Positions 1 to 64,000 of a stretch of DNA of 64,000 nucleotides are shown here, piece by piece. The stretch is from Bdellovibrionales bacterium CG10_big_fil_rev_8_21_14_0_10_45_34. Lineage in GTDB: Bacteria > Bdellovibrionota > Bdellovibrionia > Bdellovibrionales > 1-14-0-10-45-34. Every line of letters begins with the position of its first letter. Position 1 is the stretch's first letter. The stretch is from positions 140,537-204,536 of the forward strand of contig PEZS01000006.1 in the NCBI GenBank assembly GCA_002778785.1. The letters run 5' to 3'. The notes beneath the pieces were generated by a model. It worked only from the letters and a program-made list of their open reading frames with translations. It was not told the origin of the DNA and did not search any database. The position numbers and the translations under genes are program-made.

Positions 1-2
1 AT

Positions 3-308
3 GAGAGTGTTCCGTTTTCCCGAGAAACGGCTTCGCTTTTAGATAGATACCTCCAACACCTTTCGACGGGCGAGATCAAAAAAGTCTTTCTGACTGCAAG
101 TTGCCGAAGACACTGCCAGTATCAACTTTGGGACGAGCCCTTTGCTAACTTGGACTTGGCCTCTGCCAACGAGCTTCAAAGCTGGATGATGAGTCAAAGA
201 TCGCTTCGCTTTATTTGCATCACGCACGACAGGCTAAGCTTGGAAAGCTCTGCAAATTCTAGGCAGTTCATCTTTGAAAACTTTAGGCCCTCTCTGGTAC
301 CCAGGTGA
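3..308 (+). CDS. ABC transporter-type ATPase, C-terminal part (5' end outside the window)
   Basis: An open frame runs from the left edge to TGA at 306-308 and encodes about 101 residues. It contains the downstream half of an ABC nucleotide-binding domain: a signature-like LSTGE motif followed by KK, a Walker B/D-loop segment WDEPFANLDLAS and the switch histidine in CITHD. The protein ends about 25 residues after that histidine, so this is a short, single-domain end rather than a fusion. The LSTGE...DEPF.NLDLAS pattern resembles ModF-like or other stand-alone ABC ATPases, but the substrate cannot be told from this fragment. Walker A lies outside the window. The usual LSGGQ is altered to LSTGE, which is found in some non-canonical ABC ATPases. 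Confidence 0.75.
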   Translation, partial: ESVPFSRETASLLDRYLQHLSTGEIKKVFLTASCRRHCQYQLWDEPFANLDLASANELQSWMMSQRSLRFICITHDRLSLESSANSRQFIFENFRPSLVPR

Positions 309-578
309 GTCCAAAAGTTTCAGAAGAAACTGTCGACTTCCAGTAAGATGAGACTGGAACTTAATTTAAAATATAAGGGTGTTCGTAAATGGAACTAAGC
401 GTTCAGTTACCAGACTCGATGCCGTTTGCTTGCTTCAAACTTCTGTAGCAAGCTAAAATCTATGTTTAATATGTCGCATGCACACAGAATAATAGCGCCG
501 AGTTGTTCGCCTTTGGTTGGTCGCGTTTTTCATAAAAATGGACATGCAGGATGCAAACCAGGGCTATTTCGATTTGAA

Positions 579-1925
579 ATGAGTCGATTTCTCTTTCGAA
601 TATGTTCTCGATTTGTGGTCTTTACTGCACCGTTTTTTATCCCCACAATAGTTTACTCTCAAGCCAGTTCTGGCCAAATTTCTTCGGTAGCGGTGGACTC
701 AGTTGACGACGAAAAGAAATGTAAGACAGCTCTTGCCAAGGATGTTCTTGAAGCAGCGCCTAAGTCAGAAAGATTTAACTTAGTCTTCACGCAGATTGTG
801 AAGGGAGTTTCTGATGGAGTGTCTTGCAGAGATATGAGCTCAATAAGAATTGAGGCAGACGAAGAATGGTTTTATGAAGAAAATGGCCTTAGCGGCAAAT
901 TTATTGTTCATGCAGCTTATGGTTTCTTTTTTCTGACGAAAGACGCGAATATTTTTGTGCGTGATCACAAGGGCTGGCAGCCACTTTGGGGTACCCAGGG
1001 GTACACAATAAAACAACTGACCGATTTGAAGCGTAGAATTGGCGCCGAAGAAAAAGACTTCGTTTCTAAGAAGAAGCATTTTGTTATTATCGATAACGCC
1101 TACAACAACGATGGCCCTATGGTGGCTCACAAAGCCTTCAAAGCAATGTATCCCGTTGTCTCGAAGAAGGAGTCGAAACTCATTGATATTGCCTTTGATG
1201 CCAACCCGTCAGAATTTAACTGGCCTATGGGAGAAATGCATTATCTTAGAGCAAAAGATTTGGTGGACGACCTTCTTGCCGCTTTTAATTCAAAACGCGA
1301 GCTGAGTCGTGCAATTCTTTCTTTCTCGATCTTTGAAAAAGCACTGGTAAAAGCTTCTAAGCTGAGGAGAATCCTTGTTGAAAAAGTTTTTTCAAAGAAA
1401 GATTTAAATGTTAGTGAGTTTTTGGGTTCTGAGTATATAAAAATTAAAAAATACTTCGTGGCACCCGTCGGAAGATATTTAGTGACCTACTTTTACAGTG
1501 AACGAAAGCGGGAACTCGAGCTGGCTTCCAATTATGAAAGAGCAATTGCTTCAGATTCTACGTTCATACCTCAATTGTTATCGGAGGCTTCCGTTCAAAG
1601 GTTTCAAGATGTCACCTACGTTTCACTCTTAGGAAAGGTATGGGCTATCGATAGCAGGCAAGGCGGAAAGTCGTTGGTGGGCGAGGCCAATTATGTAGGA
1701 GTAAATTCGTCCTATCGGCCCGTTTTTTTGATTAACTATCGCAATCGTACAACGATCGAAGTGCGAGAGCTGGAATCCCCAAATAAGCCGGGTGTTTGCT
1801 TTACACTAAACTTTTCACCTATGGATGGATTTTGGACTTACAAGCTTTCGGATTCAAAGCTCGAAGTCTTCGACCGAATCACCAAACAAAAAGACACCCT
1901 CAATTCGACTACCTGCCCTTCTTAA
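579..1925 (+). CDS. Secreted protein of unknown function
   Basis: I do not recognise the family. The open frame extends upstream to a TTG at 426, but the ATG at 579 gives a far better N-terminus: positive residues (MSRFLFRICSR), a hydrophobic core and an A-x-A-like end near VYSQA, a typical Sec signal peptide. The mature protein is about 420 residues, mixed charged, with no repeats or obvious catalytic motif and only a few cysteines. It stands alone between the ABC ATPase tail and the J-domain gene on the same strand, with a 219-base gap before the latter. A periplasmic or surface role is inferred from the signal peptide only. Confidence 0.6.
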   Translation: MSRFLFRICSRFVVFTAPFFIPTIVYSQASSGQISSVAVDSVDDEKKCKTALAKDVLEAAPKSERFNLVFTQIVKGVSDGVSCRDMSSIRIEADEEWFYEENGLSGKFIVHAAYGFFFLTKDANIFVRDHKGWQPLWGTQGYTIKQLTDLKRRIGAEEKDFVSKKKHFVIIDNAYNNDGPMVAHKAFKAMYPVVSKKESKLIDIAFDANPSEFNWPMGEMHYLRAKDLVDDLLAAFNSKRELSRAILSFSIFEKALVKASKLRRILVEKVFSKKDLNVSEFLGSEYIKIKKYFVAPVGRYLVTYFYSERKRELELASNYERAIASDSTFIPQLLSEASVQRFQDVTYVSLLGKVWAIDSRQGGKSLVGEANYVGVNSSYRPVFLINYRNRTTIEVRELESPNKPGVCFTLNFSPMDGFWTYKLSDSKLEVFDRITKQKDTLNSTTCPS

Positions 1926-1957
1926 AGGACTTTTCTTGACCCTTTTGCCCTAGCGAC

Positions 1958-2011
1958 GAAATAAAGCTTTCGCCGCTGTATAGAATTTGTACACCCAAGT
2001 GGGTAATGATT
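1958..2011 (+). repeat. Copy A of a ~54-bp inverted repeat pair flanking the J-domain gene
   Basis: This stretch reads AAATAAAG, then TCGCCGCT, then TACACCCA, a two-base spacer and TGGGTAATGATT. The same order of blocks is found on the opposite strand at 4131-4179. The two copies match at most positions, with one or two single-base gaps in the AT-rich middle. The core ACCCA-NN-TGGGT is itself a small inverted repeat, as expected for a dimeric DNA-binding protein. Copy A lies 133 bases upstream of the J-domain gene start. Confidence 0.75.
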
Positions 2012-2143
2012 GCCCTCACGCCCAGGCGCCGAACCTAGTATAATCCCAACAACACGAATATGACGAATATGTACTTTTCCGGGTTAAACATTCAATAAAC
2101 TAGGGAACGGCATGTAGGTCGAACCCCGCAAAGGAAGTTCTGA

Positions 2144-4069
2144 TTGAATTTACAGTCTTTAGCTTTAGCAATGCTACTTTTCAGCGTTGGCACTGTTGGG
2201 CCAATAAGTGCGGTATCCGATCCTCAGGCTCAGACCCATTATGAGGTCCTTGGGCTTAAGCAAAATGCGGAACCCACTGAAATTAAAATGGCCTTCAAGA
2301 ACCTCGCCTCCGTCCACCATCCAGATCGCCATCAAAACGTCTCAAACGACGAGCGCAATATGCATGAAGAGAAATTTAAGAAAATTGCTTCTGCCTATGA
2401 GGTTCTGTCGGACCCCAACAAACGTAGGGCCTATGATAAGGGCCTCAGCTCTGCCACTTTTGGCGCGAGGAGTCCCTTCGCCGCTGAAGCTGAAAACCAT
2501 GGGCGGTATCGTGATCCATTTGAAACACCCGGCGCAGAATCGATACCGCTCGAATCTGTTTTGGCAGATCTAGAAAGTGAAGAAGAAACAAGAAACATCG
2601 CTGGCCTTAAAGCAGTCATTTCGAAGTCAGGTGAAATAGCAGCTAAAGATATAAGGGCGAACAATGGCTTTTATCGCGATCGCACGCTTACAGCCCTTGA
2701 GGGCGTTGCAAAGCGGTTTACCAGTGAAGAGGTGTTTAGACACCTGGCATTGGCTGCCATGGCCCTACCTTACGTTTGGGACAGAAATGGATTCACCGAT
2801 AACCACCTTATTATTTTAGGAAACCGAATGGGGTGGTTAGACTACGTCTTGGAGGCTTCTTTCGAAACCTACGTAGTCGAACCTGCTATTTTGCGCGCGC
2901 TCGGCAACGGATTGAAACCGGAAACAATTCTCGAGGTTCTTTCCGACGTACAATTTAAATTTAAAGATTTTCCTGATTGGCTTCTAGATGAATTCAACAA
3001 AAGGGGAGTGCTTGCTGATGGAGACTTGTTGCTAAGTCTCATGGACCGACTTCTCGGCATGAGCGCTCCTGACTTTAGAAATGCTTCGATCTCAGACCAT
3101 ACACATCTCAGATACCTTGATAAAATTCTTTCGGGCAGTGAGTCCTGGTCGGTTGAAAAAGGACTCGGTGTGTTTTCTCGGTTCAAAGGAATGGGTGAAG
3201 AAAGTCTCGTGGCTCTCGACAAGTTTTTGCTCATTTATCGTGAGGCGAGTGCAGGTGAAGTTCTAAAGTTTTTTGAAAGACCTATTCGAACTCTCGAGCA
3301 GAGATCTCGCTTTTATGGGGCGACTCAACAGAGCCGTCAAAAGGCAGCGCAAAACCTTTCTAGGTACCGACAAAAAATGAAAGGCTATCTTGGCGAGTTC
3401 TTGGGTAAGAATCCGAATCCAAAAGTACTGCGAGACTATTTGTTTTTGGCCGCAGTTCCCAATTGGGAATATCAGCTTGAAAGCTTACTACTTCGTTTTC
3501 TAAAACCAAACCGAAGCAACTCGAAAACATTTAGTGCCGCTGAACTTGCAGTGACAGTTAGAGCCGAAAAGACCCCAGCGGACTTTCTTAAAGAAGTTCC
3601 GAGTTTGATAGAGAGATTCAAGCGCAACCCGCACGATTTGGATGGGCTTAAAGTCGCCCTAAAAAACCTAGGTGGGGAGTCGATGGATCTTGTGAGGGCA
3701 CGATTTCTTTTGTTCCAGGTAGTTTTTATTGAGGGTCGACGACGAAATACGAGCGCAGCTGGCAGTTGGTCGGCGGGGTGGCCGAGTGAAAAAATTGAGG
3801 TTCTGCGCGCTGTAGATATTGCTCCCGCGCACTTATTAGAAAGACTCTCGCCAGAGCAGGGTGCCGAGGTGAATACTCTTTTTCAAGAATTTCAAAACTT
3901 CTGTTTGAAATACGTTCCAGAGCTGACTGCTCACTCTTTAAATCCGTTCGAGGCCCGTGAAATGGCGATGCTCACCGGCATTCCTGCTGCAGTACTAAGC
4001 AAGCCTTGGCTGCCAGCGAATGTCATCGTACAAACCTCAAAAATACTCAACCGCTGTCAGCTGTTTTAA
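2144..4069 (+). CDS. J-domain (DnaJ-like) protein with N-terminal signal or anchor segment
   Basis: The 641-residue protein begins with a hydrophobic stretch (about residues 5-24), followed directly by a J domain (about residues 30-95) with the diagnostic HPD at 59-61 (VHHPDRH) and the helix IV region AYEVLSDPNKRRAYD. No G/F-rich linker, zinc-finger or DnaJ C-terminal domain is visible. The remaining ~540 residues are helical-looking and unrecognised. The TTG start is supported by AAGGAAG at 2131-2137. J domains stimulate Hsp70 ATPases, which are cytoplasmic in bacteria, so the N-terminal segment either anchors the protein with the J domain inside or exports it. The gene is bracketed by an inverted repeat pair (1958-2011 and 4131-4179). 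A tandem 9-base duplication (ACGAATATG) lies at 2054-2071 in its leader. Confidence 0.85.
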   Translation: MNLQSLALAMLLFSVGTVGPISAVSDPQAQTHYEVLGLKQNAEPTEIKMAFKNLASVHHPDRHQNVSNDERNMHEEKFKKIASAYEVLSDPNKRRAYDKGLSSATFGARSPFAAEAENHGRYRDPFETPGAESIPLESVLADLESEEETRNIAGLKAVISKSGEIAAKDIRANNGFYRDRTLTALEGVAKRFTSEEVFRHLALAAMALPYVWDRNGFTDNHLIILGNRMGWLDYVLEASFETYVVEPAILRALGNGLKPETILEVLSDVQFKFKDFPDWLLDEFNKRGVLADGDLLLSLMDRLLGMSAPDFRNASISDHTHLRYLDKILSGSESWSVEKGLGVFSRFKGMGEESLVALDKFLLIYREASAGEVLKFFERPIRTLEQRSRFYGATQQSRQKAAQNLSRYRQKMKGYLGEFLGKNPNPKVLRDYLFLAAVPNWEYQLESLLLRFLKPNRSNSKTFSAAELAVTVRAEKTPADFLKEVPSLIERFKRNPHDLDGLKVALKNLGGESMDLVRARFLLFQVVFIEGRRRNTSAAGSWSAGWPSEKIEVLRAVDIAPAHLLERLSPEQGAEVNTLFQEFQNFCLKYVPELTAHSLNPFEAREMAMLTGIPAAVLSKPWLPANVIVQTSKILNRCQLF

Positions 4070-4130
4070 CAAAAAAGGCTTTCCCCAACTTTACACGACA
4101 GAGCAATTGAGCCCGATCCTTTACCTAAAT

Positions 4131-4179
4131 GATTACCCATTTGGGTGTAGAAGTTTAATAGCGGCGAGGGCTTTATTTT
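4131..4179 (-). repeat. Copy B of the inverted repeat pair flanking the J-domain gene
   Basis: Read on the minus strand this is AAAATAAAG, TCGCCGCT, TACACCCA, a spacer and TGGGTAATCATT, the counterpart of copy A at 1958-2011. It lies about 60 bases after the J-domain stop codon and about 155 bases before the TonB-like gene. The palindromic core ACCCA-NN-TGGGT is conserved in both copies, while the less conserved middle differs by substitutions and short gaps. Confidence 0.75.
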
Positions 4180-4335
4180 GATTAGAGATCAGGGGCAGTA
4201 GGACTCAGAAATTCAACCCGAATATCGGCCTGCAAAGAGGGCCCAAGGCGTTTTTTTGTCAGTCGTTTGCAGATGTTACACTGCAGAGGAATTTTCTCTG
4301 GCGGGCGAAGAAACTAGCATAAAATACAAAACACG

Positions 4336-5706
4336 ATGCCAAACATTAAACCAAAATCTTCAGCCGTATTTTTAGCTCTCCTCGGTTCAGCTAGCCTGCA
4401 TGTAATGGCAGCAGCGTATATCTCCAAAATCTACTTGCAGAGCCCACAACACAAAGCAGACACCATCATCGTCGATGTAGGTGAAGGTGACATGACGGAT
4501 TCGTTGGGCAACGAATCTACCGGCGTAAAAGAAAAGATCGAAGATAAAATTGATGTTGCTGCCAAACATATAGAGGAGCAAAAAGAATTAGAGAGTGAAG
4601 AGCTGCTACCCGAGCCTAGCCAATCAATAGTAGCTGAAGAAGAAGTAGAGGCAGCGGCTGCGAAAAAAGCAGAAGAGAAATCTCAACAGACAAAGCAAAA
4701 CAATGAAGAAACTCAAAGCAAAAATAAAAAAGTAAAATCAACCGTTGAAATGTCCGACGAAGTTAAAGCAGATCTGGCAAAAGAATTGGCTTCTGACATG
4801 AGTGTAAAACTAAGGCCGGCTGACTCAACAAAAGACAAAAGCAAAGCGTTGGCAAAAGAGAAAAAATCTAAAACCCTAGCAACGAAGGTTCTAACGACTC
4901 TGCCCGCAAAAACAGCTACCCAGTCTTTAAAGTCAGAGATTCCCGTTTTAACTGAGGAAGCGAGTGAAGAGAGTGTTCACCATCGACAAACTCAGGAGTC
5001 CGAAGTACTGTCAGCTGAGTCAGAATCTCTGGCAGAGGACTTTTTAAGTCTATCGGGAGGCGCCATCAGTGAGATGCCACACGCTGCGTCAGCGGATGAG
5101 AAGATTACGGATGAGAAGATTACGGATGAGAAGGTAGAGGCTAGTGTTCCTGTAGAACCCTTCGTCGCTAACGAAGAACCGTTCGCCGACTTAAGGTACG
5201 AGAACCCGCCATCAGAGACTTTATCGCAGGACTTGTCAGAAGTTGAGCCTTTTGCGACTGGTTCGAAACACGGCGAAGAGGCCAACTCAAAAAGCACTTC
5301 AGTTGAAGAAAATGCGTATTCTAACCACAACGAGGCAAAGGAAGCGCCATCCACTGAAGAGCTCAGTGGCTTCGCGGGGATGCCGCAGTCTGATAAAGCG
5401 CTCAGAGCTAGGGCGGGCAATCCGATGCCGCAATATCCTTGGAAGGCGCGGCTGAACCGCGTTGAAGGTACGGTGGTGCTTGGATTTGATGTCACAAGTT
5501 CTGGAGCAGTTAAGAACGTGAAAGTCTTGCGCTCCTCTGGAGACACCGCCCTCGATCGCGAAGCGCTAAAGGCCCAATCAAAATGGCGATATTATGCTGG
5601 TCGAACTGGCAACTTCTATCGAGCTTGGAATTTTCGACTACGCGGCGAAGCCCGCGAGGTACCTTTTAGACATCAATCCGCAAAACGCTTACTTGAAAAT
5701 AACTAG
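4336..5706 (+). CDS. TonB-like energy transducer protein
   Basis: The 456-residue protein has an N-terminal membrane segment (about residues 11-32), a very long charged and flexible middle rich in Glu, Lys, Ala and Ser, and a C-terminal TonB domain (about residues 370-440) with PQYPWKARLNRVEGTVVLGF and the typical LRSSGDTALDREAL. Such proteins carry proton-motive-force energy from an ExbB/ExbD complex to outer-membrane receptors or act in envelope mechanics. The middle is longer than the Pro-rich linker of classic TonB and contains a tandem 15-base repeat near 5094-5128 encoding D-E-K-I-T units. No exbB, exbD or TonB-dependent receptor gene lies nearby, so the partner is unknown. The ATG at 4336 is the first in frame; no strong Shine-Dalgarno site is seen. 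Confidence 0.8.
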   Translation: MPNIKPKSSAVFLALLGSASLHVMAAAYISKIYLQSPQHKADTIIVDVGEGDMTDSLGNESTGVKEKIEDKIDVAAKHIEEQKELESEELLPEPSQSIVAEEEVEAAAAKKAEEKSQQTKQNNEETQSKNKKVKSTVEMSDEVKADLAKELASDMSVKLRPADSTKDKSKALAKEKKSKTLATKVLTTLPAKTATQSLKSEIPVLTEEASEESVHHRQTQESEVLSAESESLAEDFLSLSGGAISEMPHAASADEKITDEKITDEKVEASVPVEPFVANEEPFADLRYENPPSETLSQDLSEVEPFATGSKHGEEANSKSTSVEENAYSNHNEAKEAPSTEELSGFAGMPQSDKALRARAGNPMPQYPWKARLNRVEGTVVLGFDVTSSGAVKNVKVLRSSGDTALDREALKAQSKWRYYAGRTGNFYRAWNFRLRGEAREVPFRHQSAKRLLENN

Positions 5707-5787
5707 ACGTTGCTAACCTTAGCCGCAGACTCCGGCTGAGCAGGCTGAAGCAGCACAGGATGAGTTACGCCGCGCTAAGGGGCGAGT

Positions 5788-5919
5788 TTATTCGTCGCCA
5801 AAAAGCTGAGCAGCTGGCAATGTTGACCCTTGAGTGCGTTCTTTACGCTTTCTCGCTTTGCCCCGATTCTTCTCTTTTCTTGCTCTAATAAGCTCTGTTC
5901 TTTTCGTTTTTGATGCCAT
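5788..5919 (-). CDS. Small, highly basic 43-residue protein
   Basis: On the minus strand an ATG at 5919-5917 is preceded by GGAGG with good spacing and opens a 43-codon frame ending at TAA (5790-5788). The product starts MASKTKRTELIRARKEKNRG, continues with more Lys/Arg (KARKRKERTQ) and ends in a short neutral tail (AAQLFGDE). The composition suggests nucleic-acid or ribosome binding, but this is inference. I do not know a characterised homologue. It lies between the convergent TonB-like gene and the beta-barrel gene, 25 bases downstream of the latter's stop, and may be co-transcribed with it. The strong ribosome-binding site is the main reason for calling it. Confidence 0.65.
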   Translation of the reverse strand: MASKTKRTELIRARKEKNRGKARKRKERTQGSTLPAAQLFGDE

Positions 5920-5944
5920 GGCCGTCCTCCGCTCGGGGATACTA

Positions 5945-6826
5945 TCAGAAGAATATTCGTAAACTCAACAAGTGAGTGTAAATTCCGCTAACGGCTGAAT
6001 TTTGCTCATAAGCGTAGTCTAAACTCAGTTTGGGCGCCTCCCACCCAAGACCCGCTGTCCAGTACCGCGCGTCTTGTACCTCGTCCCACCGATGGCCGGT
6101 CCGCAGGGCAAGACCCACGGGTAGCGGGAACTCCAACCCGGCCATCACATTGAGCCTGTTACTGTTGTTAAACTTTTGGGGAGCTTCGAGGTCCAGCCGA
6201 AACCGTGTTATATCCATAAATAGGTAATGACTCCCAAGAGCAACAGCGGGGCGCTGATCCGGAGTATGTTCATCGAGCATATTTTCAAATACAAGAGCAA
6301 GGCCGAGATCTTCCATCGGACTCCAGAGAAAACCGGTGCCGATATTCCAAAGAACTTTTGATGCTCCAAAGTTGGGCGAGGTTCGAAAATAGCGAACGTT
6401 CAAACCAAATGAAACCCTTTCTAGCAAAGTCTTTCCGAAGGAAAGAACGAAGTCCTCCCGCTGGTCCATAAAGCCGAACGGGCCTTCAATGCTGCGGCGC
6501 GCATAGCTCAAGGACGAAGCTACGGGGGAATCAGGGTTGTTATCGATAAAGATACCCGCCAGGTCTCTTGACGAACCGCTCGACTCCGTGTTTGTTGCCC
6601 CGTAGAAAAGTCCAACCTGAAAGTTTTGGTTAATGGCAAGGGTTGCGGGATTCAGAAAAGGGCCTTCGGCCCCAGAAGTGGTAGCTCTCCCTGCGCCGCC
6701 TAAAGATTTGGTCACAGGCCCGACGAAAAACTGGGCGTAGGAGGTTTTGTAATTGCAGGTTATTGAACTCACTGCAAAAATCGTTAACAACCATTTTGGT
6801 GCGGGGGTTCTTCTGAGATCTTTCAT
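5945..6826 (-). CDS. Outer-membrane beta-barrel protein, FadL/PorV-like
   Basis: The start is placed at the ATG at 6826-6824, preceded by AAGGAAC, rather than at the upstream in-frame start at 6886. The N-terminus then has a Sec signal peptide ending near SYAQ. The mature part begins with a pattern typical of FadL/PorV-like barrels (KSLGGAGRATTSGAEGPFLN), followed by alternating aromatic/glycine strands and a C-terminal phenylalanine (LLSLRIFF), the usual insertion signal for outer-membrane barrels. The protein is 294 residues. Transport of hydrophobic compounds is a guess from the fold family. Its 5' end overlaps the 5' end of the divergent M23 peptidase gene by about 74 bases, so each promoter must lie inside the other gene. 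Confidence 0.7.
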   Translation of the reverse strand: MKDLRRTPAPKWLLTIFAVSSITCNYKTSYAQFFVGPVTKSLGGAGRATTSGAEGPFLNPATLAINQNFQVGLFYGATNTESSGSSRDLAGIFIDNNPDSPVASSLSYARRSIEGPFGFMDQREDFVLSFGKTLLERVSFGLNVRYFRTSPNFGASKVLWNIGTGFLWSPMEDLGLALVFENMLDEHTPDQRPAVALGSHYLFMDITRFRLDLEAPQKFNNSNRLNVMAGLEFPLPVGLALRTGHRWDEVQDARYWTAGLGWEAPKLSLDYAYEQNSAVSGIYTHLLSLRIFF

Positions 6827-7964
6827 CGTGTTCCTTTTGGCCGTTACCATTGGTGTTGAGTTTGCGGTAGACGCAAGCTTGGCCACTCAAACGAGTGTCC
6901 AAGATAACTCGTACACCTCTGAGGCATTAAAAGTCCAGTCGGGCGAATCGATTGAGCGGCTTTTGAGGCGCCACGGCTTCACGTCAGAAAATGTTAAATC
7001 TGTTCTCTCATCGAAGTGGCATAAGACTGGTGGTCGGCTGATTGAAGGCAGTCAGTACCTTGTAATTAATTACGGCTCAAGCGACTACTTGGACATAAAG
7101 CTTTTCGATTCAAAACACCGAAGTACTTTTATTTTTTGGAAACACGGAGCTCTGGCCGGAGCCGAATCCCTTAACGACAGATCTTTTGAAACAAAGCTAA
7201 GAGAAGAGACGGGGATTATCGACGGCTCACTTCTGGGTACGTTGCGTCGCGTTTTTGGAACGCCTAGCATAGGTCGAAGGGTGAAGTCGGCTTTTGTGCT
7301 CGATTTAGATCTCAAAAAACTTAAAAAGGGTGACGAATACCGCGTGGTCGTCGAGGAGCTATATGACGGCGAAAGGTTTATGGGCTTTGGCGAAGTTGTT
7401 ACCGCGGCTTTGAAGGTTGGCGGTAGTTGGGTAGAAAGAAATTTCGTGTTTTATGAAGGTGGCGGCGCATTTTTGCCAAGCGAATATTCCATTCACGAAA
7501 GGCCATTTTATTCACCGGTTGAATACATGTCAGTTTCGAGTTTGTTCAGCCCAAGAAGATTTCATCCTATCTTTAGAAGGGTGCGCCCCCATAGAGGAAT
7601 CGATTTTGTGGGTTCAGTTGGTGAACCCATCATGGCGGCCCAGGATGGAGTTGTCGAAAAAGTTGTTCGCGTGTCTAGACGCTATGGCGCAGGCAGATAC
7701 GTTGTTATTCGCCATGAAGATGGTTATGTATCGTATTACCAACATCTTAACTCAGTTGAAGAAGGTCTTTCTGTGGGCCTTGAGATTGCGGCTGGCACAC
7801 AGATCGGCACTCTCGGTTGCTCGGGAAGCTGCACCGGCGCTCACCTGCATTTTGCTGTTAAGAAAGACGGCAAATATATCAACCCCGCCCAACTGATACG
7901 AACATACCCGTTTCGTCGCCGCGGCCAGGTAATGGCAGCCGATGTTACAAAAAATCGCAGTTAA
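6753..7964 (+). CDS. M23-family peptidoglycan endopeptidase
   Basis: The 403-residue protein carries a C-terminal M23 (LytM/peptidase_M23) domain, about residues 255-385. The zinc ligands are visible: His and Asp in HRGID (His 280) and the second His in HLHF (residues 364-367). The N-terminal half has a secretion signal and an OapA/LysM-like stretch (VQSGESIERLLRRHGF) that may bind the cell wall. Family members cleave peptide cross-links in peptidoglycan during growth, division or, in predators, prey invasion. The start is a TTG at 6753 with TAGGAGG at 6738-6744; later in-frame starts lack such a site. The start lies inside the oppositely oriented beta-barrel gene. Confidence 0.9.
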   Translation: MQVIELTAKIVNNHFGAGVLLRSFIVFLLAVTIGVEFAVDASLATQTSVQDNSYTSEALKVQSGESIERLLRRHGFTSENVKSVLSSKWHKTGGRLIEGSQYLVINYGSSDYLDIKLFDSKHRSTFIFWKHGALAGAESLNDRSFETKLREETGIIDGSLLGTLRRVFGTPSIGRRVKSAFVLDLDLKKLKKGDEYRVVVEELYDGERFMGFGEVVTAALKVGGSWVERNFVFYEGGGAFLPSEYSIHERPFYSPVEYMSVSSLFSPRRFHPIFRRVRPHRGIDFVGSVGEPIMAAQDGVVEKVVRVSRRYGAGRYVVIRHEDGYVSYYQHLNSVEEGLSVGLEIAAGTQIGTLGCSGSCTGAHLHFAVKKDGKYINPAQLIRTYPFRRRGQVMAADVTKNRS

Positions 7965-8022
7965 TTTTTACTAGAGCGCGCCCTAACGCGTCCGGTCCCA
8001 CAAGTGACTCCGTACCATTTAA

Positions 8023-9315
8023 TTAGCGCTGGCAAATGCTAAAGAAGTGCGGGCAAACTTTGCTGCCTGTTGAGCCACAAGCTTGCGCTGGATTCCACTC
8101 AATGTTCGGTTCGCCATAATTGCCGGCGGCTGCATAGCATGTATTGGCCGCAGTAGACTCAACAGGAATAATGCAGCGATTTTTCGGATCAATATGCCAT
8201 TTCTTAATACCGTTGAGATTAAGGAGTGTATCTGCTGCACTATACGCAGAAGCTTCATCGGGTGTTAAAGACTGAATATCGGGTGTTGTGTTGGTGTCTG
8301 AGCAGCCGGCCTCTGATGTCTGAGAAGGTGGAACCACTCGAAACTGAAATGGAACGAAACAATTCCAAACCACATTGAGCTGCTTGGGAGTTCCGGATTC
8401 AAAATTCAGCTCGACAATGTCTGACAACACACGGTTGGGCATTCCCGGATTAAAGCTCTCAGTAAAATTACGTGTCGGCGCTTTAAAAGCCGGCGAATAC
8501 CCTCGGCCGAAAAAAGATTCAACGGGCTGGGTAACATCAAACTCATGTGCAGAACGCAGCACAGATCGGTTCGAGTTGGTTTCGCTGTCGTAGCCCACGA
8601 CAAGCGCGTGAGTGCCGTCTTCAAATGTGCTTCGAAAACTTTCTTCCGGCATTTCAGTCAAACCGTAAGTTAGGGCAAGTTGGCCAATGTGTGGAAGCAG
8701 CCGAATTTGATCTCCGTCAATAATTCTCTCGGCAAGAGTGCCATCAAAGAGATTTGTCCATCCCGTATTACCAAACGCTGCGGACGTGGGGCCCTTAGCG
8801 GGATTCTGAAGATTCGATTTACCCGATTGAGAGGGCCTAATGGCAAGCTGTAATTTAGCATTTCGATTTGCAGGATGGTTGTAATACAAATCAGCTCGGC
8901 CAGCTCTACCAAGGCCATGAGTAGTGGCGTAGCTAGCGAGCCAACTGCTAAGGCGGAGTCCGCTACCGACGTTAAAGGCACCGATACGAAATTGAAAGTA
9001 TGTGTCGTTAGATAGATTCGTAGATGTTGGGCATGACAAATAACCAATGCGATCCATGACGGCATCGAAAGCAAAGGGCACGGTATGTGTTGTGCTCGAA
9101 TTGATATTCGAGTTGGGTGCCGCGGCTCCGCCCGGAAGCTCTTTGACGCAGTTTTGGTAAGCAAGTAGGCAAATGGAGGCTAAAAGACCTAAAAGATAGG
9201 GCCGCAGTTGAGGTCGCGGAAGGTTGGTTCGCGCATTGTATTTCAAAAAAGATTTGGCGGATTTTGCAGAATTCGCAAGCTGATCGTGGCCATTAAGTTC
9301 ATTTTTATGGCTCAT
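8023..9315 (-). CDS. Putative lipoprotein of unknown function with Q-N-C lipobox
   Basis: The 430-residue protein has a polar N-terminal stretch, then a hydrophobic segment LLGLLASICLLAYQNC that ends in a candidate lipidated cysteine. The same odd Q-N-C ending is found in the proteins at 29818-30861 and 60230-61363. A Gly/Ala/Asn linker follows (GGAAAPNSNIN). The body resembles a secreted beta-rich protein with several cysteines near the C-terminus. No known domain is recognised. The hydrophobic segment starts about 45 residues in, so the true start may be further downstream than the ATG at 9315. An inverted repeat at 9374-9409 lies in its upstream region. Confidence 0.65.
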   Translation of the reverse strand: MSHKNELNGHDQLANSAKSAKSFLKYNARTNLPRPQLRPYLLGLLASICLLAYQNCVKELPGGAAAPNSNINSSTTHTVPFAFDAVMDRIGYLSCPTSTNLSNDTYFQFRIGAFNVGSGLRLSSWLASYATTHGLGRAGRADLYYNHPANRNAKLQLAIRPSQSGKSNLQNPAKGPTSAAFGNTGWTNLFDGTLAERIIDGDQIRLLPHIGQLALTYGLTEMPEESFRSTFEDGTHALVVGYDSETNSNRSVLRSAHEFDVTQPVESFFGRGYSPAFKAPTRNFTESFNPGMPNRVLSDIVELNFESGTPKQLNVVWNCFVPFQFRVVPPSQTSEAGCSDTNTTPDIQSLTPDEASAYSAADTLLNLNGIKKWHIDPKNRCIIPVESTAANTCYAAAGNYGEPNIEWNPAQACGSTGSKVCPHFFSICQR

Positions 9316-9705
9316 TATTCGCTTACTCCCCCGTCTGATTTAGGCAATCCTACCTGATCTAATACTACACTTAGAGCGTCTCACCCACCAATCTCGTTTT
9401 GAGACGCTCGCAAAGGCTTTAACCTCAAATGGCTTGATCTAGCCATAGGTCCATATCATTTATCGACATTCGGCGGCAGAACTTGAGACACTTTGCAGGT
9501 GGTGCTTGAGCTGGGCCGTCAAGCGCCTTCCGAACCTATCGATCAAATTTGAGCTTGATATTAGATTGACAGTATTTTCCCTAGTACCGGACTTACTCAC
9601 TGAGGGGCAAATGTGTGGCTTAAGCACCACACCAAATAAGGTTGAAGACGCCTATTGCATGGGTATACTTTCGCCTAGATATACTTTCATTTCAGAGGAG
9701 ATTTT
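9316..9705. other. Divergent intergenic region with a 10-bp inverted repeat
   Basis: This 390-base stretch separates the Q-N-C lipoprotein gene (minus) from the LpoB-like gene (plus). It contains GAGCGTCTCA at 9374-9383 and its exact reverse complement at 9400-9409, 16 bases apart, a candidate operator or hairpin. Near the LpoB-like start there is a direct repeat TATACTTTC at 9664-9672 and 9680-9688, the first part of which could be a -10 element, and a clear Shine-Dalgarno AGAGGAG before the ATG at 9706. A 67-codon frame spanning 9506-9709 shows no coding character. Confidence 0.55.
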
Positions 9706-10311
9706 ATGAGTAGATTTTTACTTTTGGCCCTTGCTTCATTTGTATCAGTGGCAATGTTATCTAGTTGTGGCCCCAAGGCCTTTGTTAAGGGTGACTATGA
9801 TGAAGACGTGGAGTCAGAGAATCTATTGACAGACCAGTGGTCTGAAACCGATATGCAAAAGTCGGTGAAAGAGTTGGTCGACAGTCTTGTAGGGCATCCT
9901 GCAATTCGTGAGGCCAAAAGACAGCCCATCTTGATGGTCACGAAACTTCAAAACAAGACGAGCGAGCATATTGACACTCAAAATATCACCGACATGGTGA
10001 CGGTGGAATTGATGGGCCGAGGCCGCGTTACGTTTGTAAATAAGGCCGCCCGCGAAGATGTCGCTGACGAATATGATTATCAAAACTCGGGTATGGTTTC
10101 AGAAGAAACAAAAAAAGGGCCGGGCGGGCAGATCAGCGCTGATTACATTTTAGATGGCCGGCTTGACTCCATTGTTCAGGAAGCTGGTAATCGCAAGACT
10201 GTTTATTACAAACTAACGCTGAGCCTAACGAACCTAAAAACCAACTTGATGGTATGGAGCAATCACAAGCAGATGCGAAAGCTCTACAAAAAACGTTCTG
10301 TCGGTATGTAA
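9706..10311 (+). CDS. LpoB-like outer-membrane lipoprotein
   Basis: The 201-residue protein has a lipoprotein signal peptide with lipobox LSSC (Cys about residue 21) and a domain of the LpoB/PBP-activator superfamily: ILMVTKLQNKTSEHIDTQNI, then VELMGRGRVTFVN, GGQISADYILDGRLDSI and YKLTLSLTNLKTNLMVWS. In enterobacteria LpoB reaches from the outer membrane through peptidoglycan to stimulate the synthase PBP1b. Whether that activity is kept here is unknown. The strong Shine-Dalgarno AGAGGAG supports the start. It is followed 61 bases later by a TPR lipoprotein on the same strand, a pairing also known in other proteobacteria. Confidence 0.8.
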   Translation: MSRFLLLALASFVSVAMLSSCGPKAFVKGDYDEDVESENLLTDQWSETDMQKSVKELVDSLVGHPAIREAKRQPILMVTKLQNKTSEHIDTQNITDMVTVELMGRGRVTFVNKAAREDVADEYDYQNSGMVSEETKKGPGGQISADYILDGRLDSIVQEAGNRKTVYYKLTLSLTNLKTNLMVWSNHKQMRKLYKKRSVGM

Positions 10312-10326
10312 ATGCCGGCTTTTTTT
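10300..10326 (+). terminator. Possible weak intrinsic terminator overlapping the stop of the LpoB-like gene
   Basis: GTCGG at 10300-10304 can pair with CCGGC at 10315-10319 (one G-U pair), leaving a 10-base loop, and is followed directly by seven T residues (10320-10326). The stem is short and includes the gene's stop codon in its loop, so it may attenuate rather than end transcription before the downstream TPR lipoprotein. Confidence 0.45.
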
Positions 10327-10372
10327 AAATAAGTCGTTAGAGACGGATGAGTACGAGGTGAAGGCTTAAAAA

Positions 10373-11608
10373 ATGATAAAATTCGTTTTGAGTTCTTCAC
10401 TCGCAATCTTGCTTGCCGGATGTTCCTCGTTTTCGAAGCGCTCTGGTGAAGTTCATGACGACATTTCTCGGCAGAATTACTCCTCGGCGATAGAGCGGCT
10501 GAGGCCGCTCGCGCTATCAGATAGTAAAGATCAGCTCGTCTATCTGCTCGACTATGCCACCGTGCTTTTTATGGCGGGTCAGTATCAAGAAAGCGCGCAA
10601 GCCTTCATTAAAGCTGACAAGTTAGCAGAAATCCAAGACTACCATAGCCTGTCTAAGGTCACGGCCTCTATCTTACTTGATGAGGGACAGGTTCAATACA
10701 AGGGCGATGCCTATGAGGTTATTCTAATAAATGCCTATCTAGCTCTTAATTTTTTAATGCTAGGCCAGCTTGATGACGCTCTAGTTGAGTGTCGAAGAAT
10801 TAACGAAAAGTTAACTCGTTACAAAAACGAAGCAAAAAGAGATTACGAACAGAGTTCCTTCGCAAGGTATTTGGCCGCGGTAATTTGGGAGGCAAAAGGT
10901 CAGTTCACCGACGCCTACCTAGATTACAAATTCGCTCGAGATATTGACCCTTCAATACCGACTATTGGCGAAGATCTCATTCGAACTGCTTTTTTATCAA
11001 GGCGTTGGAGTGATCTTAAAAAGTGGCAAGCTGAGTATCCAGACATTAAAATGGCTTCCGAGTGGAAGAACAAGAACTATGGAGAGATAGTCTACCTCTT
11101 TGCACGAGGTAGGGGGCCGATAAAGCAGCCCCATCCTGCTTCACACAGAGTTCCTAAATTGTATCCGCGTTCCACTTTGGTGCAGGGCTTTAATGTGAAG
11201 ATTTTAAATGGCGCAGAGGCAGTGCTGAATGAAATTCCGTCGGTTCCAGTTTATAGTGTTGAAGAAGCGGCAATAAAAACTCTCGACGGTGATTACGCCG
11301 GTCTTATCGCGAAAAGGGCTGTTGGGGTCGGCGCGAAAGCAGTTATAGCTGATCAGGTAAGGCAAAAGAGCGAGGCACTCGGGGCTCTCGCGTGGATTGG
11401 TATGAACCTGGTAGATCAAGCTGATTTACGTCAGTGGAGTTTGCTGCCAAAAGATTTTCAGATTGCTCGAGTGTATTTACCAGCAGGCAAATACGAAGTG
11501 TCTGCGGACGCTATCGGTTATGCCAATGAATCAACTTACTCTTCTAGCGAAGCCATCGAGCTTAAACCTCGAAAGAAAGCCCTTCGCTTTATGGGTCTTT
11601 ATCGCTAG
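10373..11608 (+). CDS. TPR-containing lipoprotein, COG3014-like
   Basis: The 411-residue protein begins with a lipoprotein signal (LLAGCSSF) and has helical repeats over residues 25-200 (AIERLRPLAL..., YATVLFMAGQYQESAQAF..., YLALNFLMLGQLDDALVE, AAVIWEAKGQFTDAYLDY) that look like tetratricopeptide repeats. The C-terminal half has beta-rich segments. The layout and the LpoB-like neighbour match an uncharacterised COG3014-type family, but I name this only tentatively. GAGGTGAAGG upstream of the ATG supports the start. An envelope-scaffold role with the neighbouring LpoB-like protein is inferred from the pairing. Confidence 0.7.
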   Translation: MIKFVLSSSLAILLAGCSSFSKRSGEVHDDISRQNYSSAIERLRPLALSDSKDQLVYLLDYATVLFMAGQYQESAQAFIKADKLAEIQDYHSLSKVTASILLDEGQVQYKGDAYEVILINAYLALNFLMLGQLDDALVECRRINEKLTRYKNEAKRDYEQSSFARYLAAVIWEAKGQFTDAYLDYKFARDIDPSIPTIGEDLIRTAFLSRRWSDLKKWQAEYPDIKMASEWKNKNYGEIVYLFARGRGPIKQPHPASHRVPKLYPRSTLVQGFNVKILNGAEAVLNEIPSVPVYSVEEAAIKTLDGDYAGLIAKRAVGVGAKAVIADQVRQKSEALGALAWIGMNLVDQADLRQWSLLPKDFQIARVYLPAGKYEVSADAIGYANESTYSSSEAIELKPRKKALRFMGLYR

Positions 11609-11655
11609 CGACCGTGTATCACACTTAATGGCAATCATCTAAAACAGTATGACTT

Positions 11656-12054
11656 TTAGCGTGCGGGAATTCGACAACTTTTTTTAGGAAGGTATCGCCG
11701 TATCTTTGCAAATGCGTGATAGCCCAAAGTCATAATCGCTTTTACAGGCTTTACAGAGGCTATGCGGGCAACCGATATATACCCCGGTAGAGTCTCCCAA
11801 ATAGCGATAAACGCATCGACGGCGGTTCTTAAGTGGCCATCTTTGTCGATAACATGGAGTGCTTTTTGAACTTGCGTGGGATCTAAGTTGTAATCTGATG
11901 CTACAAAATCAGGATGCGTGATATCCACAAACTCTAGGTTTTCTGAACCACTCAGTTTTTGGTAGTGCTCCATTTCATAAGAACAAAGATGGCACAAACC
12001 ATCGTAAAAAATTTTAACTTTGTTGTTTAAACGCTTGTCTTCCATATAGTTCAT
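11656..12054 (-). CDS. DCC-family (DUF393) thiol-disulfide oxidoreductase-like protein
   Basis: A protein of about 132 residues with the family hallmark near the N-terminus: VKIFYDGLCHLCSYEMEHY, containing the D-G-x-C-x-x-C motif that resembles a thioredoxin-like active site. Members are small proteins of unknown substrate, some fused to membrane enzymes. The start is set at the ATG at 12054-12052, which begins MNYMEDKR; the next ATG (12045) is also possible. The first codons lie inside a perfect inverted repeat shared with the divergent regulator gene, whose own product also begins MNYME. No Shine-Dalgarno site is seen, so the mRNA may be leaderless. Regulation by the neighbouring GbsR-like protein is likely. 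Confidence 0.8.
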   Translation of the reverse strand: MNYMEDKRLNNKVKIFYDGLCHLCSYEMEHYQKLSGSENLEFVDITHPDFVASDYNLDPTQVQKALHVIDKDGHLRTAVDAFIAIWETLPGYISVARIASVKPVKAIMTLGYHAFAKIRRYLPKKSCRIPAR

Positions 12055-12074
12055 AGTAGTATGAACTATATGGA
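12041..12074. promoter_or_regulatory. Perfect 15-bp inverted repeat covering both divergent start codons
   Basis: TCCATATAGTTCATA (12041-12055) is followed by GTAG and by its exact reverse complement TATGAACTATATGGA (12060-12074). Each arm holds an ATG on its outgoing strand, so both divergent genes begin with the same codons (MNYME). Each arm also contains TATAGT, which can serve as a -10 element for the opposite arm's gene; for the plus-strand gene TTGTTT at 12023-12028 lies 16 bases upstream of it. The arrangement fits a self-regulated operator bound by the GbsR/MarR-type protein encoded at 12061, with leaderless or near-leaderless transcripts. Confidence 0.75.
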
Positions 12075-12546
12075 AAAGCAACAGGTTGTTTCATATCGGG
12101 AACTTGCGCAGAGTGTGGGACATTTTATTAGATACTGGGGTTTTAGGCAGATCCATGGTGAGATTTGGACACTCGTCTACCTTGCTAGGTCCCCCCTTTC
12201 TGGGGCCGAACTCGTTGAACTGCTCGGAGTTTCAAAGGCTTTAATAAGCCCAGCAATCACGCAACTCGAGTCAGAGGGCCTCATTCGGCAAATAGAGAGC
12301 GAAAATGCGAAAACAAAAAGATACGTGGCCGTTGATAACGTTGATGAAGTTATTCGGCAGGTTCTCAAAAGAAGAGAGCTGCCTATGTTGTCAAACGTTG
12401 CAGGTGCACTCGAAAGCATATCTGACGAATTTGCCGTGTCACAGTCTTTTGCCCGCGGTGATCGCCTGAAAGAGCTAAAAAAGATGGTTGAAACTGCGCA
12501 AAGCGCTTTAGCCTTCTTGATTGCTTCAGAAGACTTTTGGAAGTGA
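12061..12546 (+). CDS. GbsR/MarR-type winged-helix transcriptional regulator
   Basis: The 161-residue protein has a winged helix-turn-helix domain (about residues 15-95): FIRYWGFRQIHGEIWTLVYL, then PLSGAELVELLGVSKALISP as the helix-turn-helix and ITQLESEGLIRQIESENAKT as helix plus wing. The GFRQIHGEIW stretch is characteristic of GbsR (COG1510) proteins, usually repressors that respond to small ligands. The C-terminal helices probably dimerise. The start is an ATG at 12061 within the palindrome (the ATG at 12070 is an alternative). It is followed on the same strand by a polyprenyl synthase, a UbiA-family enzyme and an oxidoreductase, which it may control together with the divergent DCC gene. 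Confidence 0.85.
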   Translation: MNYMEKQQVVSYRELAQSVGHFIRYWGFRQIHGEIWTLVYLARSPLSGAELVELLGVSKALISPAITQLESEGLIRQIESENAKTKRYVAVDNVDEVIRQVLKRRELPMLSNVAGALESISDEFAVSQSFARGDRLKELKKMVETAQSALAFLIASEDFWK

Positions 12547-12656
12547 GAGACGCATTGGATACCATTCTGAAGCGAGTTTGAAGGACTGAAGCTAATTGAA
12601 TTGAATTGAATTACCACTCCGTATGAGACTGAGGGTGCGCTGAAGGAGAACAGATC

Positions 12657-13601
12657 GTGTCAAATACTATGACCTTAGATTTTTCTCTTCCAAGTTTATC
12701 TACAAATTTTGAGCTATCAGAATTGATCAATCATAACGCCCTCAAAGGGGGCAAACGCATTCGGCCTCTCTTGTGCCAAATGTTTGGCCAGATTGCTGGT
12801 TGCTCGGAGCCAGCACTTTCTACTTTAAGCCGGGCTGCAGAACTCGTTCACACGGCTAGCCTCATCCATGACGACATCATTGACGAAGCTAAAGTCCGCC
12901 GACTCAGAAAAACGCTACGAGAGCAGACTAGCAATGCCCATGCCGTCTTGGCGGGCGACCACCTTATTGCTGTTGTGCTCAAAGATTTGGCTATCCTCGG
13001 GTGCACTTCGATCATCGAGGATCTAGCATTGGCTCTTGAAAGGTTAACTCATGGAGAGTGGTTGCAGCTGGAATCCCGTGGGCTAATAGATATCACTGAT
13101 GAACACCTGCTTCGCATAGCAAAGCTCAAGACATCGAGTCTTATCGAGTGGGCCGTCAAAGCTCCACTGTTGTACACTCAGCAAAGTTCAGACGTTATCG
13201 AGTCAGCAGTCAAATATGCCCAAGAGATTGGCATCGCATTTCAGTTAGTCGATGACACACTCGATTTTTCTCCAGCAGCTGAAAAAGATTACGCCAAAGA
13301 TATTCAAGAGGGCCTAGTCAATTCAGTGAGCCGCTATGCTTTGAAGCAAAACCCTAAACTTGGTGCAGTTATTCTTAGGACCCTGGGTACATCTGATGTG
13401 TCAGAGCTCAGAGAATTTCAACATCACTGGCGAAACTCTATAGAACAAATTCATCAAAAAGCTGTATGCCACTATGAATCGGCGCTTTATGCACTTGGAG
13501 AAGTTGAGAAGCATTTTTTAACGGAACATCTGCGCAAAAGATTAGAGATATTCGAAGAGATAAGGCGACTCAGTGCACATGTCATACTGAGAGAAAATTA
13601 G
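12657..13601 (+). CDS. Polyprenyl diphosphate synthase (trans-isoprenyl diphosphate synthase family)
   Basis: The 314-residue protein makes linear isoprenyl diphosphates by condensing isopentenyl diphosphate with an allylic primer. Visible family motifs are GGKRIRPLL near residue 31, the first Asp-rich motif in LIHDDIIDEAKVRR, the lysine in KTSSLIEWA and a second Asp-rich motif in FQLVDDTLDF. The second motif is DDTLD followed by F rather than the common DDILD. Chain length cannot be read with certainty. The GTG start at 12657 is supported by AAGGAGAA at 12643-12650; an ATG at 12666 is possible. It lies between the GbsR-like regulator and a UbiA-type prenyltransferase, which suggests that it supplies the prenyl donor for that enzyme. 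Confidence 0.9.
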   Translation: MSNTMTLDFSLPSLSTNFELSELINHNALKGGKRIRPLLCQMFGQIAGCSEPALSTLSRAAELVHTASLIHDDIIDEAKVRRLRKTLREQTSNAHAVLAGDHLIAVVLKDLAILGCTSIIEDLALALERLTHGEWLQLESRGLIDITDEHLLRIAKLKTSSLIEWAVKAPLLYTQQSSDVIESAVKYAQEIGIAFQLVDDTLDFSPAAEKDYAKDIQEGLVNSVSRYALKQNPKLGAVILRTLGTSDVSELREFQHHWRNSIEQIHQKAVCHYESALYALGEVEKHFLTEHLRKRLEIFEEIRRLSAHVILREN

Positions 13602-13627
13602 TTTACGTAAACTGTAGAGAGAAAATA

Positions 13628-14734
13628 ATGGAGCGATTTATCGAACATTCAGAAAGTTGTCATGAGAAAGAAGCTAGTAGTTATTTTGTGAAAATTACCG
13701 ATCCAGTTGCGAAAAAAGCCCTATGGGAGGGTTTTATAGAGAAAGGATCCAGCAAAGTACGGGTTGTAGCTGCAGATTACTTTACTCATGATAGCACGAT
13801 CCGGTTCGAAAAAACTCGAACAGAAGCTTCGATTAACTTAGCAACATGGATTGAGTCGCTGAGAATATATAGCTTAACCGCAACTGCCTTGCCCGTCTTA
13901 GCAACAATCGCATTTGTATCTAGCTTTGGAGCCACTATCGATTGGTTGACCGCAATTACAGCATTTATCGGAGCTGTAACACTTCAGCTTTCAGTCAACC
14001 TACTCAACGATGTCGAAGATCACCTGCGACTTATAGATTTTCCGGGCGGCCCTGGAGGAGCCGGGGTGATTCAAAAAGGCCTCTTAACTGCAAAGCAAAT
14101 CCACAAATTAGGCATCATCGCATTTGTGGTTGGAGCAGGTCTCGGTTTACCTGCATTATTGAAAAACCCGATAGAAATCTTTATGATTGGGCTCATCGCT
14201 GTTCTCGGCACCTATGGCTACTCTTCGGGCGTCGGTTTTAAGTACAAAGCACTTGGCGACTTGGTGGTATTTTTGTTATGTGGCCCACTGCTCACAGCTG
14301 GCGCTAGCTTTGCTGCAACTGGCGTGTTGAGTGCAGAGGTCCTGTGGTTAGGTGCGTTTTTTGGTTTTGCAGCTGTTGGAATATTGCATGTTAACAACAT
14401 GCAAGACATTGAACTGGATTCATCGCGATCAGCAAAAACACTGGCATCGCTTCTGGGGTTTGGTCTGTCACGATGGTTCTTGGTCTCAATTTACTTAGTG
14501 GCTATTTTATGTCTGTTTATTGCGACATTTGAACATCCACAATTTAGTTGGGCTACAGCAGCTTTGCTCCCAAGCGTTCTTCTTGCGGCTGGTTTGATAA
14601 AAAAAATTTTTAAGGCCTCTGGTTGTCAGTCTCCACACTTACAGGGGGCTCGAGTAAAAGCGGCACAACTTCATTTGGTTGCCGGTTCACTGGTGACAGT
14701 TTACTTTTTCGTTTCAAAGGCTTTAGGAGTTTAA
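13628..14734 (+). CDS. UbiA/MenA-family membrane prenyltransferase with N-terminal extension
   Basis: The 368-residue protein has the two Asp-rich motifs of UbiA enzymes, SVNLLNDVEDH (about residue 123) and NNMQDIELDSSRSAKT (about residue 257), set in eight or so membrane helices starting near residue 80. The spacing and the second motif resemble MenA (1,4-dihydroxy-2-naphthoate prenyltransferase). It transfers a polyprenyl chain to an aromatic acceptor in the membrane. The first ~75 residues are an extension not usual for MenA; the part SSYFVKITDPVAKKALWEGF recalls the start of CrtC/AttH-like lipocalin domains, a resemblance I cannot verify. The gene follows the polyprenyl synthase by 26 bases and precedes the oxidoreductase by 2 bases. 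Confidence 0.85.
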   Translation: MERFIEHSESCHEKEASSYFVKITDPVAKKALWEGFIEKGSSKVRVVAADYFTHDSTIRFEKTRTEASINLATWIESLRIYSLTATALPVLATIAFVSSFGATIDWLTAITAFIGAVTLQLSVNLLNDVEDHLRLIDFPGGPGGAGVIQKGLLTAKQIHKLGIIAFVVGAGLGLPALLKNPIEIFMIGLIAVLGTYGYSSGVGFKYKALGDLVVFLLCGPLLTAGASFAATGVLSAEVLWLGAFFGFAAVGILHVNNMQDIELDSSRSAKTLASLLGFGLSRWFLVSIYLVAILCLFIATFEHPQFSWATAALLPSVLLAAGLIKKIFKASGCQSPHLQGARVKAAQLHLVAGSLVTVYFFVSKALGV

Positions 14735-14736
14735 AT

Positions 14737-15285
14737 ATGAAGAAGGTACTTTCTCTTAACGTTTTTTCTTCGGAGTTTTCAAGAACGTATGCGGCCTATA
14801 ACAAGCACAAAGCGGAGATTATTTTGTGCTTTAAAGAAGAGCTTGGAGAGGTGAGTCTTCACGAAGTTGATCTGCTCGAAAGTACCAAACTCTCAGTAGA
14901 TAAGACTTACCTGCAGAGTCGTTTTCAAGAACCATCAGATGAAGCGCGAATGTTCCTTGAGGCTGACGCCTATTTGTTCGCCTTTCCGATCTGGAACTTC
15001 GGGTTACCATCGGTTCTCAAAGCCTATATCGATCGCGCTATCATTCCGGGTTACACGTTCACTTTTGTCGACGGCAAAATCTTGAGTCGTGTCGGTGGGC
15101 GCAAGGCCACTTTTATCGTTACTGCAGGCGGTCTCTACTCAGAAGCGGACACAAAGCCCTACGAATCGTTAGAAAAGATTCTTCGCTTTTTATCGATAGA
15201 CGTCAGCGTGGCGGCTTTTTATCAAGGGCTGGACGTTGGTTCACCAGATGCAACCTCTGCTTTAGATAGGGAGATAAATCGCTAA
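14737..15285 (+). CDS. FMN-dependent NAD(P)H oxidoreductase, AzoR/flavodoxin-like
   Basis: The 182-residue protein has a flavodoxin-like fold typical of AzoR/NQO-type quinone reductases: an initial strand MKKVLSLNVFSSEFSRTY, the FMN-binding FAFPIWNFGLPSVLKAYIDR (P-x-W-N-F-x-x-P) and FIVTAGGLYS. It probably reduces quinones or azo compounds with NAD(P)H. The start is the ATG at 14737, preceded by AGGAG, two bases after the prenyltransferase stop; an upstream extension is not supported. The tight link to prenyl-chain genes suggests that it reduces a prenylated quinone made by the operon, which is inference. Confidence 0.85.
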   Translation: MKKVLSLNVFSSEFSRTYAAYNKHKAEIILCFKEELGEVSLHEVDLLESTKLSVDKTYLQSRFQEPSDEARMFLEADAYLFAFPIWNFGLPSVLKAYIDRAIIPGYTFTFVDGKILSRVGGRKATFIVTAGGLYSEADTKPYESLEKILRFLSIDVSVAAFYQGLDVGSPDATSALDREINR

Positions 15286-15346
15286 AGCTGTTCTGTTGGT
15301 TGAACTCATAGACCCCATCCCCGCGCGTTTTGCCCTAAGCGCGACA

Positions 15347-16417
15347 TCAATAAACAGGACCAAGAAAGGCCGCATTCTCCTTTAGATATTCAGCGAGATC
15401 TCTGTCTACCTTTTCTGACTTTGGGAATTCAGGAGAGGCAGGCGATTCTGAATGTGAAGGCGAGGGGGGCTGATTCGGCGTTTGGCCCGGCAACCTGAAA
15501 AGATCTGCAAGGTCTGGATGAACCGGCACTCTTACTGGTTGTCCGGGGTTACTTACGACCTGACTCCGAATAACCTGCAGAGACACTGAAAGATACATTA
15601 CCTTTGGTAAATCCCTAGCCCGAGCTGTTTCTACAATTTCATTTAAATAGGATTTATTTAAAACATTGAGACTACTTCTAAAGGCAGAAATAATTGCTGG
15701 ATAATTTAAAGATCCTACGAGGCCGCGTGTTGACGGATTTTCGTAAGTCTCTGCAAGAGTTGTCGCAAAATCCGCGTAAGCGTCGATCACAGCTAAGTCC
15801 GATTGCCCTGACATCGAAAGGTCGATCATTGCCGCATCCCACTCTGCAGCTACAAAGAAAGGACCATGCTTCGCTAAATCGGGTGGAACTCTCCCCTCTG
15901 TGGCCAATGAGTTGTAGGCATGCATAACAAGAGCGGCATCAGTTTGGTTTCGCATTTGAAAGAATGAAATGTCAGCATTAAAAAGAGCTTGCGTGTGGAG
16001 GATGAGGTAGCGTTCATAAATACCTTGAAGCCTTGTGAGGCGCTTCTTTGCTAGCTTCCATCGTTCGCTATTTCCATTACCTTGGCGAGCAAGCTGAGAA
16101 ATCAAACCTTTCTCTGAACTCACTCTGTCTTCGAGATATTTCATGATGAAGTTGCACTCGTGGTGGTAAACGAATCTATTGGAGGCGAACTCCTCAGAGA
16201 GCTGTTTATAACAAGCATCGTTCCGCTCTTTTGTCGTCGAAGGGTGAGCGATTGTAGGCATCGCTTGTCGATCAGCTAACCCCTGTTGAAATTTTCTATA
16301 GAATTCCGATTGGTCGCCACTAGTAGATATATTAGGTGAAATCGTATCGGCCATTGCTTGGCCACTACAAAAACTTAAGACTGTGAAAAACAAAAGGCAG
16401 ATCTTGTAGCAATACAT
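15347..16417 (-). CDS. Secreted protein of unknown function
   Basis: The 356-residue protein has a Sec signal peptide with a hydrophobic core (ICLLFFTVLSF) and cleavage near QAMA-D. The body is mostly helical in appearance (many Ala, Leu, Arg, Glu) with a Pro/Ser-rich linker near residue 320 (PGQTPNQPPSPSHSESPASP). I do not recognise a domain. The start at 16417 has AAGGAG upstream. It is on the minus strand and convergent with the preceding oxidoreductase gene. Confidence 0.6.
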   Translation of the reverse strand: MYCYKICLLFFTVLSFCSGQAMADTISPNISTSGDQSEFYRKFQQGLADRQAMPTIAHPSTTKERNDACYKQLSEEFASNRFVYHHECNFIMKYLEDRVSSEKGLISQLARQGNGNSERWKLAKKRLTRLQGIYERYLILHTQALFNADISFFQMRNQTDAALVMHAYNSLATEGRVPPDLAKHGPFFVAAEWDAAMIDLSMSGQSDLAVIDAYADFATTLAETYENPSTRGLVGSLNYPAIISAFRSSLNVLNKSYLNEIVETARARDLPKVMYLSVSLQVIRSQVVSNPGQPVRVPVHPDLADLFRLPGQTPNQPPSPSHSESPASPEFPKSEKVDRDLAEYLKENAAFLGPVY

Positions 16418-16714
16418 CGACTTCTCCTTCGAAATAAAAACATTCGCAGTTCTACAAGAATTTCAACGACAGTTCAGTGAGTCGCGATATTCGATAGTAG
16501 CTGAGGTAAGACTAACTAGGGTTTGCCGGCTCTAGTAATGCTTTTAAGAAGTTCGAGGAAATAGGGGAAAAATCTCCCTTTAGGAGCTATTTTATTTAAG
16601 AGACCCAAAAGAAATACTTATAGCAACGGAGCATTCGACGCCTCGGGTGACAAATCTAGTACTCTATGGGCTGTGGCCGTCGATACTTTACGCAAAACGT
16701 ATGGGCATTAGCCC
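16418..16714. other. Intergenic region without clear signals
   Basis: About 300 bases lie between two minus-strand genes. I see a small GGGC/GCCC hairpin after the beta-barrel stop but no T-run, and no conserved motif or ORF. It presumably holds the promoter of the secreted protein at 15347-16417. Confidence 0.4.
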
Positions 16715-17278
16715 TTAAAAATTCAGAAACGCATTTAACATTACATTGAAAGTATCTTTTACGAGAGTCACCTTATTGCCATTGGAGAGTTGGGTTTCAG
16801 AAGGAAACACTTTATTGAGATAACCAACTAGCGAGAGCCCGGCTTGCTCGCTGACTCGAAATTCACCACCGAGGCCAGCGATAATGCCCATTGCACTACC
16901 CTCGACATCTGCGGGTTGAACTGTAGTCGTGTCCCGATAGGGATTTCGAACAAAAGATACTCCGCCCAAGAAATGCCAGAAAAGGGCGTCATAACCGCCG
17001 AAGTAGTAATTCATAGTTATGTTGATTTCATGATGTTTAAGATCGCCATGACTGCTTGTAAAGTACCCTAGGTTAAGCGCCATCTCATCACTGGCGAAAA
17101 AACTACCAAATCCACCAAACCCAATTGCACCTTTACTTGTGCCTTGTATATCACTCGAGAAAAGAACATTCCCGGCACTTAAACCAAACCGAAAGGCCCC
17201 CTCTTCATTGGCAGAGCCCTGTGAGCCGTTAAGGAGCAATAAACTAAAAAATAGGTAACTGAATTTAGTTCTAAACAT
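16715..17278 (-). CDS. Small outer-membrane beta-barrel-like protein
   Basis: The start is set at the ATG at 17278 (MFRTKFSY), preceded by AGAGG, rather than the upstream start at 17293. A signal peptide ends near GSANEE. The ~165-residue mature part alternates short hydrophobic/aromatic strands with glycine-rich turns (FRFGLSAGNVLF, IGFGGFGSFFASDEMALNLG, ITMNYYFGG) and ends in LNAFLNF, a typical C-terminal barrel strand. It resembles OmpW/OmpA-type eight-stranded barrels in size and pattern, but I cannot assign a family. Confidence 0.65.
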   Translation of the reverse strand: MFRTKFSYLFFSLLLLNGSQGSANEEGAFRFGLSAGNVLFSSDIQGTSKGAIGFGGFGSFFASDEMALNLGYFTSSHGDLKHHEINITMNYYFGGYDALFWHFLGGVSFVRNPYRDTTTVQPADVEGSAMGIIAGLGGEFRVSEQAGLSLVGYLNKVFPSETQLSNGNKVTLVKDTFNVMLNAFLNF

Positions 17279-17516
17279 AGGGCCACCTCTCAAAAGTTAA
17301 CCGGCGTTGTCAATAGAATCCCAATCATTTCGTTAGCTCAATAGGTACCCAAGCCACATACTTATTTGCAGAAAAGATACATTTGATAACTATAAGGCAC
17401 CATAAATATTACTCCTTCAAATGTTAAAGCGTGACAAGCCTAAGTCTACGGATTTCTAAAAAAAATGAGATGTTTCCATATTTGTCTTTTAGAATCTGTA
17501 GTAGAAACAAAGGGGC

Positions 17517-19286
17517 ATGAGGCGTATATCGATTGTTCTGGGTTTGGTGATGGCCACCTTGTATCAGTATTTCTTCCCATTTTTCGATAAGTGGGGCGAG
17601 GGCTATCCTTCTAATGTTTACATAAAGCTTCAAACCTTAGCCTTGTTGAAGGGAGATTTCAGAGTTGGCGATACTCCCTTTGACCTTATGCCCGACTGGG
17701 CGTGGGCAAATGGTGTGCAACAGGTTTGGGGGCTGGGCTTGCCTCTTCTGTATTCTCCGTTTGAGTGGATTTGGCAACTCTTGTGTTCTGAGCATTTTCC
17801 AGACCGCGCTGCCTTTTCGCTCCTGTTTACCGTTTCGGTCGTTCTTCTTTCCTCAGCGCTTGGGAAGCCTATCGGTCACAAAGTTTTAGGCACTGTTTTC
17901 ATTATTGCAGCTCTGGGAAGTGTTCTTGGACACCCCATATTTGGAGGTCTGCTTGCTACAAGATTTAGTCATCTTGAGGAGCACTCGCTTTCTGGCCAAT
18001 TGGTGGTCTTGGTCGCAATATCTTCCGCGGTTTTTTTCATCGAAAAGCCAACCTTACTACGCAAATATTTTTTGATATTTTTAACTTCTGGGCTTGTTTG
18101 GTTCCGTCCTACCTTAGCCATTTATAGTGGTGCTCTCATCGTAGGAGTAACGTTTGTTTACTACAATGAAAAGTCAAAGCGGGAGGCTTTGAGCTTTTTA
18201 AAATTGAGTGCTGCTGCACTGATCGCAAGCTTTATTTTTTTGGCAGCAACAAACAAGGTGAGATTTGGCGAGTATAGGGAGTTTGGTCACCGTCTAAACA
18301 GCGTGGGTAATTCCATAAAGACCTTTGAATGGAAGTTTGGGTCAGGTATTGAAAACGAAGAGTTTACGAAGAAGGCATATGACATTTTTTATACAATGTT
18401 TTTTCCTCAACCGTTGAACGGTCCCATACATCATCATAGCATTTTCGAGTCGAATGGGTATTTGTTGCGGTCAAGATCATTTATCCATAGTCACTATAGT
18501 ATATGGGAGTTCCTACTAGTTAGCCTGGGATTATTTTACACATTTATTTTTTTACGAAGGTCAGGAGAACTTAGTACCTCCTTGAGGGCACTTACTTTTT
18601 CTGCAGTTTTAGTACTAGTCACTCTTTTCATCTTCTATTCGTTAACTCCGCATATAGCGACTCGCTATTATTTAGATTTTTTTGCCGCATGGATTACTTT
18701 GAAGATACTATTGATCTATCTTTTTCTTAGGTGTCTCCGTCACGCGGGTCGACCTGTTGTTACTATGGTGATATCGGCCCTTTTTTTGACGCTCTTCATC
18801 GCGGTTGCAATATACGATTGGCGCCATCAAAGTTCCTTAGATTCAAACATGCGCCGCCATCTGGTTACCTTTGACGAAGGTCTAAGGCTCAGCTCATTCT
18901 TCAAGAGACAGCCTAAGGTGTTGCCCAACAATTATACTTGTGATGGACCATCGCCCGACTCGTTCATACTCTACAATGGGTCGGGATGGAACCATGGGAA
19001 AGACTGTTATGTCGGGCCATCCACTACGTTTTACTTTAAAAGTTTCAATTGCATTGAAATCAAATACCGGACCGTTTATAAAAGTTTTCCTCGAGTTAAG
19101 CGAAATCTTAAGTTTCTAGAGAGAATTAAAACGCAAGCGCATGAGGCCGGGTACCAGGTGACCGAATTCTGCGCAAACGAACCAAGTGAACTTGCGTTTG
19201 ATTCGCTATTTGTTAGCTGGATTAATTCAGAAGATCTTTTGAAAGTCGTACAACCAACAGTCCTCAAATCCATCCGAGTTTGGTAA
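17517..19286 (+). CDS. Multi-spanning membrane protein, possible glycosyltransferase-like
   Basis: The 589-residue protein has about ten to twelve hydrophobic helices through residue ~430 and a soluble C-terminal part of ~150 residues. Early loop residues include an acidic DKWGEG segment and DWAW, as in GT-C-fold glycosyltransferases, where a catalytic Asp sits in the first periplasmic loop. This is only a resemblance. The start at 17517 has AAGGGG upstream. It stands upstream of two secreted proteins on the same strand but is separated from them by about 220 bases. Confidence 0.6.
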   Translation: MRRISIVLGLVMATLYQYFFPFFDKWGEGYPSNVYIKLQTLALLKGDFRVGDTPFDLMPDWAWANGVQQVWGLGLPLLYSPFEWIWQLLCSEHFPDRAAFSLLFTVSVVLLSSALGKPIGHKVLGTVFIIAALGSVLGHPIFGGLLATRFSHLEEHSLSGQLVVLVAISSAVFFIEKPTLLRKYFLIFLTSGLVWFRPTLAIYSGALIVGVTFVYYNEKSKREALSFLKLSAAALIASFIFLAATNKVRFGEYREFGHRLNSVGNSIKTFEWKFGSGIENEEFTKKAYDIFYTMFFPQPLNGPIHHHSIFESNGYLLRSRSFIHSHYSIWEFLLVSLGLFYTFIFLRRSGELSTSLRALTFSAVLVLVTLFIFYSLTPHIATRYYLDFFAAWITLKILLIYLFLRCLRHAGRPVVTMVISALFLTLFIAVAIYDWRHQSSLDSNMRRHLVTFDEGLRLSSFFKRQPKVLPNNYTCDGPSPDSFILYNGSGWNHGKDCYVGPSTTFYFKSFNCIEIKYRTVYKSFPRVKRNLKFLERIKTQAHEAGYQVTEFCANEPSELAFDSLFVSWINSEDLLKVVQPTVLKSIRVW

Positions 19287-19508
19287 TCAATTAGGTACAA
19301 GCTTGGTTTTAAAATCTCTGGACTGGACTAGATATGATCAAGGAACAGAAACCGATCGCCAAAAATGGTTTAAGTTTGAATTATCCGATTTTACGCTAAT
19401 GTAAAGTGCGGCGATACTCGAAATTAAATTGAATGTGGTCTCGAAAATGGATCAAGTGCCAATGAGCACATGCATTCATAAAAGTTTGGATTTTTTTTGG
19501 GGGGGAAG

Positions 19509-21164
19509 ATGCATATTTCCTTAGGGAATCGGACAAATCTTACAAGAGGTTTGCTTTTAGGAATCATTTTTCAAGCGACAATTTTAAATTTCCAACAGGC
19601 TGCCGCTACTTCCGACTGTGTGTTTGGATGGTATTGGCTTAACAACCAGGCCGCCTGGTGTTCCTGCAGCACTGATTACACGGGAACAACAGTTTTAGAC
19701 TGTGGAGGAAGTACCAGCGGTGGGGGAGGAGGGGCTACTGGCACGCCAAATAACCCCTTGCCCGGCCAGGTATGGAACCCAATTGGGGGTGCACAGTACC
19801 CGATGTCAAACAATCCAGATAACTCAGGCAGCGGCGGTTCTACTACGTATCCACAGCCGGGCACCCCTACGCTTGACCCAGAGAAAACCAAGCAGTGTAC
19901 CTTAGAGGCTTGGGAAATTTTTAAGCAGGAAACTGCAGGAATCATCGAAAACCCGGAAGAATGGTGCCCAACACTTCGACAGATGGTCATTAAGGCGTTT
20001 CAAGATTACTATGACAATTCAAGTCTACTTTGCAGTTATGTCACTACACAAGAGTTTCGCAGTGCCATAAATGGATACATTCAGGAAAGATATAATTATT
20101 GGAACACTATTTTGTCTCCGGTACCGAATCTGCCCGGCTTTGCAGTGCCGGTAGCAATGTTTGCGGAGCAGTGCTACGTAGCGGCAACCACGGCCGTTGA
20201 ACGAGGCCTTGTTGCGATAGAAGAGGCAAGATATGCAAGCACTTATCTAAACGACAACACTAAAAAAGAGAAACTAATCAGCAAGATAAAGTGTGAGGCA
20301 CTTGCAATGGCAGCGACGGCAGCAATTTCTGCTGCATTAGCGTATTTGACCGGCGGAGTAAGCTTAGAAACACAAGTCGCGGCGTATGGTTCGGGGCTCG
20401 TTAGCAATGGACTTACCAAGAACACCGATAAATTTGTTCAATGGGCCGCGAATGCCAGAAAAAACTTTCGTCAAGGCGGAGTCAGACTCACTTTGACCGG
20501 TATGATCGTAAATACGAAGGCGACAGTTAAACTGAAGCCGAGTGGTTACCGCCCCATTACAGAGAGACGTCTTCCTTTTACCAAGGGCACGGGAGCCGCT
20601 GGTATTGAGCTGCGCATTAGTCAGTCGGATCCGCTATTAGTTCAGATGGCAGATGATGTCGGCGCTCGACTGAGAAATGTTTATGGCAATGAGCTTCAAA
20701 GTGGGACGGATACTCACCAATTTCTCCGAAGGTTAATGAATGAGGTGAATGAGACAATTGATGGGTATCAGCAGTCAAATCAGATACTAACAGATCAGCA
20801 AAGGACAAGTTTTCTTCACAATCTATATGCGTCCAAAAATATCAACTCGCAGGGTCAGGTAATATCATTTACGGAATGCGCTAAGTTAGGCTTTGGCATT
20901 TGTTCTGACAGAGATGCGTTGCTGTCTGCGACCCTGGAGCGGCTAGGAATAGAAAATACTGATAGTCTAAGGGCAACATTTTCTAACGGAGCTGAACACA
21001 CAATTGTTCAAGCGGGTTTTGAAGATGGATTTTATTTGTTCGATGCAAAATTAAACAGAGTTTTTTCATACGATGGATCTGATGACGAACTACAAGGAAT
21101 TAAGGATTTAATGTGCGGGGCAATGAAGGCTTCAGAAGTAACGATAGATTTCGACGGACAGTAA
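19509..21164 (+). CDS. Secreted protein with possible transglutaminase-like Cys-His-Asp site
   Basis: The ATG at 19509 is preferred over a TTG at 19497 because it gives a proper signal peptide (cleavage near QQAAATS). The ~550-residue protein has a Cys-rich start, a Gly/Pro-rich linker (GGGGGATGTPNNPLPG), a hydrophobic, Ala-rich helical stretch (ALAMAATAAISAALAYLTGG) and a C-terminal region with FGICSDRDALLSATLERLGI, then AEHTIV, then FYLFDAK. The order Cys (20901-20903), His (20997-20999), Asp (21042-21044) and spacing match transglutaminase/papain-like folds, suggesting a cysteine protease or amidase. This is inference without a profile search. A secreted beta-rich protein gene follows after 32 bases. 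Confidence 0.6.
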   Translation: MHISLGNRTNLTRGLLLGIIFQATILNFQQAAATSDCVFGWYWLNNQAAWCSCSTDYTGTTVLDCGGSTSGGGGGATGTPNNPLPGQVWNPIGGAQYPMSNNPDNSGSGGSTTYPQPGTPTLDPEKTKQCTLEAWEIFKQETAGIIENPEEWCPTLRQMVIKAFQDYYDNSSLLCSYVTTQEFRSAINGYIQERYNYWNTILSPVPNLPGFAVPVAMFAEQCYVAATTAVERGLVAIEEARYASTYLNDNTKKEKLISKIKCEALAMAATAAISAALAYLTGGVSLETQVAAYGSGLVSNGLTKNTDKFVQWAANARKNFRQGGVRLTLTGMIVNTKATVKLKPSGYRPITERRLPFTKGTGAAGIELRISQSDPLLVQMADDVGARLRNVYGNELQSGTDTHQFLRRLMNEVNETIDGYQQSNQILTDQQRTSFLHNLYASKNINSQGQVISFTECAKLGFGICSDRDALLSATLERLGIENTDSLRATFSNGAEHTIVQAGFEDGFYLFDAKLNRVFSYDGSDDELQGIKDLMCGAMKASEVTIDFDGQ

Positions 21165-21196
21165 ATGGCATGGCAGCCAAAAGGAGTTTGTAGTTT

Positions 21197-23044
21197 ATGA
21201 GGTGGTCTAGTTTCAAGCTGGCTATAAAGAAAAAAGTCGTGGTGGGTATTTCAGTTTTTGCTCTGGCGTCTATGGCGATTTTTGCCTTTCAAAACTTTTA
21301 TACCTATGAAAGCTCTCGCCGGGCTCATTCCAATTTTATCCCGTTTGCATTTCATCAGGGTGCATGGAGCATTCTAAAAATGACTGTTCCAGGGGGCGCA
21401 TACTTTCCACTTTGGGGAGTGGGCGGGGCTCCGGTAATTAAAGTTTTCTTTTCCGATGAGGATGGAAAATTTGACTTTGATGCTCCGGCTGAGATTCTTG
21501 ATGTCACTGGGCCTGATTTTTTAGATAAAACAGAATATTCGTATGGCGTAGCTGCCGGTGCCTTTTCTGATATCTTCGTTTGGTCTAATTTTGAAATGGA
21601 CGTTCAGCTAGTTCAAATTGACCATACGGGTGCGGTAAGAGAATCGGTTCCTGCCGAAAAAAGCCGCTTAATCACTCCTCCAGCGCCCGCCACAGAAACT
21701 CTACAAGTGTGTAATCGCACAGTCACATTCAATGGGGCGGCAATTAATAAAAGTCACGCGATTACGATTGCAAAGGGCTCTGGTACTTTGACTTTTCAAG
21801 TACAGTCAACAAACTGCACATGGTCGGCTTCATTTGAAGATGGCACATGGTTGACGGGATCCAACATGTCGGGCCCAATCGGGAGTACGGCAAATGTCAC
21901 AATCACCTCAACTGCGCTTACGAGTGGCAGTCGTTCTAGTAAGCTTTTCATCAACGACTACACGGTTACGATTACGCAGAACTCACAACTAGTCTCAGCG
22001 CCAGGTTATCAGACTGGCTGTGGATCTTTGTCGAACGGTCAAAGCTCAACTGTTGTTGATGGCACGGTATCTGTGCCTCAAAATTGCCCGATTGGTGGAA
22101 CCTCAACGAAGTTCTACGAGCGCTTGGTCACTTCCACGTGCACGAACGGGGTACTCTCAACTTCAACGTCTCAGGGGAACTACCTGAGCCAGAGCGGTTC
22201 GTGCAATCCTTCAACGATTCAGCTTTTGGTAAATGGTGGCACCAGCAAGACGATTAACCCGGGAGCGGCGGCTAACTACACTTGGACGAGTGCAGGTGTG
22301 ACGAATGTTTCAAGCACCTATTCTACTTCAGGAACCTATTGTGGTCAGCCCGCTTCGGGCGCGTGGTTGGTCAACACAACAAGTGGTTCGCGCTCTGATA
22401 CAGTTCAGGCTTGTCAGGCAGGCAAAACGTTTACCCTGACTATTTCTGGACAAGGCTTTGAAGGAACTACCCGAACATCTTCCGTTACAGTTGTTGTTCC
22501 GGCTGCGAATGTCACCCTCTCACTCAATAAAACAAGTTACAACACGGGCGAAGCGCCAATCTATACAGTTTCGGGCTCACCGAATTCACCCATCTACTGG
22601 ACGAGTACAAAAAATGGCGCCTCCACGGGCGAATCGAACTCCCATTACGGACAACTTACAAATTCTAGTGGCACATGGACTGGATCGGGTGCTGCCTGGA
22701 CGAGCGCCAATGGCGGCAACTGGACCAAGACGGCAACAGTCGCAGGAAAGAGTAACACGAAGTCTTTCACCGTGGTTACTGGTCCTACATTGGCTCTTAA
22801 TGGTACGAACTACCGAGGCATAATTAATGGTCGTTCTCACCTAGAGCTCTACGGGACTTTTGGAACCACCGGAAACACTGTTTCGATGTCTTGTAACGCA
22901 GGGGTATCAGTCACAGTAGACTACCAAAGTACAACCCAAATTAACATATCCTGGAATCCGTTGTCGTCCTTCCAGAATTGTTTTCTTTGGATAACAGGCC
23001 TTGGCCAAAGCATCAGTGGTCAATTTATAGGCTCAGTAAAGTAA
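21197..23044 (+). CDS. Exported beta-rich (Ig/BACON-like) protein
   Basis: The 615-residue protein has an N-terminal hydrophobic segment (residues ~12-31) that ends in IFAFQNFYTY, so it may be anchored or cleaved. The rest is Thr/Ser/Gly-rich with repeated immunoglobulin-like units: an early SGTLTFQVQSTNCTWSASFE/TVTITQNSQ pattern typical of BACON domains and later Ser/Thr-rich beta repeats with paired cysteines. Such proteins sit on the cell surface and bind ligands or other cells. AAGGAG lies 11 bases upstream of the ATG. The gene follows the possible cysteine protease gene by 32 bases, and the two are probably co-transcribed. A strong hairpin follows the stop. Confidence 0.65.
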   Translation: MRWSSFKLAIKKKVVVGISVFALASMAIFAFQNFYTYESSRRAHSNFIPFAFHQGAWSILKMTVPGGAYFPLWGVGGAPVIKVFFSDEDGKFDFDAPAEILDVTGPDFLDKTEYSYGVAAGAFSDIFVWSNFEMDVQLVQIDHTGAVRESVPAEKSRLITPPAPATETLQVCNRTVTFNGAAINKSHAITIAKGSGTLTFQVQSTNCTWSASFEDGTWLTGSNMSGPIGSTANVTITSTALTSGSRSSKLFINDYTVTITQNSQLVSAPGYQTGCGSLSNGQSSTVVDGTVSVPQNCPIGGTSTKFYERLVTSTCTNGVLSTSTSQGNYLSQSGSCNPSTIQLLVNGGTSKTINPGAAANYTWTSAGVTNVSSTYSTSGTYCGQPASGAWLVNTTSGSRSDTVQACQAGKTFTLTISGQGFEGTTRTSSVTVVVPAANVTLSLNKTSYNTGEAPIYTVSGSPNSPIYWTSTKNGASTGESNSHYGQLTNSSGTWTGSGAAWTSANGGNWTKTATVAGKSNTKSFTVVTGPTLALNGTNYRGIINGRSHLELYGTFGTTGNTVSMSCNAGVSVTVDYQSTTQINISWNPLSSFQNCFLWITGLGQSISGQFIGSVK

Positions 23045-23054
23045 TGCGCACCGT

Positions 23055-23096
23055 TTTGGCAATCTGGCTCTTGATTTCAAGAGCCAGATTTCGCCA
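23055..23096. terminator. Long stem-loop between convergent genes
   Basis: AATCTGGCTCTTGA at 23061-23074 is followed after TT by its exact reverse complement (23077-23090). The flanks TTGGC and GCCAA extend the pairing beyond a small bulge. It sits 16 bases after the Ig-like protein's stop and 68 bases before the end of the convergent PhaR-like gene. There is no long T-run on either side, so it may be a bidirectional, structure-based terminator or an mRNA 3'-end stabiliser. Confidence 0.6.
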
Positions 23097-23158
23097 ACTT
23101 TAGACAAGCGAGTCGGCAGCCGAAATCCTCACTCACGAGGTTGAAGCCGCTCTTTTAT

Positions 23159-23686
23159 TTAGTTCTCAAAAGACCGAGCGCCGGGAAGCTCCGGTGTGAT
23201 TTCTATAGCATTTTGTGACGATGTCGGAAGCGTCGTATTGGCGGATTCATTCAAAGAATTTGCCGCAGAAGAAATCCTTTGATCAATAGACGACTTCAAG
23301 TCGTCATAGGACTTAGGTTCAGCCTCAATGGGTGCTGAGCGGTCAAGCTCTCTACGTATTTCTGAGGGCTCAAAAACATTCAGTTTTGCAAGGTAACTCG
23401 ACATGCTGCCGTTACCAGTTTGAATGATATCTCTTAGAACCTTTAGGGGAGCGTACTCAGAGGCTTTCTTTTCTGCTTCAAAAATAATTTGAGCCAAAGT
23501 GGAAGCTGTAATGTCACGTTTTGTTTTGTTATCGACAATCGTGACCTCTTCACTCGCGCGAATCATTTTTGCTATATCTTCTAATGTCACGTAGCAGCTC
23601 TGCTGAGTGTCATAAAGCTTGCGGTTTTGATATCGCTTAATAACCTTTGGAGAGCTGTTGACTTTGCTGCTCGAAGAAGTTTCCAA
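23159..23686 (-). CDS. PhaR-like polyhydroxyalkanoate accumulation regulator
   Basis: The 175-residue protein carries the PHB/PHA accumulation regulator DNA-binding domain at residues ~15-75: KRYQNRKLYDTQQSCYVTLE, then DIAKMIRASEEVTIVDNKT and LAQIIFEAE, all hallmark positions of the family. PhaR proteins bind both DNA and PHA granules and repress phasin genes. A Ser-rich C-terminal tail follows. The TTG start at 23686 has GGGAGG five bases upstream. No phaC or phasin gene is visible in the window, so the regulator's targets lie elsewhere, or it has another job in this lineage. Confidence 0.85.
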   Translation of the reverse strand: METSSSSKVNSSPKVIKRYQNRKLYDTQQSCYVTLEDIAKMIRASEEVTIVDNKTKRDITASTLAQIIFEAEKKASEYAPLKVLRDIIQTGNGSMSSYLAKLNVFEPSEIRRELDRSAPIEAEPKSYDDLKSSIDQRISSAANSLNESANTTLPTSSQNAIEITPELPGARSFEN

Positions 23687-24001
23687 AATTGCCTCCCAAT
23701 TCTTTCCTTAAAACCCTTAAAAACAATCCCCACCGCCGCGCATTGGAACCCTGTTCCATTTCGACACGGTAGTTCAATTCGGTCGGGAGAATAGGTCTGA
23801 CGCCACAGCTTGTCAAGCCTACTTCACTAGAGCATTCAGCACTTCTGGATGCCGCTATGCATGATTCCCTCTCAGGCAGTGTTCGGCTGGTGGGCCGAGT
23901 TTCGCAAGGCGTGCCCTCAAGTAGGGGGCAAATCCCGCCGAAAGACTAGCGAAGGGCCTCTAAGGGGCCTCTGAGAGCCTCTTTTTATTGAGGAGACCAA
24001 T
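23687..24001. other. Divergent intergenic region with a short palindrome
   Basis: 315 bases between the PhaR-like gene (minus) and the pseudopilin-like gene (plus). A palindrome TGGAAC-CCT-GTTCCA is at 23744-23758, a candidate operator, possibly for the PhaR-like protein. GAGGAGA just before 24002 is the ribosome-binding site of the next gene. No ORF or RNA gene is evident. Confidence 0.4.
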
Positions 24002-24511
24002 TTGAATTCGGCAAACCTGACGGAAAAGGTGGGAAAACGAGGCGGATTTAGCAGTTTCGACTTCTTTTCTGTTCTAGGGGCTATCCTCCTTGTGGTGGCC
24101 ATCTCAGTGCCAATCGTCCAGAAAAAAATAACCGGAAATGAAATTAAGAAGGCCCGCGTGATTGCGGAAGGGATGGCCGACGAGGTTCTTCGTAAACATG
24201 CTCCTCTTCAGGCGCCCTGGCAGAAGCAAAAAGGGGCGAACCGGTCAATCGCCTCTTTGGCGGGTGGGGCCTCCTCGATGGCTATGCCACTCGCTGAGGA
24301 TGGATCAATTGGCAGAGACCCTTGGGGCCAGCCCTACAAATTTGCGTGGATCAGAAATGCCTACGGTATCCCGACTCACATGTTGGTTTGGTCGGCGGGA
24401 CCCAACGGTCAATTTGAAACACCCCGATCGGCAATTAGCGGGGTTGAGCGGGGCCTCGTAGAAGTAGGCTTTGCTAGAGACGACCTAGGCTATGTGCGGG
24501 CTCTGCGCTGA
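24002..24511 (+). CDS. Pseudopilin-like protein (type II secretion GspG-like)
   Basis: The 169-residue protein starts with a short basic leader ending KRGG, then FSSFDFFSVLGAILLVVAIS, a hydrophobic N-terminal helix like that of type IV pilins. The likely cleavage is G15/F16, with Asp rather than the usual Glu at position +5. The soluble part contains IGRDPWGQPYKFAW and VWSAGPNGQFET, the conserved core of GspG major pseudopilins. The TTG start at 24002 is supported by GAGGAGA. No other secretion-system genes are adjacent, so it is an orphan whose assembly machinery is encoded elsewhere, or a minor pilin with its own use. Confidence 0.75.
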   Translation: MNSANLTEKVGKRGGFSSFDFFSVLGAILLVVAISVPIVQKKITGNEIKKARVIAEGMADEVLRKHAPLQAPWQKQKGANRSIASLAGGASSMAMPLAEDGSIGRDPWGQPYKFAWIRNAYGIPTHMLVWSAGPNGQFETPRSAISGVERGLVEVGFARDDLGYVRALR

Positions 24512-24595
24512 GCCTTTTTAGAAATTCGGTCAAAATGCCGATCTCTCAATAGGGGTTTGGGTTTCACAAGGCTCAGTAACCCCAACTGAGGTGGC

Positions 24596-26377
24596 ATGAC
24601 CCGTTTTCTGATAGTACTGTTATCTCTTGGTGTGGCGTCGGGCTGTTCTCATTTCATCAGTCGAGCGCCAAGTGACGAGACAGTTGCTCATCAACCACTT
24701 TCCGAGGCGTCGCCGTCTGGCGATTTCGTCAATCAAAGTTCTGTACGTGAACTAGCAGATTATCACTTTACATTAGCTGAGGCCTATAGCCATGAAGGCG
24801 ATGGAGCGCGAGCCATAGAAGAATATCGTATCACGTTAGTCTATGATCCTCAGGCCGTAGCAGTTCGTTTAAGGTTGGCTATAGAATACCTTAGACAAGG
24901 CCTAGTGAGTGAGTCGCTCCGGGAGGGACTTGTCGCTGTGGAGCTAGATCCTCAACACATCGAAGCTCACATGTTTGTGGCAAGCGTTTATAGCCTCATT
25001 AGAACTTTTAAAAAGGCAGAGGAGCATTACTACAAAGTGGTTAAAATCAATCCTCTGAATGCTGAACCACTGATCTACATTGGCGCTCTCTACGCTGAAC
25101 AAAAAAAGTATTACGAGGCGATTGAACTCTTTGAGAAGGCAGCGAAGGTGGATTCAAGTTATGCTCATCTAGCTTATTTTTCGGTCGCCAAGGTGCAGCT
25201 GGTTCAGAAAAATCTCGTTTTGGCTCAGAAGGCACTTGAGAAATGCCTCTCTTACAGAGCAGATTACGAAGAGGGTGTGCTCGCTTTAGGTCAAGTCTTT
25301 GAAGCCATCGATAAACCAGAAGACGCGATTCGTTTGTATGCCTCTTACCAAGATAAATTTGGCCCTAGCGAACGAGTTGCTGAGTTTATGGCGGACTATT
25401 TATTAAAACTCAAAAGATACGACGAAGCCCTTCCGCAGTACTTGATCCTTGCGCGAGCTCAACCCAATAACTTAAACGCCAAAATAAAAGTCGCTCTAAT
25501 TTATATTGAAAGAAAAAACCTCAAAAGGGCGACGGAGTATCTTGAACAGGTTTTAGAAAAGTCTAATGACTCGGACAAGGTGCGGTTCTATTTGGCGGCG
25601 CTTCTTGAAGAAAGCGGTCGAATGGATGAGGCCGAAGAACACTTTTCTCGGGTCTCACCGACGTCGGAGTTTTACCAAGAGTCCGTGGCGCATGCAGCGT
25701 ATTTGCGAAAAACACGAGGAGATCTCGAGGGAGCGCTTGATGTGCTTGGTGGTGCTGTCGAGGCCCCCAACGCGAGCGTACAGAATCATCTGATTTATGT
25801 ATCAGTCTTAGAGGAGCAAGAGAGGTTTAGTGAGGCCGTGTCCTTTTTAAAGAAGTCGACGGAGAAATTTCCATCTGAGTCGGTTATTCTCTATGCCTAC
25901 GGCGTATCTGTTGATCAATCAGGCAATTTTAATGAGGGCGTACGTATTCTTAGAGAGCTCCTTGAAATCGATCCCGAAAATATTCAAGCGCTCAATTATC
26001 TTGCTTATTCGTTTGCAGAAAAAGGTGAGAACCTTGATGAGGCAGAGAGATTTGCGCTTCAAGCTATGAAGCTTAAGCCAAATGATGGTTTCATTTCCGA
26101 TACATATGGATGGGTGCTGTTCAAGCAAGGTAGAATTGCTGAGTCTATTAAGGTCCTCGAAAAAGCCCACCTTCTTGAAAAGTCAGAAAGCGTCATTGCA
26201 GAACATTTAGCAGACGCCTATTATCGATATCAACTTCCTGAGAAAGCGAGGTTGATGTATGAAAGTGCGCTGCGGGCAAAGACGACCCCTAACCAACGAC
26301 AAAAGATTTCGAACAAACTGGTTGAGCTTCAAACTCACACCGCTCTTCAAGAGCGTCAGCCAGCCTCTGTGCCGTAG
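24596..26377 (+). CDS. TPR-repeat lipoprotein
   Basis: The 593-residue protein has a lipoprotein signal with lipobox ASGC (Cys 17) and then about a dozen tetratricopeptide repeats over residues ~50-580; examples are YSHEGDGARAIEEYRITLVY, EEHYYKVVKINPLNAEPLIY and NYLAYSFAEKGENLDEAERF. Such proteins act as envelope scaffolds for protein complexes. The ATG at 24596 is preceded by TGAGGTGG. It overlaps or is directly followed by a LolB-like lipoprotein, and the two are likely made from one mRNA. Confidence 0.85.
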   Translation: MTRFLIVLLSLGVASGCSHFISRAPSDETVAHQPLSEASPSGDFVNQSSVRELADYHFTLAEAYSHEGDGARAIEEYRITLVYDPQAVAVRLRLAIEYLRQGLVSESLREGLVAVELDPQHIEAHMFVASVYSLIRTFKKAEEHYYKVVKINPLNAEPLIYIGALYAEQKKYYEAIELFEKAAKVDSSYAHLAYFSVAKVQLVQKNLVLAQKALEKCLSYRADYEEGVLALGQVFEAIDKPEDAIRLYASYQDKFGPSERVAEFMADYLLKLKRYDEALPQYLILARAQPNNLNAKIKVALIYIERKNLKRATEYLEQVLEKSNDSDKVRFYLAALLEESGRMDEAEEHFSRVSPTSEFYQESVAHAAYLRKTRGDLEGALDVLGGAVEAPNASVQNHLIYVSVLEEQERFSEAVSFLKKSTEKFPSESVILYAYGVSVDQSGNFNEGVRILRELLEIDPENIQALNYLAYSFAEKGENLDEAERFALQAMKLKPNDGFISDTYGWVLFKQGRIAESIKVLEKAHLLEKSESVIAEHLADAYYRYQLPEKARLMYESALRAKTTPNQRQKISNKLVELQTHTALQERQPASVP

Positions 26378-26981
26378 CTTGCCAATTGTGATGATTCTGC
26401 TCGGTGGCTGCTCATCTGCGCCTTTGAGGTATGAGAAAGTCCAGGGGGCAAAGTGGGACGCCAGATCCGTTGTTCTCGTTAAAAAAAATAAAAAGTCTAA
26501 CTTGGTACATATGGATATCCTGGCTTTTCAGGCGCCCGATAGAATGCGTCTGGAGGTGACCACGCCGATGGGAATTCATTTGGCTTCCATGGCGCTGAAG
26601 AATGATGAGTTTCAAGTAGCACTAACTAGGCAAAAGTCTTACTACGTTGGTCGAGCTTCGGCTAAAACGCTGCAGCCAATTATCGGGGCGGAGATCGATC
26701 CTCGTGTCCTTTTGAGTGTATTATTTGATCGCGTGCCCGACTTTTCTCAAGGGTGGGAATGCATTTACGGAGAAAAAGGCTATTTAGAAAGTTGTAAGAA
26801 TGAGAAGGAATCCATCTCGATCAACTGGAAGCATCGAGAACTAGCTCGAAAGGTTGTCGAAATTGAGACCGAAAAAGTCAATTTGCAGGTATCTCTTAAA
26901 GGATACGAACCCATAGACAATACTGAGGCCTCTACATTTGAAATAGCCTTGCCCACAGGATTTAAAAAGAAAAAACTTTGA
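26259..26981 (+). CDS. LolB-like/DUF4292-like outer-membrane lipoprotein
   Basis: The lipobox LLGGC is followed by SSAPLRYEKVQGAKWDARSV and a beta-rich domain with SNLVHMDILAFQAPDRMRLE and TTPMGIHLASMAL, a pattern resembling LolB or DUF4292 proteins, which share a half-barrel fold for holding lipoprotein acyl chains. The exact start is unclear: the open frame begins at ATG 26259 inside the TPR gene, while TTG 26322, TTG 26379, GTG 26388 or ATG 26391 (just after the upstream stop) would give a shorter signal peptide. The first has only a short-spaced GAGG. A role in outer-membrane lipoprotein insertion is inferred. Confidence 0.7.
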   Translation: MKVRCGQRRPLTNDKRFRTNWLSFKLTPLFKSVSQPLCRSLPIVMILLGGCSSAPLRYEKVQGAKWDARSVVLVKKNKKSNLVHMDILAFQAPDRMRLEVTTPMGIHLASMALKNDEFQVALTRQKSYYVGRASAKTLQPIIGAEIDPRVLLSVLFDRVPDFSQGWECIYGEKGYLESCKNEKESISINWKHRELARKVVEIETEKVNLQVSLKGYEPIDNTEASTFEIALPTGFKKKKL

Positions 26982-27117
26982 AAAGTAGAGCGTGGCAATA
27001 GGTCGTACTCAATAGAAAAGGGGACTAGCCCGGCTCTTTTGAGTACGAATATCTGGTGATGGCGGCCAAAATCTTTTACCATTTAAATAGGGCAGAGAAA
27101 TTCTGCCGCGGAGATTT

Positions 27118-28239
27118 ATGACCAGTTACCGTAGCCGGACCTTAAGTATTCGCCAAGACCACAAGCGATTTCGAGATATCGTAAAAGGCAAAATTCGCGA
27201 AGACTTTAAAAAGTTCGTCTCCCATGGTGAAATGATAGGAAAAAGAGACAAAGAGTTCGTGCGGATTCCTATTCCATCCATTGACCTTCCGAGATTTAAA
27301 TATGGTCCAAAGCAAAGCGGAGGCGTTGGGCAGGGGCAGGGCAAACCGGGAGATCCATTGAATGGCGATCCCGGCGATGGGCAGGGGCCAGCTGGCAATC
27401 AGCCCGGCGAACATCAACTCGAAGTCGATATTTCTTTTGATGAGCTTGCAGAGATTTTGGGTGAAGAGTTGGAGCTTCCAAAAATTATTCCTAAAGGACC
27501 CGATCAAACTGCCGTTCAAAAATATCGCTACTCCGGTTTAACAAGAGTAGGACCTAACAGTTTGGTTAATTTTAAAGCCTCCTACCGGGAGGCCCTTAAG
27601 CGTTCAGTTTCTTCAGGCGTCTACGATCCTGACGACCCAATTGTTGTACCGATAAAAAAAGACATTCGCTACCGAAGCTTAAAGCCAGTCGTCACTCCGC
27701 AAGCGAAAGCTGTCGTGATATACATGATGGATGTCTCTGGGTCGATGGGTGAAGAACAGAAGCAAATTGTTAGGTTAGAAAGCTTTTGGATTAACACATG
27801 GCTAAAAAAACATTACCCCGGACTACAAACCCGGTTTCTGATACATGATGCTGCAGCTCGTGAAGTTGATGAAGAAACCTTCTTTCGAACGAGTGAGTCC
27901 GGGGGCACGCTAATTAGCTCCGTTTACAATCTATGTAATAAAATTATTGATGAAGAATACCCGTTAGAAGAGTGGAATATTTATCCATTTCATTTTAGTG
28001 ACGGCGATAACTGGTCATCAGAAGATACAAGATACTGTATTCGGCTCTTAAAAGAACAGCTCTTGAAGAAGTCGAATATCTTTTGCTACGGTCAAGTGGA
28101 ATCCCGCTACGGTAGCGGCCAGTTTATAAAAGACTTAGAGAAAGAACTGCCAGATGACGAAGCGCTTATCTTAAGCCGCATCGAGGGGCGCGACAAGATT
28201 GCTGAGTCCATCAAAGTCTTTTTGGGAAAAGGCAAATAG
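27118..28239 (+). CDS. DUF444 (YeaH/YhbH) family protein
   Basis: The 373-residue protein starts with a charged segment (RQDHKRFRDIVKGKIREDFK), followed by a Gly/Gln/Pro-rich linker (residues ~60-95) and a von Willebrand A-like domain with the metal-site motif MMDVSGSMGEEQK. This order is that of DUF444 proteins such as E. coli YeaH and Bacillus YhbH. Partners of the family are the kinase PrkA and SpoVR, involved in stress or sporulation responses. Here SpoVR follows after 79 bases, but no prkA is adjacent. GCGGAG precedes the ATG. Confidence 0.9.
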   Translation: MTSYRSRTLSIRQDHKRFRDIVKGKIREDFKKFVSHGEMIGKRDKEFVRIPIPSIDLPRFKYGPKQSGGVGQGQGKPGDPLNGDPGDGQGPAGNQPGEHQLEVDISFDELAEILGEELELPKIIPKGPDQTAVQKYRYSGLTRVGPNSLVNFKASYREALKRSVSSGVYDPDDPIVVPIKKDIRYRSLKPVVTPQAKAVVIYMMDVSGSMGEEQKQIVRLESFWINTWLKKHYPGLQTRFLIHDAAAREVDEETFFRTSESGGTLISSVYNLCNKIIDEEYPLEEWNIYPFHFSDGDNWSSEDTRYCIRLLKEQLLKKSNIFCYGQVESRYGSGQFIKDLEKELPDDEALILSRIEGRDKIAESIKVFLGKGK

Positions 28240-28318
28240 GTGCCGGCTTCCTATTCGAAGAAACGATGCGTTTAGTATATTACTTCTTCGAAAAAGAAAC
28301 CGAACCTGGAGGGGAAAA

Positions 28319-29821
28319 ATGGGACATCTGACTCCTGAGTTAGAAAAGGCTCGAATCGAAATTGAAAAGATGGCCCGAGATTACGGGCTCGATTTTTTTG
28401 AAACGATCTTTGAACTCATAACGTTCGATGAAATGAATCAGTTTGCCGCTTTTGGTGGCTTCCCCGTGCGGTATCCTCATTGGCGCTTTGGAATGGAATA
28501 TGAAAGCCTCTCTAAGGGATACGAATACGGACTCTCAAAGATCTATGAAATGGTTATCAATACAGACCCTTGTTACGCCTACTTAATGGAAGGCAACATG
28601 TTTGTCGATCAGAAGCTCGTCATGGCCCACGTTTATGGTCACTGCGACTTCTTTAAAAACAACCAGTGGTTTGCTCCAACGAATCGAAAAATGATGGATG
28701 TCATGGCGAATCATGCCACGCGTATTCGGCGTTACATTGATCGATACGGAATCGAAGCTGTTGAGAGGTTCATAGATCGTTGTCTTTCGCTCGAAAACCT
28801 CATTGATCGCTATGCGCCGTATTCAAAATCTGCGACTAAAGACCTCAGCGTTCATGAACCGGAGCTTTCTACCAATCTTCTTAAGGATGAACGCCCTTAT
28901 ATGAAGGATTTTCTCAGACCGAAAGCTAAAAAAAAGAGTGAAAGCCAAGACGAAGGGGACGAAGCTCTCGTAGAAAAAAAGAAGTTTCCCGAGCGACCCG
29001 AGCGGGATGTTTTGCTCTTCTTGCTTCAAAATGCGCCTCTTGAGATTTGGCAACAAGACGTGCTCTCGATAATTCGTGACGAGGCTTATTATTTTGTTCC
29101 TCAAGGTATGACAAAAATTATGAATGAAGGTTGGGCATCCTTTTGGCATTCGAAAATGATGACGCAGAATATTTTGTCAGACACCGAGGTCGTTGACTAT
29201 GCCGATCACCATAGCGGTACCGTAGCAATGAATCCGCAAGGGTTTAACCCCTATAAAATTGGTATTGAGCTCTTTCGAAATATTGAAACTAGGTGGGATA
29301 GAGGGCAATTCGGTAAAGTTTGGACGGATTGCGAAGACCTCGTCGAGAAAAAACGTTGGGATAAGCGCACCGGCCTTGGGCGACAAAAAATATTCGAAGT
29401 TCGAAGAAATTATAATGATGTGACGTTTATTGACGAGTTTTTAACCGAAGAATTTTGTGTAGAGAATAAAATGTTCGTGTACAAATTCAACAAGTCTACT
29501 GGGCGTTACGAAATAGACACGAGGGACTTTCCGAAAATTAAGAAACAGTTCCTGTTCCACCTGACAAACTTTGGGCAGCCTATAATCGAAGTTGAAGATG
29601 CTAATTTTGAAAACCGCGGAGAACTCTTACTGAGGCATGTACACGAGGGAGTCGACATGCAGCCGAACTTTATGGCAGAAACAATGAAGAATCTGCAGAG
29701 CATTTGGACTCGGCCGGTGAATGTTGCTACCGTGATGGACGGTGACGAAAAAATCTTTAAATTCGATGGTAAGGAGTACAAAGAGTTTACTCTAAAAGAG
29801 CTACCTGGCGGAAAAGCCTAG
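28319..29821 (+). CDS. SpoVR family protein
   Basis: The 500-residue protein matches SpoVR through most of its length: HLTPELEKARIEIEKMARDY, FGGFPVRYPHWRFGMEYESL, YAYLMEGNMFVDQKLVMAHV and GHCDFFKNN, then DEAYYFVPQGMTKIMNEGWA. The biochemical role is unknown; in other bacteria it is linked to spore cortex formation or, with YeaH and PrkA, to stress adaptation. The start is the ATG at 28319, preceded by TGGAGGGG; the longer frame upstream has no such site. Its stop overlaps the stop of the convergent lipoprotein gene by four bases. Confidence 0.9.
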   Translation: MGHLTPELEKARIEIEKMARDYGLDFFETIFELITFDEMNQFAAFGGFPVRYPHWRFGMEYESLSKGYEYGLSKIYEMVINTDPCYAYLMEGNMFVDQKLVMAHVYGHCDFFKNNQWFAPTNRKMMDVMANHATRIRRYIDRYGIEAVERFIDRCLSLENLIDRYAPYSKSATKDLSVHEPELSTNLLKDERPYMKDFLRPKAKKKSESQDEGDEALVEKKKFPERPERDVLLFLLQNAPLEIWQQDVLSIIRDEAYYFVPQGMTKIMNEGWASFWHSKMMTQNILSDTEVVDYADHHSGTVAMNPQGFNPYKIGIELFRNIETRWDRGQFGKVWTDCEDLVEKKRWDKRTGLGRQKIFEVRRNYNDVTFIDEFLTEEFCVENKMFVYKFNKSTGRYEIDTRDFPKIKKQFLFHLTNFGQPIIEVEDANFENRGELLLRHVHEGVDMQPNFMAETMKNLQSIWTRPVNVATVMDGDEKIFKFDGKEYKEFTLKELPGGKA

Positions 29822-30861
29822 CGTTCGACGTAGTCAATAGTGACATCAAACTCAATTGGGCTGTGTTGACAGTCACTGGAGGGATCATTATCCCCCGTCG
29901 TTACGAAGCGAAAACTTGGCGCGGTACTGTTTCCGTTGAGAATACCGAGGCCAATTATAACTCGTCTATCTAGAGACACCTGCATGTTTCCGCTGCGCTC
30001 ACTGAGTGGCCACGAGCAGCTACTCAGGCCGAGCGACGAAGCCACGCAATAGTCATCAGCCGTTGAATTGATATCTCCCATAGGTTTACCTTGAACCCCG
30101 AGCCAGTCATATTTGTAAACTTCTATGGACTTACCATCGACTTGAATGACTGAGGTTTCAAGCGCGGAGGTTGTCGTTTTTGAATTCGAGGCCAATACGA
30201 AGTCATTGAGACTGAAGTAGAAAATGTCGTCATATACCATTTTTTGCATATTAAATTCCATTTTCATGTCGCAGAGTTCGTGCTTTCCTTCGAGTGGCAG
30301 GTCAAATTCTTGCTCGTATCTTGCGCGGATGAACTCATTCTTCATAGAGAGATTGTCGGCTTGCCCAAATCGACAAACATCCCCGGTTTTGGGCATTCCA
30401 AACGGAAACTCTATGTCTCTGGGATTATCAAAGCGAACACGATGAGTGAGCGTCTTTAAGGATCCAGCCAGCTTTGCTTCAGCACAGTTCATTTCGACTT
30501 TGATAATTTCGTCGGGATCAGCGACTCCGTCGTCTACACCGATGGATCCGGGGCCTTCTCCAGAGCCACCATCAACTGACCCACTGCCTCCGCCATCTCC
30601 AAGGTTCAAATCATCATCAGGGTCTCCGCCACTGTTTCCGCCGCCACCGATAAAAATTGAGTCCTGCGGGTCAGATGGCTGAGCTGGAAAAGAGATATCG
30701 AGAGCATGATTGTTCGAGTCTTCATCGCTAACTGGAGCCTTGGAGGAAGGCAGGTGTTTCTGGTCCGTAAATCGAACAGGAGAAGAGCAGTTTTGAAAAC
30801 CTATAGCTAAAGCACCAGCTAATAAACCTAGGAATATAGAGATAACATACACGCGTTTCAT
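29818..30861 (-). CDS. Putative lipoprotein with Q-N-C lipobox
   Basis: The ATG at 30861 gives a compact signal (MKRVYVISIFLGLLAGALAI) followed by GFQNCSSPVRF, with the likely lipidated Cys at residue 23. An upstream in-frame start at 30891 would add 10 unneeded residues. After a Gly/Asp/Ser-rich linker (GGGGNSGGDPDDDLNLGDGG) comes a ~230-residue beta-rich domain with several cysteines. The Q-N-C pattern and low-complexity linker are shared with the proteins at 8023-9315 and 60230-61363. Function unknown. Confidence 0.65.
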   Translation of the reverse strand: MKRVYVISIFLGLLAGALAIGFQNCSSPVRFTDQKHLPSSKAPVSDEDSNNHALDISFPAQPSDPQDSIFIGGGGNSGGDPDDDLNLGDGGGSGSVDGGSGEGPGSIGVDDGVADPDEIIKVEMNCAEAKLAGSLKTLTHRVRFDNPRDIEFPFGMPKTGDVCRFGQADNLSMKNEFIRARYEQEFDLPLEGKHELCDMKMEFNMQKMVYDDIFYFSLNDFVLASNSKTTTSALETSVIQVDGKSIEVYKYDWLGVQGKPMGDINSTADDYCVASSLGLSSCSWPLSERSGNMQVSLDRRVIIGLGILNGNSTAPSFRFVTTGDNDPSSDCQHSPIEFDVTIDYVER

Positions 30862-31106
30862 ACGGCCCCCCGCGTATATCATAGAGTGCAAATTAGGAGC
30901 CAGTCATGAAGGTCTATGATCTGCTATGTATTTGAAATAACAATGAATTGTTTCAACTTGAAACGCCGAGCTTTTCGACTGATTCGAGAACTTTGACAGT
31001 CTCATGTTGAGAAAGACTGTTGTAATTCCCTAGCGATTTTGACCGGTTCTAATTTGCCAGCAATTATTACCGGTTAAAGCTTTTTCGGGAAACTGCACTT
31101 AAATTA

Positions 31107-31475
31107 TTAATCTTCGTCGTCGTCTCCCGAAGAAGCGATCAGCAAATCGTCAATTTCATCAGGGTCATCAGCTTCAATGCGAAAGATCCAAGTTTCGTCG
31201 CTGTCTGTGAGAAGCGAAGAGGGATCTTGAACAAGAGCTGAATTCAATTCAACGATTTTCCCAGAAACCGGAGTTTGTACCTGTATAGTGCCATCCGACG
31301 CTGAGATTTCTGCAACGACATCGTCGGCCTCGAAATCTGCCCCTTCAGTTGGTAGATCAATATTTTCTATATCCCCAAGTTGACTCAAAGTTTCTTCCTG
31401 GAGTCCGACCAAGAGTGCGCCGTCTTCAATCTCTGCCCAATGTGAACCTAAAAACTCAAATTTCTCTCTCGCCAT
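31107..31475 (-). CDS. GcvH-like (lipoyl-domain) protein lacking the lipoyl lysine
   Basis: The 122-residue protein has the glycine cleavage H-protein layout: HWAEIEDGALLVGLQEETLS near the N-terminus, then LGDIENIDLPTEGADFEADD, and a C-terminal TPVSGKIVELNSALVQDPSS followed by WIFRIE. In true H proteins the sequence E-S-V-K-A precedes the PVSG turn and the Lys carries lipoate. Aligned backward from PVSG, this protein has S-A-S-D-G, so Asp replaces the lysine. The start at 31475 is supported by GAGG eight bases upstream. The tail is very acidic (GDDDED). No other glycine cleavage genes are nearby. It may be a structural or regulatory homologue that cannot be lipoylated. Confidence 0.7.
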   Translation of the reverse strand: MAREKFEFLGSHWAEIEDGALLVGLQEETLSQLGDIENIDLPTEGADFEADDVVAEISASDGTIQVQTPVSGKIVELNSALVQDPSSLLTDSDETWIFRIEADDPDEIDDLLIASSGDDDED

Positions 31476-31622
31476 ACTTCTGCCTCGCAACGGATATATA
31501 ATCTCTTTGTGGATATGACTTACAATCAAAGATTGGTCATGACGAATTTCGACCGCGCTGCTCCATTTTTTTGTTGGTAGACTGCCGAGTCATAGAATAT
31601 TAAAGAAACCTGCAATAATAGC

Positions 31623-32234
31623 ATGCTTGAACCACGGGATCCCAGTGGACGAGCTTGTATCGCGGCGCTGTACAAAGCTCTCCTAAATCGGCAATATGCA
31701 GAAATTATGGCCGAAAGTACTGAGCTGCAGAACGGGTTTAACGGGGATGTCGAAGCCAATCTAAAATCTTTGGCTTCTCCACTATTTAGAATAGTTCTTG
31801 TTGAGCCAGAAATACCCAACAATACCGGAAATCTTGGTCGGACTTGCGTAGGAGCGTTATCCGAGCTGCATTTGGTTGGAAAACTAGGATTTGAAATCAC
31901 CGATAAACAGTTGAAGCGATCTGGGCTCGACTATTGGCCGCATTTGAGCTGGTTTCAGCACGATTCATTCGAGAGTTGGTACGAAACGGTAGACCAAAAA
32001 GAGCGGATTTTCTTTTTCACGACAAGGGCCAATCAAACTCTTTATGATATTCGTTTTCAACAAGGAGACTGGCTAGTGTTTGGGCGGGAGACTCGCGGAC
32101 TAGATCCGTCGATCCTTAAGAGATTCCCTCAGCAGCTGGCAAAAATTCCGCAGCCAGGCCAGGTGCGCAGTCTTAACCTCTCCAATGCTGCGTCGATAGT
32201 TCTTTACGAGGGAATTCGACAACTTATTCGGTGA
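31623..32234 (+). CDS. trmL: tRNA (cytidine/uridine-2'-O-)-methyltransferase TrmL
   Basis: The C-terminal ~150 residues are a SPOUT methyltransferase of the TrmL type: VLVEPEIPNNTGNLGRTCVG, WLVFGRETRGLDPSIL and IPQPGQVRSLNLSNAASIVL, the three trefoil-knot motifs that bind S-adenosylmethionine. TrmL methylates the wobble base of leucine tRNAs. About 50 extra residues precede the domain if the ATG at 31623 is used; an ATG at 31707 would shorten this, and neither has a clear ribosome-binding site. The gene precedes secA by 44 bases and is divergent from the GcvH-like gene. Confidence 0.85.
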   Translation: MLEPRDPSGRACIAALYKALLNRQYAEIMAESTELQNGFNGDVEANLKSLASPLFRIVLVEPEIPNNTGNLGRTCVGALSELHLVGKLGFEITDKQLKRSGLDYWPHLSWFQHDSFESWYETVDQKERIFFFTTRANQTLYDIRFQQGDWLVFGRETRGLDPSILKRFPQQLAKIPQPGQVRSLNLSNAASIVLYEGIRQLIR

Positions 32235-32278
32235 GAAAGTTTGGACATGGTGCTTCACTCGGAGTAAATTAGCCCTCT

Positions 32279-35110
32279 ATGATTACACAAGTTTTAGGTA
32301 AGGTTTTCGGAACCCAGCACGAAAGAGACATGAAGAAACTTCGACCACTGGTTGATAAAATCAATCAGCTAGAGGCTTCAATGAAGGCTCTTAGTGACTC
32401 GTCTCTTGTTGCTAAGACGGCAGAATTCAAACAGCGAATTGCAAATGGAGAGCATCTCGATAGTGTTTTGCCCGAAGCATTTGCTGTGTGCCGAGAGGCC
32501 TCCAGCCGTGTTCTCGCTATGCGCCACTACGATGTGCAATTGATTGGCGGTGCTGTTTTACATCGCGGTAATATAGCTGAGATGAGAACGGGCGAGGGAA
32601 AGACTCTCGTTGCAACTTTGCCGGTTTATTTAAATGCGCTCAGCGGCCTTGGTGCTCACGTCGTAACAGTGAACGATTATCTCGCTAAACGCGACGCCGA
32701 GTGGATGGGACGCCTTTACAAATGGCTCGGCTTGAGCGTCGGAATCATCGTACATGAGTTAAACGATCGTCAGCGCAAAGAAAGCTATGGCAGCGATATC
32801 ACTTACGGTACGAACAATGAGTTTGGCTTTGATTACCTGAGAGACAACATGAAATTTGATCTCAAGGATTATGTTCAGAGGCCGCACAACTACGCCATAG
32901 TGGACGAATGTGACTCAATCCTCATTGATGAAGCCAGAACGCCTCTGATTATCTCAGGCCCGGCGGAAGAATCTACAGATAAATACTACGTGGTCGATCG
33001 AATTATCCCACATCTCAAACGTGACGTTGATTTCGTTATGGAGGAGAAAACGAAAACGGCTTCTTTAACTGACGACGGAAATACAAAGGTCGAAAAGCTT
33101 TTGGGAATCGAAAACCTTTATGATCCTCAGCATATCGAGCTTCTGCACCACGTGTATCAAGGGCTCAAGGCACATTACCTTTACAAGCGAGATGTTGAAT
33201 ACATGGTTCGCGGGGACGAAATAGTCATCGTTGATGAGTTTACGGGAAGACTCATGCCTGGTCGCAGATGGAGCGACGGTCTTCATCAAGCGATTGAAGC
33301 TAAAGAAGGTGTTAAGGTAAAGAGCGAAAACCAAACACTCGCAACGATCACCTTTCAGAATTATTTTAGAATGTACAAAAAGCTTTCAGGAATGACCGGC
33401 ACCGCTGATACGGAAGCTGTTGAGTTCAAGAAGATCTATAGCCTTGATGTAACTGTGATACCCACAAATAAGCCTATGAAGCGAATTGATGCTGACGATG
33501 CAATTTATCTAACAGAAAAGGCAAAGTTTCGCGCCATCGCTGAAGATGTCACAGAAAGAAATAAAAACGGGCAGCCGGTACTTGTTGGCACAGTCAGCAT
33601 CGAAAAATCTGAGTCTCTCTCGCAATTTTTAACTCAAGCAGGTGTTCGCCATAACGTACTCAATGCGAAGCACCACGAGAGAGAAGCGGACTTTGTGGCT
33701 CAAGCAGGTAGGTTGGGAGCCGTAACCATTGCCACGAATATGGCGGGTCGAGGGACCGATATTATCTTAGGCGGAAACGCTGAGTTCCTTACAAAAGCTT
33801 ACAATCTTGAGCCTGACCAGCCCGAGTATGAACAAAAGCTGAAGGAACTTCAAAAGCAGTGTGAACATGAGCGAGAAAAAGTTGTCGAAGCAGGCGGACT
33901 CTATATTGTCGGCACTGAAAGACACGAATCAAGACGAATTGACAATCAGCTTCGCGGTCGATCAGGTCGCCAAGGTGACCCGGGTGAATCCAGATTCTAC
34001 TTATCTCTCGAAGACAACCTTATGCGCATATTCAACGGCGAACGAATGAAGCGCATTATGGATACTTTGAACGTCGATGAAAACGAGCCAATAACTGCTC
34101 GCATGGTTACTCGGGCCATCGAGAGTGCTCAACGAAGAGTTGAGGGTCATAACTTTGATATTCGTAAGCATCTTCTAGAATACGATGACGTCATGAACAA
34201 GCAAAGATCTGCTATTTATGGCCTCAGGCGAGAGGTTCTCGAAGGAAAGACAATCGACAATATTTTTAAAGAATTTCTAGGGGAGTTGACGTCGGATGCG
34301 TTAGACATTCATGCCAGCGACAGGTTGAAAAAGAGTGAGTGGGACTTAGAAGGACTTTGTACTTCTATTGAAAAACAGTTTGCGGTGGGATTTAAACTAG
34401 AAAAACAAATTGTAGACGGACTTGAGACGGTTGCGAGTGTTCACATTCGAGGCCCACAATTTGAAGCTAACATTAAGTGGGAAGACTTAAATCCCCAGTC
34501 GCTATCGGATGGCTTGCAAAAAGCCATTCAGTCTGTGATGGAATACCAAAAAGAAAAGCTTGGAGCATTTTTTCCTCAACTGGCCAGAATGATCCTCCTT
34601 CAAACGATAGACGTCCGCTGGAAGGACCATTTGCTGCAGATTGATCGACTGAAAGAAGGTATTAACTTGCGAGCTTACGCTCAAAAAGATCCCCTTATTG
34701 AGTATAAGCGCGAAGCCTTTGAAGCTTTTGTAAGTATGGACAAATCGGTCAAATCTGAGTTCATAGAAAAAGTCATCAAGGTAGAGCTTGTTCAAAGACC
34801 TGAGAGTGAATCGGCGGGATCGTCTGTCGACGATGCGATGATTGAAAGAGAAATCGAAGAGCTCGAAAGTTCTCTTATTTCTAAATCACCCAAGAAAATG
34901 AATTATCAGCACGAGGAGGTGGCCGTATTTCAGGACTCTCCAAGCTCGCCTCGCAGACCATCCCAGGGAGAAGTTATGTCGGCAGGGCCTGACGGAGGGG
35001 GTGGACCTTCTGAGGAGCCCATTCGCTCTGGGCCAAAGGTTGGCCGCAATGACCCGTGCCCTTGTGGAAGCGGCAAGAAATACAAAAAGTGCCACGGAGC
35101 GAATGAGTAG
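32279..35110 (+). CDS. secA: Preprotein translocase ATPase SecA
   Basis: The 943-residue protein is a full-length SecA, the motor that pushes unfolded proteins through the SecYEG channel. Visible motifs are Walker A MRTGEGKT (about residue 101), the DEAD-like [19 protein letters not shown], the C-terminal helicase motif NMAGRGTDI and [11 protein letters not shown]. The C-terminal tail carries the zinc-binding [18 protein letters not shown] that binds SecB and lipids. The preceding linker (residues ~850-915) is Pro/Ser/Gly-rich. The stop TAG shares its last base with the GTG start of the zinc-ribbon protein. Confidence 0.97.
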
Positions 35111-35739
35111 TGTCTTCATGTCCACGCTGTGGAGCGGAATCAATCGAAGGTTTTGGCCTCGTAACATGTGGCTCTTGTGGAAACCTATTTGTCGTTGACG
35201 AACCGGATGAGCGAGACCCGGCAGTTCAAGAAAATGCTTCGGAAGAAGACTCAGTTGTAGAGTCCCAGGGAGAAAACAGCATCGAGTCTCTACTGTCACC
35301 TGATGCAGATTTGAGAGAGGCTACCGCTTCGACGCCGGAGGAGCCAGCTTATATACCGGATCTACTGCCTTCGAATGAAAGTGTGGGTTCGCTCGAGTTT
35401 GAAGATACTTCTACTAGCGAAAAATCGCAGGAATGGCCGCCGACCCAAAGTGACATTCAAGGGTTTTCAGAAACCAGCCAACAACTTGGAATGGGCGGCA
35501 ATCTCAAATATGAGTTGAGAATAGATTTGTCCCATGCTCCAGATGAGCTAGATCAAGTCATGGAAGTTTTGTCCTATGAAAAACTTCGGATCGACAGGCT
35601 CATCCTATCTGAACTTAAGAAGAACTTAAAAGTGCTACTTAAAGATCTCAATGCTCTAAAAACCATTTTCATTTTAAAGTCTTTAGAGAGTCTTGACGTT
35701 CAAATACAGTGGGAGAGCAAAGATGAAACGGAAAGTTAA
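35110..35739 (+). CDS. Zinc-ribbon protein of unknown function
   Basis: The 209-residue protein opens with a zinc ribbon, CPRCG ... CGSCGNLF (residues 4-25), giving four cysteines in two C-x-x-C pairs. An acidic, low-complexity linker follows (residues 28-120), and a C-terminal ~80-residue domain (LKYELRIDLSHAPDELDQVM ... ESLDVQIQWESK) of alpha/beta appearance that I cannot assign. The GTG start overlaps the last base of the secA stop codon, which points to translational coupling, and possibly a role linked to protein export. The next gene starts before this one's stop (overlap of 17 bases). Confidence 0.75.
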   Translation: MSSCPRCGAESIEGFGLVTCGSCGNLFVVDEPDERDPAVQENASEEDSVVESQGENSIESLLSPDADLREATASTPEEPAYIPDLLPSNESVGSLEFEDTSTSEKSQEWPPTQSDIQGFSETSQQLGMGGNLKYELRIDLSHAPDELDQVMEVLSYEKLRIDRLILSELKKNLKVLLKDLNALKTIFILKSLESLDVQIQWESKDETES

Positions 35740-36256
35740 TCCCGCCTTATTTCTTTTGATCATTCTCGGCTTTTCGCAGTCACAAGCAGACTCCTGGGAG
35801 AAGCATCGTTCAAGCCTTGAGGGCCTTTCGCATAGAGTTCGCTCCCTTGAAGAAGAAATTGAAGGCCTGGTAAGTGAGAAAAACAAAAGCCGCGACCCTG
35901 AAAAGACGAGTGAACTCTTGGGTATGATTGTCGAAAAACACAAAGAATTAACAGAGTCTCACCGGAAATTTCGCGAGGAATCAGAGCACGTCAAATACTC
36001 TCATCCCGGGCAAGGTAAACAATTCGACGTAAAATATCGACATGGTTCAGTAAAGCCACTTGAGGAATTCGACAAAAAGACCGGGATGGAAGGATTAATT
36101 AAAGAATTTCACCAAACTGTCGACTCTGCGTATATGTCGCCACAACTCAAACAGCGACGGGATGAAGTCTTCCAAGAAAAGTTCGAAAAAGAAAATCCTG
36201 CTAACAAAGTCGAAAAGCCGGGAGAGACGAATTCTCGTCCGAAACTAAAACTGTGA
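35723..36256 (+). CDS. Small exported coiled-coil-like protein
   Basis: The ATG at 35723 (within the end of the preceding gene) follows GGGAGAG and gives a Sec signal peptide (MKRKVNPALFLLIILGFSQS). The mature ~155 residues are very rich in Glu, Lys, Arg, Ser and His (HRSSLEGLSHRVRSLEEEIE), with heptad-like spacing suggesting a coiled coil. No domain is recognised. It is in one transcriptional series with secA, the zinc-ribbon gene and pepA. Confidence 0.6.
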   Translation: MKRKVNPALFLLIILGFSQSQADSWEKHRSSLEGLSHRVRSLEEEIEGLVSEKNKSRDPEKTSELLGMIVEKHKELTESHRKFREESEHVKYSHPGQGKQFDVKYRHGSVKPLEEFDKKTGMEGLIKEFHQTVDSAYMSPQLKQRRDEVFQEKFEKENPANKVEKPGETNSRPKLKL

Positions 36257-36284
36257 AACTGGGCTTGCGCCTGCAAGGAACGCA

Positions 36285-37802
36285 ATGAAAAACAATCAAA
36301 TAGCTCTTAAGTACAATCCTCGGTTTCAAAAGGTGCTGTTTAAGCCTGAAAGCAAAACAGAAAAATCGCTGAAAGGAACTAGTAAGAGTCTGCAAAAGTA
36401 CTTTGTATATTTTTATGATTCACAGAGTGTCGGCGGGCTGAGTAGAGTCCTCCCCAAAATCACTCAAACTGTTTTAGCGAAGTTAAAAGACAAAAAACGC
36501 ACTGACTCGCTGGACTGGATACAAGAGAGCGCAGGGTACTCAGCAGTCAAGCTTGATGATCGACAGATATTCAAACTCCAAGTTGCATTGAGAAAGGCAA
36601 TGTCTAAGTTCACCGATGTCGGCGATGCGGATGTTTATCTTTCAATAGATGTTCTTAGTGAGGATTTTCGGTTAACGGTTTTAGAAAACTTATTGAAAGT
36701 AATCTATTGTGAGCAGCATATTCGGCCCTCCGGAAAAAAAGAAAAAATTAGCTTCAAAGAAAAACAATTTCATTTGGTTAGCAGCAAGGTATCGAGCGTA
36801 CAGTTTAGTGAGATAGAAGAAAGGGCGAAGTCTTTTGCTGCTACCAATGGCCTCGCACGATACTTAGCAGAGCTCCCTGCTAACGTTTTGACTTCTAAAA
36901 GTTATCCTTTGTTGTCTGCAGATGTCGTTAAGAAGATTAAGGGCGTCAAGAGTCGATTTATAGGGGCAAACAGGTTGAAACAAATGGGAGCTGGGGCAGC
37001 CTATGCAGTCATGAAAGGAAGCCCACGCGGGGCGGGTGGATTCTTCATAGCACAGCGGAGGGGGCGAAGAGGCGCCACTAAAGTAACACTTGTTGGTAAA
37101 GGGCTATGCTTCGACACCGGTGGCTACAATATAAAGACCAGTCATATGTATTCAATGCACAAAGACATGACCGGCTCTGCGGTTGCGCTGGGTGCATTTC
37201 AATTGCTGACCCAAGAAAATCCAGAGATTGATTTTACGCTCATCATGGGAATTGCGGAAAATCTAATATCTAACGAAGCCTTCAGGCCGAATGATTTCGT
37301 AAGCGCACTTAATGGTCTAACTATAGAGGTTGTCGATACAGACGCTGAAGGGCGCATGGTACTTGCTGATTGCTTGGCTTATGCTTCCATGCAAAAGCCA
37401 GATCTCATCATCGATTTTGCAACTCTAACTGGCGCGGCGACGAGGGCAATTGGTACAGCTCGAAGTGCGGCATTTAGCAACAACGAGCAACTTTTTGAAA
37501 AAATATTAGAAGCGGGTAGGTTGTCCGGAGAAAGAGTTTGGGCCTTCCCTCTGGGTGATGACTATAAGGATCTACTTAAGTCTGATGTAGCAGATATCTT
37601 GCAGTGCTCAGCCTTACCTGGGCCCGATCACATTCTTGCTGCGACTTTTCTTAATGAGTTTGTTCCAAAAGACATCGACTGGGTGCATGTTGATTTGAGT
37701 TCAGACAGTCACAGTGGTGGGTTAGGGCTAATCTCAACAGAAGTTACGGGCTTTGGAGTTCATTGGGTTCAGAAGTTTCTGGAGCTCTATTTGAGTCAGT
37801 GA
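36285..37802 (+). CDS. pepA: Leucyl aminopeptidase, M17 family
   Basis: The 505-residue protein has the M17 catalytic domain in its second half: LVGKGLCFDTGGYNIKTS (active-site Lys and metal-binding Asp), SMHKDMTGSAVALGAF, and VVDTDAEGRMVLADCLAY with the NTDAEGR-type signature (here VDTDAEGR). Two divalent metals are bound by these acidic residues, and peptides are cleaved from the N-terminus. The N-terminal half (residues 1-190) is the variable regulatory domain. AAGGAAC precedes the ATG. The 3' end overlaps the convergent coiled-coil gene by 59 bases. Confidence 0.95.
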   Translation: MKNNQIALKYNPRFQKVLFKPESKTEKSLKGTSKSLQKYFVYFYDSQSVGGLSRVLPKITQTVLAKLKDKKRTDSLDWIQESAGYSAVKLDDRQIFKLQVALRKAMSKFTDVGDADVYLSIDVLSEDFRLTVLENLLKVIYCEQHIRPSGKKEKISFKEKQFHLVSSKVSSVQFSEIEERAKSFAATNGLARYLAELPANVLTSKSYPLLSADVVKKIKGVKSRFIGANRLKQMGAGAAYAVMKGSPRGAGGFFIAQRRGRRGATKVTLVGKGLCFDTGGYNIKTSHMYSMHKDMTGSAVALGAFQLLTQENPEIDFTLIMGIAENLISNEAFRPNDFVSALNGLTIEVVDTDAEGRMVLADCLAYASMQKPDLIIDFATLTGAATRAIGTARSAAFSNNEQLFEKILEAGRLSGERVWAFPLGDDYKDLLKSDVADILQCSALPGPDHILAATFLNEFVPKDIDWVHVDLSSDSHSGGLGLISTEVTGFGVHWVQKFLELYLSQ

Positions 37803-38595
37803 TGCTTTTTAAAATTTCCATCAACTGAACCTTCTCGCCTCTGACAGTGTTTAGTTCTTGATCGAATTTGGCTTTTGCCTCTTCGAGCTCGCGCTGGCAC
37901 TTAAGAGCAGTATTTTCTGACTTAACAATGAGCCTTTGTTTTTCGTCGCAGCTCTGTAAAAGTGCTTCTAGTTGCGAGTGAGTTTTTGCGAGCATCTCCT
38001 CGTAAGTAGCTACCTTTTCTTGTAAGCTAGCGATGGCATCAGCAGATTGTTTGTCTCTTGCCTTAAGCTCATCGCCTTTTTCGCGGTTCTGTTGCTGAAT
38101 GTATTCGTAGGCCTCGCTCAGTTTTACTTTTTGCTCGAGGCGCTGCTCTTCTGAGTTCTTAAGATTTTCTGCTGTCTTTTCTAATTCACTACTGAGTCGA
38201 TAAATCTCGGACTTGTAACTTTCTAACGAAGGGCGCACCCACTTTTGAATTCGAAACCGATAGTCGGTGAAGTGCTTTAGTCTTTTGTGAAGCCGCTTCA
38301 AAGAAGCTTCAACCGATTCGACTTGGTAGTTGAGCTCTTCGTTCTGAGATTCAACATTCTTCAATCTGTCGAGTTCTGTCTTTGTGTTCGCATAGTTATC
38401 ACAAATTTGATCGCTGAGGCGAATTTGCTTTTGAAGGGCTGCGGCCTGATGATCGCACTTGGCTTCTAGCCGCGAAATCCGTTGAAGCGATTTCTGCCAC
38501 TTTACATAAAGATCTTCGTTTTCTTCAAGAAGCCCTTCATAGTCAGACCGAGTCTCCAAGGAAGGTGCTTGATTCGGTTTAGAATCGATGTCCAT
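37744..38595 (-). CDS. Coiled-coil protein of unknown function
   Basis: The 283-residue protein is almost entirely made of charged heptad-like sequence (EENEDLYVKWQKSLQRISRL, VESVEASLKRLHKRLKHFTD, LEKTAENLKNSEEQRLEQKV) from residue ~20 to 265, predicting one long coiled coil. There is no signal peptide or membrane segment, so it is likely cytoplasmic. The C-terminus overlaps the convergent leucyl aminopeptidase gene by 59 bases. Function cannot be inferred. Confidence 0.65.
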   Translation of the reverse strand: MDIDSKPNQAPSLETRSDYEGLLEENEDLYVKWQKSLQRISRLEAKCDHQAAALQKQIRLSDQICDNYANTKTELDRLKNVESQNEELNYQVESVEASLKRLHKRLKHFTDYRFRIQKWVRPSLESYKSEIYRLSSELEKTAENLKNSEEQRLEQKVKLSEAYEYIQQQNREKGDELKARDKQSADAIASLQEKVATYEEMLAKTHSQLEALLQSCDEKQRLIVKSENTALKCQRELEEAKAKFDQELNTVRGEKVQLMEILKSITDSNRAPETSEPNELQSP

Positions 38596-38703
38596 AACTA
38601 CATTAGAGCTCTAGGTGTTTTAAGTGTCAAAAAATGGAATCACTCTTCGTAGCAGACTCAACTCCCCTAGACCATGGTCGCATGGGTGGCTTGAGCATAG
38701 GTT

Positions 38704-40068
38704 TTATTGACAGCGAACACTTGAAACGGCATAGCTCAGCGATAAAGACTGCCCAGAGGGCTTTTCGAGGGCAGTGCGTCCTCGCGAAATGACAATCGGA
38801 AGTTCACTGTAAAACGTCTCGAGCAATTTTTGCTGGGTCCGTGGCGCCTTCAAAATTCGGAGGTGATCACTTGAATTGTAGTAGTCGAGTTTTGACATAT
38901 ATCCAGGAGATCTTGATGCGGGACTGTAACCTGCCGCAACACAAACCTGATAATGTGAGGGGACTGCAATCGGCAGTCTTTCAAAATCGATAGACTGGTT
39001 ACTATTAGGTAGTCTTCGAGGCTTTTTATAAAAAACTCTAAGATGGGGCTGCTCATAACTTATTTTTCGCTTATCGCTTCCAGAGAGCCGAGAAAGCCCT
39101 AAAGTACTCTGAAGTTCAACATAGGGAATATCTTTTCCTTCTCTAAATTTTGCCTCAAACAGCCGGTCGCGCACATCGCTTTCAAAGTAGACAGCTAAAT
39201 CTTTACTATCCGAGGGAATGCACAGGGCAACATATCTGATTTCTAGAACGCAGTCGCGAGAGTTTTCTTGATCTGCGGAGAGACAGGTGCGGGGATAATA
39301 GTGGTCTTTTGAAGACTTTGTGTCGACCAATACTGGATAGGCATAGAGGGAGTTTTCTACAAAGCGAAAGCTGCTTTGGGCAAGCGTGTCCTGCCGAATA
39401 TTATTCGCTTTAAGATGCTCCGGTAAGTAGCGAGAACAACCTTCGGCTTTAAACCACTCATGCGCGGAATCGTGAAAAACAAAGAGGGCTTCTCGCAAAT
39501 CTTGCGCCACTTTGCCGTTTGGTTTTTTCTGTAGGTCCTGCCACGTCGTGCCGGCCATCAGACTTTGAGGATCACTTTGCTTCGATATCTGCCGAATCTG
39601 CTTCTCTATTCGGCGAGAATCCTCGGAGTTAAAAACAATCTTACTCGAAACTATTGCGGGATGACCGAAGAAAACTATCGATTCCGTATCAAAATTATCT
39701 TGATGAGAAAGAGATCTTATAGAAAGTGACTTAGCTCTCTCAGCAGCCGATCCAGAAATCATTTCACCAACTGATGAGAAAAGCCCTTGAGAAGCTTTTA
39801 CCACCTTAGCGGATAAGACGGGGATGTTATCATTAATCTTTTCAGTCAAAAACAAACCAAATGTAGGAACCAAAATCGAGATACTTGGAGCCACGTCACC
39901 CCTCGCCTTCTCCGCTGTAAGGCCTTCGTGTGAAAACCCAACAAAGCTCCCGATAGTGATGACAACGACTCCGAATGTTCTATTAATTTTTCCGCAAACC
40001 AAACCAACGTGTGAACTGCGACGATGAAGCCACTGGCCGAGCCCAATTAAAGAGCAGATAAAAGTCAT
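38704..40068 (-). CDS. Protein of unknown function with an N-terminal membrane segment
   Basis: The 454-residue protein begins with a moderately hydrophobic region (residues ~30-47) that may be a late signal anchor. The body has several cysteines and aromatic-rich stretches (YEQPHLRVFYKKPRRLPN) and no recognisable domain. AAGGAAG lies upstream of the ATG at 40068. It stands alone between the coiled-coil gene and the BamE-like lipoprotein, all on the minus strand, with more than 100 bases on each side. Confidence 0.55.
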   Translation of the reverse strand: MTFICSLIGLGQWLHRRSSHVGLVCGKINRTFGVVVITIGSFVGFSHEGLTAEKARGDVAPSISILVPTFGLFLTEKINDNIPVLSAKVVKASQGLFSSVGEMISGSAAERAKSLSIRSLSHQDNFDTESIVFFGHPAIVSSKIVFNSEDSRRIEKQIRQISKQSDPQSLMAGTTWQDLQKKPNGKVAQDLREALFVFHDSAHEWFKAEGCSRYLPEHLKANNIRQDTLAQSSFRFVENSLYAYPVLVDTKSSKDHYYPRTCLSADQENSRDCVLEIRYVALCIPSDSKDLAVYFESDVRDRLFEAKFREGKDIPYVELQSTLGLSRLSGSDKRKISYEQPHLRVFYKKPRRLPNSNQSIDFERLPIAVPSHYQVCVAAGYSPASRSPGYMSKLDYYNSSDHLRILKAPRTQQKLLETFYSELPIVISRGRTALEKPSGQSLSLSYAVSSVRCQ

Positions 40069-40317
40069 TTATAATCTTCCTTAGAAAAAATGTTCTGTAT
40101 GTTTTCGAAAAGTAACGAAAAGCAAACAGCAAGATTCAGTCCAAAAATTAGACAGGTAAAAATTATCAAGACTTCTGACGATTTTTGCCCCTGGTTTACA
40201 ACCTCATGAAATCTCAACGATTTCGAGAAGCCATCTCGTTAGTATTCTGAACAAATTACCATTTGAGAAGAGGCTCGATTGGGGTGAAACAATTGGCGGC
40301 AACTGAATAGAGAAATT

Positions 40318-40761
40318 TCACTCTACTTCAATGAACGTAGCGGGACTTTCCTTTTTCGAATCAATCCCGGAACTTCCGTTGTTTTCTATAACTTTTCCAT
40401 TGGGTGTTTTTGATTCCATGGAATTCTCTGGACTCACTGGGTTCGCAGAAGTCTCAGCCTCTTTTGAGGGACCATTTTTTGGTGGGGCTAGCGGGCTAAC
40501 CGGAACACCCGTATAGACGACAACTTGATCTTTAAAGTGAATTTCCTTCCAGACTGGTTTTTTATCTTTATAGAACTGATAGACCCATACAGTACGACCT
40601 TTCCACTTGCCTGATCGAGTTGGGGACCCTACTGCATCAACAACGTCTGTCTTGTCCATCCCTGTTCCAACGGTCTCAAACCGACCAAGTTGACCTGTTG
40701 CACAAGAAGTCAAAAAAGACACAACAATAAAGGGCCGCAACAAAGTCTTCAGAATTCTCAT
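40318..40761 (-). CDS. BamE/SmpA-like small lipoprotein
   Basis: The 147-residue protein has a lipobox LTSC (Cys 20) and then FETVGTGMDKTDVVDAVGSP, WKGRTVWVYQFYK and WKEIHFKDQVVVYTG, matching the short beta-beta-alpha domain of BamE/SmpA/OmlA lipoproteins, which stabilise the outer-membrane assembly machine. A Pro/Lys/Ser-rich tail follows. GAGAGG precedes the ATG. It lies 54 bases downstream of hemY on the same strand and may be the last gene of the heme operon, although its function is unrelated. Confidence 0.65.
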   Translation of the reverse strand: MRILKTLLRPFIVVSFLTSCATGQLGRFETVGTGMDKTDVVDAVGSPTRSGKWKGRTVWVYQFYKDKKPVWKEIHFKDQVVVYTGVPVSPLAPPKNGPSKEAETSANPVSPENSMESKTPNGKVIENNGSSGIDSKKESPATFIEVE

Positions 40762-40815
40762 TTTAACCTCTCAGTGAAAAAGGGTTAACTCAGCGGTTTC
40801 TCCGCTCTGCTTAGT

Positions 40816-42180
40816 TTAAGAAGTCGAACAAATACTATCCACAATTCCTATAGCTTGTGCAACTCTTTGAGGAACTCCAACTCCACCGGCCAAGGGGTTA
40901 GCATAAGTGACTGCTTCGTAGTTCAGAAGCAGAGTTTCGAGATTTTTGATCGACTCAATCGTTTTTTTAGTGGGCTGAATGATTCCTTGCGGATGTCTCC
41001 ACACGTGACTCTGCACTATTTCCGATGCGCCAACGCCGAACAATCTCAAGACGTCACTGGTGGCAGTATGAAGAATCTCCTCATCGGTCCTATTTGCGAA
41101 GGTGGGGTGAAAAGTTCCTCCCATAATCAGAGTCAATGAATCGCAACCTATGGGTGCTCTCTTTGAGAAAATCTTACTGGGAATGAGTACTCCCAATGTA
41201 TTGAGCCCAATTGAAGGATCCACCAGAACACCAAAGCCGTTTAAGTGAATTTTAGCTTTAAGGCCCAGTCCAACAGAGACAACATTCGCGGCTTCAACGT
41301 CAAAGTCGAGACTTTGTGCGATTAAGTCAGAGCTCTTCAGCAATGTGATAGCTGAACTATAATTTAAAGCTAAAACAACTTTTTTGTAGTGCTTTTTGCC
41401 TTCATTTAAATAGACACCGTTGCTGCCAAAAATAAGTTTTTTGACCGGCGTTCGCAGGTAGGTGCTGTGGGCAGTCTTCGTCGCAAGAGTGCTGATGAGC
41501 TGAGAAAGACCTCCATTAAAGGAATAAATCTGAGGAAGGCTTTGACCTGATAGGCGACTAGAGTGAGATCGCTGAGATTTTATTTTCTTTATCGCACCCA
41601 TCAGCGAGTTCGAAGAGTCAAAAGCACTAAAGATATTTGGTATCGCGTGCTTCGCCAAGAGTTCCTTTGAGTTGCCTGCATAAACTCCAATCGTAAAAAG
41701 ATGAATGAGCTTTTCGGCGAACTCTTCACCAAACACCTTAGCAAAGAGCTCCTGAATGCTTTCGTTACCTTGAAGCCGGGGGAGCAAGCGAAACAGACTA
41801 CTTGCCGCCCGGAACTTGCCATAAGGTGACATCAACGAACTTGTTAGAAAACTCAGCGGATTTGGCGAAACCTCAAAAAAGCCGTTAGAGTTAAACACGT
41901 ATCTTCTTTTTGCGGATAGATTGGCGCCGATGACTTCAGATCTTAGCCCCAAATCCGTGACCAAATCGCTCAAGTGCCGGGAGGAGCCGAGCACTGTGTT
42001 CGGCCCTGCTTCGAACAAAAAACCGTCAGTAGAATAGCTAGATATTTGACCGCCTAAGCGGCTACCTGCCTCAAAGAGATCAACATCAAAACCCAGCTGG
42101 GACAACCTATAGGAGCAGACAAGGCCCGTGACTCCGCCGCCCACTATCGCAATTGATTTTTTCTCGTTAGCTTCTGGCAT
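40816..42180 (-). CDS. hemY: Protoporphyrinogen oxidase (HemY/HemG-type, FAD-dependent)
   Basis: The 454-residue flavoprotein has an N-terminal FAD-binding motif IAIVGGGVTGLVCSYRL, then FEAGSRLGGQISSYSTDGFL and FEAGPNTVLGSS, and a C-terminal AGGVGVPQRVAQAIG, as in oxygen-dependent protoporphyrinogen IX oxidases. The reaction is the six-electron oxidation before iron insertion. It overlaps the end of hemE by 14 bases, so translation is probably coupled. It fits as the last heme-pathway step in this operon; ferrochelatase and hemB are not seen in the window. Confidence 0.9.
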   Translation of the reverse strand: MPEANEKKSIAIVGGGVTGLVCSYRLSQLGFDVDLFEAGSRLGGQISSYSTDGFLFEAGPNTVLGSSRHLSDLVTDLGLRSEVIGANLSAKRRYVFNSNGFFEVSPNPLSFLTSSLMSPYGKFRAASSLFRLLPRLQGNESIQELFAKVFGEEFAEKLIHLFTIGVYAGNSKELLAKHAIPNIFSAFDSSNSLMGAIKKIKSQRSHSSRLSGQSLPQIYSFNGGLSQLISTLATKTAHSTYLRTPVKKLIFGSNGVYLNEGKKHYKKVVLALNYSSAITLLKSSDLIAQSLDFDVEAANVVSVGLGLKAKIHLNGFGVLVDPSIGLNTLGVLIPSKIFSKRAPIGCDSLTLIMGGTFHPTFANRTDEEILHTATSDVLRLFGVGASEIVQSHVWRHPQGIIQPTKKTIESIKNLETLLLNYEAVTYANPLAGGVGVPQRVAQAIGIVDSICSTS

Positions 42181-43207
42181 GGCAAAGCTCTACGATACTC
42201 TGAAGAGTTTGGAGCTGAGTTTGCGGTGTTACGCCATGACCCACGTTAAATACAAAGCGATCAGCGAGATTGTTCGCGCGAATGTCTTCAAGAATTTCAA
42301 TCGTGGCAGTGATCGCAATCTCTTTGTTCAGCGTGGTGTAGATGGGGTCGAGGTTCCCTTGAAAGCCAATTTTTCTAGGTAAGCGACGTGCGAACTGAGA
42401 AATGGGAGTTCGCCAATCTACGCTGAGCATATCAGCTCCGGTCTCTGCGAGCAGCTCTATAAGGTGAGAGGAAGGTTGTGAATAGAGTATAACGGGTTTG
42501 TTGTGCTCATGTGCGACCTTTACGATTTTGGCCACTGAGGGCTGAATGTGTTTGCGATAGACCTGCTGGCTGCAAATCCCTACCCAGGAGTCAAATATTT
42601 GAATGGCGTCGACGCCAGATTCAATTTGGTATACGACATACTTAGAAATCTGATCAGCCAAAAAATTCAAGGCCTCGCTAAACTGATCAGGAAACTCAAG
42701 CAAGCTTCGTCGCGTTTGTTCAAATTCTCTCGAGGTGCCTCCTTCAATCAAATAAGAAGCCAGCGTAAACGGCGCACCTACAAACCCAATCAGCGGTTTT
42801 TCGACGAGGCGGGTTTTAATTTTCTTGATCCCCTGTCTGACAAAACTCAAGTTTTCTACATCCAGTTTTTTAAGATTTATCAATGTGTCGAAGCCGGCAT
42901 TGGCGAGCTTTGGCCCCGCCTCGGTAAATTCGAAGCCAGCACCCATAAATTCTAAACATGTTAAAATATCTGAAAACAATATTGCAGCGTCTAGATCAAG
43001 ATGTTGAAACGGTTGAAGAGTCACCTCTGCAATGAGCTCAGGTGTGTGGCTCATCTGGCGAAAGTTGTATTCTTCTCTCAACTTTCGATACTCTGGCAGG
43101 TAACGTCCTGCTTGTCTCATAAACCACACGGGTGTTTGTTTGCTCGAGTTGTCGCCCCTAAGTGCTTTTAGAAAGTCGGCCTTCGGTGCCGAAGATTCAA
43201 AACTCAT
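42167..43207 (-). CDS. hemE: Uroporphyrinogen decarboxylase
   Basis: The ATG at 43207 has AAGGAG six bases upstream and gives a 346-residue protein of normal length; the in-frame extension to 43297 has no such site. Signature regions are PVWFMRQAGRYLPEYRKLRE and LDLDAAILFSDILTCLEFMG, plus GVDAIQIFDSWVG and FNVGHGVTPQTQ near the C-terminus, together forming the active site that removes four carboxyl groups from uroporphyrinogen III. The gene starts inside the last codons of the response-regulator gene and ends inside the first codons of hemY. Confidence 0.95.
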   Translation of the reverse strand: MSFESSAPKADFLKALRGDNSSKQTPVWFMRQAGRYLPEYRKLREEYNFRQMSHTPELIAEVTLQPFQHLDLDAAILFSDILTCLEFMGAGFEFTEAGPKLANAGFDTLINLKKLDVENLSFVRQGIKKIKTRLVEKPLIGFVGAPFTLASYLIEGGTSREFEQTRRSLLEFPDQFSEALNFLADQISKYVVYQIESGVDAIQIFDSWVGICSQQVYRKHIQPSVAKIVKVAHEHNKPVILYSQPSSHLIELLAETGADMLSVDWRTPISQFARRLPRKIGFQGNLDPIYTTLNKEIAITATIEILEDIRANNLADRFVFNVGHGVTPQTQLQTLQSIVELCHARS

Positions 43208-43919
43208 TACCAACTCCTTTTTGTCCGGGAATGTGCAGCCGGTAGCCCGCTCCTCTATGTGAAATGAGGTGTTGCGGTGATTTGGGATTGGGCTCAATCC
43301 ATTTTCTTAATCTGAGCACAAAGTTGTCGATTGTACGAGGGGAAGGGTCGACACCTACACCCCAAACTGTATCGAGAATTTCGTCGCGGGTAACGACGTG
43401 CCCCTCTCGCCCTAAAAGCATTTTTAACAGCCCTGTCTCCTTAGGGCTCAAGACTTCCGTCGCATTGAGATGGGGTAAGAACACAGTCATCTTACTGAGA
43501 TCAAAAACGGCCTGTCCAATGGACACACTATCAGAGAACTGGGTGGTAGGAACTGGTCGACTCCGCCAGATAATATTTCTAACCCGCAGCAGAAATTCAT
43601 TGAGATGAAAAGGTTTAACCAAATAGTCATCGGCTCGACCTTCAAGCCCCCTTAGTCGTGTGGTAATTGCACCTTGAGCGGAAATCATAAAGACCGGTTT
43701 TTGAGAGTTCTTTCTAAGTGCATCCAAGATCTCAAATCCGTCGCAGCGCGGGAGCATGAGATCGAGAACAACAAGGTCGTGTTGTCCATTTTGTGCAACC
43801 TTAAGACCTTGCTTGCCGTCTCGAATCCACTCCACCTGGTAGCCCTCAGACTGCAAGGCCTCTTGGAGATTTGCTCCAAGATCTAAGTCATCCTCGACGA
43901 GTAAAATAAACCTGCCCAC
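43197..43919 (-). CDS. OmpR/PhoB-type response regulator
   Basis: The 240-residue protein has a receiver domain (residues 1-120) with acidic pair EDD near residue 10, phospho-acceptor Asp in LVVLDLMLPRCDG, and the Lys in YLVKPFHLNEF. The C-terminal winged-helix domain (residues ~140-235) has LSPKETGLLKMLLGREGHVV and RTIDNFVLRLRKWIE, typical of PhoB/OmpR. It starts at the stop of the histidine kinase gene (one base shared) and overlaps hemE by 11 bases, so both genes are read within the heme operon. DNA targets are not visible, but control of the hem genes is a natural guess. Confidence 0.9.
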   Translation of the reverse strand: MGRFILLVEDDLDLGANLQEALQSEGYQVEWIRDGKQGLKVAQNGQHDLVVLDLMLPRCDGFEILDALRKNSQKPVFMISAQGAITTRLRGLEGRADDYLVKPFHLNEFLLRVRNIIWRSRPVPTTQFSDSVSIGQAVFDLSKMTVFLPHLNATEVLSPKETGLLKMLLGREGHVVTRDEILDTVWGVGVDPSPRTIDNFVLRLRKWIEPNPKSPQHLISHRGAGYRLHIPGQKGVGNEF

Positions 43920-44869
43920 TAATGTAAGTCCTTAAAGGATAGGGTCACCTCGGTACCTTTATCTGTTCCTTCACTTTTAAACAAGATCTTCGCTTTCATT
44001 CTTTCCGCCAACCGCCGACTTAAAGTAAGGCCGAGCCCAGAGCCCGAGGGACGATTCAGACGTGCTCTTTCTGAGCGAAAAAACGGTTTAAACATCTCCG
44101 AGGCCTCACTTTTTGAAATACCAATTCCATTGTCCTTAATTTTCACAAAAGCTCGCCCACCCTCACTAGCGATCAGAATTCCGATATCTTGCTCACCGTC
44201 AGGACTGTAGTTGATGGCATTTTCAATCAGGCTAAACAGAATAACCTCTGTATCGCTTCGAATGGCGAATACTTTAGCCTCTCCTGAAACCTTTATCATT
44301 TGCGAAATTTCGGGGCTATCGAACTTTTCAATGGCGCAGTTTACGGCCTCTCTTAAACTAAAACGGCAGGCTAGAGCTTGCTGAGGCTCCACTGCACTCA
44401 TTTGCAGAACTGATTCTATTTGAAAATTTAGTCTCTTGACGGCGCGAAGCCCGCGTTCGATGAAACGCAGATTTTTTTGGATATCATTTGGGTGAACCTG
44501 TAGCGATTCTAAACTAAGTTGAATCGTAGCAAGTGGAGTTTTGAGTTCGTGTGTTACGGCGCTCAAAAAATCATTCTGGCTCTTTTGAAGTTTAATTTGC
44601 TCCAGAGAATATTTATAGGCGATGGCGCCGGCAATAAGCCAAACAAGTACAAAGAAAGTTCCCTCAAGGGCGATCATCCAATGAAATCTTTCGATCGACT
44701 TATACTGTTGCGAGTCGACAGGCAAAAACATGCCGATGATGGCTTTTTGTTCAATGAGCAGATATCCCCACCAAAGCATTTGAAAGAGCGCCAACAAAAT
44801 GAGAAAGCTAAAAAGCCAACGTTTCTTCAAAAATAGAACTTGAAATAACTTCGTCAAAGTCCCTCTCAT
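43919..44869 (-). CDS. Membrane sensor histidine kinase
   Basis: The 316-residue kinase has two membrane helices (residues ~16-37 and ~47-66) with only a short loop of about 20-25 residues between them, so it has no sizeable periplasmic sensor domain. The catalytic part includes the phospho-accepting H-box AVTHELKTPLATIQLS, an N-box ENAINYSPDGE, a G1 box KDNGIGISKSEASEMF and GSGLGLTLSRRLAERM. Kinases of this shape often sense signals in the membrane or through partners. The gene begins three bases after hemL and is followed by its response regulator. Confidence 0.9.
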   Translation of the reverse strand: MRGTLTKLFQVLFLKKRWLFSFLILLALFQMLWWGYLLIEQKAIIGMFLPVDSQQYKSIERFHWMIALEGTFFVLVWLIAGAIAYKYSLEQIKLQKSQNDFLSAVTHELKTPLATIQLSLESLQVHPNDIQKNLRFIERGLRAVKRLNFQIESVLQMSAVEPQQALACRFSLREAVNCAIEKFDSPEISQMIKVSGEAKVFAIRSDTEVILFSLIENAINYSPDGEQDIGILIASEGGRAFVKIKDNGIGISKSEASEMFKPFFRSERARLNRPSGSGLGLTLSRRLAERMKAKILFKSEGTDKGTEVTLSFKDLH

Positions 44870-44872
44870 TGT

Positions 44873-46141
44873 CTAATCAAGAACCTTTCGAATAAACTCT
44901 CTTAACTGCTCGACAGTGTGATAAGGGCACAAAAATCCCACTTCGAAAACGGATGGTGCCGTGTAGTAACCTTGTTCAAGCAACCGATGAAAAGATACTT
45001 TATAGGAACTCTTTTGATATTCTCCTATATCAGAGGGATTCGAGAGCGGCGCTTCAGAAGGTGCTAGCCAAAAAATACTTCCCACTCTTTTGTAGTGAAA
45101 CTTTAAACGATTGCGATGACTAGAGATCTCAGAGTCAAACGTTTGGCCAAGCTCCTCGGTGCGCGTAAAAAATTGTTCCTGCTTCATTGCCTCTAGCGTG
45201 GACAGGCCTGCGACCATCGCTAAGGGGTTACCGCTAAGAGTCCCGGCTTGATAGACAGAGCCCTCTGGAGCGAGATGTGACAAGATAGTATGATGGGCAG
45301 CCACTGCGCCGACTGGCAATCCACCGCCAATGATTTTTCCGTAAGTCGCAATATCTGCCTGCACTTCGTAGCGCTCTTGGGCTCCCCCTGGGGCAACGCG
45401 AAAACCCGTAATGACTTCGTCAAAAATAAGCAGGGCCCCATACTTTGTGCAAAGCTTTCGGCAATCGTTTAGAAACTGAGATCCGAGTTCAAAAAGACCG
45501 TTGTTGGCAAGAACCGGCTCAACAATAAGCGCAGCAATATCATTCGGGTATTCTTTAAAGGCGTTTTCGAGAGCCTCGATGTCTATTGATTTGGCAACGA
45601 GAGTGTCTTGCGTGGTGCCTTTTGTAACTCCAGATGAGCTCGTGAGCCCTTGAGTCACTAAGCCTGATCCCGCGCTGACAAGCAGGGAGTCTAAGTGCCC
45701 GTGGTAGCTGCCATCCATCTTTAGAATTTTGTTTCGACTGGTGTATCCGCGTGCGAGCCTGACCGCTGTCATGACGGCTTCCGTACCTGAACTCACAAAT
45801 CTCACTCGATCAAAATGGGGAATCCTCGCAAGCACCATTTCGGCAAGTTCTACATCCCATCGGGTAGGCGTTCCGTAGTGAGTACCATGGAGGACTTGTT
45901 CTCTCAAATTTTCAACTACCTTTGGGTGAGCGTGTCCCATCGAAAGTGCGCCCCAGCTCATACAAAAATCAACGTAAGAATTGTCGTCTTCGTCTGTGAT
46001 AGTCGCCCCGTGGCCAGATTTAATGAAAACGGGAGTGCCGCCTACGGAGCGAAAAGCACGAACGGGAGAGTGTACGCCTCCTGGCGCCAACCGGTGAGCT
46101 TTTTCGAATAGTTTTTCTGATTCTTTAAGATTCAATGACAC
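44873..46141 (-). CDS. hemL: Glutamate-1-semialdehyde 2,1-aminomutase
   Basis: The 422-residue protein is a class-III PLP aminotransferase of the HemL type: APGGVHSPVRAFRSVGGTPV, FCMSWGALSMGHAHP, FVSSGTEAVMTAVRLARGYT, DEVITGFRVAPGGAQ and the PLP lysine in TYGKIIGGGLPVGAVA. It converts glutamate-1-semialdehyde to 5-aminolevulinate, following HemA. GAGG with AAA before the ATG supports the start. It lies three bases after hemCD and three before the kinase gene in the operon. Confidence 0.95.
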   Translation of the reverse strand: MSLNLKESEKLFEKAHRLAPGGVHSPVRAFRSVGGTPVFIKSGHGATITDEDDNSYVDFCMSWGALSMGHAHPKVVENLREQVLHGTHYGTPTRWDVELAEMVLARIPHFDRVRFVSSGTEAVMTAVRLARGYTSRNKILKMDGSYHGHLDSLLVSAGSGLVTQGLTSSSGVTKGTTQDTLVAKSIDIEALENAFKEYPNDIAALIVEPVLANNGLFELGSQFLNDCRKLCTKYGALLIFDEVITGFRVAPGGAQERYEVQADIATYGKIIGGGLPVGAVAAHHTILSHLAPEGSVYQAGTLSGNPLAMVAGLSTLEAMKQEQFFTRTEELGQTFDSEISSHRNRLKFHYKRVGSIFWLAPSEAPLSNPSDIGEYQKSSYKVSFHRLLEQGYYTAPSVFEVGFLCPYHTVEQLREFIRKVLD

Positions 46142-46144
46142 ATT

Positions 46145-47956
46145 TTACCTCGCACTTTTGTCTTTTGCTAGTTTCACGAGTGACTTCCAATCACCATTTC
46201 TCTCGGGTACCAAGATATCTTTGGCGCCGGCGTGTTTGAGTGCCTGGGCAGTAGTTTGTCCGATGGCTAAGAAGTGAGCAGTGGCGCTAAGATCCTCCCA
46301 GCGTTTTGATTGCCGGACAAAGATTTCTACGGCTTTCGGTTGAGAAAAAAAGAGCCAATCGTTTTGTTCAATTTCTTCGATTCGTTCGGCAAGAGCATTC
46401 TCATTTTCCATTGACTGATAGGTCGCAAAGAATTCATAGCGGATATTCGCCTTTTCAAGCGGAACAAATATTTTAGAGTCGATAGTTCCGAACACCTTAC
46501 AAGAATCTATCCCTTCATCGGAAAGGGCTTGAACAAGCTCTGCCGCAGAAGACTCTGGAGCCTGGGCGATCTTTAGTTTTAGCTCTGATAGCGCCTTCGC
46601 CGTTGCCGCGCCCACGGCCCAAAGTTTCGGAGCTGTCGTTTGTCTCGCCAGCAAGGGCCATATATCTGTTACAAAAATTCGGGCAGAAGTGGGGCTTAAA
46701 AATAAAAAGTTCTCACTCACGGTGAACTTTCCCTGCTCAGCAATTTCGCTCGCATTCCAGCAGGATTCTATTGTTGTTAACGGAAGACTCAGGGCCGCAA
46801 ACCCACTTGCGCGAAAAGCTTGAAAAACTGGTAACTGACTTGAGAGAGGTTGAGTAAGCCAAACCCTATCGGAGATTTTGTTGTCGCTCACAAATGAAGG
46901 CTCGGCGTCTTTTGATCCATTTATAAGTACGTTTGCCAGTAGGTCTTCATAGATGTCTTGAAATAATTTAGACCAACTCTGTGCCTTGTAGGCCTTTCCA
47001 AATGCACTGCTGAGTCGATGGCTTTTCGGACGGATTAAAGACAAGTTCGCCTCGCCCTTACCGAAGACTTGGGAAAAGAAAACAACTGCTGATTTTTTGG
47101 TAGGGCTATCCGTGAGCCGAAATCCCAAAGGTAAGTGGCAACCTCCGCCAAGGAATTCGAGCAATCTTTTTTCAAGATGGGCAATCACCGTGAGCTCATG
47201 GTTAATGAGTGGACGAATTATTTCGGCCTGCTCTTTTCTCACCTGTAGGGCAAGAATTCCTTGGCAAGGCCCTGTTGGCCAATCCACTGTCAGCACAGCC
47301 AAGTCTCTCATCAGTTCTCGATTTTCAGCGAGCCGGAGTCTTTTGAAGCCAGCTTCCGCAATACATATCGCATGCAAGTCCGAAGAATCTTTTAACTTCT
47401 GAATTCGGGTAGGTACATTCCCTCTGTGCGGCCTAGTATCTATCAGGCTGCTGAGACTTTTGATCTGCTCAGTCCTTCGGGGAGAAGACGTGCCTACGAG
47501 TAGTTTTTTTTTGGTGCCGCCACTAGCTTCTGCAGTAGGTGATTCTACATAGCTAGTGTGGTCTGCTAGGTCTTGTGTTTGGCATTGTACTCTCGATAAA
47601 ATATTTTCAAGTTGTGACTTGTAGGGTGACTTTACGATTAAAATATCTCGCGGCGTCTCGCGCTCTAGTACGGCAAACCAAGGTGCTTTAGAGTGAACCT
47701 GCGAAGGCAAATCTTTGCAGGAATGGATGGCCATATCGATGTGTCCATCTAAAAGGGCTTTTTCAATTGTTTTGGTGAAAAATCCGTCTCCGCCTAAAGA
47801 GCGAAAGTCTCTTTGGTCAAGGTCGCCAGTGGTTTGCACGATTTCTAGTTCTACAGAGATTCCAATTTTCTCTAGTTCACTTTGAATCGTTCGCGCCTGC
47901 CAAAGAGCAAGGTCGCTACCTCGAGTTCCTAACTTCAGAGCCGCGGGAGCTTTCAT
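46145..47956 (-). CDS. hemCD: Fused porphobilinogen deaminase and uroporphyrinogen-III synthase (HemC-HemD)
   Basis: The ~603-residue protein starts at the ATG at 47956 (a TTG at 47992 is also in frame). Residues 1-310 are porphobilinogen deaminase: LGTRGSDLALWQARTI, DMAIHSCKDLPSQV, and the dipyrromethane cofactor cysteine in FLGGGCHLPLGF. After a linker, residues ~345-603 resemble uroporphyrinogen-III synthase, with VWLTQPLSSQLPVFQAF and FFSQPKAVEIFVRQ. The deaminase domain has an inserted stretch with TAEASGGTKKK. The two steps are consecutive, so fusion would allow channelling. The gene overlaps the end of hemA by about 41 bases. Confidence 0.9.
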   Translation of the reverse strand: MKAPAALKLGTRGSDLALWQARTIQSELEKIGISVELEIVQTTGDLDQRDFRSLGGDGFFTKTIEKALLDGHIDMAIHSCKDLPSQVHSKAPWFAVLERETPRDILIVKSPYKSQLENILSRVQCQTQDLADHTSYVESPTAEASGGTKKKLLVGTSSPRRTEQIKSLSSLIDTRPHRGNVPTRIQKLKDSSDLHAICIAEAGFKRLRLAENRELMRDLAVLTVDWPTGPCQGILALQVRKEQAEIIRPLINHELTVIAHLEKRLLEFLGGGCHLPLGFRLTDSPTKKSAVVFFSQVFGKGEANLSLIRPKSHRLSSAFGKAYKAQSWSKLFQDIYEDLLANVLINGSKDAEPSFVSDNKISDRVWLTQPLSSQLPVFQAFRASGFAALSLPLTTIESCWNASEIAEQGKFTVSENFLFLSPTSARIFVTDIWPLLARQTTAPKLWAVGAATAKALSELKLKIAQAPESSAAELVQALSDEGIDSCKVFGTIDSKIFVPLEKANIRYEFFATYQSMENENALAERIEEIEQNDWLFFSQPKAVEIFVRQSKRWEDLSATAHFLAIGQTTAQALKHAGAKDILVPERNGDWKSLVKLAKDKSAR

Positions 47957-49145
47957 TGGCGGGATTGTCCACCAATTGGTGCAGCTTTTCAATGTGATTA
48001 TGGATGACCCTATTTACAAGTAGACGAGTCTGTTTTTCGAACTGGGTCCAAGGGATTTGAGTGCCATCTCCAGAGCAAAGGTTCACTCTCATGTCGCTCA
48101 ACCATTCTTCGTAGACCTCTTTAGAAGAACTGACGTGACTAGAAAATATTTCGGACTTCTCGCGGACTCTCAGTTTAGAGAGAATCCATCTCATGCTGCT
48201 TTCTATTTCAACAGAAAGACGCGCTCTCTGGATCTGCCTCACCGAGTCAGTCTCCTTGGTGAGTTCAGAAACTAGCTGCATATTCAAGTAGGGAATTTGT
48301 CTGGCCTGTAATCTCTCTGGCTCAGTATTGAGCGGTACCGACAGATCAACAACAGCGCTTGGGCTTAGCTTTTCTGCGAGAGTTTCGCTCAAAAGAATCT
48401 GCGCGGCCGATGTTGCAAAAGCCAACGCCGCACCCTTCACCGCAAGATTCCCTTGAAGAAAGTCGTCCCAATGTAAGGCCTCGCCTCCAAGCTGAAGTGC
48501 GACTTTGAGTGCTCTTTGCTCACTGCGATTGACCCAAAATAGATTTGTAAAGCCTCTCTTCTTTAGGCAAATAGCAAGAGTCTCATTCGTGTCGCTTGCG
48601 CCTACAAAAATGATAGGAGCATTTTTCGATTCAAGAGTCTGCGCTAGCCATTTGGCCGCAACACCTGCAACAGAAGTAGGACTGCTCGTCATCCGCACCT
48701 GGCTTCTTACCCAGCGAGCGCGATTAAGAACCAACGAGATAAGATGTTCAAGGTATGGCCCTACCGAGCCGTTTTCAAAATGTTGCTGGCAGGATCGCTT
48801 TATTTGACCCATAATCTGGTTTTCGCCAAACACGAGTGAGTCCATTGACAAGGCAACGTCCAGAAGGTGTCTTACGCACTGAGATTCTCCGAAATACCTT
48901 CGGCATTGATCCCCAAAAAACTGCTCAACGAACGAATGAATATCATCTGAAGTTACTCTTCCCGTTTCATCTAGGTGCGCATACCATTCAACGCGGTTAC
49001 ATGTCTTCAGCAGATAGTGTTCTCTAATGGATTCTTTATAGGTTAAGGGAAGGCTGTTAAAAAAGCCTTCAACTTGTGCATTGACGGCAGAAATGCCGTC
49101 GACTCCGCAGTCATTAATGTGGAATGCAAATCCTAGTAAGATCAT
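47916..49145 (-). CDS. hemA: Glutamyl-tRNA reductase
   Basis: The 409-residue protein has the catalytic cysteine motif LLKTCNRVEWYAHL (about residue 49), LDVALSMDSLVFGENQIMGQ, and the NADPH-binding segment PIIFVGASDTNETLAICLKK, followed by a C-terminal dimerisation helix region. It reduces glutamyl-tRNA to glutamate-1-semialdehyde, the first committed and usually regulated step of heme synthesis in the C5 pathway. It is the first gene of the minus-strand heme operon. The region upstream (49146-49349), shared with a divergent TIGR02147 regulator, is AT-rich and should contain the promoters. Confidence 0.93.
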   Translation of the reverse strand: MILLGFAFHINDCGVDGISAVNAQVEGFFNSLPLTYKESIREHYLLKTCNRVEWYAHLDETGRVTSDDIHSFVEQFFGDQCRRYFGESQCVRHLLDVALSMDSLVFGENQIMGQIKRSCQQHFENGSVGPYLEHLISLVLNRARWVRSQVRMTSSPTSVAGVAAKWLAQTLESKNAPIIFVGASDTNETLAICLKKRGFTNLFWVNRSEQRALKVALQLGGEALHWDDFLQGNLAVKGAALAFATSAAQILLSETLAEKLSPSAVVDLSVPLNTEPERLQARQIPYLNMQLVSELTKETDSVRQIQRARLSVEIESSMRWILSKLRVREKSEIFSSHVSSSKEVYEEWLSDMRVNLCSGDGTQIPWTQFEKQTRLLVNRVIHNHIEKLHQLVDNPANESSRGSEVRNSR

Positions 49146-49349
49146 CTTAGTTCATTATTAATTAGCTTTCAGTTTGGAAGTGTCATCGGAAAGTCACAGT
49201 TTTAATCTGTTAACGCAACCTGTCCCAAAGTCGGCGGAATACTGAGTGATTTCAGACAAATAGATCGCCCTAATGCGTTGTCTTGCTAAATTAGGTTGCC
49301 CCCGAAAATCAGGCGTGAAATCTTTACAAAGTCTAACCATGGGGGGGCT

Positions 49350-50366
49350 ATGGAGTTAGATCAGCACGCCGAGCGGGTAACAGAAGGCTCAAAGGTTTTG
49401 GCGGACCAAGGGATAGTTAGTCAAACGGTAGCGCCAGGTTTACAGCAGCAACAACCTGAGCGGCGCTCAAAAACAGTTTTAGATAAAATGAAAAGAGAGG
49501 GGCTCAGCTTTAGTGAGTCCGCACCGGTTATTTCTGGGTATTTCAACTATAGAGACTTTCTAAAAGATTTCTATAACTATAAAAGAACATCAGAGAAGTT
49601 GGGGCGACGTTCTTACACATATGCTGTATTTGCAGCCGCAGCGGATATCAAATCACCCAATTACCTCAAATTAATTATGGATGGTGATCGCAATCTATCA
49701 GCAGATATGATCAAAAAGTTTGCCAGGGCATTAGGGCTGTCAAAGCGAGATGTAAGAGATTTTGATTTGCTGGTAAATTACACACAGCAATCGGACCCAG
49801 TAGTAAAGGCCAAGCACTTAAAAGATCTGCTTCAACATAGGATTGAGAGTCAGGTATTAGATGGTCAGCTTTCAGGTGAGGCCGCCAAGTCTGTGCCGAG
49901 TTGGCTTTCTTGGGTCGTGTACCAGATGATGGACCTAGAATTTTCAGACGTAAATCCCGAACAAATTCAAAAAAGATTGAGAGTGAAGCCCGGGGTTTCT
50001 CAATTTGAAAAAGCCATTGAAAGTTTGATATTTGGCGGGCTCCTAGAAAAAGAAGAAAGTGGTGTGCTAAAAAGACGCACGAACAAACATTTAGAAGACC
50101 CTAACCGTCTTCCGCCTGAAGTTGTCAAAAAACTGCAGACAGAGCTAATACTGCTAGGTCTTGAGTCGCTCTTCGAAGACCCTAACGACAAAAAAGACTT
50201 CGGTACGGCGACGTTGTGCCTAACGCAAACAGAGTTCGAAAATCTTCGAGCTGATTTGCGCAGACTTCGCAAAAAATGGCTGATGAATATTGGGGTGAAT
50301 CGTGAAACATCAAAGGGCGAAGTTGTTTATCAACTGAACACTCAGATTTTTCCACTAACCCGCTAG
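49350..50366 (+). CDS. TIGR02147-family (DUF4423) protein, likely transcriptional regulator
   Basis: The start is set at the ATG at 49350 after GGGGGGG, giving 338 residues; an upstream TTG at 49296 is possible. The core begins with SGYFNYRDFLKDFYNYKR, then a helix-turn-helix-like region (YTYAVFAAAADIKSPNYLKL, SADMIKKFARALGLSKRDVR), as in TIGR02147 proteins, which are abundant in Bdellovibrio and Fibrobacter. A ~60-residue N-terminal extension with Gln-rich sequence precedes it. Its role is unknown; being divergent from hemA, it may control or respond to the heme operon, which is speculation. Confidence 0.8.
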   Translation: MELDQHAERVTEGSKVLADQGIVSQTVAPGLQQQQPERRSKTVLDKMKREGLSFSESAPVISGYFNYRDFLKDFYNYKRTSEKLGRRSYTYAVFAAAADIKSPNYLKLIMDGDRNLSADMIKKFARALGLSKRDVRDFDLLVNYTQQSDPVVKAKHLKDLLQHRIESQVLDGQLSGEAAKSVPSWLSWVVYQMMDLEFSDVNPEQIQKRLRVKPGVSQFEKAIESLIFGGLLEKEESGVLKRRTNKHLEDPNRLPPEVVKKLQTELILLGLESLFEDPNDKKDFGTATLCLTQTEFENLRADLRRLRKKWLMNIGVNRETSKGEVVYQLNTQIFPLTR

Positions 50367-50460
50367 TTAGGCCCGCTAGTCAGGTTTCTCTCTTTGATTA
50401 GAGGGCTGTTGTGCAAAGGCAAGCAATCCCTACTGCGTAAGTAAATCCATTTGCTGTAGT

Positions 50461-51402
50461 TCAAGGTTGCAAAAGTGCACCAACGGCAAATAGATCGTGC
50501 GGAAACAACACGCTTCTGCATCTAGCGCCTACAACCGGGTCATGCGAAGTGAAGTAGGTTTTCTCGCCTTCATTATAGCAGACAAAGCTTATAACAGGTC
50601 GGCTGTAAGACATGCTAAAACCTACACCTTGGGCTTCCGTGCTTTTTTGATAAAGCTCAATCCAAAAATTTTGAGGAACACTTAGGCACATCATTCGCTC
50701 AGGGGTTCGGCACATAAAGCTACTTAAGAAATGTGCTTGCTCGAGTCGCAGGGGGTTTCGCACAGACACAGGATTGATACCATCTTGACCCAAAAAAGAA
50801 CCAACAAGTTTTGAAATCAACGGGTCATAGCCCTGAAGAATAAGAATAACTTGGGTAAAGTCTGTTAGAAAAGAATTCGAAACCGGAACAAATATTTTCA
50901 TTTCTTGTATGAGATTGGGCTTCGTTACTTGCGAGGTTTCAATGCCGCTGTTGTTTTCTAAAAGAGTTGCAAAGTATGTCGTGCTAAACTTTGTCGAATA
51001 AGGGTCGTCCCCTAAAATAGTCAGATTACCATACAAACTTCGCAATACGTTTTGTTTACCTTCACCTGCTGGCGTAAGTTCCGTTTCTTCCAAAACTTTG
51101 ATTTGATCTGTTCGATCTGAAGTAGAGGCTGATGCTGGTTGCTCCGTAGGGGGAGGAGGGTTTGCCTCTTGCTGCGGGGCCGCGCTCTCTACTGAAGGCG
51201 AGTTCTCCTGAGCAAGTGAGCTGTTGTCCTCCGACATGGGTGGGCTATTTGGATCCGGAGGGGCGGCGGGAGCGGTCTCCTGGTTCTCCTGTACCGGCGG
51301 GTCTTCCTGGGCGTGTGAAGGCACACAAAACAGCATCAACGAAACCATTAGGTTTACTAGTAAAATTGAAATTGGTTGGTAAGTGCGGGCTAAGCTAAAC
51401 AT
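50461..51402 (-). CDS. Secreted Pro/Gln/Glu-rich protein of unknown function
   Basis: The ATG at 51402 is preceded by GGAGG at 51413-51417 (on the minus strand) with ten bases between, and gives a signal peptide ending near SHAQ; the in-frame start at 51486 is not supported. Residues ~30-90 are low-complexity (ENQETAPAAPPDPNSPPMSE). The C-terminal ~200 residues contain beta-rich segments and a few cysteines. I recognise no family. The ribosome-binding site can be covered by a hairpin (51413-51430). Confidence 0.6.
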   Translation of the reverse strand: MFSLARTYQPISILLVNLMVSLMLFCVPSHAQEDPPVQENQETAPAAPPDPNSPPMSEDNSSLAQENSPSVESAAPQQEANPPPPTEQPASASTSDRTDQIKVLEETELTPAGEGKQNVLRSLYGNLTILGDDPYSTKFSTTYFATLLENNSGIETSQVTKPNLIQEMKIFVPVSNSFLTDFTQVILILQGYDPLISKLVGSFLGQDGINPVSVRNPLRLEQAHFLSSFMCRTPERMMCLSVPQNFWIELYQKSTEAQGVGFSMSYSRPVISFVCYNEGEKTYFTSHDPVVGARCRSVLFPHDLFAVGALLQP

Positions 51403-51412
51403 TTTGAAGAAA

Positions 51413-51430
51413 CCTCCATTGGTTTGGAGG
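51413..51430 (-). promoter_or_regulatory. Hairpin overlapping a Shine-Dalgarno site
   Basis: On the minus strand CCTCCA (51430-51425), loop AACCAA and TGGAGG (51418-51413) form a perfect 6-bp stem. The 3' arm holds the GGAGG ribosome-binding site of the gene that starts at 51402. Pairing would block translation unless opened. Confidence 0.5.
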
Positions 51431-51490
51431 CTAGCACTCGGAATCGCTTGAGCAACGAGAAGGTGAGTTTTTCTTTGATCGTGCAAAAAG

Positions 51491-51522
51491 TATAAGCCGG
51501 GCCTGTGGCGAGGCCCGGCTTA
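51491..51522 (-). terminator. Strong intrinsic terminator
   Basis: TAAGCCGGGCCT at 51493-51504 and its exact reverse complement at 51511-51522 enclose a 6-base loop. On the minus strand the stem is followed by TATACTTTTT, a short U-run. It ends a minus-strand transcript that comes from the 51.5-52.4 kb region. Confidence 0.75.
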
Positions 51523-51762
51523 AGAGAGAAAAGAGTGAGAGGGTTCGTCAGACCTTCAATTCACGTTCTGGTAGAGTTGACGTTCAGCTGTTGGAGTCAC
51601 CAAAGGTCCACACCTCACTAAGCAATGGTTAGGCCACATGGCTCCGCGTTCATTTGGATCAGAGACTTAGAGCGTTCGTTAAGACTGACAAATTGTTAAA
51701 CACCACGCCCCTCCTGGGCTTACGCGGCCCCGAATTGCTCTGGGCCGCGGATACAGGTTTTT

Positions 51763-52425
51763 CTATTGGTTAATCCGTGGTGTTGTCTTCGAACGAGGCT
51801 CGATTCTGAGAATTCCTTGAAAATGTTTATTGATAAAACCAATATTCGCTTTTGTTTCATCACTTGGTTTCTGACATATGATCCAAATGTCGGCAAGTAT
51901 GCTCATGTTGGTCGTCGCATCTCCGCCGCGACTTACAGATTCATCAACGGAGGAACTGACAACATTTACAGTATCAAATTTTGCCTTATCATTGTCCAAA
52001 ACCTTTACGCTACAGTGCTCGTTAGGGGTCTTTTCAAGACTCAAGCTTTCCGTTACTACACCATAACTAACTATGCTCGACAAATTTTTTGCATTTTCTA
52101 CTTTTTTCCAATCGAGAACTCTGATCACATACTCGGATGACTTCAACTGGTTCAACTCTACATGATTAATTGTTCTTTTAAGCAAGACGAAGCTGAACAA
52201 TTTTCAATTCTTTACCCTCTTTCGCTCTCGCGTAACTGAGGGTGCATCGAAGGTATACATACGCATAAAAGTTCCATGGTGGAGGGTGTCTCGTTTACGA
52301 GGCCAACGGTATGAATTAGAATGAAGACTTACAGCCGTTATTAGGACCCTATCGTTTGAGGGCTTTAGTTTGGTGAAATCTTTGAGAGTGATTTCTGTAA
52401 GTTTGTGAGTGGAAAAGTATGTCAT
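51763..52425 (-). pseudogene. Possible broken gene: two ORFs in the same frame split by one TGA
   Basis: A frame of 73 codons (52425-52204) ends in TGA at 52206-52204; the next codon is AAA, and a 145-codon frame continues without a shift from TTG at 52200 to 51763. Read through, it would give about 220 residues with Lys/Ser/Val-rich sequence and no known domain. The second part (LNQLKSSEYVIRVLDWKKVE ... CSVKVLDNDKAKFD) looks protein-like. AGAGGG lies upstream of the TTG, so the second ORF could be translated alone. No Shine-Dalgarno site precedes the first ATG. A nonsense mutation or two small overlapping products are both possible. The coding status is uncertain. Confidence 0.35.
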
Positions 52426-52445
52426 TAAACGTGCGAGGTAGGTTA

Positions 52446-53021
52446 ATGCGAAAAATAAATTTATTGGGAATATTCCTGTTTATGGGGCTCTGGTTTGCTT
52501 CAGTAGATGGATTTACCACAGAGAGCAAGGCTCATTCAGACGTAAAGAGATACTATCAGGAATACGCAGAGGCTGTTTGCGACCTGAAGAACTCATCCGC
52601 GCAGTATTCCGCTATTTGCGTGCAGGCTGCGAAATCCTTTATTGTTGCATATCCTCCAAGCTATACCGTCAGATACCAAGCGGGACTTTTAATCACCGTC
52701 TGTACGACGATGAATATGGATAATACGAAGGCTTTTTTGTTAAACGCAGGCGTAAAAGATTCGTATCATTGGAAGATTGCCAGACAGGATTGCTTTGAAA
52801 ACGGACTCAATTACAGCTTGTTTCCCGAAATGAGTGAGATTTTGAAAAGAATGCGGGAATTTAATAGATCTAAATATACTCAATACAGTCCTGAAAATGG
52901 CAATTACGGGGATAGAGATGCATATGTTAAGCGCTGGCACATAGCAGGTATGGCCCCCAGATATTATGAATTTTACCAACTTCAGTTAGATGCTTTAAGG
53001 ACGGGTAAGACGCATAAATAG
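52446..53021 (+). CDS. Small secreted protein of unknown function
   Basis: The ATG at 52446 follows GCGAGGTAGG and begins a signal peptide (MRKINLLGIFLFMGLWFASV). The ~165-residue mature part is rich in Tyr, Ala, Asn and Cys (four cysteines) and ends in a charged tail. The upstream in-frame start at 52419 would place extra residues before the signal. No family recognised. It is divergent from the broken ORF and 134 bases before the end of priA. Confidence 0.6.
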   Translation: MRKINLLGIFLFMGLWFASVDGFTTESKAHSDVKRYYQEYAEAVCDLKNSSAQYSAICVQAAKSFIVAYPPSYTVRYQAGLLITVCTTMNMDNTKAFLLNAGVKDSYHWKIARQDCFENGLNYSLFPEMSEILKRMREFNRSKYTQYSPENGNYGDRDAYVKRWHIAGMAPRYYEFYQLQLDALRTGKTHK

Positions 53022-53155
53022 TTGAAGCGTAGAATGATGGACGCTAGGGGCTTTTCATGATCAGCCTTCACACCAATGAGGTCATAAAAAACGATTTGCT
53101 TTTGTTGGATGCGGTCAGAGCATTGTACAGCTAGGCACACACGTACATTGGGCGG

Positions 53156-55300
53156 TTACATCATGTCGATGGGATCAACGTCGACACTGAGTTGAAGGCG
53201 AGTTTTTTTAAATTTGTCGGTCCACTGACCTGCCAAGAAACGAAGTTTTTGACTGTCGAGGCCTTTAAGAACGATGTGTTGTCGATATTTATTGCGAACC
53301 CGATAAATCGGAGCCGATGTAGGCCCGATAATGTCTATACCTTTAAAACTTTCTCGTCCCCTAACCCATTGCTTAAGTGTAGCAGCGGAGTTTTTGGCCC
53401 ACTCTTTCGTAGCGGCTTCGTCGGAGCCTTTTATCTCTAACAATATAACTCGGCCATACGGCGGAAGTGAAAGCACCTTTCTTTGCTCGAGCTCATACTC
53501 AGCGAATCCGATGTAATCGTGAGACAGAGCATACTTTAAAGCTGTGTGATACGGATTGAAAGTTTGTATGACAACTTCCCCCGGCTTGTGGCGGCCGGCG
53601 CGTCCACTCATTTGGGTTAGGAGTTGAAAACTTCTTTCGGTCGCTCTTAAGTCCGGCAAATTAAAGCCAATATCAGCAACCAATAGACCGACCAAAGTGA
53701 GATTTTCGAAATCAAGTCCTTTGGCAATCATCTGCGTTCCCACAACTATATCTACTTCACCCTTCTCTATGGCATCAACAAAGCGTTCCGTGTCTTCGCG
53801 GTTCTGAATTTCGTCACGATCTGCTCTAAGAATTCGAGCTGATGGAAACCTCAGTGCAAGCTCGCGCTCCACTTTTTCGGTACCGATACCTAACGGCATT
53901 AACTGATATTCGCCGCACTCGCCGCACAAAAAATTGTAATTTTCAAAGTACCCGCAGAGATGACATACAAGATGGGTCTTTGCATGAAGAGTCAGTGAAA
54001 AAGTGCAGTTGGGGCACTCCTTGCGGGAGCCGCAGCCCGTGCAAACGAGGCCCTGGGCAAGCCCTCGTCTGTTCAAAAAAAGCGCAATTTGTTCACCAGC
54101 GCGAAGGCGATCCAGCATCTTTGATTCTAAAAGTGGGCTCAACCAAGGAAGATCTTCTTTTGAACTGGAGCTCTTTTTTGCGCTGGTACCTGAGTGAGTA
54201 TTAGTATCTCTAGCTTCAGCTGAGTCATCTTGGTGCGAGTCGTTTCGAGTTTGTTCCGAAGCGGAAATGTGTTGAAGGTTGCCCCCGCTTTCTTCCAAGT
54301 TCTTCAAATCAACAACCTCGATCGTCGGAAGAGAGCGTGATTCTACTCTGTGTTTCATAACGTGAAGTTGATACTTGCCAGATAAAGCATTCGCGTAGCT
54401 TTCAATGCTAGGAGTTGCTGACCCCATAACGAGAGGAATCTTTAACAGTTGAGCAAGTACGATGGCGGCATCACGAGCATGGTATTTAAAGCCTTGGTGC
54501 TGCTTAAAGCTGGCTTCATGCTCTTCATCAATAACAATCATCCCCAAATCGGCGATTGGACAGAACAGTGCCGATCGTGCTCCAATAAGAATGCGTTTTC
54601 GCCCTTCAACACAATCCCACCACTGGTTTGTTTTTTCTCGCGGAGTCAATTGCGAGTGAAAAACAGCGATCAAATCAGAGCCAAAGCGCATGGAAAAGCG
54701 CCGGATCAACTGCGGCGTAAGAGCAATTTCTGGAACCAATACAATTCCGCTTTTTCCATTTTCAAGCACTTTTGCAAGTGACTGCAGATAAATCTCTGTT
54801 TTGCCTGAGCCGGTTGCTCCTAGCAATAAATGGACTCCAAATTGGTCCAACTGGCTGCCAATGCCCGAGAAAACGGTTGCTTGTTCTTCATTCAGTTTCC
54901 ACGGAGTTTCAAGCTCCCCTTGTGTTGCAGGGACCACATCGTGTTTTCGGCTGCGTCCCGATTTTTTATCAAGTGGTGGAAAGCCCATCATTGCGATAGG
55001 GCCGGGAGGGCTCAAATAGTACTCCGAAAGCCACTCTATCCATTTCAATCTTTCTTTCTTTAGCGCGGGCCACTGCGTGCGAACTTCGTCGATGGGCTTA
55101 ATGCGGATATTTGCCGACTCCTCGGGTGAGGGCGTGCTGTCATCGCCGACACAAAAAACAATGCCGCGTGATTTACGCTTACCCAAGGGAACGGTGACTA
55201 CGCTTCCGGGGGGCAAAAACTCTAGATGAGCACAAGAATAGGTCAACGCCTTTGAAATGGGTGCATCGACCCATACTCTGACCTCTGATTCCTGATTCAA
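53156..55300 (-). CDS. priA: Primosomal helicase PriA
   Basis: The 714-residue protein restarts stalled replication forks. The N-terminal DNA-binding region is followed by helicase motifs: Walker A LLGATGSGKTEIYLQ (about residue 159), the DEEH box VIDEEHEASFKQH, and C-terminal SGRAGRH. Two zinc-binding clusters are visible: CTGCGSRKECPNC and CHLCGYF ... CGECGEY. An unusual insertion of roughly 50 residues rich in Ser, Asp, Glu, His and Thr (about residues 332-382) lies between the two helicase halves. The 5' end shares an ATGA overlap with the stop of the preceding gene. Confidence 0.93.
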   Translation of the reverse strand: MNQESEVRVWVDAPISKALTYSCAHLEFLPPGSVVTVPLGKRKSRGIVFCVGDDSTPSPEESANIRIKPIDEVRTQWPALKKERLKWIEWLSEYYLSPPGPIAMMGFPPLDKKSGRSRKHDVVPATQGELETPWKLNEEQATVFSGIGSQLDQFGVHLLLGATGSGKTEIYLQSLAKVLENGKSGIVLVPEIALTPQLIRRFSMRFGSDLIAVFHSQLTPREKTNQWWDCVEGRKRILIGARSALFCPIADLGMIVIDEEHEASFKQHQGFKYHARDAAIVLAQLLKIPLVMGSATPSIESYANALSGKYQLHVMKHRVESRSLPTIEVVDLKNLEESGGNLQHISASEQTRNDSHQDDSAEARDTNTHSGTSAKKSSSSKEDLPWLSPLLESKMLDRLRAGEQIALFLNRRGLAQGLVCTGCGSRKECPNCTFSLTLHAKTHLVCHLCGYFENYNFLCGECGEYQLMPLGIGTEKVERELALRFPSARILRADRDEIQNREDTERFVDAIEKGEVDIVVGTQMIAKGLDFENLTLVGLLVADIGFNLPDLRATERSFQLLTQMSGRAGRHKPGEVVIQTFNPYHTALKYALSHDYIGFAEYELEQRKVLSLPPYGRVILLEIKGSDEAATKEWAKNSAATLKQWVRGRESFKGIDIIGPTSAPIYRVRNKYRQHIVLKGLDSQKLRFLAGQWTDKFKKTRLQLSVDVDPIDMM

Positions 55301-56127
55301 CGAAACCTCTTTATATATTCGTTCAGTATATGAGAGTCTTTCGTGTCGATGGGAGACAGATCTTTCGGCTCTTCATATTTCTCGAATGTCGCCACACTTG
55401 TTGTTTTAAGTGAGGCTTCCCCATCTTCGAAACGTAGAGTTTTTAACGAAGGATACTGAAATTTGCCGGCAAAGACTTGGTAACCCTTAGCCTCTACTTC
55501 GGCGCCGGAGCGAAATCGTATTTTTGAAATAACAAACTGTTCTTGGTCAACCCAGAGCTGGGGTTTCAGCTGAGAGGAGCCCCCTTCTGAGGGGGTACCT
55601 ATGGCTAAGTTGAGTATGCCGAGTTGGCGTGACGGTCTCACAAGTGAGTTGGGTGTGTAGACGGTTTTAAGCGTTAATTCTTTCTTACCGGGCTCCCTTA
55701 CTTTTTCAAGTTTTACTTCTTCGACAAACAGTTCTGAAGGTTTTGCGATACCCGTCATTTCTAGAAAGCGTGACCACGTTTCGCGAGAACGATTGTGAAA
55801 GACGAGCTCAAAAAATTCTTCAGAATATTTTTGCCGCTGAGTTTTGCCTCCCAAGACAAACTGCCGTTGTCCTTTTGTGTAAACAATGGCGCCATTGAGA
55901 TCGCCTTTAAACGAAACATTCATTGAGTAAATGTTATTAATGTTCCACACTTCGGTGAAACGATAACTTCCTTCTTTTGATCGCAGTTCTACCTCGGACT
56001 CAATGCGATAGTTTTTTTCCCCAGAGTTCTCAGCAAGCCTTTTGAAAATATAGTTGGCCGAAGGCACGTGGGCGTTTGCAAATAATGCACTGAAAGTTAT
56101 CGACGCGAAAATGATCAAAAATTTCAT
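55297..56127 (-). CDS. Periplasmic protein, LolA-like in pattern
   Basis: The 276-residue protein has a Sec signal peptide ending near ANAHV, then a beta-rich body (YRIESEVELRSKEGSYRFTE, WNINNIYSMNVSFKGD, LWVDQEQFVISKIRFRSGAE) resembling outer-membrane lipoprotein-carrier (LolA/LolB-like) folds: a concave sheet that could hold acyl chains. This is a pattern-based suggestion. It overlaps galU and priA by four bases at each end, giving a tightly coupled three-gene unit. Confidence 0.65.
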   Translation of the reverse strand: MKFLIIFASITFSALFANAHVPSANYIFKRLAENSGEKNYRIESEVELRSKEGSYRFTEVWNINNIYSMNVSFKGDLNGAIVYTKGQRQFVLGGKTQRQKYSEEFFELVFHNRSRETWSRFLEMTGIAKPSELFVEEVKLEKVREPGKKELTLKTVYTPNSLVRPSRQLGILNLAIGTPSEGGSSQLKPQLWVDQEQFVISKIRFRSGAEVEAKGYQVFAGKFQYPSLKTLRFEDGEASLKTTSVATFEKYEEPKDLSPIDTKDSHILNEYIKRFR

Positions 56128-57023
56128 AATTCCTCTTGCGATATTCTGTTGGCAACAGTGAGTATAAATTTCTTAAGGGGCTCCCCTAGTTTAGGGTGCA
56201 TAAGTCCTAGTTCTATATTCGCTTTTAAAAAACCTAATTTGTCCCCAGCGTCGAACCGCTTTGCTACGAAGGTGGTTGCGAGGAGTTCGCCTCTCTTGGC
56301 GAGCTCAGACATAGCATCGGTCAGTTGTATCTCTCCATTCTTTCCGGGCTTTGTGTCTTTTAATAGACCAAACAGATCCGCAGTAAAAAGATAACGACCG
56401 GGCAGGGCCAATCGGCTAGGCGCCTGGTGCGGCTCAGGTTTCTCAACCACTGACTTAACTTTATAGGTCGTCGGCTGCTCCTTAGAGATAGGGCTTCCGT
56501 CAATAATGCCGTATTTGCAAACGTCTTCTGGCGGAACTTCCATAATTGCAACGGTAGACATGCCGCTATTCTGCTCATACACAGATGCAAGTTGCTCCGT
56601 GACAGTCGGCTTTCCAATCATAATCTCGTCACCGAGTAATACGGCAAAGGGTTCATCACCAACAATGGATTGACCGCAGAGAACGGCGTGTCCTAAGCCC
56701 AAGGCCACTCTCTGCCTCACGCTAATAAAGTTAGCGCGATTTCTAATTGCAACGACGCGCTCTAGGTACTTAGATTTGCCTGTCTCTTCGAGAGTTTTTT
56801 CGAGTTCAAAAGAGTGATCGAAAAAATCTTCGATGGCCGTTTTGCCTCGTCCTTGAATAAATATAATGTCTTCGATTCCAGCTGCGAGTGCCTCTTCTAC
56901 AACGTGTAGGATGATGGGCGTATCCACGATAGGCAGCATTTCTTTTGGAACAGTTTTCGTTGCGGGAAGAAAGCGTGTGCCTAACCCGGCGGCAGGAATG
57001 ATAGCTTTGCGAACTTTTTTCAT
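56124..57023 (-). CDS. galU: UTP-glucose-1-phosphate uridylyltransferase
   Basis: The 299-residue protein has the nucleotidyltransferase signature AAGLGTRFLPATKTVPKEML at the N-terminus, then FIQGRGKTAIEDFFDHSFEL, AVLLGDEIMIG and YKVKSVVEKPEPHQAPS, all matching bacterial GalU. It makes UDP-glucose for lipopolysaccharide and other glycans. It is first in a cluster with a periplasmic protein and priA; the gene order is not a common operon elsewhere as far as I know. Confidence 0.93.
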   Translation of the reverse strand: MKKVRKAIIPAAGLGTRFLPATKTVPKEMLPIVDTPIILHVVEEALAAGIEDIIFIQGRGKTAIEDFFDHSFELEKTLEETGKSKYLERVVAIRNRANFISVRQRVALGLGHAVLCGQSIVGDEPFAVLLGDEIMIGKPTVTEQLASVYEQNSGMSTVAIMEVPPEDVCKYGIIDGSPISKEQPTTYKVKSVVEKPEPHQAPSRLALPGRYLFTADLFGLLKDTKPGKNGEIQLTDAMSELAKRGELLATTFVAKRFDAGDKLGFLKANIELGLMHPKLGEPLKKFILTVANRISQEEL

Positions 57024-57173
57024 GGCACCAATTCAACATGAAAGTCGAATCGACTCAAGACTCACGCTGAGCCCTCTTTGTTTGAAAAGACTGCAGAGAA
57101 GAGACGGTCTTGGGCTTTCGAGCCACTTTTTTAAGGCACAATTAACCGTGGCACGGGTTTGCAGTGTCTTACC

Positions 57174-57749
57174 ATGATGATGCATCGCAATATTCTACAG
57201 ATCCCCAAAAAATTACGGCTCCCCGGGCATTCGCAAGAGGCCCCCTCCTCATTTCGAAAGGGCCGGGCTTTCCTATTTTATTCCCTGTTGGTTTTGCTGC
57301 CGTCTCAACATTTGCAGGCCGAAGATGTGGCGAGCAGTCTTGAGAGAATACCTGTGTTGACGTTTGTGCAATGGAAGGACCAACAGCTCGCAGAAGCTCG
57401 GGCCGCGAAAGAGCGACTTGGATACGAGTATAACAAGTTAAATCAGCTAAATAAGCCATCTGTCGATCAAGCCGTGTTACAAAAAAGAGACTTAGATCGG
57501 GCGGATGCTGGCATCCAAAATGCGAGAGACCTGCGCTTGCAAGACTATTTTGTTCTTTATCTTACCTCGCATTCGCTTGGTAAAGAGGCTATTCAAGAAG
57601 TCTATGGTGCTATGCAGGCATCAGACTGGATTGAACTTTTGGGCCAACTAATGGACCAAGTTCAAACGGCAACAGCTAGGGGGGAAGGTCGGACTGGGCG
57701 CTCTTTGGGGGTCGTTTCACCTCAAAGGCCAGGGAAACATTCCCTGTAG
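57174..57749 (+). CDS. Small exported protein of unknown function
   Basis: The frame begins at TTG 57159; the ATGs at 57174-57180 are more likely starts. A long basic N-terminus precedes a hydrophobic segment (AFLFYSLLVLLPSQHLQA), so the product is probably exported. The ~140-residue mature part is helical and charged (ARAAKERLGYEYNKLNQL, LQKRDLDRADAGIQNARDLR), with no known domain. It is the gene just upstream of the groES promoter. No clear ribosome-binding site. Confidence 0.5.
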   Translation: MMMHRNILQIPKKLRLPGHSQEAPSSFRKGRAFLFYSLLVLLPSQHLQAEDVASSLERIPVLTFVQWKDQQLAEARAAKERLGYEYNKLNQLNKPSVDQAVLQKRDLDRADAGIQNARDLRLQDYFVLYLTSHSLGKEAIQEVYGAMQASDWIELLGQLMDQVQTATARGEGRTGRSLGVVSPQRPGKHSL

Positions 57750-57777
57750 GGATTCAATTAAATTTCAGAGCTCACCC

Positions 57778-57806
57778 TTGACACATGCCTGACCCAAACC
57801 AATATT
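57778..57806 (+). promoter_or_regulatory. Sigma-70-type promoter of groES-groEL
   Basis: A perfect -35 box TTGACA at 57778-57783 is followed, 17 bases later, by AATATT at 57801-57806 as a likely -10 box. An inverted repeat CCAAAC/GTTTGG (57794-57799 with 57809-57814) overlaps the -10 and start region and could be an operator. I find no CIRCE element (TTAGCACTC-N9-GAGTGCTAA) here, so control by HrcA is not supported. Confidence 0.6.
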
Positions 57807-57889
57807 CCGTTTGGTTATTAGAGTCAAAATTTGGGCTGCCCGCCAAGTCCGGTGGCTGCTCACGCATTAAAAGCCTATAGGAGGTAAAA

Positions 57890-58189
57890 ATGGCAAATAA
57901 GCCACATGTGCGCCCCTTGCACGATCGATTACTTGTAAGAAGAATGGCCGAAGATGAGAAAACCGCTGGTGGTCTCTTTATCCCTGACACCGCAAAAGAA
58001 AAGCCCTTCCGTGGAGAGGTTATAGCTGTCGGTAAAGGCAGAGTGACTGAAGACGGGAAAGTTCTCCCACTTGAAGTTCGCGAAGGCGACAAGGTGCTCT
58101 TTAGCAAATACTCGGGCACAGAACTTAAGTTTGATGGACAAGAATACCTAATGATTCGCGAAGACGACGTTCTCGGAATTGTACAATAA
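57890..58189 (+). CDS. groES: Co-chaperonin GroES
   Basis: The 99-residue protein carries the GroES signature [20 protein letters not shown], the mobile loop [16 protein letters not shown], and the C-terminal GVGKG-like [11 protein letters not shown]. It caps the GroEL cavity. A strong Shine-Dalgarno AGGAGG precedes the start. groEL follows after 13 bases. Confidence 0.97.
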
Positions 58190-58199
58190 GGAGAAATAA

Positions 58200-59846
<1,647 letters not shown>

Positions 59847-59893
59847 TCTGCGGCGGATAAGCGGCGCTCTACGGCGTTGCCTTCGGTCTTTTC

Positions 59894-59965
59894 CTCACTG
59901 CGGCGTGGTTAATCCACGCCTCATTCGGAAAAACCTTGGCGCCTTGTAGAGCTTGCTTCTCCTTG
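59894..59965 (+). repeat. First copy of a ~72-bp direct repeat downstream of groEL
   Basis: This copy begins CTCACTGCGGCGTGG and ends CTTGCTTCTCCTTG. The second copy at 60052-60124 differs only by two substitutions and one extra base. Near its 5' end GGCGTGG and CCACGCC can form a 7-bp hairpin. Read on the minus strand the copies would encode RRSKLYKAPR-(S/F)-FRMRRG, but there is no supporting start site. Confidence 0.75.
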
Positions 59966-60051
59966 CAGATACGTTAATTGCGCACGCCTTCGCTTCTCGG
60001 TCCTTGCGGAACAGGTTAATCTTTGCAGGAATTCGGGTGGCGAGTGTTTTT

Positions 60052-60124
60052 CTCACTGCGGCGTGGTTACTTCCACGCCTCATTCGGAAAGACCTTGGCG
60101 CCTTGTAGAGCTTGCTTCTCCTTG
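60052..60124 (+). repeat. Second copy of the ~72-bp direct repeat downstream of groEL
   Basis: It matches the copy at 59894-59965 over its full length with two substitutions and one insertion, 158 bases downstream. Both copies keep the hairpin arms GGCGTGG/CCACGCC. No coding function is evident. Confidence 0.75.
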
Positions 60125-60166
60125 TAGGCAACATGTTGTTGCCATTCATCTTAGTGTTATCAAAAT

Positions 60167-60201
60167 AAAAAAGCGAAACTCACTATGGGTTTCGCTTTTT
60201 T
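60167..60201 (+). terminator. Strong intrinsic terminator after the groESL operon
   Basis: AAAAAAGCGAAAC (60167-60179) and its exact reverse complement GTTTCGCTTTTTT (60189-60201) form a 13-bp stem with a 9-base loop. T-rich sequence follows on the plus strand, and the A-run makes it work on the minus strand as well, serving the convergent lipoprotein gene that ends at 60230. Confidence 0.85.
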
Positions 60202-60229
60202 CTTTTTTAAGGGGTTTTAGTGACTCACA

Positions 60230-61363
60230 TTACTTAAATACCAAATACACATCGCTGCTGTGTTCGGCGCCGCCGCAATCTAAAGCGCTCCCTCGTAGAG
60301 TCACATCCGTCTCAACCGGAACTATCGGTGTAAACTCAACAGCCTCAACGGTCGCGGTCCCTCCGCTAGCTGTTGAGGTAAAGTTGTCGACGATATGATC
60401 CCAGTTGCCGGTAAGTGCATTTAACACAGAGATGCCAAGTGTATTGTTATCGATTCTATACTTTGCATCTGAAGTTCCGGCTGCCCAGTACTTTGTTTCG
60501 GTACCAGCGTAGAGTTCTACAAGTGCAAAGTTGTCCACTTTAATACTTTTTGTCCCACCTGTATCGGAAGCTAACACAACCTTTCGCTCTCCTACCTGAC
60601 CTTGAAGTCTAAATATGAGTTCACGCTTTCCCATGATACGTGGCGGGGCCACCCTAGTAGCGTCTTGCCATCCACCTTCATGGTCTCTTGCCTTTACATC
60701 GTTTCTTCTTTCGCGAGTAGGGTTTGAGCTGGCACTTGCAATAGCGTCCGAAATTTTAAAATAGTAACAAACTCCTTCTTCAGATCTTGGAGGCACAACA
60801 AAGGGCTGACTTGTAATCTCTCGGTAGACATTGCAAACAGGATCTCGCACAACACACTGTGTACCGTTCCAGGCATAAGGGTCGCTGCATCTATTTTGAC
60901 ATTGATTTTGTGATTTATTCCAGACTTGATCAACATTACAGCGATCAACGCACTGACCACTAATGTTGTCGAAATTTTGATTGCTAGAGCAACTGACACA
61001 AGCTTGTTGGCTTTCACTCCAGTCACTTCCGCCGGCACAAACACACTGACCCGAAGTAAATATCTGTCCGTCAGCGCAGATATCGTCATTTGGCCGATCA
61101 CCACCGTCGTCGCCGGGTTCGTCATCAGATGGTGGGCCATCAACAATAACTGGGTCGGGGTTGTTGCCCGGGAAATTGTCACCTATTAAGCCGTCGTCGT
61201 TATCGCCACTGTCTCCAACTATGGAGTCATTAGTTGGCGCGACAGAGGGAGCAGACAGGTCTTTCGCTTTAAAGCTCACGTCATTAGAACAGTTTTGAAA
61301 GAGTAGCGTGAGCAGCAGAGCCACGAACACAGGCAAAAGCTTGTAGATTCTTGCTCGAGTCAT
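60230..61363 (-). CDS. Cys-rich lipoprotein with Q-N-C lipobox
   Basis: The 377-residue protein starts MTRARIYKLLPVFVALLLTL and continues LFQNCSNDV, with the probable lipid-modified Cys at residue 25. A Gly/Asp/Pro-rich linker (residues ~45-90) leads to a Cys-rich stretch (residues ~92-175) with EGF-like units: ICADGQIFTSGQCVCAGGSD, CVSCSSNQNFDNISGQC, RCNVDQVWNKSQNQCQNRC. The C-terminal ~200 residues look beta-rich. GGGGGA precedes the ATG. It is a paralogue in layout of the Q-N-C proteins at 8023-9315 and 29818-30861. Function unknown; display on the outer surface is likely. Confidence 0.7.
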   Translation of the reverse strand: MTRARIYKLLPVFVALLLTLLFQNCSNDVSFKAKDLSAPSVAPTNDSIVGDSGDNDDGLIGDNFPGNNPDPVIVDGPPSDDEPGDDGGDRPNDDICADGQIFTSGQCVCAGGSDWSESQQACVSCSSNQNFDNISGQCVDRCNVDQVWNKSQNQCQNRCSDPYAWNGTQCVVRDPVCNVYREITSQPFVVPPRSEEGVCYYFKISDAIASASSNPTRERRNDVKARDHEGGWQDATRVAPPRIMGKRELIFRLQGQVGERKVVLASDTGGTKSIKVDNFALVELYAGTETKYWAAGTSDAKYRIDNNTLGISVLNALTGNWDHIVDNFTSTASGGTATVEAVEFTPIVPVETDVTLRGSALDCGGAEHSSDVYLVFK

Positions 61364-61675
61364 AAAGGGTCCCCCTAGTCCTTTATCGGGCTTTTAATCC
61401 ACGACATGAAGGATTGTTCGTCAGAATTTTTGAAAATCAATTCTGACTGAAGAACTCTTGGCCAATTGGTGAGCCTGACCAAAATCTAGTCAGTTCAAAG
61501 CAGCTCAGTTACCTCTCTAAATGATCAACTTTTTTTCAGCTAGAACCACGCATTCTCATGCTGAGAAAAGCAACTATATCCTTGAATCAAAAGCTATATT
61601 TCGAGCATAGGTTTTCGCGTTTTACCAAGTCCGCGACCATCATCGCGAACATCTCTAGGCTTTCAAATTGCCCCA
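61364..61675. other. Divergent intergenic region; possibly holds a lost gene start
   Basis: 312 bases between the Cys-rich lipoprotein (minus) and a barrel-like ORF (plus). In the frame of that ORF the sequence reads openly back to 61586 (…FRVLPSPRPSSRTSLGFQIAP) and then meets TGA at 61583-61585, without an ATG or a signal peptide. A short frame at 61558-61758 overlaps it. No other feature is seen. Confidence 0.4.
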
Positions 61676-62131
61676 GTGGTTGGCTTGTATCACGATCGAT
61701 TCATCATAAAGTCGCCGACATCCACGGTGCTCGATCCGTACACATTTCAGTGGTATGAATTCGTACTGGGGCCCAGCGCCCAAGGTCAGCTTCACACGGC
61801 GATAGGAATGTTTTATTTAGAGCTGGGATTGCTCTACGGTTATGACTGGATTCAGTACTCCGACGGTGTTACAGAAAGAAACAAATACCACTGGTCGACC
61901 CACGGATTGTTTGAATTTGGTTGGGGCTTTTTTGTCAGTCAAAGAATTCACATTCGTTTCTTCACTCGGCTCGTTTCACCGAGTGAGAACCAATGGGACG
62001 AAGTCAGCAAGGATATTCTAGGACCCAGCGGAAATGCAACGACATCGGCATTTCTCGCCGCTGGTCTTGCCGTTGGCTATTACTTTCCAGAGGGGCGCGA
62101 GAAGCTAGTATCTTCGCTGCGTGGAGAATAA
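61676..62131 (+). CDS. Outer-membrane barrel-like protein, probably 5'-truncated
   Basis: The 151-residue frame from GTG 61676 contains strands typical of a small outer-membrane barrel: FIIKSPTSTVLDPYTFQWYE, HTAIGMFYLELGLLYGYDWI, GLFEFGWGFFVSQRIHIRFF, and AFLAAGLAVGYYFPEG near the end. It lacks a signal peptide; the sense sequence continues upstream (GFQIAPVVGLYH) without a start until a stop at 61583-61585. The start has probably been lost or shifted by a small indel, so this may be a decaying gene. Alternatively a non-standard start at 61586-61675 is used. Confidence 0.4.
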   Translation: MVGLYHDRFIIKSPTSTVLDPYTFQWYEFVLGPSAQGQLHTAIGMFYLELGLLYGYDWIQYSDGVTERNKYHWSTHGLFEFGWGFFVSQRIHIRFFTRLVSPSENQWDEVSKDILGPSGNATTSAFLAAGLAVGYYFPEGREKLVSSLRGE

Positions 62132-62189
62132 ACCTGTCTTTTTTTCAGGGGTATTGTGGTCCTCTTAGGAAAGGTAGAAAATTGAGCGT

Positions 62190-62858
62190 GTGAATAAAAC
62201 CCCGAATCTTCTAACATATTTAATTATAGCAGTTGGGCTCAATTGGTCTGCCGCCGGCTTTGGCGATGATGAGCTACCGCCTCTTCCAGATCACGAGCGG
62301 ATCAAGCACAGCTGGGATTTGTATCGAGTTGATTGGATTGAAAAGGTACAGAAGGATGTTAATATACAGAGAAGTATTAGAGAACCCCTTTCTCAGGCGA
62401 TGGCAAATGTGAATTCGTCTCCTGGTCCAAATGTTGATCTCAACGAACAGCAGTGGAGTGAGGCTCATGCATTGGTTATGTATGATATTTGGTATTCTCG
62501 TGGATTACGCTCTAGGTATTCAGAGCGAGCAGTTTTTGCGGTCGTCTCACTTTTCTTCCTGGAAAACCTGAGTTTGGCAGAGAGCTTTTTGAGGGCCAAC
62601 GATCGATATTCGGTATGGCTGCAAGAGGAGTTCTTTGATTCTTGGTGGCAAAATCCTGGGAATAGGCGGCGCACTGTAGCGTATGATTTGTTGTCGGGGT
62701 TAGTAAAAACACCTCCGTGGCAAACATTGCCGGCAAGTGCTCCGAGAGGTCTTTGGTATCAGGTCGGGTTGAAGCTGGGTAAAATAAGTCCGCAATCAGG
62801 GTCAAAGGGCGGTCTGTCTGTCGATGTGAAGTTCTTGTGTAATCTTTTTCGCCGCTAA
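62190..62858 (+). CDS. Secreted protein of unknown function
   Basis: The 222-residue protein begins with a GTG at 62190 and a signal peptide (NKTPNLLTYLIIAVGLNWSA, cleavage near AAGFG). The mature part is Trp- and Arg-rich (WSEAHALVMYDIWYSRGLRS, EEFFDSWWQNPGNRRR), helical in appearance and without a recognisable domain. AGGAAAGG lies about 17 bases upstream. It follows the barrel-like frame on the same strand after 58 bases. Confidence 0.55.
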   Translation: MNKTPNLLTYLIIAVGLNWSAAGFGDDELPPLPDHERIKHSWDLYRVDWIEKVQKDVNIQRSIREPLSQAMANVNSSPGPNVDLNEQQWSEAHALVMYDIWYSRGLRSRYSERAVFAVVSLFFLENLSLAESFLRANDRYSVWLQEEFFDSWWQNPGNRRRTVAYDLLSGLVKTPPWQTLPASAPRGLWYQVGLKLGKISPQSGSKGGLSVDVKFLCNLFRR

Positions 62859-63043
62859 AAAGTACCAGGAACAGGCTGGCGCCAATTAATCCATTACAAC
62901 TGTAAAGTCTTTAGACAGTTCAAGCGCAAAATTTTCTCGATTTGATTCACTCTAGTATTGATAAAGTGCAGTTGAGCGCCAAGTCTCACTTTGAACTCTC
63001 TGGCACAAGCCTCGCATTAGATAAGGTCAAAGAGGAGAGTGTT

Positions 63044-63214
63044 ATGAAAAAACTCTTAATAACTAGTTTAACTTTAGTGGGCCTAGCTCTCATATCGAGT
63101 GTCGGTAGCGCTGGCAGCAATACGGATTGCAACAAGCTTTCGAACTCCCGCATGCACAAGAATACCAATGCCACCAGCTCCGGCAGCGACACGGCTCCGA
63201 TTGGCTCTAACTAA
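63044..63214 (+). CDS. Small secreted peptide, 56 residues before processing
   Basis: ATG 63044 is preceded by GAGGAGA, an excellent ribosome-binding site. The product has a textbook Sec signal (MKKLLITSLTLVGLALISSV, cleavage near GSA-GS) and a short mature part of ~33 residues rich in Asn, Ser and Thr with one cysteine (SNTDCNKLSNSRMHKNTNAT). It is below the size of most annotated genes. The signal and ribosome-binding site make it convincing; its role is unknown. Confidence 0.7.
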   Translation: MKKLLITSLTLVGLALISSVGSAGSNTDCNKLSNSRMHKNTNATSSGSDTAPIGSN

Positions 63215-63315
63215 GGCGTGTGTTCATTTGGTCGAACTACTGCGAGCGCAAGAACTTCTATTTGAAAGGGGCCTTCGCCTTTGAGCGACAAAGGCCACTC
63301 ATCGAGGGACAAAGG

Positions 63316-63645
63316 CTATTCATCTTCCCATCTTCGAGGTGGCTTGCGCCGCGAGGGTTCACTTTTCTTCGGTGAAACAATTCTTGAGTGATCCACTTTT
63401 TCAAACGGCGTTGGAAATTGGCTAGCCGCTTTTTCCATAGAGCTAGTGCTGCCTCTGAGTACTTCGCCAAAAATAAATATGCCGCCTTCAACAGATTTTC
63501 TTAGATGCGTCCCAAACGCTGACGTATGTATCCAGTCATAAACATGATCATCCATCGTGCCTTGGCCCATCGGTACCTGAAGAAAGGCTACTACGATAAT
63601 TGTAAATACAACGCTCATTGCAAGGCTTATAAGTTGAGAAATCAT
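63316..63645 (-). CDS. Small membrane-anchored protein
   Basis: The ATG at 63645 is preceded by GGGGGAAG and yields 109 residues: a membrane segment at residues ~4-24 (LISLAMSVVFTIIVVAFLQV), then a charged hydrophilic part ending in a very basic tail (KKSEPSRRKPPRRWEDE). No family recognised. A longer start at 63678 is in frame but lacks support. Confidence 0.55.
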   Translation of the reverse strand: MISQLISLAMSVVFTIIVVAFLQVPMGQGTMDDHVYDWIHTSAFGTHLRKSVEGGIFIFGEVLRGSTSSMEKAASQFPTPFEKVDHSRIVSPKKSEPSRRKPPRRWEDE

Positions 63646-63900
63646 GCTTCCCCCAAAGTTTGCGGCGCAAGTAAACACCCAGAGCGCTCACCGAAAGAAT
63701 CTAGTGGGCTTACCCTTAGAGCGTACCAAAAATGCATGAGGCTTTCTTGGTGTGATGCTCGTTTTCGAGTCTATTTAGTCTCTTAGGCCCTGCCCTTTTT
63801 CTATTTTACTCAAGGCGGCCACAGTTGAAACTGTTTCTGTTAGTTGGCACTTTGTCCCCAACTTTAGGCGAGAGAAAGGGACGTTCAAAAGTACCTGAAC

Positions 63901-64000
63901 TCACACTTTGATTCCAACGAGAGAAATAGCCGCTTTGAGGCTATCAAGAGAAAAAGGCTTGGTCAAAAAAACAGCTCCCAGTTCCTCGGCATCTTTGACG
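63901..64000 (-). CDS. CheY-like receiver domain, C-terminal end (5' part outside the window)
   Basis: On the minus strand a frame enters from the right edge and ends at TGA (63903-63901). Its 32 visible residues, VKDAEELGAVFLTKPFSLDS then LKAAISLVGIKV, match the end of a response-regulator receiver: the conserved Lys-Pro (FLTKPF) followed by the last helix. The protein ends right after the receiver, so it is either a single-domain CheY-like protein or a kinase with a C-terminal receiver. Confidence 0.8.
   Translation of the reverse strand, partial: VKDAEELGAVFLTKPFSLDSLKAAISLVGIKV

Follow-up and report, generated by a model that had tools for sequence, protein, structure and literature searches.

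The palindrome and its flanking genes

The locus examined here raises the question of why two divergent genes should have first codons that mirror each other across a perfect palindrome. In the window, that is the whole stretch of 64,000 nucleotides (64 kb) from a Bdellovibrionales bacterium that was analysed, TTCCATATAGTTCATA-GTAG-TATGAACTATATGGAA forms an inverted repeat (12040..12075) with arms at 12040-12055 and 12060-12075, each 16 bp long and 100% matched around the GTAG centre. The initial annotation described perfect arms of 15 bp around a four-base centre; the palindrome is real, and each arm extends one base further. According to repeat, uniqueness and shuffling searches, no other perfect inverted repeat of the window (loop of at most 20) is as long, five locally shuffled windows held no arms of at least 11 bp, and the full palindrome occurs once in the 3.06-Mb genome, even with three mismatches allowed.

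To the right of the palindrome lies a forward-strand ORF of 161 codons (12061..12546) encoding a MarR/GbsR-like regulator, whose fold is clear from Pfam (PF12802, MarR winged helix, E 6e-8, 33.1 bits vs. a curated cut-off of 27). Like the GbsR-like MarR proteins (MJ223, PDB 1ku9, its best solved relative with E 4e-7) it is a winged-helix regulator, although its similarity to MJ223 is low and none of the NCBIfam models searched with it scored above its cut-off. To the left, on the reverse strand, an ORF at 11656..12054 encodes a DCC1-like thiol-disulfide oxidoreductase (PF04134, E 1e-22), hereafter DCC. The regulator is followed on the forward strand by genes for a polyprenyl synthetase (12657-13601), a MenA/UbiA-like prenyltransferase (13628-14734) and a flavodoxin-fold reductase (about 14737-15285).

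Conservation of the putative operator core

The inner part of the palindrome, GTTCATAGTAGTATGAAC (12049..12066), is conserved upstream of regulator orthologues and is the putative regulator-binding site. When orthologues were picked by protein similarity, with no use of the palindrome, the core GTTCAT-N6-ATGAAC (at least 11 of 12 bases) stood close upstream in 27 of the best 30. Of the 141 genomes belonging to the order, 18 matched a pattern taken from the palindrome's inner part and none matched the reversed, uncomplemented control; exact GTTCATNNTANNATGAAC was found in 26/141 genomes of the order and 5/228 others in the phylum, vs. 3/369 for the reversed control. Among the five phylum genomes outside the order with exact GTTCATNNTANNATGAAC, the site of G213 (L132) adjoins the regulator and is a genuine regulator site. 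Other matches outside the order (Pedobacter L055, L131, L133, L159) were rejected as unrelated, several of them lying within coding sequence. Scanning 84,980 species genomes by pattern yielded 16 stretches; nearly all either bore a Bdellovibrionota label or matched genomes that belong to the order. One locus, L060 (CALQIT020000012.1), is labelled as a Streptomyces griseus MAG; its site sequence equals that of Bdellovibrionales G077, and the label looks wrong.

Conservation peaks in the 18-bp core, and the outer arms lapse where a mirrored start is absent. The occurrence of the core beside the same MarR/GbsR-like regulator across the order indicates that the palindrome is functional, as a control site conserved across relatives. 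A third reading, in which the perfect 16-bp arms pair as an RNA hairpin in any transcript spanning the whole site, is very improbable given this peak of conservation in the core and the lapse of the arms, the lack of a T-run after the palindrome, and predicted transcript starts (see below) that would leave both arms in neither mRNA.

The regulator and a divergent DCC gene with mirrored starts (MNNM or MNYM) recur in L033, L037, L039, L040, L041, L043, L044 and L046; in other relatives an OsmC-like protein, an ABC1 kinase or an epimerase-like protein takes the place of DCC as the divergent partner, and in one a lipocalin gene lies downstream of the site. The possibility of a wider regulon within the genome of the window was considered and rejected: the core with at most one mismatch gave seven further sites vs. 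three for the reversed control, which therefore leaves one convincing core site in that genome. A second paralogue of the regulator, 39% identical, is encoded in the same genome (G000:C13:185830-186273), with no exact core match nearby.

Predicted promoter elements

Each arm does contain TATAGT (12045-12050 on the forward strand, and its mirror image on the reverse strand), which the initial annotation took to be a -10 element for the gene on the other side. Under that reading messages would run from ~12057 (forward) and ~12058 (reverse), translation would begin at the inner ATGs and the two proteins would share the codons MNYME. TATAGT fits five of the six bases of the -10 consensus, and its spacing to the inner ATG would leave a leader of a few bases. 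However, no -35 signal stands at the corresponding spacing, and in the Bdellovibrio-type loci L005, L068, L069, L070 and L072 TATNGT has been lost, with the central TANNNT kept wholly or mostly.

It is this central motif that stands out in a sample of 68 gene-directed promoters from 40 distinct sites: TANNNT occurs at the palindrome centre in 63/68, and TTG lies exactly 17 bp upstream in 32/68, vs. nine or fewer at any other upstream position. Such counts overstate independence, since the sites share ancestry, and part of the sample was gathered through the core pattern. When a sliding -10/-35 model was applied to 54 promoters, the combined signal was clearest for a -10 placed on the palindrome centre, where a -35 (TTG or at least a 4/6 match) accompanied 42/54 promoters, vs. 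17/54 for TATAGT. On the grounds of spacing and of its loss in relatives, TATAGT was thus rejected as the -10 in favour of the conserved central TANNNT with its -35 at 17 bp.

In the window, the putative regulator promoter consists of TTGTCT (12035..12040, forward), which lies inside the DCC gene, a 16-bp spacer and TAGTAT (12057..12062); the putative DCC promoter consists of TTGCTT (12076..12081, reverse), inside the regulator gene, a 17-bp spacer and TACTAT (12053..12058). The -10 boxes have the central TA (12057-12058) in common, and each has its own -35, the arrangement of a bidirectional promoter with a shared -10 as far as the sequence goes, that class being defined by mapped divergent starts 7-25 bp apart. 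The -35 of the forward promoter is modest in the window (TTGTCT, spacer 16), and the -35 is weak in L006, L009 and L037; near-consensus elements face both directions in L134 (TTGACA-17-TACTAT vs. TTGAAC-17-TAGTAT) and L136 (TTGACC-17-TACTAT vs. TTGACC-17-TAGTAT).

The annotation had also placed coding and control constraints on the same bases. An overlap does exist, but mainly where the -35 of one promoter falls among the opening codons of the other gene (AAG CAA for the regulator of the window, AGT AAA for relatives beginning MKSK), and also at the outer ATGs. The core as such is probably not part of either coding sequence.

Predicted start codons and leaderless messages

Both ORFs can be read as MNYME, their inner ATGs (12061 forward, 12054 reverse) being separated by the six-base gap noted earlier. 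The annotation took these as the starts and proposed that both be looked for in related genomes. Mirrored starts are indeed conserved in many genera, but several relatives that keep Met4 either no longer have the inner ATG or have an in-frame stop behind it. The outer ATG is in frame in 38 genes. Although the inner ATG is also in frame in 29 of these, it is unusable in 7/38 (replaced by ATT, or followed by an in-frame stop such as TAA) and is GTG in two more, and in L075 both half-sites have changed together to GTTAAT/ATTAAC, so that the inner ATGs are gone and both outer ATGs are kept. The inspected examples without the outer ATG (L036, the DCC site of L004, L008) have a Shine-Dalgarno sequence and an ATG slightly downstream; L035 is a truncated copy with neither the outer ATG nor such a downstream start. 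Since the outer ATG stays where the inner one is unusable, and outer-less genes have a Shine-Dalgarno start downstream, Met4 rather than the first Met of MNYME is probably the true protein start. The predicted start codons would then be 12070..12072 (forward; regulator 12070-12546) and, as its mirror image, 12043..12045 (reverse; DCC 11656-12045), and the N-terminal codons shared by the two proteins would shrink from MNYME to ME. With both its promoter and its start codons thus in difficulty, the TATAGT reading appears unlikely.

The idea of leaderless or near-leaderless messages fares better in the comparison. Each central -10 ends 7 nt before the outer ATG, in both directions, suggesting that the mRNAs would be leaderless and have their 5' ends at that codon; the predicted divergent starts (12045/12070) are 25 bp apart. 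In the window no Shine-Dalgarno sequence precedes either ATG, and TANNNT (TAGTAT/TACTAT) lies ~12 bp upstream of the start, as in TA-led leaderless genes. Genome-wide the leaderless signal is weak: in a 464-kb sample, TANNNT stands 6 nt before the ATG in 8/153 genes without a Shine-Dalgarno sequence (internal control 0.9%).

A real operator could also act as a roadblock or lie downstream of promoters whose transcripts start further upstream and carry ordinary leaders. Few 5' ends are known in this group, and at the paralogue site L015 a TTGACA-17-TATTTT promoter does precede the core, and the start there has a Shine-Dalgarno sequence. Against such upstream starts stand the Shine-Dalgarno sequences missing in the window and the absence, across the promoter sample, of any competing -35 peak within 45 nt upstream; the promoters would, besides, sit deep within the opposite gene. 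This reading we regard as somewhat less probable again than the TATAGT one.

Where DCC has been replaced or its start moved, the mirrored outer ATG sometimes opens an ORF of 5-9 codons whose stop overlaps the next ATG (MPDAI, MERQL, MNKQGSDKC and MELQYE, each ending in a stop). These leftover ORFs, overlapping the start codon of the next gene, hint that translation may truly initiate at the outer ATG, and that a translated leader, or coupling of translation to the next gene, may have arisen after gene replacement. The loci with leftover ORFs are L035/L142, L038/L145, L049/L156 and L066.

Proposed mechanism

Conservation, spacing, symmetry and the start-codon pattern are read from the sequence; regulator binding, repression and the transcript starts we infer. 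MarR/GbsR-type control is recognized by a dimer on a 16-20 bp palindrome at the regulator's own promoter, and a conserved 18-bp palindromic core overlies the promoter here. We consider it likely that the site merges an autoregulatory operator of the MarR/GbsR-like regulator with a promoter that serves two leaderless genes in opposite directions. The comparison thereby favours the operator/promoter fusion proposed in the initial annotation, with the promoter moved from TATAGT to the centre and the starts from the inner to the outer ATGs.

The palindrome would be the operator of the adjacent regulator, placed over the centre of a bidirectional sigma-70-type promoter whose TANNNT -10 boxes overlap at the central TA, each being served by a -35 situated 16-17 bp away in the codons of the opposite gene. 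Both mRNAs would start at or next to the outer ATG, since each -10 ends 7 nt before it, and would have little or no leader. Bound to the core as a dimer, the regulator would block the two -10s together and keep its own gene and DCC repressed until some signal releases it, and a polymerase engaged in one direction would shut out one facing the opposite way.

Comparison with known systems

Bacterial bidirectional promoters with a shared -10 are known (Warman et al., 2021, as reported in PMC10268837), and PacrA/acrR is one with an autorepressor, AcrR (PMC12825309). Such promoters have divergent starts at most 25 bp apart and overlapping -10s, as predicted for the palindrome; their polymerases are mutually exclusive and the product of a flanking regulator gene represses both directions, as we propose. 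The commonest known start separation is 18 bp, whereas 25 bp is predicted here with only the TA in common; a further difference is that the putative operator has its centre precisely at the dyad, with both transcripts predicted to begin at start codons. Leaderless genes led by TANNNT are known too (PMC3160421) and likewise lack a Shine-Dalgarno sequence and place the motif ~12 bp upstream of the start codon, but at the palindrome two such predicted starts are mirrored around one TA.

CrtR of Corynebacterium glutamicum is a divergent, light-linked MarR regulator (PMC5401885, PMC6739363). Its MarR type and divergent promoter region recall the present site, and its footprint covers -10/-35; crtR is leaderless according to one study and starts 41 nt upstream of its ATG according to a second (PMC5401885, PMC6739363). 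CrtR depends on a TTAA motif, and its gene and crtE are divergent; the palindrome, in contrast, has GTAG at its centre and lacks TTAA, and the prenyl synthase gene runs in the same direction as the regulator, so that a CrtR-type, TTAA-centred operator facing crtE is not what is found here.

Searches of the open literature on MarR with DUF393 and photolyase, LitR-type regulators, GbsR with photolyase, and leaderless Bdellovibrio genes did not find the system, nor was an account found there of an operator, both promoters and both leaderless starts in one mirror-symmetric unit. The general idea is known; the mirror-symmetric fusion appears to be new. One dimer-sized site would cover two interlocked -10s, with each -35 written in the other gene's codons, and many genera would serve as natural replicates of very tight divergent control. 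The proposal makes concrete, readily testable predictions (transcript starts, start codons, mutually exclusive transcription), and the relatives would form a natural series for the gain and loss of leaderless expression, from leaderless start to leader with Shine-Dalgarno sequence to short leader ORF.

Putative regulon and signal

Neighbours of the regulator in relatives include class I photolyase, the photolyase-related DPRP, OsmC, DUF2805, ABC1 kinase, FAD amine oxidase-like, lipocalin and epimerase/DUF1731 proteins; photolyase, lipocalin, OsmC and DUF2805 are beside the regulator in relatives and not next to it in the window. Such gene sets belong to photo-oxidative-stress regulons (ChrR/sigma-E, LitR). 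The photolyase, OsmC, lipocalin and DUF2805 neighbours would therefore suggest a regulon of this kind, and we infer a light- or oxidant-linked signal as plausible. Predatory bacteria and their relatives would then possess an uncharacterised regulator that governs a photolyase/OsmC/lipocalin/DUF2805 set.

Possible origin of the symmetry

At the position immediately flanking the core, all four bases occur among the loci, but the base matches its mirror in 20/21 loci with two outer ATGs vs. 9/19 others (Fisher p = 0.001, a test that ignores the relatedness of the loci). Regulator specificity was rejected as the cause of this symmetric variable base, the recognition-helix motif SKAL(I/V)SPA being nearly constant whatever the base. 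In G103 (L042) two copies of the palindrome, at 1501 and 2708 (1.2 kb apart), stand at the DCC gene and the regulator respectively, each perfectly symmetric and each with a different base beside the core.

Template-switch correction of quasipalindromes is a documented mutation mechanism (PMC7202029, PMC3820800), and correction of one arm by the other would explain the symmetry; selection for two similar starts is a possible explanation as well. A wider proposal, which we advance tentatively and regard as rather doubtful, is that a mirror unit of ~50 bp (operator, both promoters, both leaderless starts) extends across the order, with arm correction matching the codons and a leftover start persisting, once a gene has been replaced, as a leader ORF that overlaps the ATG of the next gene (L035, L038, L049). 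If it were true, a mutational process would write matching protein N-termini for both genes.

Other inverted repeats in the window

The second-longest perfect inverted repeat of the window (23061-23090) has 14-bp arms, AATCTGGCTCTTGA/TCAAGAGCCAGATT, and lies just past an ORF ending at 23044, with no T-run after it. The perfect repeat AAAAAAGCGAAAC...GTTTCGCTTTTTT at 60167-60201 resembles a terminator and, being flanked on either side by A and T runs, is probably a two-way one.
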